From NCBI GenBank assembly GCA_020850695.1, contig JADZEF010000066.1, forward strand, positions 1 to 36,238: a DNA stretch of 36,238 nucleotides, given 5' to 3'. The DNA is from Planctomycetaceae bacterium (GTDB lineage: Bacteria > Planctomycetota > Planctomycetia > Planctomycetales > Planctomycetaceae). The notes under the pieces were generated by a model. It ran no database searches. It saw nothing but the letters and a program-made list of their open reading frames with translations, and was not told the DNA's origin. Made by a program: the position numbers and the translations under genes. Shown in pieces: positions 1 to 36,238 of the stretch (the first letter of the stretch is position 1; every line of letters begins with the position of its first letter).

Positions 1-378
1 ATTCCGGCGCACGATCTGGTTCCGGGCGGCCGCGAGAACCTCCCGGGTCCGCTTCTTGCCGGCCGCGGTGCCGGCATTCCGGCGGGCCCGGCGCGAAGCG
101 GCGCGGTTGGTCAGCTGCGAGCCGGACAGCGTCTTCGGGGCGGCATTGCGGCGAAGCTGCCGCTCTCCGGTCAGAAGATTGTTCTCACCGAGGCGGCGTC
201 GGATCGTTTTCGCGCTCGTGGCGCGGCCGATGATCTTCTTGGCGCGCTGCACTCGTCCCCGGGAGACCCGGGACGATCCCGTGGTCTTGTTCCCCTCGTA
301 ATTCGCTTGCCGGCGCGGTCGGCCGCTGAGGGAGACGCGGTCCGCGGCGTCATCGTGATAGTTCAGAGCCTGGCACAT
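1..378 (-). CDS. Basic protein of unknown function, C-terminus cut by window edge
   Basis: The open frame runs off the left end, so only the first 126 codons are seen. It starts at an ATG at 378, with a GGGAG-like ribosome site about ten bases upstream. The visible part is very rich in Arg, Lys and Ala (for example QRAKKIIGRATSAKTIRRRL) and has no membrane segment or signal peptide. That suggests nucleic-acid binding, but I recognise no family. It lies downstream of a terminator at 406-441, so it probably has its own promoter or depends on readthrough. It could be the start of a late-region gene, since everything to its right is early-type. Confidence 0.6.
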   Translation of the reverse strand, partial: MCQALNYHDDAADRVSLSGRPRRQANYEGNKTTGSSRVSRGRVQRAKKIIGRATSAKTIRRRLGENNLLTGERQLRRNAAPKTLSGSQLTNRAASRRARRNAGTAAGKKRTREVLAAARNQIVRRN

Positions 379-405
379 GGTTTCACTTGCTCCCGTCGGC
401 GCATC

Positions 406-441
406 AAAAAACGGCGATCCTCGTGTGAGGAGATCGCCGTT
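406..441 (-). terminator. Rho-independent terminator behind the ASCH gene
   Basis: A perfect 10-bp inverted repeat (AACGGCGATC at 410-419 against GATCGCCGTT at 432-441) is followed on the minus strand by a run of six T. It sits between the stop of the ASCH gene (478) and the start of the next minus-strand gene (378), and would end the short transcript that begins near 1295. Confidence 0.8.
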
Positions 442-477
442 GAGAATGGGGCAAGTGGGACGGTTGGCAAGAGGCTG

Positions 478-1071
478 TCAGGCGAATTCGAGCATGTCGG
501 GATCGGCTTGGAACTTCCAGAGGTTCAGTTTGCCGTTCGTCGGGATCGGCTTTCGCAGGAGACGCGAATTGTCGACGAGCCAGCAGAACGGGCCGGACAT
601 GAAGACCCCGGCCTGGAGTTCGTCGATACCGTCGAGACGCTGTCGGATCGGCAGGTGACGTTCAAGCCAGCCATCCTGCTCCGAGGGTCGCAGGCAGCGC
701 TTTACTTCCTTCGGGATCGCTCTGGCGTTCGGAGCGAGCATCAGCGCCAGTTCGAGGTTGTCGAAGTCCACGATGTCCCACAGGTCGACGCAGCCAATGA
801 TGGCGCCGGTGACGCGGGAGGCGGGATCGTCCCAGAGTTGGAGGATCCCGGCGGAGACGTCCGGCGTGAACTGCTCATCAAGCTGCGCCATCGTCGGCCG
901 CCGATCGAGCGAACTGGAGTGAATCCAGAGTTGGCCGCGGTGTGGCGTCTGCCACGTCCGGTTCTCGACAAACTTCCGGCGGCCTGGTCGCGCGTCGAAG
1001 AACGACCCGGCGTGCGGCTGACGGACTGATAGGACGCGGAGTTCGGTTTGTTGCGCGGTGGCGGTCGTCAT
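478..1071 (-). CDS. ASCH domain protein
   Basis: 197 residues. The N-terminal part has the ASCH hallmark: LSVRQPHAGSFF (about 14-25), then VENRTW, then HRGQLWIHSS. ASCH is a PUA-like beta-barrel fold thought to bind RNA or modified nucleotides, and it is common in phages. The rest is rich in conserved-looking Trp and Leu (ITGCVDLWDI-type segment, FCWLVDNSRLL). The start overlaps the stop of the upstream ribbon-helix-helix gene in an ATGA arrangement, so the two are probably translationally coupled. A second, different ASCH protein is encoded at 10753-11121. No catalytic role can be read from the sequence. Confidence 0.85.
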   Translation of the reverse strand: MTTATAQQTELRVLSVRQPHAGSFFDARPGRRKFVENRTWQTPHRGQLWIHSSSLDRRPTMAQLDEQFTPDVSAGILQLWDDPASRVTGAIIGCVDLWDIVDFDNLELALMLAPNARAIPKEVKRCLRPSEQDGWLERHLPIRQRLDGIDELQAGVFMSGPFCWLVDNSRLLRKPIPTNGKLNLWKFQADPDMLEFA

Positions 1072-1295
1072 TCGGACGGTTCTCTCTGTTTGATGTCTCG
1101 CCTCGCAGCATCCATGAGATGCGAACGAATCCAGACGGATAGCGGCATTGAACGGATAGCCGCCGCTCGGTCGAACAGGTCGCGCTCCTCATCCGTCAGA
1201 CGCAACGTCGTGACATTTTCACGCTTTACGTCCTTCGGTGGACGTCCCCTAGCCACCTTCTCCGTCTGCATTTTGGCCGCCTTTTTCCTGGCCAC
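1068..1295 (-). CDS. Ribbon-helix-helix DNA-binding protein
   Basis: 75 residues from a GTG at 1295, which has a good GGAG eight bases upstream. An in-frame GTG at 1385 would add 30 residues but lacks such a site. The core ENVTTLRLTDEERDLFDRAA followed by PLSVWIRSHLMDAARRD matches the CopG/MobC-like ribbon-helix-helix pattern: a short beta strand (TTLRL) and two helices. A basic RGRPPK stretch precedes it and may contact the DNA backbone. Such proteins usually bind as dimers to inverted repeats and repress their own operon. It stands beside the AT-rich divergent intergenic region 1296-1580, which makes that region its likely operator area. It overlaps the ASCH gene by four bases. Confidence 0.75.
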   Translation of the reverse strand: MARKKAAKMQTEKVARGRPPKDVKRENVTTLRLTDEERDLFDRAAAIRSMPLSVWIRSHLMDAARRDIKQREPSE

Positions 1296-1451
1296 GATCT
1301 CGACTCCGCTGAGCGTAATAAGGCCATCGGACTCCTGAAATAGATGTTTTATGGATTTTTTTCGTATTACGCAAGTTGTTGTCACGGTTGGCGTTCTGCG
1401 GCCAGTTGCGACCTATTTTTTGTATGTCTTCAAAATATTCACAAAATGCGA

Positions 1452-1480
1452 TTGACGAACGGCCGACAGAACACAATTAT
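1452..1480 (+). promoter_or_regulatory. Candidate promoter of the DUF932 operon
   Basis: TTGACG at 1452-1457 (5 of 6 to the -35 consensus), a 17-base spacer, then AATTAT at 1475-1480 (4 of 6 to the -10). It lies in the AT-rich, gene-free stretch 1296-1580 between divergent operons. The overlapping palindrome TTACGTAA (about 1483-1490) is a possible operator. Assigned by eye from consensus only. Confidence 0.4.
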
Positions 1481-1511
1481 GTATTACGTAAACAACACAC
1501 AAACGAACAAA

Positions 1512-1540
1512 GCCGCAGCGGATCACTACTCCGCTGCGGC
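1512..1540 (+). promoter_or_regulatory. Hairpin in the leader of the DUF932 gene
   Basis: A perfect 11-bp inverted repeat (GCCGCAGCGGA / TCCGCTGCGGC) with a 7-base loop lies 40 bases before the DUF932 start. No T-run follows on the plus strand, so it is not a standard terminator. It may stabilise the leader mRNA or be a protein-binding site. Confidence 0.5.
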
Positions 1541-1580
1541 CTCTAACCTCCCCCGGTGCTACAGGAAAGGCTGGTCGATC

Positions 1581-2549
1581 ATGGCTCACGAAATCTCCAC
1601 GGTCAACGGGACTGCCGAAGCGTTCTTCGCTCTCAAACCGGCCTGGCATGGCCTCGGCGCTGTCCTGGACCACGTGCCGACGTCTGAGGAAGCGATTCAG
1701 GCCGCTCACCTTGACTGGCGCGTTGCGAAGGTTCCGCTCAAGACGGATGAAGGGACCGACGTGGCCGACCACTTTGCCACGGTTCGCCGCGACACCGGCG
1801 CTGTGCTCGGCGTCGTCTCCGGAAAGTACAGCATCGTGCAGAACCGCGAGGCGTTCAGCTTCCTCGACTCGCTCCTGCAGGACGGATTGATGCGGTACGA
1901 ATCCGCCGGCGCTCTCCGTGGCGGCCGCGTCGTGTGGCTCCTGGCTCGCCTGCCGTCGGTGGACACGATCGCTCCCGGTGACAACACCTTCCGCTACGTG
2001 CTGTTCTCCACGTCGCACGATGGGACCGCCTCGATCCATGCCGTGCCGACGTCCGTGCGGGTCGTGTGCGCCAACACGCTCCGGATCGCTACCGCAAAGG
2101 ATGTCGGCTTCCGCCACACCGGCGACGTCAAAACGAAGATGGATTTCGCTCGGAAGTACCTCAGCCAGTTTGACTCCGCCTTCACGCTCTTCCGCGATAA
2201 GGCCCAGACGCTCGCCACCCGCCGTTTCTCAGTTGACCAGTCGAAGGAATACATCGCCGCTCTGTTCCCCGAAGTGAAGGACCGCGGCCGGTCGCAGTCG
2301 ATTCGTGACCGCAAGGTGAACGACGTCCGCAAGGCCTTCCGCGCCGACCGCCAGAACATCGCGAGCATCAAAGGGACCTGGTGGTCGCTGTTCAACGCGG
2401 TGACGGAATCGATCGACCATACCGACCGTGGCTTCCGCGGTGCTGACCGCCGCGCCAAGGCCGAAAGCAAGATGCTCTCGAACCTGGACGGACAGGGAGC
2501 GGACTTCAAAGCGAAGGCCTTCGAGCTCGCATTGTCGATGTCGACCTGA
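1581..2549 (+). CDS. DUF932 (phage/plasmid-like) protein
   Basis: 322 residues starting MAHEISTVNGTAEAFFALK, with AGGAAAGG about eleven bases upstream. An in-frame open stretch extends further upstream but through AT-rich non-coding DNA with the hairpin, so I reject longer starts. It matches the DUF932 / TIGR03299 'phage/plasmid-like protein' family: KPAWHGLG near the N-terminus, then GKYSIVQNREAFSFLD, then the central VPTSVRVVCANTLRIA. The family is widespread in phages and plasmids and has no established biochemical role. First gene of a plus-strand operon (1581-4306) running opposite to the main early block. Confidence 0.9.
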   Translation: MAHEISTVNGTAEAFFALKPAWHGLGAVLDHVPTSEEAIQAAHLDWRVAKVPLKTDEGTDVADHFATVRRDTGAVLGVVSGKYSIVQNREAFSFLDSLLQDGLMRYESAGALRGGRVVWLLARLPSVDTIAPGDNTFRYVLFSTSHDGTASIHAVPTSVRVVCANTLRIATAKDVGFRHTGDVKTKMDFARKYLSQFDSAFTLFRDKAQTLATRRFSVDQSKEYIAALFPEVKDRGRSQSIRDRKVNDVRKAFRADRQNIASIKGTWWSLFNAVTESIDHTDRGFRGADRRAKAESKMLSNLDGQGADFKAKAFELALSMST

Positions 2550-2559
2550 CGGACGCCGG

Positions 2560-2925
2560 ATGCAGCTCGACTTCCTGCTATCCCCGCTGGCCGACGCGGC
2601 GGGGAGTGTTGGACGCCGACCGTTCAAGCCGTCACTGGTCACTCTGAAATGCGTCATCGGCCCGGACGACGACGGCAAGCCGTGTCTGACGATCATGCTC
2701 CCCAATCAGGACTGTGATGCCATGGACCGCGAAACCAAGGCGAAACGCATTGCCTATCTGAAAGACCTGATCCGTCGCCACGAGTCGGAATACCCGCGCA
2801 TCGTCGATTGCGTAGTCAACGGTCGCACCATCGCGACCGCACAAGAAATCAAGCTGACGTGCATCTGCATCATCAGCGAGGCCCGCGCCAAGCTGGCCAA
2901 ACTCGACCGCCGATATTCCGTCTGA
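2560..2925 (+). CDS. Hypothetical protein of the DUF932 operon
   Basis: 121 residues from ATG 2560. A start at ATG 2722 (MDRETKAKRIAYLKDLIRR) with AGGA upstream is a real alternative and would give 67 residues. The C-terminal half is helical and charged (AYLKDLIRRHESEYPRIVD, ISEARAKLAKLDRRY). The N-terminal half reads LVTLKCVIGPDDDGKPCLTI, a plausible beta segment. No family recognised. It starts ten bases after the DUF932 stop, consistent with co-transcription. Confidence 0.6.
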   Translation: MQLDFLLSPLADAAGSVGRRPFKPSLVTLKCVIGPDDDGKPCLTIMLPNQDCDAMDRETKAKRIAYLKDLIRRHESEYPRIVDCVVNGRTIATAQEIKLTCICIISEARAKLAKLDRRYSV

Positions 2926-2935
2926 GGCCGCCACG

Positions 2936-3244
2936 ATGCCGACCCCCACTCAATACACCGTCGGCCAATCGCTCATCGTCATCGACGGTCTGCTGCGTGG
3001 CTACGTCGGCGTGGTCCAGATGGTGCTTCCCAGCGGCCCGGAACCGCAGTACCTCGTCGCCGCGACAAACGACTCCCGCTGCCTCTTCAGCGAATCCCGC
3101 TGCCGTCCCTATTCCCCCGAGCTGCAGGCGCAGCTCCAGCACAACGAAAGGTCTCAGCCATGTCCACCCGCATCTACGCTCAGAACTTCGACAGCATCTT
3201 CGGCCGCGAAGACAAGACCGTCGCGAAGACGTCAGCCAAGGTGA
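2936..3244 (+). CDS. Small hypothetical protein, possible KOW-like barrel
   Basis: 102 residues starting MPTPTQYTVGQSLIVIDGLL, ten bases after the preceding stop. The segment VGQSLIVIDGLLRGYVGVVQ followed by EPQYLVAATNDSRCLFSE resembles a small beta-barrel of KOW type, as seen in phage proteins that read 'G..G.V..v'. This is only a resemblance. Its last 28 codons overlap the next gene (start 3160) in another frame and have low-complexity composition there, so the functional part probably ends near residue 75. Confidence 0.55.
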   Translation: MPTPTQYTVGQSLIVIDGLLRGYVGVVQMVLPSGPEPQYLVAATNDSRCLFSESRCRPYSPELQAQLQHNERSQPCPPASTLRTSTASSAAKTRPSRRRQPR

Positions 3245-3588
3245 AGCGGACGGCGAGGAAGCCGCGGACCCGGAAGCCGCTTTCGTGCGAGCCGGCCGCG
3301 CCGAAGCCGCAGAAAGTCGGATCGACGCCGGATGAATCCATCGCCTACCGCGTCTTGCACCTGGTCCAGCAGCACGAAGACAAGCGGGCCGCGGCCAAGG
3401 AGCTTTACGCCGAAGCGGAGCGACTGGAGATGCAGATTCAGGACCTGATCGGAATCGAGAAGTCGATCGCTCTCCCGGACGGCCGCACCGCTCGAATCGT
3501 CGACAACTTCCGCGACAAGCACGGCCAGCCAAAACGGACTGCCTACCGCGTGTGCGGAGTCAGCCTGACCGAGCTCGCCGTGAAGTGA
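3160..3588 (+). CDS. Hypothetical phage protein with basic N-terminus and coiled coil
   Basis: 142 residues starting MSTRIYAQNFDSIFGREDK, with AAAGG eight bases upstream. Residues about 20-50 are a Lys/Arg/Pro-rich linker (AKVKRTARKPRTRKPL). Residues about 62-100 are helical and coiled-coil-like (LVQQHEDKRAAAKELYAEAE). The C-terminus has beta character (LPDGRTARIVDNF, TAYRVCGVSLTEL). The layout recalls small phage proteins that coat or protect DNA, but I make no family assignment. Confidence 0.65.
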   Translation: MSTRIYAQNFDSIFGREDKTVAKTSAKVKRTARKPRTRKPLSCEPAAPKPQKVGSTPDESIAYRVLHLVQQHEDKRAAAKELYAEAERLEMQIQDLIGIEKSIALPDGRTARIVDNFRDKHGQPKRTAYRVCGVSLTELAVK

Positions 3589-3599
3589 CCAGCCCGGCC

Positions 3600-3656
3600 G
3601 AATGCTCCCCGCCACCCCTGCGGTGCCGATGGCCGCAGGGAGACCGGAGCGCATTC
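3600..3656 (+). promoter_or_regulatory. Intergenic nested hairpin
   Basis: Between two plus-strand genes an inner perfect 7-bp stem (CCTGCGG 3617-3623 / CCGCAGG 3633-3639) lies within a weaker outer stem (GAATGCTCC... / GGAGCGCATTC). No T-run follows. It shares a CCGCAG/CTGCGG core with the hairpin at 1512-1540 and may control mRNA stability within the operon. Confidence 0.4.
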
Positions 3657-3675
3657 CCATTCCTGGAGATTGATC

Positions 3676-3978
3676 ATGTCTCACGCACCGAACATCACAG
3701 CAGACGCCGATTTTCGCACCAGCAACGGTCACGACGTGCTGTTTATGCACAGCGGGGCCGAGGTCGTCGCCACGCTCTGGCTGACTGGAGTCGATCGCGG
3801 GTTGTCGATTGACGATCAGCGAACGGAAACGATGGCAACGGCTCGACTCTTTGAGGCCGCACCGGATCTCCTGAAGGCGTGCTTTGCAATTCGCGAACGG
3901 ATCCGCTGCGGAGGAAGTGACCAGAACACCCTGGACAAACTCGATGCCGCCATCGCCAAGGCCACCCGCACCGCCTGA
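3676..3978 (+). CDS. Small phage hypothetical protein with AAPDLLKA motif
   Basis: 100 residues starting MSHAPNITADADFRTSNGHD, with GGAG nine bases upstream. A TTG six bases earlier is in frame but unlikely. The middle contains TARLFEAAPDLLKACFAIRE. The 'AAPDLLxAL' helix is seen in many small phage proteins of unknown role. The C-terminus, LDKLDAAIAKA, is also helical. No membrane segment. Part of the DUF932 operon. Confidence 0.65.
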   Translation: MSHAPNITADADFRTSNGHDVLFMHSGAEVVATLWLTGVDRGLSIDDQRTETMATARLFEAAPDLLKACFAIRERIRCGGSDQNTLDKLDAAIAKATRTA

Positions 3979-4036
3979 GTCCCGTTCCCCACAGCGACCC
4001 CACAGCCTTCCCCCTTCGACCCACAGAGGCCAACCC

Positions 4037-4306
4037 ATGCAATCCGTCCGCATCATCCCGCCGGCCGAACGCTCCGAGCCGCACGAAGCTCCGCAAAGCG
4101 CACGCATGAGCGAAGCCGGGCGCCGCGAGTCCGAGCTGCGCGTCACCTTCCAGCGGGAGATTCAAAAGCTCCGAGCCAAACTCCACCGCGCCACCCATCG
4201 CCTTCGCGTGGCTCGGGCCCGGCTGGCCGATCGTCCCGAGGCCCTGGAAGCGATCAAGGCGATTCCGAACCCTCTGAGGTCGAAGCATCGCCGCAAGGAC
4301 TCCTGA
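4037..4306 (+). CDS. Small basic coiled-coil protein, last gene of the DUF932 operon
   Basis: 89 residues starting MQSVRIIPPAERSEPHEAPQ, with AGAGG ahead of the ATG. From about residue 30 it is a continuous Arg-rich helix (FQREIQKLRAKLHRATHRL, ARARLADRPEALEAI), likely a coiled coil that could bind nucleic acid or dimerise. No family recognised. The stop is 18 bases before a strong terminator. Confidence 0.6.
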   Translation: MQSVRIIPPAERSEPHEAPQSARMSEAGRRESELRVTFQREIQKLRAKLHRATHRLRVARARLADRPEALEAIKAIPNPLRSKHRRKDS

Positions 4307-4324
4307 CGATTCCCGGACGCACCG

Positions 4325-4368
4325 CGACCCCCGATCAGCCTCACCAGCCGATCGGGGGTCGTTTCGTT
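4325..4368 (+). terminator. Rho-independent terminator of the DUF932 operon
   Basis: Perfect 12-bp stem (CGACCCCCGATC 4325-4336 / GATCGGGGGTCG 4350-4361) with a 13-base loop, followed by TTTCGTTT. It marks the boundary between the plus-strand operon and the minus-strand block whose last gene ends at 4369. Confidence 0.85.
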
Positions 4369-4620
4369 TCAGTCGTCAGATCCGTCGTCCTCGAGCTCAT
4401 ACCACCGCCAGCGGCCTGGCGGCAGACTTTCACGGCGGGAGAGATCTTTCGTGCGGCATCCGCGCCTCACGGCTTCCGTGTGCGGCGACCACTTCGCTCG
4501 TTCCGCTGCGCAGCGCTGCCGGATCTCTTCCTGCGTCGGATCGCCTGGCATCCGATCGAACTCCCTTGGATCGATCGCCACGGAACGCGCTCTCCCCACT
4601 CCCCCAAGCAAGCATCCCAC
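4369..4620 (-). CDS. Small planctomycete-type hypothetical protein (EEIRQRC...KWS)
   Basis: 83 residues from a GTG at 4620 preceded by GGGGGAGG. A second GTG at 4581 (VAIDPREFDRMPGDPTQEEI) is an alternative start giving 70 residues. The core PTQEEIRQRCAAERAKWSPH resembles a group of short planctomycete proteins with 'EEIRxxCxxIxxxWS' near the N-terminus, as I remember them. Their role is unknown. The C-terminus is LPPGRWRWYELEDDGSDD. The stop lies directly against the plus-strand terminator. Confidence 0.6.
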   Translation of the reverse strand: MGCLLGGVGRARSVAIDPREFDRMPGDPTQEEIRQRCAAERAKWSPHTEAVRRGCRTKDLSRRESLPPGRWRWYELEDDGSDD

Positions 4621-4765
4621 CGCCGCCCTCCCCCTTGTGCTGATTCACCCTTTACCGATGGTCCGCGACTCCCACAGCCGCGGCCCGGTTGGCCCCGTCT
4701 TCCATCCTCACCCTGGTTCAGCGTCGCACTCACCCAGCCTCATCCCTCGGGGTATAGATGCGGAG

Positions 4766-4963
4766 TCACTGCTGGATGACGGTTCGCCACGAACCGAACG
4801 GCCCGAACGGTCCTTTCGAGCGATCGAAGCCACCGTTGGCGATGCATTCAAGGTTGCGTGCGGCCTTCGCTTCCTGGCTCTTGTTCGTGCCGTTCGGCGA
4901 CCGCTTTCGCTTCGGCTTGCAGAACGATGCGTCAGCGGTGTCGAATTCGAGATCGGCGTTCAT
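4766..4963 (-). CDS. Small hypothetical protein
   Basis: 65 residues starting MNADLEFDTADASFCKPKRK. The ATG at 4963 begins four bases after the stop of the membrane-protein gene upstream. Composition is polar with a Lys-rich middle (KPKRKRSPNGTNKSQEAKAA) and an aromatic tail (GPFGPFGSWRTVIQQ). No domain recognised. The 145 bases between this stop and the next gene downstream (4620) hold nothing I can assign. Confidence 0.5.
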   Translation of the reverse strand: MNADLEFDTADASFCKPKRKRSPNGTNKSQEAKAARNLECIANGGFDRSKGPFGPFGSWRTVIQQ

Positions 4964-4967
4964 GGTG

Positions 4968-5231
4968 TCACCGACCCCGAAATGCCAGCATCGCCAGCCA
5001 TCCGCACAGCCACGCCAGCACAGGGCAGGCGTAAACCTCGATCGCCAGATAGTCGCGAACACTCGGCGACTGCTGGTAATGAGCGAGTGCGACATCCCAC
5101 ATATCCGGCGTGGTAAAGAGCACCACGAACCATCCATGCAGGGCGAACGTGCCGGCGAGAACGGCGAGGCACGCGGCGACGAACGCCATCGCCATTCCGC
5201 AGTAGTAGTCGAGATTGGAGAACATGCTCAT
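4968..5231 (-). CDS. Small two-helix membrane protein
   Basis: 87 residues starting MSMFSNLDYYCGMAMAFVAA. Two hydrophobic segments are clear, at about 12-40 (GMAMAFVAACLAVLAGTFAL) and about 66-84 (CPVLAWLCGWLAMLAF), separated by a polar stretch with DMWDVALAHYQQSPSVRDYL. It overlaps the stop of the nuclease-like gene in an ATGA arrangement. In this cluster of membrane and secreted proteins a holin-like or superinfection role is possible but not shown. Confidence 0.65.
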   Translation of the reverse strand: MSMFSNLDYYCGMAMAFVAACLAVLAGTFALHGWFVVLFTTPDMWDVALAHYQQSPSVRDYLAIEVYACPVLAWLCGWLAMLAFRGR

Positions 5232-5674
5232 TCCTTCGACTTCGTTGCGAATCCGCCCTCACCCTGCTGCGTCGAGAGATCCTTATCCTGGCCCTCGACA
5301 GTCACTCGCCCCAACACGCGGCCGAGCGATGTCGACTTGCCGATGTCATCGTGAATCGGAATCTCGATCATGCACCGCTGATGCTTGCTCGTGAGCTTGA
5401 TCAGGTTCGCCTTCGACTTCGTTCCCGGTTCGCCCGACTTCAGTTCTGGAGCCCAGCAGTCGATGAGTCGGACGCGAGCGGAGAACTCGAACGAAACGGA
5501 GAGCGTGTCGCCGTCGTGAACCTCGTTGATCACGGCCGGCACACGGATCACTGGAGCCGCTGGTGGCTTCGGCTTTCGCGTGTCGGCATCGGCACGAACC
5601 CACAGCCCGAACGCGATCAACGCCCCCGCGACGATCGACAACGCATCGAGCTTCCATTCAGCAAGGCGTTTCAT
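5228..5674 (-). CDS. Membrane-anchored SNase-like (thermonuclease) protein
   Basis: 148 residues starting MKRLAEWKLDALSIVAGALI. The first 28 residues form a signal anchor (SIVAGALIAFGLWVRA). After a Pro-rich linker the sequence VINEVHDGDTLSVSFEF...ARVRLIDCWAPELKSGEPG follows the staphylococcal-nuclease pattern 'V..v.DGDT......vRL.g.dAPE', including the metal-ligand Asp of DGDT and the Arg and Asp of RLID. The rest is short for a complete OB-fold nuclease, and the usual 'G.A......L' segment is reduced (KSKANLIKLTS), so activity is uncertain. It overlaps genes on both sides by four bases. An exported nuclease could degrade host or competing DNA at the envelope. Confidence 0.7.
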   Translation of the reverse strand: MKRLAEWKLDALSIVAGALIAFGLWVRADADTRKPKPPAAPVIRVPAVINEVHDGDTLSVSFEFSARVRLIDCWAPELKSGEPGTKSKANLIKLTSKHQRCMIEIPIHDDIGKSTSLGRVLGRVTVEGQDKDLSTQQGEGGFATKSKE

Positions 5675-6123
5675 TTCGGCGGCACCAGTTCGAGCCAGTA
5701 AGTGCTTTGCTTGATCGTTGGTTGCGGGCTGTCGGACGCCGTCGCAGCCGTTGCTGGTGCAGTCGTCTGCGTAGCCGGCTTGTTGAGCCAATGACTGACG
5801 ACTGGAATCGCTGCCATTCCCGCCGCAATTCCTGCCCCGAGCGGCCCCGCAACAGCGAACGCCATCGCGACCTTCGCCAGCGACGATGCGACCGGCGGGG
5901 CGTGATGGTGAGTCACCGTCGTGGGGGAGTCGATCGCGATCACGTCGTCACCCGGTGCGGAGTCACTCGCCTTCGGGAACTCCGGCCCCAGCATCGTCCG
6001 TTGGTACGCCTTGTGGGCTTCCCTGCCGTTGCGAAGAACTTGTTGCAGGTCGTCCGTCATCACCGCGTCCTGTGCCATACGGAGCTTGCCCGCTTGCTGT
6101 AGCAGATTGGCGATCCACTGCAC
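5671..6123 (-). CDS. Hypothetical protein with central hydrophobic hairpin
   Basis: 150 residues from a GTG at 6123 that has a strong GAGGAG seven bases upstream. Longer in-frame starts exist at 6165 (ATG) and 6150 (ATG). N-terminal helices read QWIANLLQQAGKLRMAQDAV. Then comes an acidic linker with THHHAPP, followed by a Gly/Ala-rich hydrophobic segment (VAMAFAVAGPLGAGIAAGMA) that could be a membrane hairpin. The C-terminus is Thr/Ala/Pro-rich and ends LELVPPK. No family recognised. The start region overlaps another open frame (see 5963..6214). Confidence 0.6.
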   Translation of the reverse strand: MQWIANLLQQAGKLRMAQDAVMTDDLQQVLRNGREAHKAYQRTMLGPEFPKASDSAPGDDVIAIDSPTTVTHHHAPPVASSLAKVAMAFAVAGPLGAGIAAGMAAIPVVSHWLNKPATQTTAPATAATASDSPQPTIKQSTYWLELVPPK

Positions 6124-6214
6124 GGGAATACTCCTCTTCACAGAACGCATCGAATGACCCGTCAAGGAATGCCTTCCTCATTCGGGTCATTCGATCTTCG
6201 GGCGACTCGCTCAT
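5963..6214 (-). CDS. Possible short overlapping gene or frameshifted N-terminus
   Basis: This frame starts MSESPEDRMTRMRKAFLDGS at an ATG overlapping the upstream stop (ATGA at 6214-6211). Its first 32 residues look like a genuine protein (FDAFCEEEYSR). After about residue 33 it runs through the next gene in another frame and becomes low in protein character (SGQAPYGTGRGDDGRPATSS). Either a short gene overlaps the next one by 161 bases, or the two frames join by a frameshift near 6110-6125. Confidence 0.35.
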   Translation of the reverse strand: MSESPEDRMTRMRKAFLDGSFDAFCEEEYSRAVDRQSATASGQAPYGTGRGDDGRPATSSSQRQGSPQGVPTDDAGAGVPEGE

Positions 6215-6474
6215 TGCTTCGCGGGCTGAGTGATGACGACGGGCTGATTCGCCGCGGCGTTGGCCTGGAGAATCTCACGGGCCTGGGCGCTCGTGCGAAG
6301 CTCCTGAGCGGCAGTGGCTTCCCGCATGCCGACTTCGCGGTCAGCACGGAGATGAGCCATGCGGGCCTGCTCCATTACGAAGGTTTGACCGACACCGATC
6401 TGGTGCAGGTCTTTTGCCGCCTGTCCGGCGAGCAGTGAGGCGGTCGTCTGGTCGATGAGATCGGGTGCGGGCAT
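6211..6474 (-). CDS. Small Ala/Gln-rich helical protein
   Basis: 87 residues starting MPAPDLIDQTTASLLAGQAA, with AGGA eight bases upstream. Almost entirely amphipathic helix (AHLRADREVGMREATAAQEL, ILQANAAANQP), probably a coiled coil. No signal or membrane segment. It begins 61 bases after the protease stop, in the membrane/secreted cluster, and might be a structural or lysis-accessory protein. No family recognised. Confidence 0.6.
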   Translation of the reverse strand: MPAPDLIDQTTASLLAGQAAKDLHQIGVGQTFVMEQARMAHLRADREVGMREATAAQELRTSAQAREILQANAAANQPVVITQPAKQ

Positions 6475-6535
6475 GACGGAATCCTTGGACTGAAACGGAC
6501 GTGGAACTGGACACAGAATGCAGAGACGCACGGGA

Positions 6536-7654
6536 TCACTCCGCTCGAATTCTCAGGCGGAGAGATCCCCGTGATGCGTCCCCAGGAACGATGACTTGCG
6601 ACTGAATCGTGCGGCCGGACTGGTCGACGATCTCGACTGGAATCTCCGGGAAGCGACGCGATTCGAGATTGCCGATGCGGGCGTTGATTGAGTCGAGCGT
6701 TGACTGATCGACGCCGGCCCCGTCTCGACCTGCCGGACCTTGCGGCCCCGGTTCACCCGGCGGGCCTTGCTTGCCGCCATTGACCCGCAATGCGGAGATC
6801 GCCAACTCAATGCGGGCGACGTCATCCTTGATTTCGGATACAGAGCGACGCAGTTCCGAGTCGTCGGGCGACTGAACAGGCGGCGTCGCCACTGGCGGAG
6901 ATTCAGGCGGTCCGGCAACCGGAGATTTTCCCCAGCCTGGATATCCCGGCTGCTGCGGGACGGGCGGTTGCGGGTAGACCGGATACATTGGCCGCGGGCA
7001 ACCCCACGGACCACAGCCTGCCTGCATCCCGACGCCGATGTATGCGGATTGGTTCGCCGCCTTGCCGCCCGGCAGGAGCCCCCACGCTTTGAGCGTCGCC
7101 TGAATCGTTTCGGCGTTCGTGCAGAGTGCCGGCCCGCTTTCCCCTTCGACTGGACCGTGCGTCAGAATGCCGACGACAGTTCGGCCAGAGATGATCGGAC
7201 CGCCGCTGATACCCTTCGCCCCGCTCGTGCTCAATGCGACGTAGCCACGGTCGTGACTCACGATCTCTGTCGGGATGACTCTAAGCTCTCCGCCACGGGC
7301 AAACCCGCAGAGATTGACGCGACCGCCGATGGCGGGCGAACGAGTGCCGAGATCGTAGGTTCGTTGCGGCTTGTATCCGGGAAGCTCAACGAAAGCGAAG
7401 TCGCGGCCCGGCCCTTCAGCACTCCACGCGAGAGCCTTGCCCCGCATCCATCGCCCTTCGGGGGCGAGGTAGACCGTGCCGTCACGGGCGACGACATGGC
7501 CGGCGGTCAGGAAGATTCCACCGTCTTCCTTTTCCGTCATGCCGACGCAGACGGCGGAGCCTCGTCCACCCTGTCCGTCCCACGTCTGACAGACCTGAGC
7601 GTTGGCGATGCTGCCGAGACACAGCACGATCGCGAGTGAATATGCCCACCTCAT
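6536..7654 (-). CDS. Secreted trypsin-like serine protease with collagen-like segment
   Basis: 372 residues starting MRWAYSLAIVLCLGSIANAQ, a clear signal peptide with a cleavage-like ANA-Q site. AGGAG precedes the ATG. The trypsin-like triad is readable: His53 in TAGHVV, Asp85 in GRDFAFVEL, and Ser150 in GISGGP. The fold would span about residues 30-215. A Pro-rich linker (YPVYPQPPVPQQPGYPG) follows, then a coiled-coil stretch (SVSEIKDDVARIELAISAL), a short collagen-like run (GPPGEPGPQGPAGRDGAG) and a final beta-rich tail. The architecture suggests an exported, probably trimeric or oligomeric protein. Its ATG overlaps the stop of the small membrane gene (ATGA). A protease in this cluster may act on the host envelope or on virion proteins; the substrate is unknown. 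Confidence 0.85.
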   Translation of the reverse strand: MRWAYSLAIVLCLGSIANAQVCQTWDGQGGRGSAVCVGMTEKEDGGIFLTAGHVVARDGTVYLAPEGRWMRGKALAWSAEGPGRDFAFVELPGYKPQRTYDLGTRSPAIGGRVNLCGFARGGELRVIPTEIVSHDRGYVALSTSGAKGISGGPIISGRTVVGILTHGPVEGESGPALCTNAETIQATLKAWGLLPGGKAANQSAYIGVGMQAGCGPWGCPRPMYPVYPQPPVPQQPGYPGWGKSPVAGPPESPPVATPPVQSPDDSELRRSVSEIKDDVARIELAISALRVNGGKQGPPGEPGPQGPAGRDGAGVDQSTLDSINARIGNLESRRFPEIPVEIVDQSGRTIQSQVIVPGDASRGSLRLRIRAE

Positions 7655-7791
7655 TCCGCACGCTCCTGAATTGATTCGACAGACGACATCGCACGGCCCC
7701 AGGCGTCGGCCACAACCGACAGCACGATCAGCGTCGTGAAGACGCCACCCGCGAAGCCGGCCGCAACCCCGATCCCCACCCAGAACGCCAT
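7651..7791 (-). CDS. 46-residue single-span membrane protein
   Basis: Starts MAFWVGIGVAAGFAGGVFTT, with one hydrophobic segment (about 4-28) followed by a charged tail (DAWGRAMSSVESIQERAE). It fits exactly between its neighbours: it starts three bases after the stop of 7795..8124 and overlaps the protease start by ATGA. This tight packing is the main evidence that it is real. Together with the next upstream gene it resembles a small holin/spanin pair, but that is inference. Confidence 0.65.
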   Translation of the reverse strand: MAFWVGIGVAAGFAGGVFTTLIVLSVVADAWGRAMSSVESIQERAE

Positions 7792-7794
7792 GCG

Positions 7795-8124
7795 TCAATC
7801 CTTCATTCGCGACACAACGGCGGTGCGAAGCTCGTGCATCGTCTGGCGCATTTCGCCGATCGCTTCGATGAAACGATCCTTTGTGTCAGTCGCCGCTTCG
7901 TGTGCGGAGTCGGAAATCTTCTGCACTCGATCCGCAGCTTCCTTTCGCTCCACCGTCGCATCGAGAACGATCTTCGCGATGATTTCGCGATCAACATTGC
8001 GGTTTTCGTTCTCGCTCTTTCGTGCTTCCGCGAGATGCTTCAGGAACACCGAGACAACGAACGCGAGAACGCACAAGGCCGGCACTTGCTTGGCCGCTTC
8101 CTTGAGGAAGTCCCATTCGCCCAT
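7795..8124 (-). CDS. Membrane-anchored coiled-coil protein (spanin- or holin-like)
   Basis: 109 residues starting MGEWDFLKEAAKQVPALCVL, with GGAG ten bases upstream. An N-terminal membrane span (about 14-30, PALCVLAFVVSVFLK) is followed by a long charged helix (EARKSENENRNVDREIIAKI through AIGEMRQTMHELRTAVV), predicted as a coiled coil. This layout, a single N-terminal anchor plus periplasmic or cytoplasmic coil, is typical of Rz-type spanins and some small phage membrane proteins. Longer in-frame starts would run into the tRNA gene at 8196-8269 and are rejected for that reason. Confidence 0.65.
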   Translation of the reverse strand: MGEWDFLKEAAKQVPALCVLAFVVSVFLKHLAEARKSENENRNVDREIIAKIVLDATVERKEAADRVQKISDSAHEAATDTKDRFIEAIGEMRQTMHELRTAVVSRMKD

Positions 8125-8195
8125 GAGAGTGATTCTCCAGTGAGTATTGGCGCTCCCACCGGAGCCTGTGATGCGACTTGCAAATGCGAGCGAAA

Positions 8196-8269
8196 TGGCA
8201 GCGGCGAGACTCGAACTCGCGATCTTCTGGTTATGAGCCAGACGGGATGACCACCTTCCCCACGCTGCG
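8196..8269 (-). tRNA. tRNA-Met (anticodon CAT)
   Basis: A 74-nt cloverleaf folds by hand. The acceptor CGCAGCG/CGCTGCC forms six pairs with a C1 x C72 mismatch. The D-stem is GGGA/TCCC with a 9-base loop containing GGTGG. The anticodon stem is TCTGG/CCAGA around loop CTCATAA (anticodon CAT). The variable loop is AGATC. The T-arm is GCGAG-TTCGAGT-CTCGC and the discriminator is A. The CCA end is not encoded (TTT follows). An open 1:72 pair is the mark of bacterial initiator tRNAs, usually C x A. However, the three G-C pairs at 29-31/39-41 typical of initiators are not present (T29-A41 here). Phage-encoded, between the secreted-protein cluster and the gene at 8343. Confidence 0.85.
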
Positions 8270-8342
8270 TCAAAGCCAGCCACCCAAGGCGACCGGCTGA
8301 GGCTCGATTTTCTCGAAACCTGGTGATTTCAGTTGGCTGCGG

Positions 8343-8849
8343 TCAGCGACTCGACAACTGCTTGAGGTCCAGCCGAACGTCGAACACCGTCCCACCCGAG
8401 TAGTGCGGACTGGTGACGATCTGGCGTTGCGGAGCTTTCAGCGCGTCGTGCCGGATGCGGGTCCATGTCAGCAGAGCGGACCGCAACTGGTCATTCGAGA
8501 CCGCTTCGACAACCTGGTCGACGGCCTGGAATCTCGTGTTGTCGGGGCAGTCGCTCAGGTAGTTGGCCCTCAGGAGCACGGTCCCTGCGGCATGGTCGCT
8601 CTTGATGCCGATCACCAGCGTGGACCGGTCCGTGGCGGCCGTCGCCCCTTCGAAGTTGTCGGCGATCAGTTTGGCCTCGGGCGTCAGCGCGGGCAGCGCG
8701 CCGGTCAGCGTCGGCTCGCCGGAGACGATTACGAGGTTGCTCAGCGTCGGCAGTTCGGCTTCGGCGGGATCGGGCGGGCCGGCGTGCGAGAGCAGCGGTA
8801 GCATCAGGACGCAGGCGAGAGCGGTGAGACGAGTGAGGCGGTTCAGCAT
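8343..8849 (-). CDS. Secreted hypothetical protein
   Basis: 168 residues starting MLNRLTRLTALACVLMLPLL, a signal peptide ending near SHAGPP, with AGGAG six bases ahead of the ATG. The mature part has beta/alpha character (LVIGIKSDHAAGTVLLRANY, LTWTRIRHDALKAPQRQIV) and no recognisable catalytic motif or Cys pairs. It lies just downstream of a minus-strand terminator (8902-8940), so it should have its own promoter in the roughly 50-base leader or depend on readthrough. That makes it a candidate for independent, possibly lysogenic, expression. Confidence 0.65.
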   Translation of the reverse strand: MLNRLTRLTALACVLMLPLLSHAGPPDPAEAELPTLSNLVIVSGEPTLTGALPALTPEAKLIADNFEGATAATDRSTLVIGIKSDHAAGTVLLRANYLSDCPDNTRFQAVDQVVEAVSNDQLRSALLTWTRIRHDALKAPQRQIVTSPHYSGGTVFDVRLDLKQLSSR

Positions 8850-8901
8850 GGGCGACTCCTACAACCAGTGACAGAGGATCGAGAAGGGGCGAGCGAAAAT
8901 G

Positions 8902-8940
8902 AAAAAGGGCGCAGTCGGGGTTGGGTTCCCAACTGCGCCC
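8902..8940 (-). terminator. Rho-independent terminator inside the minus-strand block
   Basis: Stem GGGCGCAGT (8907-8915) / ACTGCGCCC (8932-8940) is extended by an inner GGGTT...AACCC-like pairing and followed on the minus strand by TTTTT. It separates the zinc-ribbon gene at 9088 from the secreted protein at 8849. The stretch 8941-9068 contains no gene I can support. Confidence 0.75.
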
Positions 8941-9068
8941 TTCGAATTTCGCTGGTGTCACGACGAGTGATCAGCTCGCCGCGTCGCCCAAGTTGCTCAG
9001 TCAAGAGTATCGATCCCCACGACGGAATCGAGATGAGACTGGATCGTTTCTGGTGATAATTCCGGTTT

Positions 9069-9088
9069 GGGCGCTACCGGTAGCGCCC
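9069..9088. repeat. Perfect 20-bp palindrome
   Basis: GGGCGCTACCGGTAGCGCCC is its own reverse complement. It begins one base inside the stop codon of the zinc-ribbon gene. As RNA it would form a hairpin with an 8-bp stem, without a T-run. It may be an mRNA 3' stabiliser or a protein-binding site. Confidence 0.6.
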
Positions 9089-9267
9089 TACCCGATGTGA
9101 GTGATCTTCTCCTCACCCCAGAAGCGGAGTTTGCAGCCTCGGCACTCCCGCCGGCGACGGATCGAATCGATGCCGCGCCGAGTTCGGAGAACGCGGAACT
9201 GTCGCTTCTTGCACCTTGGGCACGACAGGCCTTTTTCGGGGCGCGGTTTCGGCGTCTCCGTGATCAT
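9088..9267 (-). CDS. Zinc-ribbon protein (NrdR/Ogr-like ribbon)
   Basis: 59 residues starting MITETPKPRPEKGLSCPRCK. Two CPxC/CxxC knuckles are visible, CPRC at 16-19 and CRGC at 42-45. Between them lies RVLRTRRGIDSIRRRRE, the spacing and Arg pattern of the NrdR N-terminal zinc ribbon (CP.C.....VlrTR....iRRRReC..C..RF). There is no ATP-cone, so it is only the DNA- or RNA-binding ribbon. Such mini-ribbons in phages often act as transcription regulators, as Ogr/Delta do. Stop TAG overlaps the palindrome. Confidence 0.75.
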   Translation of the reverse strand: MITETPKPRPEKGLSCPRCKKRQFRVLRTRRGIDSIRRRRECRGCKLRFWGEEKITHIG

Positions 9268-9300
9268 TCTGTCGCTCCGTCGATTCGTCTCGTGGTCAGG

Positions 9301-9633
9301 TCAGGCGACGATCGCCTTGAATTCCTCGTTCAGTTCGTCGATCACATCGAAGGGCGGGTCTATTGACGGATCGTGGTTCTCGGGCTGGCCCCAGCCATCA
9401 TCCCAAGGCGGGATCTCGGTCCCTTCCACCTTGCGATAGGTCGGGGTCACATAGATCACTCCCGGCGCTCGCTGGACGGTTCCGGTTGGCTTCGCGCCGA
9501 GAACCCTCTCAACCTCACGCTTCACGCCACCACGGGCCGCACCGGAGTCCAGGAGCCATACCAGGTATTGCCGCGGGATCGTCGCGATGCGTTGGCCCTT
9601 GTGCTTTCCGAAGGGCATGATGTCGTCGCTCAT
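9301..9633 (-). CDS. DUF3820-like protein
   Basis: 110 residues starting MSDDIMPFGKHKGQRIATIP. The segment MPFGKHKGQRIATIPRQYLV followed by WLLDSG is the signature of the DUF3820 / 'putative quorum-sensing-regulated virulence factor' family, a small domain also found attached to exonucleases, where it probably helps bind DNA ends. The rest is a Pro/Trp-rich tail (EGTEIPPWDDGWGQPENHD) ending DELNEEFKAIVA. No nuclease domain is attached here. It lies 33 bases upstream of the zinc-ribbon gene and is probably co-transcribed with it. Confidence 0.75.
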   Translation of the reverse strand: MSDDIMPFGKHKGQRIATIPRQYLVWLLDSGAARGGVKREVERVLGAKPTGTVQRAPGVIYVTPTYRKVEGTEIPPWDDGWGQPENHDPSIDPPFDVIDELNEEFKAIVA

Positions 9634-10110
9634 CTAATCGTCCTTCTCTGCGCGCTTCCCACCCTGCCTTTACGGTCGAGGCTCTACCCTCTTCCGCTTC
9701 TTCCGACTGTCGACTCTGAGCAAGATCTCAGGATGACACTCAATCGAGTTGCCTCGACCCCGCGTTGTCAGGTTGGGACATTGCGCGGATTTGATTGTCC
9801 CTCAGCCATCGGCACTGAGGCGTTGAGTGCGGCCCTGTCGGCGCGGGTGGTAAACGCCGGGTCAAGATCTCCGTACCTCTCGGCACGTCCCTGCGTCTCC
9901 TGCAACATCACGCCAAGCAGCCGAGCGGCGTGTCGAGTTCTCCGTTTTACGGCCGCAATTTCAGGAGATGCGTTCGACCTAGTTGGTTACAATGCAACAG
10001 GTTGGTTACACATGGCCTCGCGGGATTCGTGGTCCCACGGGGCCATTTCAATTTGCAGCCCGCTCCGCCGGCGACGAACCGGCCTGGTCCACCCAGGAGC
10101 GGTTCAGCCG
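9634..10110. other. 477-base gap with one weak reading frame and a direct repeat
   Basis: No well-supported gene. A minus-strand frame at 9768-9911 (GTG-ATG start, 47 residues, contains LQETQGRAERYGDLDPAFTT) looks protein-like. It stays open upstream to about 9990 but has no ribosome site and no further start. It may be a decayed gene. The large plus-strand open frame across this gap is anti-sense to the neighbouring genes and is not credible. See the direct repeat at 9982-10010. Confidence 0.5.
9982..10010. repeat. 10-bp direct repeat, 19-bp period
   Basis: GTTGGTTACA occurs at 9982-9991 and 10001-10010, separated by ATGCAACAG. A period near two helical turns in a gene-free region is typical of a tandem binding site for a regulator acting on the same DNA face. 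It lies about 100 bases after the stop of the gene at 10111-10488. Confidence 0.5.
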
Positions 10111-10488
10111 TCAATCGTTCTCGGCGTCGTCGTTCACTTCACCACCATCAAAAACTGCCGCCCAATAGGACGCTCGCTTTTCGTTGATGTCCTTGGCCTC
10201 GAAGTGACTTGCGCCATACACCTTCGCCAGATCTTCCTTGAACTCCGACGCAACGCGGCGAATGTCTCCGTTGCTGTGCTCCATGTAGTAGACGGCCACT
10301 TCTCGGTACGTCTCGTTCTTCAGAAGATCGCCCGCAATGCCTTTGATCGACTGATACCCGGTGTCCAGCGCGACCTTGAGTTCGGACTCAAGTGCGCTCG
10401 CACTGAACCCTTTCGAACGAAAGAGTTGATCGCGGTACTTCCTCAGAATCCCGTCGATCTTCTCCAGCCTGCGTTCCGTCAGTTTCAT
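10111..10488 (-). CDS. Hypothetical helical protein
   Basis: 125 residues starting MKLTERRLEKIDGILRKYRD, with GGAG nine bases upstream. Mostly charged helices (ALESELKVALDTGYQSIKGI, EVAVYYMEHSNGDIRRVASE) and an acidic C-terminus (DGGEVNDDAEND) like those of single-strand-DNA-binding or DNA-mimic proteins. There is no Cys and no membrane segment. No family recognised. Stands alone between the tRNA-like remnant and the 477-base gap. Confidence 0.6.
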   Translation of the reverse strand: MKLTERRLEKIDGILRKYRDQLFRSKGFSASALESELKVALDTGYQSIKGIAGDLLKNETYREVAVYYMEHSNGDIRRVASEFKEDLAKVYGASHFEAKDINEKRASYWAAVFDGGEVNDDAEND

Positions 10489-10527
10489 GGCCCTGTACTC
10501 CAAGACGAGAAATCCACCAAACACCAT

Positions 10528-10571
10528 TCGTGAGTCGAGGAGTCGAACCCCGAGCGGCCGCCGCCCTCACG
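10528..10571 (-). other. tRNA-like remnant (acceptor stem plus T-arm only)
   Basis: CGTGAG (10566-10571) pairs with CTCACG (10529-10534). Between them a T-arm-like hairpin CGGGG-TTCGACT-CCTCG (10536-10552) ends one base before the acceptor strand, and an A follows in discriminator position. Only 12-13 bases (containing GCGGCCGC) separate the 5' acceptor strand from the T-arm. D- and anticodon arms are therefore missing: a deleted tRNA or a tRNA-like fold, not a functional tRNA. Confidence 0.45.
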
Positions 10572-10577
10572 CGAGAG

Positions 10578-10712
10578 TCAGCCCTTCTGTCGTCGCTTCT
10601 CTGCACGCTTGCGGCACTTTTCGCGGTTGTTGCAGCATCCGCCGTCACGCTCGACCTGCATCGCGCCAACTGGCTTGTTGAGTCCACATAGCGGGCACTT
10701 GGCTCTTGGCAT
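10578..10712 (-). CDS. Small Cys-rich zinc protein
   Basis: 44 residues starting MPRAKCPLCGLNKPVGAMQV. Cys pairs CPLC and CCNNREKC give a plausible four-Cys zinc site, and the C-terminus is Lys/Arg-rich (RKRAEKRRQKG). A start at 10760, overlapping the stop of the ASCH gene, would add 16 Gly-rich residues and is less likely. It ends next to the tRNA-like remnant. Role unknown; nucleic-acid binding is the usual guess for such mini-ribbons. Confidence 0.6.
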   Translation of the reverse strand: MPRAKCPLCGLNKPVGAMQVERDGGCCNNREKCRKRAEKRRQKG

Positions 10713-10752
10713 CAGCGCCCACCGCGGTCCGCCGCCGTTGTTCGTTCCCGTC

Positions 10753-11121
10753 CTACCCATTGGTTTCAAGCCTCCCACCCGGCACATACCGGAACTCGAT
10801 GCGTGTCACGACGGCTTCGCGGCCACAATCCCCGTGAGACGCTGAAAACATCTCGACGAAGTCCGCTGGCGCCATGCCAGGGAAACCTTCCCGCACGACT
10901 TCCACCGCCCCGTAGGGCCCGGTCATCTCGCACAGCCGCTCGTGCCGGACGTTGATCACGCAGATCACCGCCAGCGGTTCCATCCGCTCGCCCTTCCGAA
11001 GGCCCTGACACTTCACGACGGCGCGGAGCAGCGTTCCGGGCTTCAGGTCGGCCCAGCCAATGCGGCGCGTGACCGTCTTCGTGCAGTTCCGCACCTGGTC
11101 GGTCGTCAGCATGAAGGACAT
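10753..11121 (-). CDS. ASCH-like protein
   Basis: 122 residues starting MSFMLTTDQVRNCTKTVTRR. The opening 'ML.T..QV...TKTVTRRIGW..LKPGTLL' is the form of ASCH/PUA-like domain found in many phages, where conserved Thr-Arg residues face a putative nucleotide pocket. It continues LAVICVINVRHERLCEMT and ends with a beta strand (RIEFRYVPGG). It is distinct from the ASCH protein at 478-1071. It follows a 35-residue membrane protein by five bases. Predicted function is RNA or modified-nucleotide binding. Confidence 0.75.
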   Translation of the reverse strand: MSFMLTTDQVRNCTKTVTRRIGWADLKPGTLLRAVVKCQGLRKGERMEPLAVICVINVRHERLCEMTGPYGAVEVVREGFPGMAPADFVEMFSASHGDCGREAVVTRIEFRYVPGGRLETNG

Positions 11122-11126
11122 GGATC

Positions 11127-11234
11127 TCACTGGCGCACTCCAATTGCCCACACGAGCCAGAGAATCAGCCCAGCAGTGATAAACATCGTGGCAAGGAAGA
11201 AGAGCGGGTTGTTCTGGTCGTCTCGCCAATTCAT
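11127..11234 (-). CDS. 35-residue single-span membrane protein
   Basis: Starts MNWRDDQNNPLFFLATMFIT and has one membrane helix (about 11-31, FLATMFITAGLILWLVWAIG). GAAGGAAGGAG lies about ten bases upstream, and the ATG overlaps the DUF1643 stop by ATGA. Position, coupling and clean hydrophobic profile support it despite its size. Role unknown. Confidence 0.6.
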   Translation of the reverse strand: MNWRDDQNNPLFFLATMFITAGLILWLVWAIGVRQ

Positions 11235-11713
11235 CGCGTCGGCGCTCCTTCCTTCCACAAGCTCGGTTCGAGGTCGTATCCCAGGTACAGCGGGTGGCCC
11301 GGCTCGCCGCTGTCGTTCACCTTCAACGCGTGAAGCCGGCAGTGCTGCAGCAGCTCGAGCACGTGGCGGGAGCGGCCGCGGTGACTGCCGGGCTCGCCCC
11401 ACCCGCATACGACCATCCGGGACTGATCGACCGCCTCAAGGATGTACCGATCGTTGTCGGCCCCCACGGGCTCATCAGCGGCGAGCATCCCGGCCGGGTC
11501 AGTCGAGCGCCACGCGAAGAGGTTGACGACCAGCATCGAGCGGAAGCCCATCGTGCGGGCCCGGACCGAGCACCGTTTGACGGTCGGATCATCCTTCGAC
11601 GCGTCGGCCGTCGACGGATTGAGCAGCAGGAACGTCACCGTGCCCTCGCCGGTCAGGTAATTCCGCCGGAGGAGATACCGGTATCGCTCGCAGTCTGAGA
11701 AAACGGCACTCAC
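11231..11713 (-). CDS. DUF1643 protein
   Basis: 160 residues starting MSAVFSDCERYRYLLRRNYL. Family motifs are clear: FLLLNPSTADASKDDPTVKR, then MLVVNLFAWRSTDPAGM, then PVGADNDRYI and VVCGWGEPGS. DUF1643 proteins occur in phages and bacteria and are compact alpha/beta proteins of unknown activity. Conserved Asn/Asp residues suggest nucleotide or nucleic-acid binding. Coupled by four-base overlaps to the ATPase gene upstream and the 35-residue membrane gene downstream. Confidence 0.85.
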   Translation of the reverse strand: MSAVFSDCERYRYLLRRNYLTGEGTVTFLLLNPSTADASKDDPTVKRCSVRARTMGFRSMLVVNLFAWRSTDPAGMLAADEPVGADNDRYILEAVDQSRMVVCGWGEPGSHRGRSRHVLELLQHCRLHALKVNDSGEPGHPLYLGYDLEPSLWKEGAPTR

Positions 11714-13476
11714 GCCAGCACCTCGGGAAAGAGGAGTTCGGTTGCGGCCACGCGGCCGGGGGATGGGTAGCGGATCAGTCCGAGACCGGAGAGGCGGCTC
11801 ACGTCGTTCGCGAAGCTGGACGACCCAGGCGAGACCCCAGCTGCGCCGGCCAGTTCCTCTCGGGACAGTTCGCTCGGATGGGCGTTGATCACCGCGTCGA
11901 GCAGACGGATGTGCGCGGGCCGCAATGCTGGCGAGCGCCGCCAGGACGCATGCAGGTCCGAGATGCTCAGCGGCTCCGCTGGCGCGTCCGCGATCTCGAG
12001 ACCAGCATCGGTGATCGCCATCGAGCCCGACCGCGGATACGTCACCAGTCCCAGCGACGACAGGCGGGACACGTCGTTTGCGAACGAGCTCGACTTCGGG
12101 GAGACGCCAGCAACCGCTGCGACGTTGTTGCGTGCTGGCTGATAGATGCCGACGGTCGCGAGCCAGGCGAGGGCGTTCAGGATCTTGCGGTGAGCGGGAC
12201 GGAGTTCGGAATAATTTCCCGCATAATTCGCACCCGTTTTTGACACCGGTGGTGCAGTCCTCGGAGCTGCCTTGGGTTGCGGCTGCTTCGAAACGTGCCC
12301 GTTCGTCGTTGGAGCGGCTGTGGACAGCGGCGCGACCTTCGTCCCGGACAGCTTCTGGCCCCCCTGATCGATCTTTTCGCGAAGGCCGTCGGCCTCGCGA
12401 GCGATGCGGATGAGCGGCGCGTCCGCCTCGGCGAAGATCCTGCTGATCTCGCGGTAGGCTTCCCGGGCGCCCTCTTGCTTCGCCCGCTTCAGGGCCTCGG
12501 GATCAACGGCTGGCTGATCCTTCGCCTTCAGCTGTTTCTCGAGATCGGCGATCTTCTTCCGCAGCTCCTTCGGATCGTTCGATTTGGCCGCTTCGACGCT
12601 GGCCTGCATCTTCGCACCGAGCGCCTGCAGGTCGACCGCCGCCAGGTGCTTCGGCGTCTTCCGGCTCTCGCCCGCTTTCGGCGTCGCGCCGCTGTCGAAT
12701 GTCTTACGCTTCCGGATCGTCACCTGTCGCATCTGCCCCAGCCACCCGGGGGACCAGAACCACGCCTCGCCGATCGGCAGGGACGGCAAGGTATCGGAGA
12801 TGTGATCGAGGTCCGTCGGATCGGCATGGACGCCGACCCATTCCCGAATCGCGTCGATGTCCTTCGGATGGACCATTCGCAGCACGAACAGGCTCTCGCA
12901 CTGCGTCAGGACATTCTTGTTGAGAACCGCCGGCCGCTGAGTAATCAGCGTCAGCCCGAGCCCGCGGATCCGCCCCTTCTTGCAGCAGTCTTCCATGGCG
13001 CCGCACAGCCGAGCCTCGTCGCCCATTACGCGTTGCGGAGCGAACGTGTCGGCCTCATCGACGATGATGTGCAGGGCCTCGCGGTTCAGGCGATAAAGCG
13101 TCTCGAGGAAGGCCGTCATGAACCGGTTGGCCTGCCCCTTCCGAAAAAGCGATAGGTCGATAATGGCCGGGAACCGGTTCTCAACAATCGACTGAGCGAC
13201 GACTTCGCCCGCGTGCTCTTCAAGAGGCAGATCGCCGTGATCCCCGCCCAGGACGACAATCGGGAAGCCCGCTTTCTTCCCGTCGGCCGACGATCGCAGG
13301 CCCCAATGAGCGCCGGTCGGGTCGATGATCACCACAGGCTGGCCCGTCTGGAGCATCTCCTCGGCGATTACCGCAGCGGTGTAGGACTTGCCCGCGCCCC
13401 GCTTCGCCAGGATCGCGAACGTCTGCGTCACCGCGTCGGCCGGAAGCGACAGGTCTTTCGAAAGGCTGAGTTTCAT
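11710..13476 (-). CDS. HerA/FtsK-like ATPase with tandem winged-helix C-terminus
   Basis: 588 residues starting MKLSLSKDLSLPADAVTQTF. Walker A is AKRGAGKSYT (Lys30) and Walker B is LHIIVDEADTFAP (Asp140-Glu141), with LGLTLITQRPAVLNKNV as the following sensor-like strand. This is the HerA/DUF87 branch of the FtsK-HerA hexameric DNA translocases. After about residue 290 come a Lys-rich coiled coil (KKIADLEKQLKAKDQ) and two homologous winged-helix units. Each starts LRPAH and contains GVSP(K/G)SSSFANDVSRLS followed by GL(V/I).YP. HerA usually works with the NurA nuclease in end resection, but no NurA-like gene is present. Alternatives are plasmid-type mobilisation or a packaging-type ATPase. The start is divergent from the plus-strand gene at 13538. 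Confidence 0.85.
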   Translation of the reverse strand: MKLSLSKDLSLPADAVTQTFAILAKRGAGKSYTAAVIAEEMLQTGQPVVIIDPTGAHWGLRSSADGKKAGFPIVVLGGDHGDLPLEEHAGEVVAQSIVENRFPAIIDLSLFRKGQANRFMTAFLETLYRLNREALHIIVDEADTFAPQRVMGDEARLCGAMEDCCKKGRIRGLGLTLITQRPAVLNKNVLTQCESLFVLRMVHPKDIDAIREWVGVHADPTDLDHISDTLPSLPIGEAWFWSPGWLGQMRQVTIRKRKTFDSGATPKAGESRKTPKHLAAVDLQALGAKMQASVEAAKSNDPKELRKKIADLEKQLKAKDQPAVDPEALKRAKQEGAREAYREISRIFAEADAPLIRIAREADGLREKIDQGGQKLSGTKVAPLSTAAPTTNGHVSKQPQPKAAPRTAPPVSKTGANYAGNYSELRPAHRKILNALAWLATVGIYQPARNNVAAVAGVSPKSSSFANDVSRLSSLGLVTYPRSGSMAITDAGLEIADAPAEPLSISDLHASWRRSPALRPAHIRLLDAVINAHPSELSREELAGAAGVSPGSSSFANDVSRLSGLGLIRYPSPGRVAATELLFPEVLA

Positions 13477-13537
13477 GGGATGCTTAGAGTTCGACCGACA
13501 TCTGGATTTCGGTCCACTCGATCCGAAGAGGACTTTT

Positions 13538-14137
13538 ATGGACGACAACGCCCTGTACTACACACTAAGCACAATCGCCCAGACTATCGCGTCTGCCTTT
13601 GGCGTGATGGCGGCGTTTGCATTGTTCAAGACGCAGACTTTCGACTCGATTGAGGCATTGGCGAAGCTCACTGTGAGAGAGCTGGAGAGATTCGGAATGG
13701 ACCCAGTGCAAGCTGTCCTCATCGCAAGACGAGAAGGATTCCAGGGAATTGACGCTCATCTAAAGCAGCTTGAAGAAGGCAACAACACCAAATATCAGAG
13801 GACGAACGACCTCATGATTGCGTGCTCGCGCCTAGCGAACATTCATCGGTTTAAGACTCACTTGCTCCGCCGTATTTGGAGGGCTGTGCACTGGGTCGCA
13901 TGGAGCATCATGATCTGTCTTGTATGTCTTCCCTTGGTTCCTTTAGTTGCAAAGCACTGGATTCCCTATTGGCTGATGATTGTTACTGTATTGACTGTGG
14001 CGATGAATACGGTTTTCTTATTCATTCGCTTGATTCGTGATCTTGTTGATGACGACTCCTTTTTTCGGTCAGTTTCGATTGAAGATGCATCGGAGCGCAA
14101 AGACGGTTGGTGGTTTACTTCGCCTCAGCGGGATTGA
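13538..14137 (+). CDS. Three-span membrane protein, probable moron
   Basis: 199 residues starting MDDNALYYTLSTIAQTIASA, with AGAGGA just upstream. Three hydrophobic segments: about 9-30 (IAQTIASAFGVMAAFALF), about 125-146 (AWSIMICLVCLPLVPLVA) and about 151-174 (LMIVTVLTVAMNTVFLFI). The first two are separated by a roughly 90-residue cytoplasmic-type domain (VRELERFGMDPVQAVLIARR). It is read against all neighbours, is visibly AT-richer than they are, and overlaps the stop of the methylase tail-to-tail by 23 bases. These are marks of a later-acquired gene expressed on its own, such as a superinfection-exclusion or host-fitness gene. No family recognised. Confidence 0.7.
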   Translation: MDDNALYYTLSTIAQTIASAFGVMAAFALFKTQTFDSIEALAKLTVRELERFGMDPVQAVLIARREGFQGIDAHLKQLEEGNNTKYQRTNDLMIACSRLANIHRFKTHLLRRIWRAVHWVAWSIMICLVCLPLVPLVAKHWIPYWLMIVTVLTVAMNTVFLFIRLIRDLVDDDSFFRSVSIEDASERKDGWWFTSPQRD

Positions 14138-16205
14138 CCCTTGCGGCCCGTGCACAGATCGCTGCCTCGACCCGCCGCGACGAATAGTTCGCCCGAACAA
14201 CCGCCGACACGACCTGCGGACACACCGAGTTTCCACAGCGTCCCACCTGCTCCGACTTCGTCGCCGGCTTCCCATTGAGCCCGACGTCGATCCGATACGA
14301 ATCGGGGAAACCTTGCGCCCGGAACAACTCCCGCGGCGTCAGCATCCGCATGCCGATATCGACGATCTGGAAGGGCTCCCCGCCGACCAGGACGATTCCA
14401 AGAGCCAAGCGATCCTTGACGGTGATCGTCGGGCAGGGTGCCCCCATCCCACTCCACGTCGAGTTGCCGTAGTAGCCCATCAGAAACGCGCGGACCTCTG
14501 CAACGCGGGTCTGCACAACGGCGTGATGCGTCCCCTGGGAGACGATCGTCCGCAGCGGTTCGTCGACTGCGAACGCCTGCTTCCCGCCATGGTTGTTCTT
14601 GATGAGCGTCGCGGCGACGAGCTGGTTTTGAGTGCCGCGGGTCGTGATTGTCGGGAAGGGATGAAACGCAGGGATTCCAACCATGCCGCCGAAGTGCTTG
14701 GCGATGAATGCAGACACCAGGGCGTGCTTTCCGCCGCCGGCGACTGCTGTCCCGAGCGGCCGGTGAATGTCCAGGCATCGCGGTGACTGGCCCGGCCGTT
14801 CGCCGTAGCCCGTTTGCACCAACGTCGGAGCCAGCAAGGCGAACCGGTTCTCGGTCGTCTGGGTCGCGAGCGGCATATCGAGCGATCGCCCGCGGTGGCC
14901 GTCATCGCCCTCGCGCGGCCCGTAGTACGCGACCAGGGCAGGAGCGACGACAAGATTGCAGTCCTTTCGGCTCGCGGTGATCGTGTGCGTCGGGCTGTCG
15001 ATCGAGCGGGTGAGTCCGCCATTCTGGAGGGCAGCAAGGTACGGAGCGACCAACGCCCGACGATCATCCTTCATGACGGTGCCAAAGGGTTGGTCCAACC
15101 GCACAGGCTTCGCGGAATAGACCGGGCCGCCGGCACCGACGACGTACGGAGTCACCAATCCGTAGCCATGCTTTTGAGTCACCGTCGACAGCGGCAAATC
15201 GAGCGGCTGGCCGCGGAAGTGCTTCCCGCCGTGCTGCATGTTGACGATGAAGGGATTCGGATTGTCGATCACATAGCGACGGATTCCCTCGGCGATCCGC
15301 TTCAGCGTCTTCTCTTTCAGCGGCCGTTGGACGACGACGCCAGCCGCCTTCGCTTCCTCGCGTGTGCAGAAGATCGACGGACAGGGCAGATCCCAGTCGA
15401 TGATCTCCGCCGCGGTCCGCCACTTCTGCAGGTTGCATCGGTGGTATTTCTTCAGCCTCCGGGCGATCTCCTTTGGGCTGCCGTGCGTCTCGGCCGGCCA
15501 GACGATCGGCTCGCCGTCGCACCGGGCGATCAGGAAGAGACGCTTTCGTGTCGTCGGGCTCCCATAGTTGGACGCGACCAGGACCTTCCACTCGACCTTG
15601 TAGCGCAGTCCTTCGAGGATATGGAACTGCTCGATGTCTTCCCCGAGGTACTCCCGCATCTCGGCCACGATGTCCGGCTCGCTGTCGACGCCGCATTCCA
15701 GGGCCGCCGTGAAGGCGCGAAACGTCTCGCCCTTCCGCTCCTCGATGGGATTCCCCTTCTCGTCCAGCGGGGCCCACGTGACGAACTCTTCGACGTTCTC
15801 CAGGAAGATCACGCGCGGCCGGACGCGGGCGGCCCACCGGAGCACGATCCACGCGAGGGCCCGCATCTTCCCGTCTTTCGGCTTGTTTCCCTTCGCCTTC
15901 GAATGGTGCGTGCAATCCGGAGAGAACCATGCCGCGCCCACAGGTCGACCGTCGGTGACTTCCTCCGGGTCGACGTCCCACAGGTTTTCGCAGTAGTGGT
16001 GCGTCTCGGGATGGTTCGCCAAGTGCATCGCGATCGCCGCCTTGTCGTGATTGATCGCGACGTCTGGCGCGCGGCCGGTGGCCATCTTGATGCCGAGGGA
16101 CGCCCCACCGCCGCCGGCAAAGCAATCGACGAAGATCTCCTCGCCGTTCCGCAGGGCGTCCTGCGTCTCATCGAACCACATCCAGCGTTGTCGGTACTGA
16201 CGCAC
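14115..16205 (-). CDS. C5-cytosine DNA methyltransferase with long repetitive recognition region
   Basis: 696 residues from a GTG at 16205 with AAGGGA seven bases upstream. TTG 16277 and ATG 16181 are alternatives. Motif I is FVDCFAGGGGASLGI (about 25-39). The catalytic Cys98 lies in FSPDCTHHSKAKG, an unusual form of the PCQ motif. ENV is at 136-138, and TTRKRLFLIA is motif VIII-like. QGFPDSYRI and GRCGNSVCPQ are motifs IX and X at the C-terminus. Between about 335 and 615 lie roughly eight imperfect repeats of the form 'hD.P..TIT......LVaP.l' (for example LDLPLSTVTQKHGYGLVTPY). It would methylate cytosine in phage DNA to avoid host restriction. Confidence 0.88.
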   Translation of the reverse strand: MRQYRQRWMWFDETQDALRNGEEIFVDCFAGGGGASLGIKMATGRAPDVAINHDKAAIAMHLANHPETHHYCENLWDVDPEEVTDGRPVGAAWFSPDCTHHSKAKGNKPKDGKMRALAWIVLRWAARVRPRVIFLENVEEFVTWAPLDEKGNPIEERKGETFRAFTAALECGVDSEPDIVAEMREYLGEDIEQFHILEGLRYKVEWKVLVASNYGSPTTRKRLFLIARCDGEPIVWPAETHGSPKEIARRLKKYHRCNLQKWRTAAEIIDWDLPCPSIFCTREEAKAAGVVVQRPLKEKTLKRIAEGIRRYVIDNPNPFIVNMQHGGKHFRGQPLDLPLSTVTQKHGYGLVTPYVVGAGGPVYSAKPVRLDQPFGTVMKDDRRALVAPYLAALQNGGLTRSIDSPTHTITASRKDCNLVVAPALVAYYGPREGDDGHRGRSLDMPLATQTTENRFALLAPTLVQTGYGERPGQSPRCLDIHRPLGTAVAGGGKHALVSAFIAKHFGGMVGIPAFHPFPTITTRGTQNQLVAATLIKNNHGGKQAFAVDEPLRTIVSQGTHHAVVQTRVAEVRAFLMGYYGNSTWSGMGAPCPTITVKDRLALGIVLVGGEPFQIVDIGMRMLTPRELFRAQGFPDSYRIDVGLNGKPATKSEQVGRCGNSVCPQVVSAVVRANYSSRRVEAAICARAARVNPAEAK

Positions 16206-16315
16206 TTTGAGTTCCCTTCGATTGGCTTCAATAAAACTGGCGGTTTGCTCGTTCGATTCGATCGATCTATGCTGCAATGAGCTTTTTGATATCCGCCTAC
16301 TTTCCGAGGAAGACG

Positions 16316-16558
16316 ATGAACGTCCGCGACTGGATTGCCCGGCTCCAAAAGTTCAACGGGGATGAGCCAGTCGTGTTGACGTGCGAGGATGCGAACATTC
16401 GCGGTGAAGGACGGTTATTTCGACTGTTCGATATCGACGACATTCAAATCACAGAGGGGCAACTGGTTCGAGGTGACGACGGCATTCCCTCAGTCAAGAT
16501 TGGTCGATCGAGCGACTCACAGTCCATTTGCGCAATTGATATCACCGCAGACTTCTAG
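16316..16558 (+). CDS. Small hypothetical protein, probable moron
   Basis: 80 residues starting MNVRDWIARLQKFNGDEPVV, with GAGGAAG four bases upstream. An ATG at 16277 is in frame but would overlap the divergent methylase leader. Sequence has an N-terminal helix and then alternating beta (VVLTCEDANIRGEGRLFRLF, IPSVKIGRSS, ICAIDITADF). The segment pattern resembles small phage proteins that begin 'M.V..wI..L.....d..V'. It is divergent from the methylase and converges on the DUF5131 gene so tightly that the two stop codons overlap. No function assigned. Confidence 0.6.
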   Translation: MNVRDWIARLQKFNGDEPVVLTCEDANIRGEGRLFRLFDIDDIQITEGQLVRGDDGIPSVKIGRSSDSQSICAIDITADF

Positions 16559-17622
16559 GACTGATTCGCCGGGAATTGACGCACGCGGAGATCTGCGGGC
16601 CACTCGTCCCAGTCCCCACCCTTCGAGTCCTTCAACGTGACGATCGCCACGTCGTGGCCATTGCCTTGCCGGAAGGAGACTTCGCCCGGGAACTGGTCGA
16701 TCGGGTCGATGGCGTTCTCCGCCCGGATGACGGCACCGAGCTGTTTCACGAAGCACGGCACGCCGGCGGCCGCACACTGTGCGACGATGTCACGAATCCA
16801 GGCGATGTCGCATGGCCGGGCTCCGTGGCCGCTCTCACCCCCGACGATGACCCAGCCGATCTGCGGTTCTTCGTGGAGCTTCGACTTTCGACGCCAGGCA
16901 CCGTTGCGATCGCGCTCGATCGCCAGCCACTGTGCGAGATCCAACGGACCGAGCAGCGGCTCGCACGAAAGGAAGCGAACGGCCGCGGGGCACTGCACCA
17001 AGTGCGGGATCCGCTCGTCGGCCCGCTTCTGATCTTCGACGCTGGTACCCAGCCAAACGCACGGGAGTGGCCACGGACGGTCCGGAAACGCGTTCGCCAG
17101 CGTGTGCGAAACTCCGGCCGCCACAACCTGATGCCTGCTGAGGTGCCGAAGATTCAGCACGTCGGACGGCGCGAACTGTCCGTTCGCCGCCTTCGGCTTC
17201 CAATCGTCAGCGGCAGCCTGAAGTGCAGCGAGGTATCGCTCAGCGCGGTCGATCCGCTTCGTCAGGACCTGATGTGTGTGCTGCATACTGAGAGCCATCG
17301 CAGCGAAGCATTCATCGATCCAGGCATCCGGTACCCAATGACCGAACATGTCGGTCATGTCGCACCAGAACCACTTCGTTGGCTTCTTTCGCTTCGTGAC
17401 CTCCCGAAGTTTTGTTGGATCCAAAAAGTGCTCGACTTGGTCGAAGTACTGCCCCCCGCCGAACGCCGGCATGTGAAAGCGCTTCTGAAAGTTTGAGCTG
17501 TAGCAGTTCGTGCAACCGCCGCTGATCTTCTCGCAATAATGGCCGACTGCTCCCGTCTCGCGATGCCGGGCGCGAAGGGGGTTGATCGACATGTCGGTCC
17601 ACTCGATGGTTGTCTTTCCCAT
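16555..17622 (-). CDS. DUF5131 (phage Gp37/Gp68 family) protein
   Basis: 355 residues starting MGKTTIEWTDMSINPLRARH. The family opening 'T.IEWTd.S.NP' is followed by a Cys cluster YCEKISGGCTNCYSSNF (Cys spacing C-x5-C-x2-C). Then come the conserved KWFWCDMTDMFGHWVPD, VLTKRIDRAERYL, VWLGTSVEDQKRADER, RFLSCEPLLGPLDL and GWVIVGGESGHGARPCD. The three-Cys cluster and fold signature resemble radical-SAM-like enzymes, but the activity of the family is not established. A second, divergent member is at 35371-36135. The start overlaps the RusA stop in a TGATG arrangement. Confidence 0.88.
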   Translation of the reverse strand: MGKTTIEWTDMSINPLRARHRETGAVGHYCEKISGGCTNCYSSNFQKRFHMPAFGGGQYFDQVEHFLDPTKLREVTKRKKPTKWFWCDMTDMFGHWVPDAWIDECFAAMALSMQHTHQVLTKRIDRAERYLAALQAAADDWKPKAANGQFAPSDVLNLRHLSRHQVVAAGVSHTLANAFPDRPWPLPCVWLGTSVEDQKRADERIPHLVQCPAAVRFLSCEPLLGPLDLAQWLAIERDRNGAWRRKSKLHEEPQIGWVIVGGESGHGARPCDIAWIRDIVAQCAAAGVPCFVKQLGAVIRAENAIDPIDQFPGEVSFRQGNGHDVAIVTLKDSKGGDWDEWPADLRVRQFPANQS

Positions 17623-18035
17623 CACTTCCCCCCAAACAGAGACGGTTGCGGATCTGGAATCTTCTCAATCGTCACCAGTAGCTCGCCGCCCTTTTTCACT
17701 GTGCCGCGCTCGATCGTGATGCGGTCGATCAATCCGTCGTCGGTCCAGACGTCGCAGTGAGTGAGGGCATCCTCGGTGGCCTTGAGCAAGTTCGAGAGGT
17801 CCCTGGTTCGGCGGTCCGGGACGTTGGCCACGATGGTGACGGCGAGACGGCAATCCAGCGGCCGGATTCTTCCGAACCGGTGGAGAATGCGAGCCTCGAC
17901 TGCGTTCTGAAACTCCTTGGCCCGCGCCGTCAGGTACGTGCTGACGAACGGCTTCCCCTGCCGCGGGAAGATGATTCGGTTGCCCCAGTAGTGGTTCGTC
18001 GACGGGGGCCAAGGAAGGGATATCGTCACGCTCAT
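17622..18035 (-). CDS. rusA: RusA-like Holliday-junction resolvase
   Basis: 137 residues starting MSVTISLPWPPSTNHYWGNR. The RusA hallmarks are PPSTNHYW at the N-terminus and RRTRDLSNLLKATEDAL with VWTDDGLIDRI. The acidic residues Asp79, Asp89 and Asp99-Asp100 would form the metal site. The position usually filled by a second Asp in 'RDLDN' is Ser81 here, a variation I cannot judge without an alignment. RusA proteins are dimeric endonucleases that cut four-way junctions arising from phage replication and recombination, consistent with the clamp, exonuclease and annealing genes upstream. TGATG overlaps on both sides. Confidence 0.88.
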   Translation of the reverse strand: MSVTISLPWPPSTNHYWGNRIIFPRQGKPFVSTYLTARAKEFQNAVEARILHRFGRIRPLDCRLAVTIVANVPDRRTRDLSNLLKATEDALTHCDVWTDDGLIDRITIERGTVKKGGELLVTIEKIPDPQPSLFGGK

Positions 18036-18673
18036 CACTTGCCAGCCGCTTCGAGGACTGTTGGAGCGTCATCCTCGGACGGAACGGGGTGCTCCTTCCG
18101 GAACGCGAGCAAGGCGTCGATCGTCTTCGTGATCCACTCCTCACCCATGCCCTTCACGTCGCGATGCCAGTATTCGTTCTCGCGCATCGCTTTTTCGAGA
18201 TGGCCGATCGTCTTGCCGAACGCGGCAGCCAGTGATTCGGCCTTCTTCGCGGTCAGACCGTGCGGCACGAGAGACGCCATCGGCATCGCGGCGCCCTTGT
18301 CGCCTTTTACGACGGACGTCGTCGCCGGCCGATGCACGGTTGTCATGCGACCGCCGCGGCCGCGCTTCATGACGACGTCGCCGCCCTCGCCGTTTATCTG
18401 GGCCGCCGGGTTTTCCTTCGGCTTCGTGTGCTTGATCTTGTCGACCTCTTCGAGCTCCAGGAACTTCGCGCCACCACGGATCGGGCAGCGCTTGCACCCC
18501 GTTGCCTTCATCTTTTCGATGAGAGTGAGCTTGGCGGCGTCCCTCTTTTCCCTCGCCTTGATCGTGGCCGAGTAGTGCTTGTCGTAATCATCGGCCGCAC
18601 TCTCCACCTCGGGCGGTATGCGGTCGCCGATCTCTCCGTCCCGATCTGCCAACACCTTTTGTCTCGCCATCAT
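18035..18673 (-). CDS. Hypothetical protein with C-terminal helix-hairpin-helix-like region
   Basis: 212 residues; the codon at 18673 overlaps the upstream stop (TGATG). The N-terminal third is helical (YDKHYSATIKAREKRDAAKL) with a CKRC pair. The middle is basic and Gly-rich. The C-terminus GLTAKKAESLAAAFGKTIGH...VKGMGEEWITKTIDAL resembles a helix-hairpin-helix DNA-binding unit ('L...kAe.LA..FG.i..l'...'i.GiG......I'). It sits between RusA and the helicase-loader-like gene, so a replication or recombination accessory role is likely. No family name assigned. Confidence 0.6.
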   Translation of the reverse strand: MMARQKVLADRDGEIGDRIPPEVESAADDYDKHYSATIKAREKRDAAKLTLIEKMKATGCKRCPIRGGAKFLELEEVDKIKHTKPKENPAAQINGEGGDVVMKRGRGGRMTTVHRPATTSVVKGDKGAAMPMASLVPHGLTAKKAESLAAAFGKTIGHLEKAMRENEYWHRDVKGMGEEWITKTIDALLAFRKEHPVPSEDDAPTVLEAAGK

Positions 18674-19287
18674 CAGCCTCCATTCGCCTCGGTTTTCGGT
18701 CCCGGCAACTCGCCGGCGACGCGTGTCTTCGTGTGTTGCACCAACTCCTGAATCTGCTTCCGTGCCGGCTTGTTCTTCGCTGGGGGGACGCCCATTACTG
18801 CCGCGGACTGGTCAGTGATCGCCGTTGTCGATGGCGGCGCGGGGAGCCCTTGCTTTGCCGTCCACCGGTAATCCGTCTCCATGATTCTCGGGTCGAACCG
18901 CATTCCGTTGTGCTGCTTGGCCCGAATGCATCCGCAGAGCACGCTGTCCGGAAGCAACTCGCCGGTGTCTCGTCGCCGCGCGGCCAGCAAGCCATTCGCA
19001 CACTTCAGGGGGCAGGGCGGCGCTGCCTTGATCTGGGCCTTCAATTCTTCCTCGACAATCCGAGCCGCGCGCCCCGCGATCTCGGACGGCATCGGCATAA
19101 ATCTGTCCTTCGCCGACCGGATGTATTCGTTGATAGCGGCGCTGAACACTTCGGGATGGAAGTCGCCGATGATGATGTACCAAGCGTCGATCAGATCCTG
19201 ACTGACGGAGACGCAGCACACGGCGCACAGGCGGCGCAGCGGGCCCATCCAAGCAGGTTCAGAACGGGAGCTTGCTTTCATCGTCAT
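18673..19287 (-). CDS. Helicase-loader-like (G39P/gpP-type) replication protein, tentative
   Basis: 204 residues from ATG 19287. An ATG at 19248 just after the upstream stop is also possible. The segment DAWYIIIGDFHPEVFSAAIN followed by RFMPMPSEIAGRAARIVEEE follows the pattern of phage helicase-loader N-terminal domains ('y...l.df....v..Av.......FpPtpaEi'). A central CPLKCANGLLAARRRDTG...LCGCI suggests a small Cys-based metal site. Adjacent to the ParB-replication fusion with a 29-base overlap. The function is inferred from position and pattern only. Confidence 0.55.
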   Translation of the reverse strand: MTMKASSRSEPAWMGPLRRLCAVCCVSVSQDLIDAWYIIIGDFHPEVFSAAINEYIRSAKDRFMPMPSEIAGRAARIVEEELKAQIKAAPPCPLKCANGLLAARRRDTGELLPDSVLCGCIRAKQHNGMRFDPRIMETDYRWTAKQGLPAPPSTTAITDQSAAVMGVPPAKNKPARKQIQELVQHTKTRVAGELPGPKTEANGG

Positions 19288-20467
19288 GCTCGATCGCTGG
19301 GACTCGGGTCGCGGTCGTTTCGATCACTCTCGGCCGGTTTCCGCTTCGCTGATCGGGGGGCACCCATTCATCGAAGGCGGAGAGTTTGTCCCTCGGCTTG
19401 GCGCTGTTCCGCGGCCGCCAAGTCGATCGATCGTCTTCCCACTTCCTGGCGTTGAACCACGTGGCCGGATGCGGGATGAACTGAATCTCTTCGCCCTGCA
19501 TCGCCTCGGCGTACTCTTCGACCGCCGCTTTGAGGTCGATGAAGGCGACGGTCTTCAATGCCTTGTCGATCGCCTTGACCGCCTGACCCTTGTTCGCCTT
19601 CCGCGGGTAGAGCTGCCAAAGCTGCTCGATATAGCGGTCCGTCTCGTCGACAGGCTTCGGGGTCAGTCGTCGCTTCTGCCCCTTCACAGCGGCGATGAAT
19701 TTCCCCAGGAATTCGATGATCTTCGCGCGGTCCTTCGTCGGGTCGAGGTCGCACAGCTCCCGGCACTCGCGTTCGAGAGGGGCGACGGTCTCGAGAATGG
19801 ATCCGACTTTGGCCGCGATGACATCAACCGGATTGCGAGGCGGGGCCGTCGCCGCTTGGACCGCCTGAAACGCTGGCTCAACCTTCCCGGTCCTCTCCAT
19901 CTCTTCCGCCGCCGCTTTCACCTCGGGCGGGGCGTCCGGCTGTTCGGCAGCGGTGGCGACGACGTCGATTTTCCTCAGCTTCTCCGCCGAAGTGCCGACA
20001 GCAGCGGCGATTCGATCCCGTCGCTTTCGCGGTTTTTTGGGGGCTTCGGAAACTGTGCCTCGCTGAGGCACAGTTATTTCCGGTTCCTCGTCCTCAGCAG
20101 ATTTCGGGGGCCGGCCGCCAGCCTTGCGCGGTTCAAGTTCTTCGAGCCGCTTGGCCATGGCTCGCATTTCGAGAGGCGTAAAATCCTTCCGCTCCGTGTT
20201 CTCGGCCATCTCCGCGCCCATGGCCTCGGTCGCTTCGTCCTTGTCGTCGAAGCGGGTGGCGCGGATCGTGTCCCAACCGGCGCGGACCGCCGCGTCCAGC
20301 CGGCGCTCGCCGAAGATCAGGTTGTTCTGGAGATCGATGCCGATCGGCTGAAGCTGGCCGTACTTCTCCATTGAGACCATGAGCGATGTCGTGTCGCCCA
20401 GGTCGCGGCGCGGCGCGTCTTTTACGATCACGTCGCGAACCGAAATGTCGATTGTCTCCGTCCCCAT
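19259..20467 (-). CDS. ParB-like domain fused to a phage replication-protein-like C-terminus
   Basis: 402 residues from an ATG at 20467 with AAGGA seven bases upstream. Residues about 1-110 are ParB-like: DVIVKDAPRRDLGDTTSLMV, GQLQPIGIDLQNNLIFGERR and an AENTERKDFTPLE helix. A Lys/Arg-rich GGRPPKSAEDEEPEITVPQR linker leads to a degenerate partner-helix region. The C-terminus reads QLWQLYPRKANKGQAVKAID...FIPHPATWFNARKWED, which is the ending of many phage DNA-replication (O/DnaD-type) proteins, and it finishes DDESKLPF. One chain would thus combine site-specific DNA binding with replication initiation or helicase recruitment. Confidence 0.75.
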   Translation of the reverse strand: MGTETIDISVRDVIVKDAPRRDLGDTTSLMVSMEKYGQLQPIGIDLQNNLIFGERRLDAAVRAGWDTIRATRFDDKDEATEAMGAEMAENTERKDFTPLEMRAMAKRLEELEPRKAGGRPPKSAEDEEPEITVPQRGTVSEAPKKPRKRRDRIAAAVGTSAEKLRKIDVVATAAEQPDAPPEVKAAAEEMERTGKVEPAFQAVQAATAPPRNPVDVIAAKVGSILETVAPLERECRELCDLDPTKDRAKIIEFLGKFIAAVKGQKRRLTPKPVDETDRYIEQLWQLYPRKANKGQAVKAIDKALKTVAFIDLKAAVEEYAEAMQGEEIQFIPHPATWFNARKWEDDRSTWRPRNSAKPRDKLSAFDEWVPPDQRSGNRPRVIETTATRVPAIEHDDESKLPF

Positions 20468-20528
20468 GACTCCATCCTTCGCTCCGTCGTCCGGCATCCG
20501 CCGGGAATCCGTCAGGTCCTGGGTCGAC

Positions 20529-21458
20529 TCAGTTCGTCGCGTACGAAGGCCCATTGATCAGCAGGATCTCGGGGGCTTCTTTCGGCCTCGCCCCGCGTCC
20601 GTTCTGTGCGTGAAGGTGCTTCTGTCGCGTGTGATCGACGATGGTCCAGCCCTTGTAGAGCTCGCGAACCCGCTCCGTGTCGTAGTAGCTGACGACGATT
20701 CGAGCCTTCCGGTACCCGCGAAGGATTTCAGCGAGTTTGTCGTGGTCGTCGCCGAACATGCCGCCGCCGTGCTCGAACTCGTGCAGGTACTTCCCGCCGC
20801 GTCCGTTTTTGATCGCACCCTTCGATCGCGTCGTGTCGACGTACGGCGGATCCGCATAGATCGCGGTGGCTTCGCAGTCCTCGAATCGATCGAGAATCTT
20901 GAAGGCGTCCCGTTTCAGGATCACGACGTTCCGCAGACGCTGGTGCCATTGAGGAAGCGAGTCGACCGCATTCCGGAATCGGACCGTCGGCGAGCCCCCG
21001 CCCTTCGTCCAGCGGACGGCGATCTGATAGTCGAGGCGAGCGGTACCCGCGGTGCCGTTCCGGCCCATCCAGCACGCGAGGAAGTACCAATAGGCTCGCT
21101 CAACGTCACACACGTCGTCGTACGGCTTGTCGAGCCGCCGCCCAATGTCTCCGTCGCCGTCCAGCTTTTCGCGAGCACACTCGAGCAGATCTTCCGAGAA
21201 CAGCGTCTTCTGCAGCCGGTCGTAGAGCATCTCGGCCGCGGTCTCGGACTGGATGACGCGAGCGAGGTTGATCAGGTCACCATGCAAGTCGTTGACCGTC
21301 TCCTTTTGTGACGGCTCTTTCGCCATCAAGACGGCCATCGACCCACAGAACGGCTCGAAATACTGGCCGTGCTTTCCGAGCTCACGCACGATCTCAGGGG
21401 CCATCGTTCGCTTCCCGCCGAACCACGGGGCGATTGCTTTGATTGCTGCTCCGTCCAC
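20529..21458 (-). CDS. Adenine-specific DNA methylase (Dam/D12 class)
   Basis: 309 residues from a GTG at 21458 with GGAG six bases upstream. Class signatures: PWFGGKRTMAPEIV (motif X), YFEPFCGSMAVLM (motif I, SAM binding), and the catalytic YADPPYVDT (motif IV). HDKLAEILRGYRKARIVVSYY is the following conserved helix-strand. Length is typical for a single-domain D12 enzyme. It is expressed with the replication genes and probably modifies phage DNA against host restriction or times replication. A second enzyme of this class, with a different architecture, is encoded at 32161-33561. Confidence 0.88.
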   Translation of the reverse strand: MDGAAIKAIAPWFGGKRTMAPEIVRELGKHGQYFEPFCGSMAVLMAKEPSQKETVNDLHGDLINLARVIQSETAAEMLYDRLQKTLFSEDLLECAREKLDGDGDIGRRLDKPYDDVCDVERAYWYFLACWMGRNGTAGTARLDYQIAVRWTKGGGSPTVRFRNAVDSLPQWHQRLRNVVILKRDAFKILDRFEDCEATAIYADPPYVDTTRSKGAIKNGRGGKYLHEFEHGGGMFGDDHDKLAEILRGYRKARIVVSYYDTERVRELYKGWTIVDHTRQKHLHAQNGRGARPKEAPEILLINGPSYATN

Positions 21459-21475
21459 ATGCCACTCCGTTTGTC

Positions 21476-21691
21476 TCAGGCCACGTCATCAATGCTGTCT
21501 TCGATCTGCTGCGGCTCGGGGACCGTGCTTGGAGTCGCCATCAACTCCCCGAACGCGGTCGCCCACTCGTCGATGTCGGCCCGGATGAGCGCCACAGATC
21601 CCGCTTGGTCCGGCCTCGCCTGCTCGCACTGCTTGAGTTGCGAGATGAGAATTCCGAACGTTGCCTTGGTTTCGGTAATGAGCTTGGTCAT
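21476..21691 (-). CDS. Small hypothetical protein
   Basis: 71 residues starting MTKLITETKATFGILISQLK; the ATG overlaps the upstream stop (ATGA). Helical and acidic, with an N-terminal KLITETKATFGILISQLKQC helix and the tail PSTVPEPQQIEDSIDDVA. It ends 17 bases before the methylase start. No family recognised. Confidence 0.55.
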   Translation of the reverse strand: MTKLITETKATFGILISQLKQCEQARPDQAGSVALIRADIDEWATAFGELMATPSTVPEPQQIEDSIDDVA

Positions 21692-22131
21692 GGCACCGCC
21701 TTCGTGTACGTCTTCCAGTCGATCCAGCCGTCCTCCGTCTGGAATCCCCACTCGCGACAGCGGCGTCCGATGAAGACGAGGGTCCAGGCGGGGCGCCCAT
21801 CATTGAGCGTGATGCGATGCAGGTCCGTCGCTGCGTGGCGGATGATTGACAGGGGCGGTTTCCACGTGCGGCTCTCAACCCTGACCGGATTGTTCCGCAG
21901 TGGTAGTTGATAAAACCGCGCCGGCAGCTCCTCGAAGTACCCGCCCTTCAAAATCAGCGACACGAACGGCCACGGATGGTCATGGAGATGCCGGTCCGCG
22001 TCGTCTCGGAAGATCCGGTGAAAGAACACGCCGAACCATGGCGTTTCGATTAGACGCCAGCGGATCATGTACGGGTCAGCCTCGGGGCCGATGACGAACC
22101 GCTCGAAGAGTTTGAGCCAGCCGATCTTCAC
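21688..22131 (-). CDS. Cupin-like protein
   Basis: 147 residues from a GTG at 22131 that overlaps the upstream stop (GTGA). The core HRIFRDDADRHLHDHPWPFV followed by SLILKGGYFEEL carries the cupin metal pattern 'H.H.....G.Y.E', and the sequence continues with beta strands (TLVFIGRRCREWGF). Phage relatives with 'LHDHPW.F.S.iL.G.Y' are known as uncharacterised cupin proteins. It could bind a metal and act on a small molecule or serve as a scaffold; the reaction is unknown. Confidence 0.7.
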   Translation of the reverse strand: MKIGWLKLFERFVIGPEADPYMIRWRLIETPWFGVFFHRIFRDDADRHLHDHPWPFVSLILKGGYFEELPARFYQLPLRNNPVRVESRTWKPPLSIIRHAATDLHRITLNDGRPAWTLVFIGRRCREWGFQTEDGWIDWKTYTKAVP

Positions 22132-22361
22132 TTCTTCACTCCGTTTCCTGTCCACGCATCGAGATCGTGTTGCCACGCCTTTCCGCCGTCCCCTTGCCCC
22201 TTCACCGCCAGCCGCTTCCTCGCGTCCCCATTCCTCGCCGCTTCGGACAGTCTCGCGTTGATTGCGGCCAGGTCCCTCGATCGAGCGGCGATGAGGCGGT
22301 CATAGTCCTCTTTGCTCAACTGCCCCCGGTCGAGCATGTCCTTGGCGTAGTCGCTGGGCAT
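22128..22361 (-). CDS. Small helical hypothetical protein
   Basis: 77 residues starting MPSDYAKDMLDRGQLSKEDY, three bases after the stop of the Cys-rich gene. Charged helices (DRLIAARSRDLAAINARLSE) and a basic, Gly-containing tail (KGQGDGGKAWQHDLDAW). The C-terminal codons provide the GTGA overlap with the cupin gene. No family recognised. Confidence 0.55.
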   Translation of the reverse strand: MPSDYAKDMLDRGQLSKEDYDRLIAARSRDLAAINARLSEAARNGDARKRLAVKGQGDGGKAWQHDLDAWTGNGVKK

Positions 22362-22364
22362 CGG

Positions 22365-22691
22365 TCAGCTTTCGTCCGGAAAAGTGAACCACTCGATCTC
22401 CCCTCGCTTCACGTTCTCGCGGCCTTCGAGCGGGTTAGCCTCGCACCATTCCGGAGACGACAAGCAGCGATGCCAGCCGCCTTTTCCGTCGCAGATGTCG
22501 CACTCGACGTTGTCCTCTGGGTAGAGGCAGCAACAGCAGTCCTCGCCGCAATCGTGCCCCGTAAGGCCCTCGCCGCCGCAGTTGTGGCAGTCGACGTAGT
22601 CCATCGAAGAACCGCAGCGGGCGCACTGGCACTCAATCCGAAGATCGTGCGTGTACATTTCCGGCGATGGATGCGGGCCGATGAATGTCAT
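22365..22691 (-). CDS. Cys-rich zinc-finger protein (DnaJ-type knuckles)
   Basis: 108 residues starting MTFIGPHPSPEMYTHDLRIE. Cys motifs CQCARCGS, CHNCGGEGLTGHDCGEDCCC and CDICDGKGGWHRC follow the CxxCxGxG style of DnaJ zinc domains, together with a CCCC run. Two or three zinc sites are likely. The C-terminus is acidic (RGEIEWFTFPDES). Phage proteins of this kind are common and unassigned; protein or nucleic-acid binding is plausible. Confidence 0.65.
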   Translation of the reverse strand: MTFIGPHPSPEMYTHDLRIECQCARCGSSMDYVDCHNCGGEGLTGHDCGEDCCCCLYPEDNVECDICDGKGGWHRCLSSPEWCEANPLEGRENVKRGEIEWFTFPDES

Positions 22692-22694
22692 GGA

Positions 22695-22835
22695 TCAGTT
22701 CCGTTCGTTCGCGGTGCCGGCCGGTGGCGGGATGGAAGCCTCAGTTCGACCTCGCGGGGCCTGCCTAAAAGGTCCGACCCTTATCGCCACGCCGCACTCT
22801 TCGGCTTCTCCACCCGCCACCGATTCGCACGTCAC
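22695..22835 (-). CDS. Possible 46-residue protein
   Basis: A frame from GTG 22835 to a TGA three bases before the next ATG, with reading ESVAGGEAEECGVAIRVGPF. The two Cys and the end position fit a small phage gene, but there is no ribosome site and the rest of 22697-22928 is otherwise empty. Weakly supported. Confidence 0.3.
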   Translation of the reverse strand: MTCESVAGGEAEECGVAIRVGPFRQAPRGRTEASIPPPAGTANERN

Positions 22836-22928
22836 AGGGTCTTACTCATCAAAAGGCAGGGCGCCGGGCACGACCCGGAAAAGACGCACGAAGAGCGGGC
22901 CAACGCCTCGCCGTCTCACCCCGCAGGG

Positions 22929-23513
22929 TCAGGCCGCACGCAGGTCAGCCAGGATTCGAGGAGCAATCGCCGCCGACAGACGACAGTCAGCCAGGGCGTC
23001 ATGAGCGTCTCCGACGTCGATGCTGTAATAAGCCGCGATGTCGGTCAGCTTGCCGGATTCCGGAAGATCCGGCCGGACATGGGACAGCCACCGCCAAAGC
23101 TGGAGTGTGTCGAGCGCCCGGAAGTCGGCGGGGAAGAACTTTCCGAGTCGCTTGAACCCGGCCTCGATGCGCGGCAGGTCGAACGTGGAGACGTTGTGAC
23201 CGCCGAGACGGCAGACCGTGTAGACAGTCCCGGTTCGCTTGCTGATCTTCTGGCAGTCCGCGTGAGCCTTCATGAAGCTGGCAAAGGCGTCGATTGCGTC
23301 TTGGGGCGTGACGGCTTCCCGCTCCCAGACTTCGGGGTTGAAGTGATTCATGGCGAGGGCGCCGGCGTCGGCGGACTGCTCGGCGAAACGGATCTTCCGC
23401 TCGAATCGGTCGATCTCGCTCCAGTTGGCGTCCACTGCGATCGCTGCGATCTGGATCGTGGGATGAGTCGGCAGCAGTCCGCCGGTTTCCGTGTCGAAGA
23501 TGACGAGGGCCAT
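22929..23513 (-). CDS. DnaQ-like 3'-5' exonuclease
   Basis: 194 residues starting MALVIFDTETGGLLPTHPTI. The DEDDh motifs are all visible: Asp7-Glu9 in FDTETGG (ExoI), HNVSTFDLPRI (ExoII), and YYSIDVGDAHDALADCRL (ExoIII, with His and Asp). Length is that of a free-standing proofreading or epsilon-type exonuclease. It follows the annealing/exonuclease genes after a terminator at 23533-23578. With the phage clamp it could proofread or process ends. No polymerase gene is present in the window. Confidence 0.88.
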   Translation of the reverse strand: MALVIFDTETGGLLPTHPTIQIAAIAVDANWSEIDRFERKIRFAEQSADAGALAMNHFNPEVWEREAVTPQDAIDAFASFMKAHADCQKISKRTGTVYTVCRLGGHNVSTFDLPRIEAGFKRLGKFFPADFRALDTLQLWRWLSHVRPDLPESGKLTDIAAYYSIDVGDAHDALADCRLSAAIAPRILADLRAA

Positions 23514-23532
23514 GAGTGTGTCCGTGAGAGGT

Positions 23533-23578
23533 GAGAGAAAAGCGTGGCGAGCACCCGGTCGGCCAGACCCGCCACGCT
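23533..23578 (-). terminator. Terminator between the annealing protein and exonuclease genes
   Basis: Perfect 9-bp stem (AGCGTGGCG 23541-23549 / CGCCACGCT 23570-23578) with a 20-base loop; on the minus strand TTTCTCTC follows. It would lower or stop transcription between the recombination genes and the downstream block. Confidence 0.6.
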
Positions 23579-23589
23579 CCGCGACCGGC

Positions 23590-24687
23590 TTACTTGCCGG
23601 GCTTCTTCCGCGTCTGCTGCTCGACTTCGGCGTGAATGCTCGCCCGCTGAGCGTCGATCGCCTGAGCGAGGGATTCCTGCTGATCGGGGCTCAGTTCGCC
23701 GCGTGCCGCTGCCTTGCTGACGTCGTTGATCGCCGCCGACAGTTCCGCCTCGCTCGCTGTGTGCTTGATGCACTTCGAGAGGTAGTCGAACATTTCCTCG
23801 GGGGTCGGCTCGGGAACCTTGCCAGGCTTTGCACCGTTGGCCGGCTGCGCTGCGGTGAGGCTGTCGGCCAGTTCGTCCCCCTTCGACTTCTTCTCGGCAG
23901 GCTTCGCCGCGACGGCCGGAAATTGCTCGTCGATCGTCGTGTCGCCTTCCTTGATCGCGGTCGAAATGCCGATCAGGACGCCGATCTCTTCCAGGCCAAT
24001 GTCCTCGATGCCCGCCTTATCGACCTTCGCGCAGATCTGCTCGGGTCGCACGCCCATCTTGCCGAAGTAAGCGATCATCTTCTGGCGGCGATCGTTGAGC
24101 GTGTCCGCATTTCCGATCGCGACTTCGCGGGCCTTTCGGTACACCGGCCGCACCAGCGCCATCGGGACCACTTTGAACACCGCATTGCGGAGAGCGATCG
24201 AGCACGCCGCATTGGCGGTCACGCCGATCATGTCATCCGAGAACCGGCGGCCATTCTTCTGCGTGATCCGCCGGCGAACCTCAGTCGACACGGCGACGTT
24301 ATTCTCCAGGTCCCAGCAAATTCCCTGCGCCGTGATGAATCCGCCGTCCTCGTCGATGATGTTGGCCTGCGCCCGGATGTTCCCCCAGGACGCGGCCACG
24401 ATCTCGGCCAACCGCGCCGACGGACCTTCGATGTTCTTTCCATCGCGCGGCAGACTATAGAAACAGCTTTGCGCCGTCTCTTCGTCCAGCGTCGCCAGTT
24501 CGGTCGCCTTGGCGACGAACCGCTTGACGGATCGCGGGAACCGCTTGGCGGTCGCGATCTGGACGTCGACTTCGCCGCGGGCCTGAGATTCGATGAATGA
24601 TCCTCGCGATTGCACCTGCGGAAGATCCATCGCATCCGGCATCTCTGCGAGAGCGTTCCCGTTACTACGTTGAAGCGTGTCGATCAT
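23590..24687 (-). CDS. Conserved phage recombination-associated protein (probable annealing protein)
   Basis: 365 residues starting MIDTLQRSNGNALAEMPDAM, ATG overlapping the YqaJ stop (ATGA). Very characteristic conserved stretches: ARGEVDVQIATAKRFPRSVK, CFYSLPRDGKNIEGPSARLA, ITAQGICWDLENNVAVSTEV, ANAACSIALRNAVFKVVPMA. I recognise this as a widespread but poorly named phage family that usually lies next to an exonuclease and coiled-coil protein. The genetic pairing suggests a single-strand annealing (RecT/Red-beta-like) role, which is inference. The last 130 residues are a low-complexity linker and a helical tail (KPAEKKSKGDELADS ... QQTRKKPGK). Confidence 0.7.
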   Translation of the reverse strand: MIDTLQRSNGNALAEMPDAMDLPQVQSRGSFIESQARGEVDVQIATAKRFPRSVKRFVAKATELATLDEETAQSCFYSLPRDGKNIEGPSARLAEIVAASWGNIRAQANIIDEDGGFITAQGICWDLENNVAVSTEVRRRITQKNGRRFSDDMIGVTANAACSIALRNAVFKVVPMALVRPVYRKAREVAIGNADTLNDRRQKMIAYFGKMGVRPEQICAKVDKAGIEDIGLEEIGVLIGISTAIKEGDTTIDEQFPAVAAKPAEKKSKGDELADSLTAAQPANGAKPGKVPEPTPEEMFDYLSKCIKHTASEAELSAAINDVSKAAARGELSPDQQESLAQAIDAQRASIHAEVEQQTRKKPGK

Positions 24688-25835
24688 GCTGCACCTGCCC
24701 CCTTGATGGCGGCCAGCACGGACGCGAGCTGGCCTTGGTAGTCGTCCTCGTCAACGCGGACCTGCAGAACGCCCGCAGATTCGATGTATCGCTGTGTCTT
24801 CTCGTTCGGCGGATGATTGCTGAGTCGGATGTCCGGCTTATGGAGCGCGACGAAGTAGTGCGACCCGGAAGCCGAGACGTCACGGAGCATGTAGCCGGCC
24901 GCCTCAATGGCGTTCGCACACTCCAGCACTCGCTCCAGCAGATCCGGCTTGCGGCGCGGTGCCGAAACCTCAGTCGACGCGATCCGCTTCTCTGCCTTCG
25001 GTTTCTTCTCTCGCAGCACGCGGAACGTGCAGGCTTTCGAGACGGTCTCCTTGCGTGACTGCTCGAAGTACGTGAACTCTCCACCGCTCCAGCGTCCCGC
25101 GTCGGCATCGCCGAACTCCGTCAGCAGCGCGGCCTTCGCTTGTTCTTCCTCGTCTTCCCACGCCGCCCGCATCCGTTTCGCGATGAGGTATCGCTCCACC
25201 GCAGCGTCAGAAACGTCGACCGTCTTGTTCGCTTCGCGCCGAATCTTCGACAGCGTCCCCAGAGAGGCGATGACGCCTTCCGGTGGCTCCTGCCGCTTGA
25301 CCTGATTCCAGAAGCGAACGGAAACCGCTTCGATCGTGGCAATCAGCCGCTCATGTCGAGCGACCTGGTACATGACAAAGCCGCGGTTGCCGATCAGGGC
25401 GGGAACCCAAGCGCGACGGGCTCCGGTCACCAGAAGCTGCGCCTGCACCTGAAGGTAGTAATAGTCGGGAATCTCATCGGTCCCCGCTTCGCCCCACTGG
25501 TGCGGACTGCCCGGGCCGACGATGCCGCTTGTCTTCGCCTCGACCGGTTCGCCGTCCATGGTCTGCCCGTCGAGCGACGCCGCGTTGACGCCGTTCTCAT
25601 GGACCTTCCAGTCGCCAGGAACAACGCCGCCGAGTTGTTGACCAGCCCACGCCAGGACCGCGGGTTCGAGCAGGTTCCCCGCCTCGATCGCATCGTTCGT
25701 CTTGTCGGCGGATCCGCGGAGTTTCGACCAATAGACGTCGGCCGCGTTGACCCACGGCGACTTGCCGAGAATGGCCGGGACGTCGGACGCGGTCACGAAG
25801 AAACGGCGGCGATCGAGTTCTTCTTGTGTCAGCAT
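24684..25835 (-). CDS. YqaJ-like viral recombinase exonuclease
   Basis: 383 residues starting MLTQEELDRRRFFVTASDVP. YqaJ / lambda-exonuclease-like nuclease core: R.FFVTASDVPAILGKSPW, Glu57 in NLLEPAVLAW, Asp89 in ASLDGQTMDG, and the E-x-K pair Glu99-Lys101 in EPVEAKTSG, then a Gln-rich helix YYLQVQAQLLVTG. This metal-dependent nuclease would resect double-strand ends to feed annealing. Beyond about residue 230 there is an extra C-terminal region with a separate small domain (LLERVLECANAIEAAGYMLR). The start shares a base with the DnaN stop (TGATG). Confidence 0.88.
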   Translation of the reverse strand: MLTQEELDRRRFFVTASDVPAILGKSPWVNAADVYWSKLRGSADKTNDAIEAGNLLEPAVLAWAGQQLGGVVPGDWKVHENGVNAASLDGQTMDGEPVEAKTSGIVGPGSPHQWGEAGTDEIPDYYYLQVQAQLLVTGARRAWVPALIGNRGFVMYQVARHERLIATIEAVSVRFWNQVKRQEPPEGVIASLGTLSKIRREANKTVDVSDAAVERYLIAKRMRAAWEDEEEQAKAALLTEFGDADAGRWSGGEFTYFEQSRKETVSKACTFRVLREKKPKAEKRIASTEVSAPRRKPDLLERVLECANAIEAAGYMLRDVSASGSHYFVALHKPDIRLSNHPPNEKTQRYIESAGVLQVRVDEDDYQGQLASVLAAIKGAGAA

Positions 25836-26947
25836 CACTTAGTCCTCGACAGCGGCATGATGACGTAGACGTAGCCGTCCTCGGTCGTGAACTTCGCCGC
25901 ACGGTCACCATCAATCAGGTGCAGGCGGATCGACTTCTCGGGCTCCAGGACGCGAAGGAACTCCGCGATGAACCGCAGGTCGAACGTGGTCGTGATCGGC
26001 TCTGCGTCGTAGCTGATCGGCATGTCGATCTTGGACGTGCCGACGTCGGCCGCTTCACTCGCGAAAGTCAGCTTTCCATCCCGGAACGTGAGGTCGACGC
26101 CGCGGCTCTCTTCGTCCGTCACGATGAGGGCTTGCCGGACTGCCGCATGGAAAGGGCCGACGACAAGGTCGACCGTGATCTCTCCTTTCGGGACGACGTC
26201 GCGATACCGGGGGAACCGGCCCTCGACCAGGCGGGAGTAGATCGTCGCGTTGCCGCTGCGGACCAGGACGTGATTCGTGTGCGACGAGAGATGCACCTCG
26301 GCCTCGTCGTCGACAATGCTCCGCTCGATGATCGCCATTGCCTTCGCAGGGATGACGGGCGTCGTGTTTCCGTTCGGTTTCCCTTCGACGCGGCACTGAT
26401 TCAGCACCTCGACCAGTGCCAGCCGCCGACTGTCGGTGGCGACGAATGCGATTCGATCGGCAGCGAGTTCGAGCAGCACTCCGCCCAGGGCGTACCGGGT
26501 GGATTCCACGTCCGTCGCAAAGATCGTGCGGCGGATAGCGGCCCTCAGGGCCAGGCCTTGGATGACGTGGAATGCGTCGGCCGTGAAATCGGCGACGGGC
26601 GGGAACTCAGTGGGGTCGATCGCGGACAGTTGGAAATGACTGAATCCCGACTCGATATGAACCGTGGTCCCTTTGACGTTGATCTCGACCGTTTCCCCGC
26701 CGATCTCGGTGAGGATCGTCTTGATCCGCGCCGACGGGACAAGGATCTCGCCATCGGTTGCGGACTCGACTCCAGGCACGTCGTAGCGGATGCCGACTTC
26801 CTGATCGGTGCCGATGAGGGTGACCTTGCCGCTCTGGGCTTGGACCTTGATGTTCTTCAGGATCTCCTTCGGCGTGCGGGACGGCACGACGCCGGACACG
26901 GTGCCGAATGCTGATGCCAGCGATTGGCGGTTGCAGGTGAGTCTCAT
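25835..26947 (-). CDS. dnaN: DNA polymerase III beta subunit (sliding clamp)
   Basis: 370 residues starting MRLTCNRQSLASAFGTVSGV; longer in-frame starts are inside the upstream zinc-protein and coiled-coil genes and are rejected. The three-domain clamp is clear: IKVQAQSGKVTLIGTDQEVG (domain 1), RRTIFATDVESTRYALGGVL with FVATDSRRLALVEV (domain 2), and a C-terminus ending TTEDGYVYVIMPLSRTK, equivalent to the host 'yvImPmr'. Length matches bacterial DnaN. It forms a ring around DNA and would recruit polymerase and processing enzymes to phage replication. Lies in the operon between the zinc protein and the exonuclease. Confidence 0.93.
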   Translation of the reverse strand: MRLTCNRQSLASAFGTVSGVVPSRTPKEILKNIKVQAQSGKVTLIGTDQEVGIRYDVPGVESATDGEILVPSARIKTILTEIGGETVEINVKGTTVHIESGFSHFQLSAIDPTEFPPVADFTADAFHVIQGLALRAAIRRTIFATDVESTRYALGGVLLELAADRIAFVATDSRRLALVEVLNQCRVEGKPNGNTTPVIPAKAMAIIERSIVDDEAEVHLSSHTNHVLVRSGNATIYSRLVEGRFPRYRDVVPKGEITVDLVVGPFHAAVRQALIVTDEESRGVDLTFRDGKLTFASEAADVGTSKIDMPISYDAEPITTTFDLRFIAEFLRVLEPEKSIRLHLIDGDRAAKFTTEDGYVYVIMPLSRTK

Positions 26948-27141
26948 CGTCGTTTGGCCCTTTGCTTCTTCCGCCGCTCGTACTCTTCCTTGCCGATCGC
27001 TGACCGCTCCGGGTTGTTGTGAGCCGTCCCGCCTTCGTTTGGGTCGTCGTCGAACAGCCCATGCCGCTCGCAGTAAAAGAGGTCGCCTTGCGGCTCTCCC
27101 TTCCGGCCGCACATCGGGCATTTCGGGGCTGGGTTGCTCAC
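26944..27141 (-). CDS. Small zinc-ribbon protein
   Basis: 65 residues starting MSNPAPKCPMCGRKGEPQGD. One CPMC knuckle and FYCERHGLF form a C-x2-C...C-x2-H type zinc site. Then comes an acidic stretch (FDDDPNEGG) and a strongly basic C-terminus (KEEYERRKKQRAKRR). ATGA overlaps at both ends show translational coupling to DnaN and to the coiled-coil gene. Likely binds nucleic acid; no family named. Confidence 0.65.
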   Translation of the reverse strand: MSNPAPKCPMCGRKGEPQGDLFYCERHGLFDDDPNEGGTAHNNPERSAIGKEEYERRKKQRAKRR

Positions 27142-28172
27142 TGGTCAGCACCCCCGAGATTTCGCGTGATGATTCCCGCGGCGACTTCCGCAGCGGATGC
27201 GATGGTTTGGCGAACAAGCTGTGCCGCTCGCTGTGCGGTTGGATCGTTCGAGACTTCCGGAACCTTGATCGCCCGGATGGATTCAACTACGGCCAAGAGC
27301 TTTTCACGGTCCGGACGGAGCGATTCGAGACGGGCCTTCTCAGCGGCCTCTCTATCGGCGCGGTCCTTCGCTTCGGCTTCCCTCCGTTGCTCCGCTTCCA
27401 GTCGGTCTCGCTCGGCCTGAGCACGCCGTTCGACGGCCGCCGCCTCTTCTGCGAGTCGCCGCTGCTCGGCTTCGAGTGCGGCCTGCCGTTCCTGTTGCTC
27501 CCGTCGCTGGCGATCCAGCTCGGCTCGCACGGCGGCGAGTCGTTCGTTTTCGATCCGCTGCTGCTCCCGCAGTTCAGCCAGGCGAGCCTCTTCGACGCGA
27601 CGACGCTCCGCCGCTTCGGCATCGAGGCGGGCCTGCTCTCGCTTCCGTTCCGCCTCAGCTTCCGCCTCCGCTTCGAGTCGCCGCTGGTTGGCTTCGACGG
27701 CGACCTGAAGGTGCGCGTCAAACTCCTCATCGGTCATCGCGGAGATTCGAGACAGGTCGACGGCTGCTCGGCACTCGGCCAAGGCATCGACTCGGACCTG
27801 AATCTTTCGCTGACGGGCCGCCTCGGCTTCCGCCTTGATGCGGTCCTTTTCAGCGTTGATCCGCTTCTCTTCGGCTTCGAGGTGTTCCTCAGCCGGCAGC
27901 AACGGAGCCGTCAGTCGCTTCGCTTCGGAGTCGACGAGGCGACCGTATTCGAGGGCACCTTCCTTCAGTTCCTTCCGCTTCTTCTCGATCCGCACCCGCA
28001 TATCCTTCAGCTTCATGCGGGCCTCATGGACCGCCTTGAATCCGATGGTGTCATTGACCCCGGCAATCTTCATCGCCAGGCACGGCGCGACCGCTTCGGC
28101 GATTTCGGCCGTGTCGACCGGGAAAGCGATCGCTGTTTCAGGGGTGAACTTTTCGAGGGTTGTCGTCGCCAT
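27138..28172 (-). CDS. Long coiled-coil protein of the phage recombination operon
   Basis: 344 residues starting MATTTLEKFTPETAIAFPVD, with GAAAGG six bases upstream. Residues about 35-90 have a conserved form (IGFKAVHEARMKLKDMRVRI, EKKRKELKEGALEYGRLVDS) seen in phage proteins that accompany annealing proteins and exonucleases. Residues about 90-290 are a nearly uninterrupted Glu/Arg/Ala coiled coil (for example REQQERQAALEAEQRRLAEE). A short helical end domain follows (KLLAVVESIRAIKVPEV). Probably a structural scaffold or host-nuclease inhibitor; not proven. Confidence 0.75.
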   Translation of the reverse strand: MATTTLEKFTPETAIAFPVDTAEIAEAVAPCLAMKIAGVNDTIGFKAVHEARMKLKDMRVRIEKKRKELKEGALEYGRLVDSEAKRLTAPLLPAEEHLEAEEKRINAEKDRIKAEAEAARQRKIQVRVDALAECRAAVDLSRISAMTDEEFDAHLQVAVEANQRRLEAEAEAEAERKREQARLDAEAAERRRVEEARLAELREQQRIENERLAAVRAELDRQRREQQERQAALEAEQRRLAEEAAAVERRAQAERDRLEAEQRREAEAKDRADREAAEKARLESLRPDREKLLAVVESIRAIKVPEVSNDPTAQRAAQLVRQTIASAAEVAAGIITRNLGGADQ

Positions 28173-28182
28173 GGCCCGCCTT

Positions 28183-28728
28183 TCAATCGCGAAAATGAAC
28201 GTGATAAGTCGCCGTACCCGCTTCCCAGTCCACGCGGACCAGGACGGCATCGATCCGCTGATCCACCCACACCCCGTCCGGTGTGCTCGCCAGGCATTCC
28301 AGGTCGTGCAGTGGCACCGTGCGGCGGTCATCCGGATCGCGGAACTGGATCGTGACTTCTTCGTCGACGATGACCCGATCCGACTCCTCAGCGGACACCT
28401 TGCGGCCGAATGGCCAATAGTCGGTGTCGATCTTCACGACGTCGGACAGCAGCTCGTTCATGTCGCCGCGGTCGGCCCGCTCGATGCCGCGCTGATCGCC
28501 GCGCCAGCGAAGCGTTGTTCCTGCGGACGTGATCGAATCGCAGTCCGGGAAGAACCGACGCGGATGCTGGCCGCTCCGCATCGCGTTCGCGTCGTGGATC
28601 GACAGCATCCGTCGCTCTCGGTTGACCTCGTCCCATTCGAGGACGCACTCGACCGTGAACAGGTCGAGCGGGAGAACGGGAGCATCGGTGCGAGCCTTCG
28701 TTCGCCGGGTGACGCTGGTCTGTCGCAT
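28183..28728 (-). CDS. Hypothetical protein
   Basis: 181 residues starting MRQTSVTRRTKARTDAPVLP. Mixed alpha/beta: LDLFTVECVLEWDEVNRERR, PDCDSITSAGTTLRWRGDQR, EEVTIQFRDPDDRRTVPLHD, VLVRVDWEAGTATYHVHFRD. It is rich in Asp and Arg and has no clear motif or membrane segment. Ten bases separate it from each neighbour, consistent with one transcript. No family recognised. Confidence 0.65.
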   Translation of the reverse strand: MRQTSVTRRTKARTDAPVLPLDLFTVECVLEWDEVNRERRMLSIHDANAMRSGQHPRRFFPDCDSITSAGTTLRWRGDQRGIERADRGDMNELLSDVVKIDTDYWPFGRKVSAEESDRVIVDEEVTIQFRDPDDRRTVPLHDLECLASTPDGVWVDQRIDAVLVRVDWEAGTATYHVHFRD

Positions 28729-28738
28729 GGCTTCGACC

Positions 28739-28996
28739 TCACTCAGAGACGGGACTGCCTTCCCACACCATCCGCTCGATGTCACGTTCGTCCGCGGCAC
28801 CGATTGCCTGCGTTTCGCGGCGCTTCGAGTAGCACTCCAGCTCCGCATCGCTGACGTCGTCTTCTCCCGCTTCCATCCGGTTGAACGACTTCTCCCATTC
28901 AGCGGCGAACGCCGCCTGCGCATCGACCGGATCGGGAAGAGGCTTCGAGACGTCGTAACCGCCGTTCGGTGACGGGCCGGAAATGACCGCACTCAT
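28739..28996 (-). CDS. Small acidic hypothetical protein
   Basis: 85 residues starting MSAVISGPSPNGGYDVSKPL, with AGGAG nine bases upstream. Acidic and helical (AFAAEWEKSFNRMEAGEDDV, DERDIERMVWEGSPVSE). No Cys knuckle or membrane span. Early gene of the long minus-strand operon; no family recognised. Confidence 0.6.
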   Translation of the reverse strand: MSAVISGPSPNGGYDVSKPLPDPVDAQAAFAAEWEKSFNRMEAGEDDVSDAELECYSKRRETQAIGAADERDIERMVWEGSPVSE

Positions 28997-29027
28997 TGCG
29001 CAACGCTCCTGCGAAAAAGAGGCATCC

Positions 29028-29055
29028 ATGCCCGACCGGCCACGGTGCCGGGCAT
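29028..29055 (-). promoter_or_regulatory. Intergenic hairpin after the Cys-rich gene
   Basis: ATGCCCG (29028-29034) pairs with CGGGCAT (29049-29055). On the minus strand a TCTTTTT run follows after seven bases. It may be a weak terminator or attenuator between 29131 and 28996; the spacing to the T-run is longer than usual. Confidence 0.35.
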
Positions 29056-29130
29056 CCTTCGAGACAGCCGCCTGCTGTCGCTCAGCCGATTCCGCTATCA
29101 ACAAGCGCGATGCCAGGACCTACTTCGCGG

Positions 29131-29409
29131 TCACTCAGTCGCGGGTTTCTTCAGGCGGCTTGCTGCTGCTTTCGACCAGGCCGACTGGTTTGGAATTCGC
29201 TGTCGCGGCTTCGCGAGCCCGACCTTTTCGAGTTCCGCCCACGTCGCTTTTCCTGACTCGACCCTTCGGTGCGCGGATCGGTAGCACGCGAGGCAGAGTC
29301 CCCTCTGTGCCGCTTTCCTTGCGCACGTCAGGCACTTGGCCTTCTGCAGCGATTTCCGCTTCGAGTTCCGCGAGATACGCGGCTGCGTTTGGGTCGACAT
29401 TGATCCCAT
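29131..29409 (-). CDS. Four-Cys zinc protein of planctomycete type, overlapping the DUF1580-like gene
   Basis: 92 residues starting MGSMSTQTQPRISRNSKRKS. The core AKCLTCARKAAQRGLCLACY followed by GKATWAELEKVGLAKPR holds a CxxC...CxxC zinc site and a short helix; I have seen this 'KCLTC.R.A..RGLC..CY....R.V..G..TW.ELE..GLA' pattern in planctomycete proteins. The frame lies entirely within the DUF1580-like gene but in another frame, and ends four bases beyond it. The Cys pattern strongly supports it. Function unknown, probably nucleic-acid binding. Confidence 0.65.
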   Translation of the reverse strand: MGSMSTQTQPRISRNSKRKSLQKAKCLTCARKAAQRGLCLACYRSAHRRVESGKATWAELEKVGLAKPRQRIPNQSAWSKAAASRLKKPATE

Positions 29410-29683
29410 ACCTTTCCTTCAGACGCCGCTTGGACTGCTCGTTCGACCAAGCAGTGAATTGCGCGTCGGCCTTCGATTCCGGCATTGCTTGCCGGGTGCA
29501 GGCTTCCATGAACTCCTGAATCCACTCCAGGCAGGTAAACCAATCTCGACCGTCTCGAACGGCTCGCAACTTCACTCCGTGCGATCCGTGCAGAATGCGA
29601 CGGCGAATGCTGACGATGTGCGGATGGCGACCGTTTCTCTTCGGGAATTTCCGAGCCGCTTCGGCGAGTGAGAGGAGTTGCAT
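29135..29683 (-). CDS. DUF1580-like helix-turn-helix protein, first gene of the minus-strand block
   Basis: 182 residues starting MQLLSLAEAARKFPKRNGRH. The first 70 residues (SLAEAARKFPKRNGRHPHIV, ILHGSHGVKLRAVRDGRDWF) match the planctomycete DUF1580 pattern, an excisionase-like winged helix that reads 'L.ea....p...g..hhis.i.RWi..G..GvkLe..r.G...yts'. Residues 70-105 form a helix (NEQSKRRLKERYGI, AAAYLAELEAEIAAEG). The last 80 residues overlap the zinc gene in another frame and look less structured. It is the promoter-proximal gene of the main operon and a likely regulator of it or of excision. Confidence 0.7.
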   Translation of the reverse strand: MQLLSLAEAARKFPKRNGRHPHIVSIRRRILHGSHGVKLRAVRDGRDWFTCLEWIQEFMEACTRQAMPESKADAQFTAWSNEQSKRRLKERYGINVDPNAAAYLAELEAEIAAEGQVPDVRKESGTEGTLPRVLPIRAPKGRVRKSDVGGTRKGRAREAATANSKPVGLVESSSKPPEETRD

Positions 29684-29732
29684 GGTGTTCTCGACGAGTG
29701 TCCCAACGGCTCCGTCGTGATATCGTCACGTC

Positions 29733-29743
29733 TCCGTCACGGA
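29733..29743. promoter_or_regulatory. Operator-like palindrome copy 1
   Basis: TCCGTCACGGA, an 11-bp near-perfect palindrome with a central C. It lies where the minus-strand transcript from the predicted promoter at 29748-29777 should start. Identical to copy 2 and the inverse of copy 3. Confidence 0.6.
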
Positions 29744-29747
29744 TTGA

Positions 29748-29777
29748 ACCATATCGACTCCGTCACGGAGCCGTCAA
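29748..29777 (-). promoter_or_regulatory. Candidate early promoter for the long minus-strand operon
   Basis: On the minus strand TTGACG (29777-29772), an 18-base spacer, then TATGGT (29753-29748). Operator copy 2 fills the spacer and copy 1 covers the expected start, the classic arrangement for repressor control of a phage early promoter. It points to the gene starting at 29683. Confidence 0.5.
29759..29769. promoter_or_regulatory. Operator-like palindrome copy 2
   Basis: TCCGTCACGGA, 26 bp from copy 1 centre to centre, inside the -35/-10 spacer of the predicted minus-strand promoter. Confidence 0.6.
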
Positions 29778-29891
29778 CAGACTTTTCGAGAAATTTCGCA
29801 GCAAAGCGGACAGATTGAGAGCATGTCGATGCGCTGCAACCTGTTAGAGATTTCAAGAATGTTTCCTTTCACGTCACGTTTACGGTACGAT

Positions 29892-29902
29892 TCCGTGACG
29901 GA
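29892..29902. promoter_or_regulatory. Operator-like palindrome copy 3
   Basis: TCCGTGACGGA, the reverse complement of copies 1 and 2, placed about 20 bases before the plus-strand gene at 29923. Several -35/-10 pairings overlap it (TTTACG 29879-29884 with CATATT 29903-29908, or TACGAT 29886-29891 as a -10). I cannot fix the promoter, but the site would control the divergent transcript. Confidence 0.55.
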
Positions 29903-29922
29903 CATATTGCGATGAGGAGCAA

Positions 29923-30186
29923 ATGGCTAAGGAAACCAAGTCGAACCGTGGTGCGCTGGCAAACGAGAGGCGTTATGGGGATGTGACCCCAAAACAGCTG
30001 TCTGAAGGCGCGCAACAATTGCGCGAACTTGCAGCGAGTCTCGTTGCGATCTCCGAGGCAATGGAGAAAGGCAGCGTAAAGAAGGTTTGGACCGACGGGG
30101 CAACTATGCTTGAGCGCGGTGCGTCACTTGTCGCGACTTTCGAACGCAACGTGAAGGTAGCGCTGATCAAGGCGGGAAAGGATTAG
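29923..30186 (+). CDS. Small helical protein divergent from the early operon
   Basis: 87 residues starting MAKETKSNRGALANERRYGD, with GAGGAG four bases upstream. Mostly helix (QLSEGAQQLRELAASLVAIS, GASLVATFERNVKVALIKAG) with a basic N-terminus. I see no clear helix-turn-helix, yet its place opposite the early operon and under operator copy 3 is where a lytic-lysogenic repressor would normally be. It is either an unusual regulator or an accessory gene using that position. Less GC-rich at third positions than its neighbours. Confidence 0.6.
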   Translation: MAKETKSNRGALANERRYGDVTPKQLSEGAQQLRELAASLVAISEAMEKGSVKKVWTDGATMLERGASLVATFERNVKVALIKAGKD

Positions 30187-30193
30187 CACTCCA

Positions 30194-30946
30194 ATGGCCA
30201 TCCGCCTCAAATGCCCGACGTGCGGGACGATCGTGAAGCCTGGCAACAGGCCCGCGGGGTCGGTGGCGGCGTGTCCGAACTGTCGCTCGCCGATGCGGGT
30301 ACCTGCGATGCCGTCCGCCCCTGCGGACACGGATCCAGCGGCGAAGGCGGTGACCATCGAGGAAGTCGACACGGTCGACAACACGCCCCGCTTCAGCGAC
30401 TTCATCCCGACCAATCCCCATGTCCGCCAAGGGATCCTCATTGCCCTGGCCACAGCGGCGATGGGGTTCGCGGGATGGTGGGTTTTCCAGCTCGTTCGGG
30501 CCAACTGGCCGCTCTTCACGATCGACCCAGCGACGATGACGATCATCGGCGAAGGAATCACGGCGGCGGTAGTCGGGCTCGCCCTGATCTATTTCGTCTG
30601 CTTCTGGCCGGTGAAACAAGCGCTGAAGGTCTCGCGGAAGCTCGGCCCGGAGCGAAAGCCCGTCGGGCATGCCGTTGTCGGGGGCGTCTCTTGGGGGATC
30701 ATCTTCGTGATTCTCTCAATCCCGATCAGCCAATTCGTCCCCGTCTTCGGGGGTGTGATGGAAAAGGCGATGGCCAAGCCGCTGAGCCCCGCGCGACTGG
30801 CAGGCATACCAATCCACGTCTTCGTTTTCGGTCTCTTGGGGATCCTCTTCGGGGCTCTCGGCGGCGCGGTCTCGGGCATGATCGCAACGCCAAAACCGCC
30901 GACGCCAGTGCCCCAAGAATCCGACACGCGCGAAAGGGATCACTGA
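30194..30946 (+). CDS. Zinc-ribbon four-span membrane protein
   Basis: 250 residues starting MAIRLKCPTCGTIVKPGNRP. An N-terminal zinc ribbon (CPTC at 7-10, CPNC at 27-30) of the planctomycete 'CP.Cg......G..v.CP.C...m.vP' type precedes a disordered Ala/Pro linker. Four hydrophobic segments follow: VRQGILIALATAAMGFAGWW, GITAAVVGLALIYFVCFWPV, HAVVGGVSWGIIFVILSIPI, and PIHVFVFGLLGILFGALGGA. It lies eight bases after the previous gene and is likely co-transcribed. Possibly a lysogenic conversion or exclusion protein. No enzyme motif seen. Confidence 0.7.
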   Translation: MAIRLKCPTCGTIVKPGNRPAGSVAACPNCRSPMRVPAMPSAPADTDPAAKAVTIEEVDTVDNTPRFSDFIPTNPHVRQGILIALATAAMGFAGWWVFQLVRANWPLFTIDPATMTIIGEGITAAVVGLALIYFVCFWPVKQALKVSRKLGPERKPVGHAVVGGVSWGIIFVILSIPISQFVPVFGGVMEKAMAKPLSPARLAGIPIHVFVFGLLGILFGALGGAVSGMIATPKPPTPVPQESDTRERDH

Positions 30947-30991
30947 ACAGGAAGACGATCTTTTCCCGTGTTTTTTGATGTTCCGTTCAGT
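30942..30991 (+). terminator. Probable terminator after the membrane-protein gene
   Basis: ACTGAAC (30942-30948) pairs with GTTCAGT (30985-30991). Within it GGAA...TTCC pairing precedes a run TTTTTT at 30971-30976. Shape is imperfect but a T-run follows an inner hairpin. The rest of 30992-31083 shows no gene. Confidence 0.35.
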
Positions 30992-31083
30992 ATCAAATTG
31001 TCTCAGGCCTCGGCGATGCGTGGTCGCCGCAAACGCTTGAGAAATAACAACATCAGTAAGGCCGCGAGTCGGTTTTCAGGGCT

Positions 31084-31125
31084 TTGACATCGTGGAGGTC
31101 ACTGGTTCGAGTCCAGTATCGCCCA
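31084..31125 (+). other. Integrase attachment core: 3' half of a tRNA-Val(GAC)-like gene
   Basis: The 42 bases read as the second half of a tRNA: anticodon loop TTGACAT, 3' anticodon strand CGTGG, variable loop AGGTC, T-arm ACTGG-TTCGAGT-CCAGT, acceptor strand ATCGCCC and discriminator A. The 5' half (expected GGGCGAT... and CCACG) is absent; unrelated sequence lies to the left. Tyrosine integrases commonly recombine from the anticodon loop to the 3' end of tRNA genes, leaving this kind of fragment. It is either the attP core of the element or the displaced end after integration. Confidence 0.75.
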
Positions 31126-31130
31126 TTCCG

Positions 31131-31164
31131 AAACCCATAACCTGCAACAGGTTATGGGTTTTTT
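31131..31164 (+). terminator. Strong terminator behind the tRNA fragment
   Basis: Perfect 14-bp stem (31131-31144 / 31148-31161, core ACCCATAACCTG) with a 3-base loop CAA and a T-run. It is probably the original tRNA terminator carried along with the att core, and it also isolates the methylase region from transcription on the left. Confidence 0.85.
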
Positions 31165-31178
31165 GCTGCGCCGGCTTT

Positions 31179-31281
31179 TGGGTAGGCGAGAGGGGTGGGT
31201 AGATTTTTGGGTAGAATCGGTCCACAAAACGCTCCGTGAGCCTTTGTCCGCCCCGAACCAGTTCAGCCAGATTTCTACCCA
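31179..31281. repeat. TGGGTAG repeats, candidate integrase arm sites
   Basis: TGGGTAG at 31179-31185, 31196-31202 and 31208-31214, and inverted as CTACCCA at 31275-31281, all within 160 bases of the att core and only on its right side. Short repeated heptamers flanking a tRNA-derived core are the usual arm-type binding sites of tyrosine integrases. No gene lies in 31165-31320. Confidence 0.5.
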
Positions 31282-31320
31282 ATGTGAAGGTACTGCGGAG
31301 AGCGGCACAATTGGGCCATC

Positions 31321-32058
31321 TCATCCCCTCTGAAAAATGAGCACCGGTTCGGCCTTCTGGCCCCAGCCAACCCGCTTCCCTTTGATCCTCGCCCCCGGTC
31401 GTCCGGCCAAGAGATACGGGATCACCTTCACCAGCCGCAGCCCCAGACGCTTCGGACAGAACTCGACCAGCCTTTCGATGATCCGAATGCCGAACGTCTC
31501 GTTGTCCGCCACGTTCAGGGCGAGGTGGCCGCCCCTCTTCACGCAGGGCTTCAGATTCCGAAGCGTCCTGAAGAGGAAGCCGTCCAGCCACGTCTCGATC
31601 GTGCTGTACCGCTTCCACGACTGGGTCTGCTGGTCCGAATACCGCTGAAGGTCGAAGTAAGGCGGCGACGTGAAGACCAGATCGACCTCGCCATGCCACG
31701 GCGAGTAGTCCATGTCTTCGGCGGGCTGCCAGACCATCTCCCACGTCTTGCCATGCGGGTGATGCCGTTCGATCCAGCCGAACATTCTCCCGAAGGACGG
31801 CTTCAGGGCCGTGTTCGGGTCGATCCCGACGTACCGCTGGCATCGACTCCCGAAAGAGCCGAGAAAGTTGCCGCCGTATCCTGCTGAGAAGTCGAGGACC
31901 GTGCCGCCGTTCCCGAAGTCGTCGCAGATTGACTGGGCCGCCGTCGGGCGGAACATCGTGGGGATGTGAAGCCGCATCGAGGCCGCTGCATGGGCCGTCA
32001 CCTCGTTGAGGTGTCCCCGCATCAGCAACGCTGTCCGCAGGATCGAGGCCCGCCACAC
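31321..32058 (-). CDS. DNA methylase (TSPPY type)
   Basis: 245 residues from GTG 32058 (VWRASILRTALLMRGHLNEV). Motif I is VLDFSAGYGGNFLGS, then YVGIDPN, and the catalytic motif is VFTSPPYFDLQRYS; GGHLALNVADNETFGIRIIE follows. TSPPY marks amino-methyltransferases (N4-cytosine or N6-adenine). The frame stays open for 34 codons upstream of the GTG, right up to the amber stop of the neighbouring methylase, and those codons look protein-like (LNSWFLEIRNAGAHRSSPSL). The true N-terminus may therefore be longer, or joined to that gene by readthrough. Confidence 0.8.
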   Translation of the reverse strand: MWRASILRTALLMRGHLNEVTAHAAASMRLHIPTMFRPTAAQSICDDFGNGGTVLDFSAGYGGNFLGSFGSRCQRYVGIDPNTALKPSFGRMFGWIERHHPHGKTWEMVWQPAEDMDYSPWHGEVDLVFTSPPYFDLQRYSDQQTQSWKRYSTIETWLDGFLFRTLRNLKPCVKRGGHLALNVADNETFGIRIIERLVEFCPKRLGLRLVKVIPYLLAGRPGARIKGKRVGWGQKAEPVLIFQRG

Positions 32059-32160
32059 GGGGTCAGCCCAAGCCTCATTCAGACTGGGCGACGACCGATG
32101 GGCTCCAGCATTCCGGATTTCCAGAAACCACGAGTTCAGGAATCTGCACCCCAGCCGGGA

Positions 32161-33561
32161 CTACTTCGACGCCTCAGAGGCGATCGGCAGTCCGCCGACT
32201 TCCATATCGGTCTCGACCTCAACACGTTCATCCTCGGAGTCGAGAAAGCGTCTGAAGTCACTTCGGCGCTGGGCTTCACTGACCTGCGGACAAGGGGGTG
32301 CATACCGTTCGCAAACTCTTGCCAGTTCCCCGGCAATCGACGCCATGTCAGCTTCGTCGGATCGAGCGGCGGCGGCGAGGATTGTCCATTCCGGCTTCGG
32401 AATATCGATGAACCGCTCCCCGCAGTACCGATCGAGCCGGGCCAGCACTCTTTCCCATCTACTCGTCGTGCGATCCCTCCGAGGAGACCTCACCCGCACG
32501 TAGAGACTGTCCCGCACCGACTGCGCTTTTGCACCGTTGATTCGAGGCAGGGAAGTCTTGCCGTTCGGAAGAAGAAGATGCTGCACGAAGAGGTCTTCCG
32601 GCACCTCAACCCGGCGGTCTTCCTCTTCGACGAACCCGTCGAGGGAAAGCACATAGTCGCCTTGCTGACGCCTCACCCAGCGGAAGAACTGGTCGAAGTC
32701 GATCCACTTCCCGTAGATGCGACTCTGGTGGCTGGCCCGGTACGGCGGGTCGAGGTAGAGCAGGTCGCCCGGCGACGACTGAATGCGGCGGTAATCACGC
32801 ACGTAGAACCGAACGTCATGCTTTCGTAACTTCCCCGACCAGTCCTCGACGATGCCCTTCACTCGGTCGGGAGTCATTCCTCGGCTGCCGTGGTGATACG
32901 CCGACGTGAACTTTCCGCTCACGTTGAACCGGACGAGGCCGATCCGGCACGTTCGCAGGAGAAGGAAGAAGAGGAGAGGATCGCCGCTCTCGTTGAAATC
33001 GTCTCGAATCGAGTGGTAGTACTTCGCTCCTTTCTCCCCCAGCCGGTGCCACATCTCGTGGTAACTTTCGACGATCTGCCGGGGATCATCCTTCACCAGC
33101 CGCCACAGTCCGATCAGCGGACGGCAGGTATCTGAGCAGCGGAACCGTTCGACGGTAATCCCGGATTCCATGAGCCGGTAAAGCACTGAGCCGCCGCCGA
33201 CGAACGGCTCGAAGTAGGTGGCGATCCGCTTCAGAAATCGTCGAACGATCTCGACAGCTTGTCTCCGCTTGCTCCCCGTCCATTTGATGAGCGCCTGCCG
33301 AGGTGGCGGCGTCAATCGGGAGACCGCCGCTTCATGCCACAGGTCGGCGATTCGCAGGCCGAAGTGCTGGGCCACCTTCTTCAGGTCGGCTTCCGTTCGG
33401 CGGTCAAGTCGGTCGAGCCCTTGATGGCAGAGCCGACGCATCCACTTGTACGAGACGCCGATTCGCTCAGCAGCCTCCCGCTGGTTGAGCCAGTCCCGTT
33501 CGAGCAGCCGGCGCAGATTCCGGCTGAAGACCTCGGCTCGGGTTGAGTCAGAAGTGGACAT
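32161..33561 (-). CDS. Helix-turn-helix fused to D12-class adenine methylase
   Basis: 466 residues starting MSTSDSTRAEVFSRNLRRLL. Residues about 10-75 form a Cro/C1-type helix-turn-helix (LNQREAAERIGVSYKWMRRL, DLKKVAQHFGLRIADLW). The methylase follows: LIKWTGSKRRQAVEIVRRF (motif X), YFEPFVGGGSVLYRL (motif I), and LLYLDPPYRASH (motif IV). A C-terminal extension of over 100 residues (ERVLARLDRYCGERFIDIPK...) is not part of the standard enzyme. Fusion to a DNA-binding repressor-like domain suggests autoregulation or site targeting. Stop is TAG at 32161; the same frame continues into the next methylase. Confidence 0.85.
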   Translation of the reverse strand: MSTSDSTRAEVFSRNLRRLLERDWLNQREAAERIGVSYKWMRRLCHQGLDRLDRRTEADLKKVAQHFGLRIADLWHEAAVSRLTPPPRQALIKWTGSKRRQAVEIVRRFLKRIATYFEPFVGGGSVLYRLMESGITVERFRCSDTCRPLIGLWRLVKDDPRQIVESYHEMWHRLGEKGAKYYHSIRDDFNESGDPLLFFLLLRTCRIGLVRFNVSGKFTSAYHHGSRGMTPDRVKGIVEDWSGKLRKHDVRFYVRDYRRIQSSPGDLLYLDPPYRASHQSRIYGKWIDFDQFFRWVRRQQGDYVLSLDGFVEEEDRRVEVPEDLFVQHLLLPNGKTSLPRINGAKAQSVRDSLYVRVRSPRRDRTTSRWERVLARLDRYCGERFIDIPKPEWTILAAAARSDEADMASIAGELARVCERYAPPCPQVSEAQRRSDFRRFLDSEDERVEVETDMEVGGLPIASEASK

Positions 33562-33636
33562 TCGAGCGATCGTAGCCGATGCCGCACTCAACACCCACCT
33601 CGGCGGCGAAGGGTGATACCCAACGGCGACGGGGAT

Positions 33637-34334
33637 GACACCCACAAGCCCGATGTCGGCCTGATGGCCTGCTGAGAACTCGAAACAGGAGTCACCGATT
33701 CTGCGAAAACTGCCCCAACTTCTGGGAGTGCGGAGTTACGTGGCAAGCGACAACTGCGGACATCGCCCGTCTGGCTCATCGGCCAGCAACACCCACAAGC
33801 CGAGCAGTGGGACCGCACACCGAGGGGACTGAAATCACCGAATGACACCCACAAGTGGAGTGAATCGACCCGGTGGGACATTGCGGGGTCGAAGCCCGCA
33901 ACACCCACAAGATGACAGCCAACCCGACTCTGAGAAAAAGGAGAACAACGAATCATGAACCTGCTGAACGTCGCAGAACTCGTCTTATCACCAAAGGCCG
34001 AAGCCGACCACGAGCCGGTGCGATCAGACAGCCGACATCCACAAGTCGTTTGCACTGAGGGATTCAGTGGCCGAGGTCACTGCGAGACATCCCCAAGAAC
34101 AGAGACTCGCCTCGATCACGCTGTAGTCGAAGGGACGAAGCCCGCAACACCCGCAAGAGGAATGCCCCGCTCCAGCATGAGCGAGATCGAGGTCGGACCC
34201 ATGCAATACCCACAAGGGCAGCGGTCTAACCGTGATCAATGAGTTCAAGGACGAAGCGGGCAACACCCGCAAGAGGAGTGCTCGCCCTCGTCGTGAACGG
34301 GATCAAGGGCGTTGCGGTATCCAACACCCACAAG
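33637..34334 (+). repeat. Interspersed array of RACACCCRCAAG motifs
   Basis: Ten copies of a 12-base motif, all on the plus strand, start at 33637, 33788, 33844, 33900, 34034, 34086, 34146, 34205, 34262 and 34323. Intervals are 151, 56, 56, 134, 52, 60, 59, 57 and 61. Consensus is RACACCCRCAAG (variants GACATCCACAAG, AATACCCACAAG). Three copies (33900, 34146, 34262) share an extended left flank CGAAGCCCGC or close to it. The intervals are not multiples of three, so this is not a coding repeat. Between repeats the sequence differs. It fills the 33562-34439 gap between divergent genes; no other gene is convincing there except the leader at 33955. Confidence 0.75.
33955..34242 (+). CDS. Leader-type reading frame inside the repeat array
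   Basis: Frame starting MNLLNVAELVLSPKAEADHE behind a very good ribosome site (AAAAAGGAG). The first 16-20 residues look like a real peptide; afterwards the frame runs through repeats without protein character. A related sequence occurs at 34356-34410 (AAAAGGAGAA, then codons reading ILLANLIL and a stop) but without an ATG. It suggests a duplicated short leader or a decayed gene copy. Confidence 0.3.
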   Translation: MNLLNVAELVLSPKAEADHEPVRSDSRHPQVVCTEGFSGRGHCETSPRTETRLDHAVVEGTKPATPARGMPRSSMSEIEVGPMQYPQGQRSNRDQ

Positions 34335-34439
34335 GCCGAGGCCATTCACTTCAACAAAAGGAGAAAACCGGAACACCATCCTGCTCGCAAATCTGATTCT
34401 CTGATTTCGGAAACTGCACAGATTGCCCCCCTCATTCCC

Positions 34440-35210
34440 ATGACAACGGAGAAGCCCTTGAAAACGATCGAATCCCGGATGCAGAAGAACGAACTGTACG
34501 TCGTCTATAGCGGCCACTCTGTGGAGGGAGCCAAACTACTCTCTTACGGCGACGGTGCCGGCGCACCTCGCATCTACAGCAAGGAGAACATCGACCCCCG
34601 AATCTGGGAAAACTTGCCGCTCGCTCCGACCATTGAGGAAGCGCAGCGTCTTTTGAGCGAGAACAGGTTCGGGGTTGTTGTGCCGCTCTCGGCGGCGTTG
34701 GAACTGTTTTCGTACTCCGACCTCCGGTCGTGGGCGGACGAGCAGCGTTCGGTCACGCCAGACGAAGTCAGGAAGTACGCCAATCGTCTGATGACGGCTG
34801 AGCCGATGCCGAAGGGCAAGAAGCGACTCGCTGAGATCGAGAGGCTGAGCCGTGATGTGGCTCAGGCGCACAAGCTCTGGCTGGCCGAGTATGTCGGGGC
34901 CACACTCGGCGACCTGCTGGCGTTCCTCGACGCCGCCCGAGCGGAGTTTCTCAAGTATGACGAAGATGATCTCCTCGCCGATCACATCGATGATCTGGAC
35001 TCGGCAGCGGAGTATCTGGCCGGATGGGACGACGTGACCGAGCCGGTCTTCGATGACGAATTGCCCACGTTCGGCTACCGCCTCGCCAATCTGGACGAGG
35101 ACATCGGCGTGGTTGAAGAACTCGTCTGCCTGCTGGGCGAGCAGTTCCGAGTGGCCGAACTTCCTCGGCAGAAGAAGTCGTCTGAGGCCCCCAAGCAGAA
35201 GGCGGGCTGA
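34440..35210 (+). CDS. Unrecognised 256-residue protein behind the repeat array
   Basis: Starts MTTEKPLKTIESRMQKNELY. No clear ribosome site; ATG 34479 (MQKNELYVVYSGHSVEGAKL) is an alternative. The N-terminal 90 residues are alpha/beta (LYVVYSGHSVEGAKLLSYGD, RFGVVVPLSAALELFSYSDL). The C-terminal part is helical and very acidic (EFLKYDEDDLLADHIDDLDS, VFDDELPTFGYRLANLDEDI), ending in a basic tail (LPRQKKSSEAPKQKAG). No nuclease, reverse-transcriptase or toxin motif is visible. It is the first full gene after the array and is followed by a terminator. Confidence 0.65.
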   Translation: MTTEKPLKTIESRMQKNELYVVYSGHSVEGAKLLSYGDGAGAPRIYSKENIDPRIWENLPLAPTIEEAQRLLSENRFGVVVPLSAALELFSYSDLRSWADEQRSVTPDEVRKYANRLMTAEPMPKGKKRLAEIERLSRDVAQAHKLWLAEYVGATLGDLLAFLDAARAEFLKYDEDDLLADHIDDLDSAAEYLAGWDDVTEPVFDDELPTFGYRLANLDEDIGVVEELVCLLGEQFRVAELPRQKKSSEAPKQKAG

Positions 35211-35310
35211 ACCTCCAGTCAAACCACGCTGAAGCTGACCGGCTCGTCGAAAGCGAGTTCGGACGGGGACGGTCTGCGCCGAGTTGTGCAAATTGATTTC
35301 TGAACCCTCA

Positions 35311-35350
35311 CGTCCGGGCTCGTGCTCGTGGCGAGCCCGGACGTTTCTTC
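35311..35350 (+). terminator. Terminator or attenuator before the DUF5131 gene
   Basis: Perfect 12-bp stem (CGTCCGGGCTCG 35311-35322 / CGAGCCCGGACG 35332-35343), loop of 9 bases, then TTTCTTCCTC. It lies only 20 bases upstream of the DUF5131 start, so it may regulate that gene as well as end the preceding one. Confidence 0.75.
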
Positions 35351-35370
35351 CTCTACGCATGGAGAACTTG

Positions 35371-36135
35371 ATGACACAGAACACCAAGATTCAGTGGTGC
35401 GACAGCACCGTGAACCCCACGATGGGCTGTGAAGGCTGCGAACAGTGGAGCAGCCAGCGGAAGTCCTGCTACGCCGGAATTCTGCACACCCGCTTCGGCG
35501 GCGTGACGAAGGGGTACGCCCCGACCTTCGAGGACGTGACGCAGTTTCCGGGCCGCATGGCTCAGGCGGCGGCGTGGACCGACCTCGCTGGCAAGCAGCG
35601 GAAGGAGAAGCCGTGGCTCGACGGGATGCCTCGGACGATCTTCGTGTCGGACATGTCCGATTCCCTATCGGCGGTCGTGCCCTTCGAGTACCTCGAAGCC
35701 GAAGTCGTCACTCACGTCACCACCGAGAAAGGCCAGCGGCATCTGTGGCTCTGGCTGACCAAGCGTCCCGACCGGATGGCTCAGTTCTCGGTCTACTTGA
35801 AGGAGCGGGGCACGAACTGGCCGAAGAACCTCCGGGCCGGGACGAGCATCACTTCTCAGGCAACGACCAGCCGCACCGACAAGCTGTTGAACGTCGGGAA
35901 CGACGAGACCATCCACTTCCTGTCGGTGGAACCGCAGGTCGAGCGGATCGACTTCAGTCGATGGCTGCCACGGCTCGACTGGCTGATTCACGGCGGGGAG
36001 TCGGGTCACGGTGCTCGTGCGTTCGAGGTGGAGTGGGCGTCAGAACTCATCGGCCAGTGCGATGAGCATGTAGTTCCCTACTTCCTCATGCAACTCGGTT
36101 CCGTCGTCACCGTAACCGTTCACGCCCCGGCGTAG
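35371..36135 (+). CDS. DUF5131 (phage Gp37/Gp68 family) protein, second copy
   Basis: 254 residues starting MTQNTKIQWCDSTVNPTMGC, with GGAG six bases upstream (ATG 35359 also possible). Family features: TKIQWCDSTVNPTMGCEGCE with a Cys cluster (GCEGCEQWSSQRKSCYAG), PRTIFVSDMSDSLSAVVP, WLWLTKRPDRMAQF, LRAGTSITSQATTSRTDKLL, HFLSVEPQVERIDF and LIHGGESGHGARAF. It is shorter and divergent from the copy at 16555-17622 and has a different Cys spacing. The three-Cys cluster suggests a metal or Fe-S site of radical-SAM type; the reaction is unknown. It could act with the neighbouring unrecognised gene. Confidence 0.85.
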   Translation: MTQNTKIQWCDSTVNPTMGCEGCEQWSSQRKSCYAGILHTRFGGVTKGYAPTFEDVTQFPGRMAQAAAWTDLAGKQRKEKPWLDGMPRTIFVSDMSDSLSAVVPFEYLEAEVVTHVTTEKGQRHLWLWLTKRPDRMAQFSVYLKERGTNWPKNLRAGTSITSQATTSRTDKLLNVGNDETIHFLSVEPQVERIDFSRWLPRLDWLIHGGESGHGARAFEVEWASELIGQCDEHVVPYFLMQLGSVVTVTVHAPA

Positions 36136-36141
36136 CCGGGG
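36125..36141 (+). promoter_or_regulatory. Hairpin over the DUF5131 stop codon
   Basis: CCCCGGC (36125-36131) pairs with GCCGGGG (36135-36141) around GTA, so the TAG stop lies partly in the loop. No T-run. Possibly mRNA end protection. Confidence 0.4.
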
Positions 36142-36190
36142 GCCGCAAATTGGTCTTCGCGCAATCGGCGAAGTCGGCGACATCACCGGC

Positions 36191-36238
36191 ATGTCGCACG
36201 GATTGCCGCCGGTTACTCCCGAACAGATCGCCGCGTTG
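36191..36238 (+). CDS. Start of a gene cut by the right window edge
   Basis: An ATG at 36191 opens MSHGLPPVTPEQIAAL and runs to the last base. 'LPPVTPEQIAAL' looks like the N-terminus of a planctomycete protein, but too little is visible to name it. The frame is also open upstream for several codons without an ATG, so the start is not certain. Confidence 0.35.
   Translation, partial: MSHGLPPVTPEQIAAL

Follow-up and report, generated by a model that had tools for sequence, protein, structure and literature searches.

An amber codon within a D12-TSPPY methylase fusion of a planctomycete, probably a nonsense truncation

Fused methylases and the layout of the gene

Two DNA methylases joined in one polypeptide are known from M.MhoVII of Mycoplasma hominis, in which YhdJ-type and D12 methylases are fused, and from M.FokI, which has two methylase domains in one chain (PMC12898733). 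The gene described here lies in a 36,238-nucleotide stretch of DNA from a Planctomycetaceae bacterium (hereafter the window) and resembles both in encoding two DNA methylases per polypeptide, one of them of the D12 class as in M.MhoVII. However, the D12 part is C-terminal in M.MhoVII, whereas in the window gene an HTH-D12 part is N-terminal, its partner belongs to a phage-type TSPPY family, and the gene is interrupted. Furthermore, a partner nuclease (R.MhoVII) has been shown for M.MhoVII, whereas none was identified beside the window gene: no nuclease was found among the ten window ORFs scanned against Pfam and the five scanned against PADLOC, and the contig ends at 36238. Two-methylase fusions are already known; HTH-D12 combined with a TSPPY methylase of the phage type was encountered nowhere else in this work.

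The first half of the gene has a D12 domain with a DPPY motif (Pfam MethyltransfD12, PF02086, residues 94-280; E 7.7e-25, 88.5 bits, cut-off 22), as in the Dam/D12 adenine methylases (TIGR00571, PF02086), and is 56-57% identical in this domain to same-family planctomycete copies. It differs from the Dam/D12 enzymes in the N-terminal HTH and the C-terminal fusion, and scores under the curated cut-off of TIGR00571. The second half matches Pfam N6_N4_Mtase (PF01555; E 1.2e-6, 29.1 bits, cut-off 26.7), and its TSPPY motif is conserved. Members of this phage/IMG-VR TSPPY family are normally single proteins of 350-430 aa. Such relatives, e.g., L146, L034, and the bacterial L119, are homologous to the window gene over their whole length, N-terminal domain and TAG site included, and have a sense codon at the TAG position; unlike the window methylase, L146 and L034 stand alone, with no preceding D12.

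An earlier note on this DNA had reported that the D12 ORF ends in TAG and that 34 further in-frame codons lead from there into the TSPPY methylase, which we confirmed from the sequence (Table 1). Past the TAG, the minus-strand frame is open for 34 codons (SRLGCRFLNSWFLEIRNAGAHRSSPSLNEAWADP) to a GTG at 32058-32056, and no ATG, GTG, or TTG start occurs in that frame between the two. The frame ends with a TGA at 31323-31321, 279 codons after the TAG.

Table 1. Features of the methylase gene and of its surroundings in the window.
Feature	Positions	Strand	Remarks
HTH-D12 adenine-methylase ORF	33561..32161 (ATG 33561 to TAG 32163-32161)	-	466 aa
HTH and D12-class N6-adenine methylase domain	32467..33561	-	ORF residues 1-365, apparently intact
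"Tail" at the C-terminus of the D12 ORF, belonging to the second methylase as the N-terminal part of its domain	32164..32466	-	ORF residues 366-466
In-frame amber codon TAG	32161..32163	-	TGG (Trp) in L119, Trp in L146
34 sense codons 3' of the TAG, same N-terminal domain	32059..32160	-	homology and AlphaFold
Catalytic remainder of the TSPPY (N6_N4_Mtase) methylase	31324..32058	-	Pfam PF01555, family HMM
HerA-like helicase	11713-13548	-	
C-5 cytosine methylase	14118-16277	-	third methylase in the same region
DUF5131 gene	16558-17625	-	TAG stop ending 16555
DUF5131 gene	35284-36132	+	TAG stop ending 36135

Homology on both sides of the amber codon

The closest relative of the second methylase is L119, found in the planctomycete MAG KLAP164, with a frame that is open from the contig start. 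When the L119 protein was compared with the genome of the window, a single match ran through the site (333 residues, 60% identity, 450 bits) with one TAG inside. The earlier note had asked whether the 34 codons after the TAG are conserved, and they are: their residues are 73% identical to L119 (two-sequence BLAST, E 2.7e-14) and 35% identical to L146. The approximately 90 codons 5' of the TAG are also conserved as protein, with the pre-TAG tail being 49% identical to L119 and aligning to the N-terminal part of the phage relative L146 as well. When the window and its two closest relatives were left out of the family HMM, the alignment to the window ran from D12-ORF residue 403 to residue 745 with no break at the stop (E 2.2e-71), and with the family HMM lacking L119 and L146 the pre-TAG tail alone outscored all 3000 of 3000 shuffles.

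Homologues of the second methylase begin approximately 80-120 residues before the TAG position, and 232 of the 241 homologous frames extend 60 or more residues upstream of the equivalent position (median 107). The phage protein L146, a stand-alone protein of 372 aa beginning with "MDLEHFCGDEFINIPAEEW", has its start aligned to D12-ORF residue ~374, and homology to the N-terminal domain within the D12 ORF runs from about residue 374 to 466. This tail is missing from the D12 homologues that are 56-57% identical (same family, planctomycete), which end at about residue 365. AlphaFold prediction for residues 366-746 read through (21-sequence alignment) gave one compact unit (pLDDT 92.3, pTM 0.89), in which the TAG is model residue 102, within a confident N-terminal domain, and the 34 codons after it have pLDDT above 90. 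The model matched viral methylase models over the full length of the fold (best TM 0.75), whereas its matches to solved structures of SAM methyltransferases were partial.

Because homology crosses the stop, the D12 homologues end near residue 365, and the L146 start aligns near residue 374, we conclude that an HTH-D12 methylase and a complete second methylase are fused in frame in this gene, joined at approximately residue 365-374. Judged from the sequence alignments, the second methylase has its N-terminal domain in the last ~90 residues of the D12 ORF. This settles the gene model: automatic annotation would give two genes, and there is really one fused gene with a nonsense codon.

It is very unlikely that the locus makes two separate proteins, with the second methylase reinitiated at GTG 32058 or at another start after the TAG, even though the catalytic core (model residues ~170-381) is wholly 3' of this GTG. 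The start points of the homologues speak against this, and a GTG product would be without the whole N-terminal domain, which AlphaFold models confidently together with the core. The earlier note was right that this GTG has no apparent ribosome site; however, the GTG as a native start did not stand, since it lies ~130 residues inside the normal protein of the family. GTG 32058 was thus rejected as a genuine start; it encodes an internal Val, and a second "gene" beginning there is not real. The outcome by which that note would have dropped its fusion proposal, namely, homologues starting at the GTG with nothing conserved upstream, was absent.

Decoding of the amber codon and constraint on the two halves

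At the site, the codons are ...GCG TCA AAG TGG TCC CGG CTA GGG TGC AGA TTC CTG... in L119 and ...GCG TCG AAG TAG TCC CGG CTG GGG TGC AGA TTC CTG... in the window. The residue in the TAG column is Trp in the phage relative L146 too and varies among more distant members, and a stop at this position was found in no relative examined. Between the window and L119, dN was 0.54 and dS 1.3 before the TAG, compared with 0.20 and 0.60 over the 34 codons that follow it and 0.30 and 1.57 after these; the values indicate that all three stretches were under selection as protein during the history shared with L119, and the stop is not datable from them. A sense codon in relatives and homology on both sides within one domain, as looked for in a nonsense-interrupted gene, were both found. 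The note's proposal that a recent amber mutation broke a fused bifunctional methylase is supported by the single conserved domain around the TAG and by TGG there in L119. The L119 contig begins inside the second domain, so that any D12 upstream would lie beyond the contig end, and a search of KLAP164 for the missing 5' part of the gene returned just an unrelated truncated D12 fragment.

Programmed or leaky readthrough would give a minor long form with both methylases, as may be suggested by a frame that is open and protein-like for 279 codons past the TAG. For amber readthrough, one would look for a stop conserved in relatives and for a suppressor tRNA or a stimulatory context, and neither was found. 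The genome has ~73 tRNA matches, and typing with ARAGORN revealed no amber-suppressor tRNA with a CUA anticodon; the anticodon of one low-scoring candidate that ARAGORN left untyped was read by eye as GUC-like. The base after the TAG is U, and U after UAG has been reported to lower readthrough in E. coli (PMC5289835). An RNA readthrough signal was ruled out, as the RNA 3' of the TAG is not unusually structured (fold z -0.23) and had no Rfam match. Together with the absence of the stop from relatives and hints of relaxed constraint that are confined to the post-TAG part, these findings leave programmed readthrough, the other option of the earlier note, unsupported and very unlikely. That low-level readthrough yields a little HTH-D12-TSPPY double methylase, such that one gene sets the ratio of single to double specificity, is likewise very unlikely. 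Global recoding of TAG, against which the earlier note had also argued, is out, since TAG is the ordinary stop of other window genes, e.g., the DUF5131 genes, and no CUA tRNA was found. As a separate observation, tRNA-gene arrays like those of large phages or mobile elements occur elsewhere in the genome, with 12 genes in L274 (G000:C40:9000-13000) and eight in L275 (G000:C123:3500-5500); the covariance scores of some of these genes are low.

For constraint, near-invariant positions of the post-TAG half were defined as those conserved in at least 90% of 60 non-redundant family members. Five of these 32 residues are changed in the window (Y546C, R565N, E639Q, I684V, and K745R), compared with none in L119 and L146; an equal or greater deviation was found in only two sequences, both from distant phages. 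In the D12 half, one of 24 near-invariant residues is changed. A relative-rate count pointed in the same direction (25 vs 17) and was not significant (p 0.28). Judged from these residues, it looks as if the second methylase is already decaying under relaxed constraint. Against decay, two of the five losses are conservative and the excess is modest, the 279 post-TAG codons are free of further stops and of frameshifts, and both catalytic motifs, DFSAGYG and TSPPYF, are retained.

These signs of an intact enzyme, namely, the otherwise intact frame and the kept catalytic motifs, could also reflect an error in the sequencing or assembly consensus, or a minor strain variant, in which case the true codon would be TGG and the fused enzyme functional. 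The TAG differs from the L119 codon by one base, and the assembly is fragmented (440 contigs). However, the five residue losses would be unexpected in a working enzyme, and single-base substitutions in the consensus are uncommon in short-read assemblies. We consider such an error unlikely, and infer that the loss is recent and real. Truncation with early decay is preferred over readthrough and sequencing error because of the evidence from tRNAs, stop context, RNA structure, and residue losses. The best explanation is thus probably a real nonsense truncation of a D12-TSPPY fusion in an integrated planctomycete element, with its second half decaying.

Mobile-element context, distribution, and implications

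Just beyond the end of the second methylase lies a sequence resembling the 3' half of a tRNA (TGGAGGTCACTGGTTCGAGTCCAGTATCGCCC, 31070-31125, +), which, from its sequence, is probably an integration (att) site. From this adjacent tRNA-like 3' half and from the phage-like genes nearby, the region is presumably an integrated element. In L119, a T-arm-like stretch (1030-1060) directly follows the methylase and is in turn followed by a large recombinase-like ORF (1387-3378). In the ~700 bp that precede the D12 gene, nine copies of ACACCCACAAG (at most one mismatch; 0.3 expected by chance) lie 56-151 bases apart at 33638-34334 (+); this may be a binding array for a regulator or the HTH.

The second methylase is rare in planctomycetes: its 279 post-TAG residues were found in no other genome among 197 relatives, there were no close relatives in the same taxonomic family, and no second copy exists elsewhere in the genome. 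The family is common in phage contigs, with at least 346 relatives confirmed in one scan, and single-protein viral scans using the window's proteins returned no relatives. Among the loci fetched, no ORF was matched by both halves, and the D12-TSPPY fusion was seen in one genome. Another genome of the phylum encodes a 706-aa protein (L008, 151-2271) in which an HTH/homing-endonuclease-like sequence is fused to the same TSPPY family, indicating that this methylase family is also found fused to other N-terminal parts.

In the proposed sequence of events, a planctomycete integrated mobile element would have carried an HTH-D12 methylase fused in frame to a phage-type TSPPY methylase of ~370 aa, and a single G-to-A change would have converted a Trp codon of the second enzyme's N-terminal domain from TGG to TAG. 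Translation would halt there, giving a 466-aa protein with a complete D12 methylase and a useless partial second domain, and the second methylase would be unmade or made in traces alone and be under relaxed constraint. The protein is presumably truncated in the cell and its D12 methylase presumably still works, possibly, to judge from its family, in sequence-specific 6mA methylation, self-protection, or regulation through the HTH.

The HTH-D12 and phage-type TSPPY fusion, seen just here, extends the set of known methylase fusions in a small way. For studies of recoding, the locus is a useful negative: it is probably a case of ordinary gene decay rather than a new decoding trick, and an open frame past a stop, even one encoding conserved protein, can be fresh gene decay.
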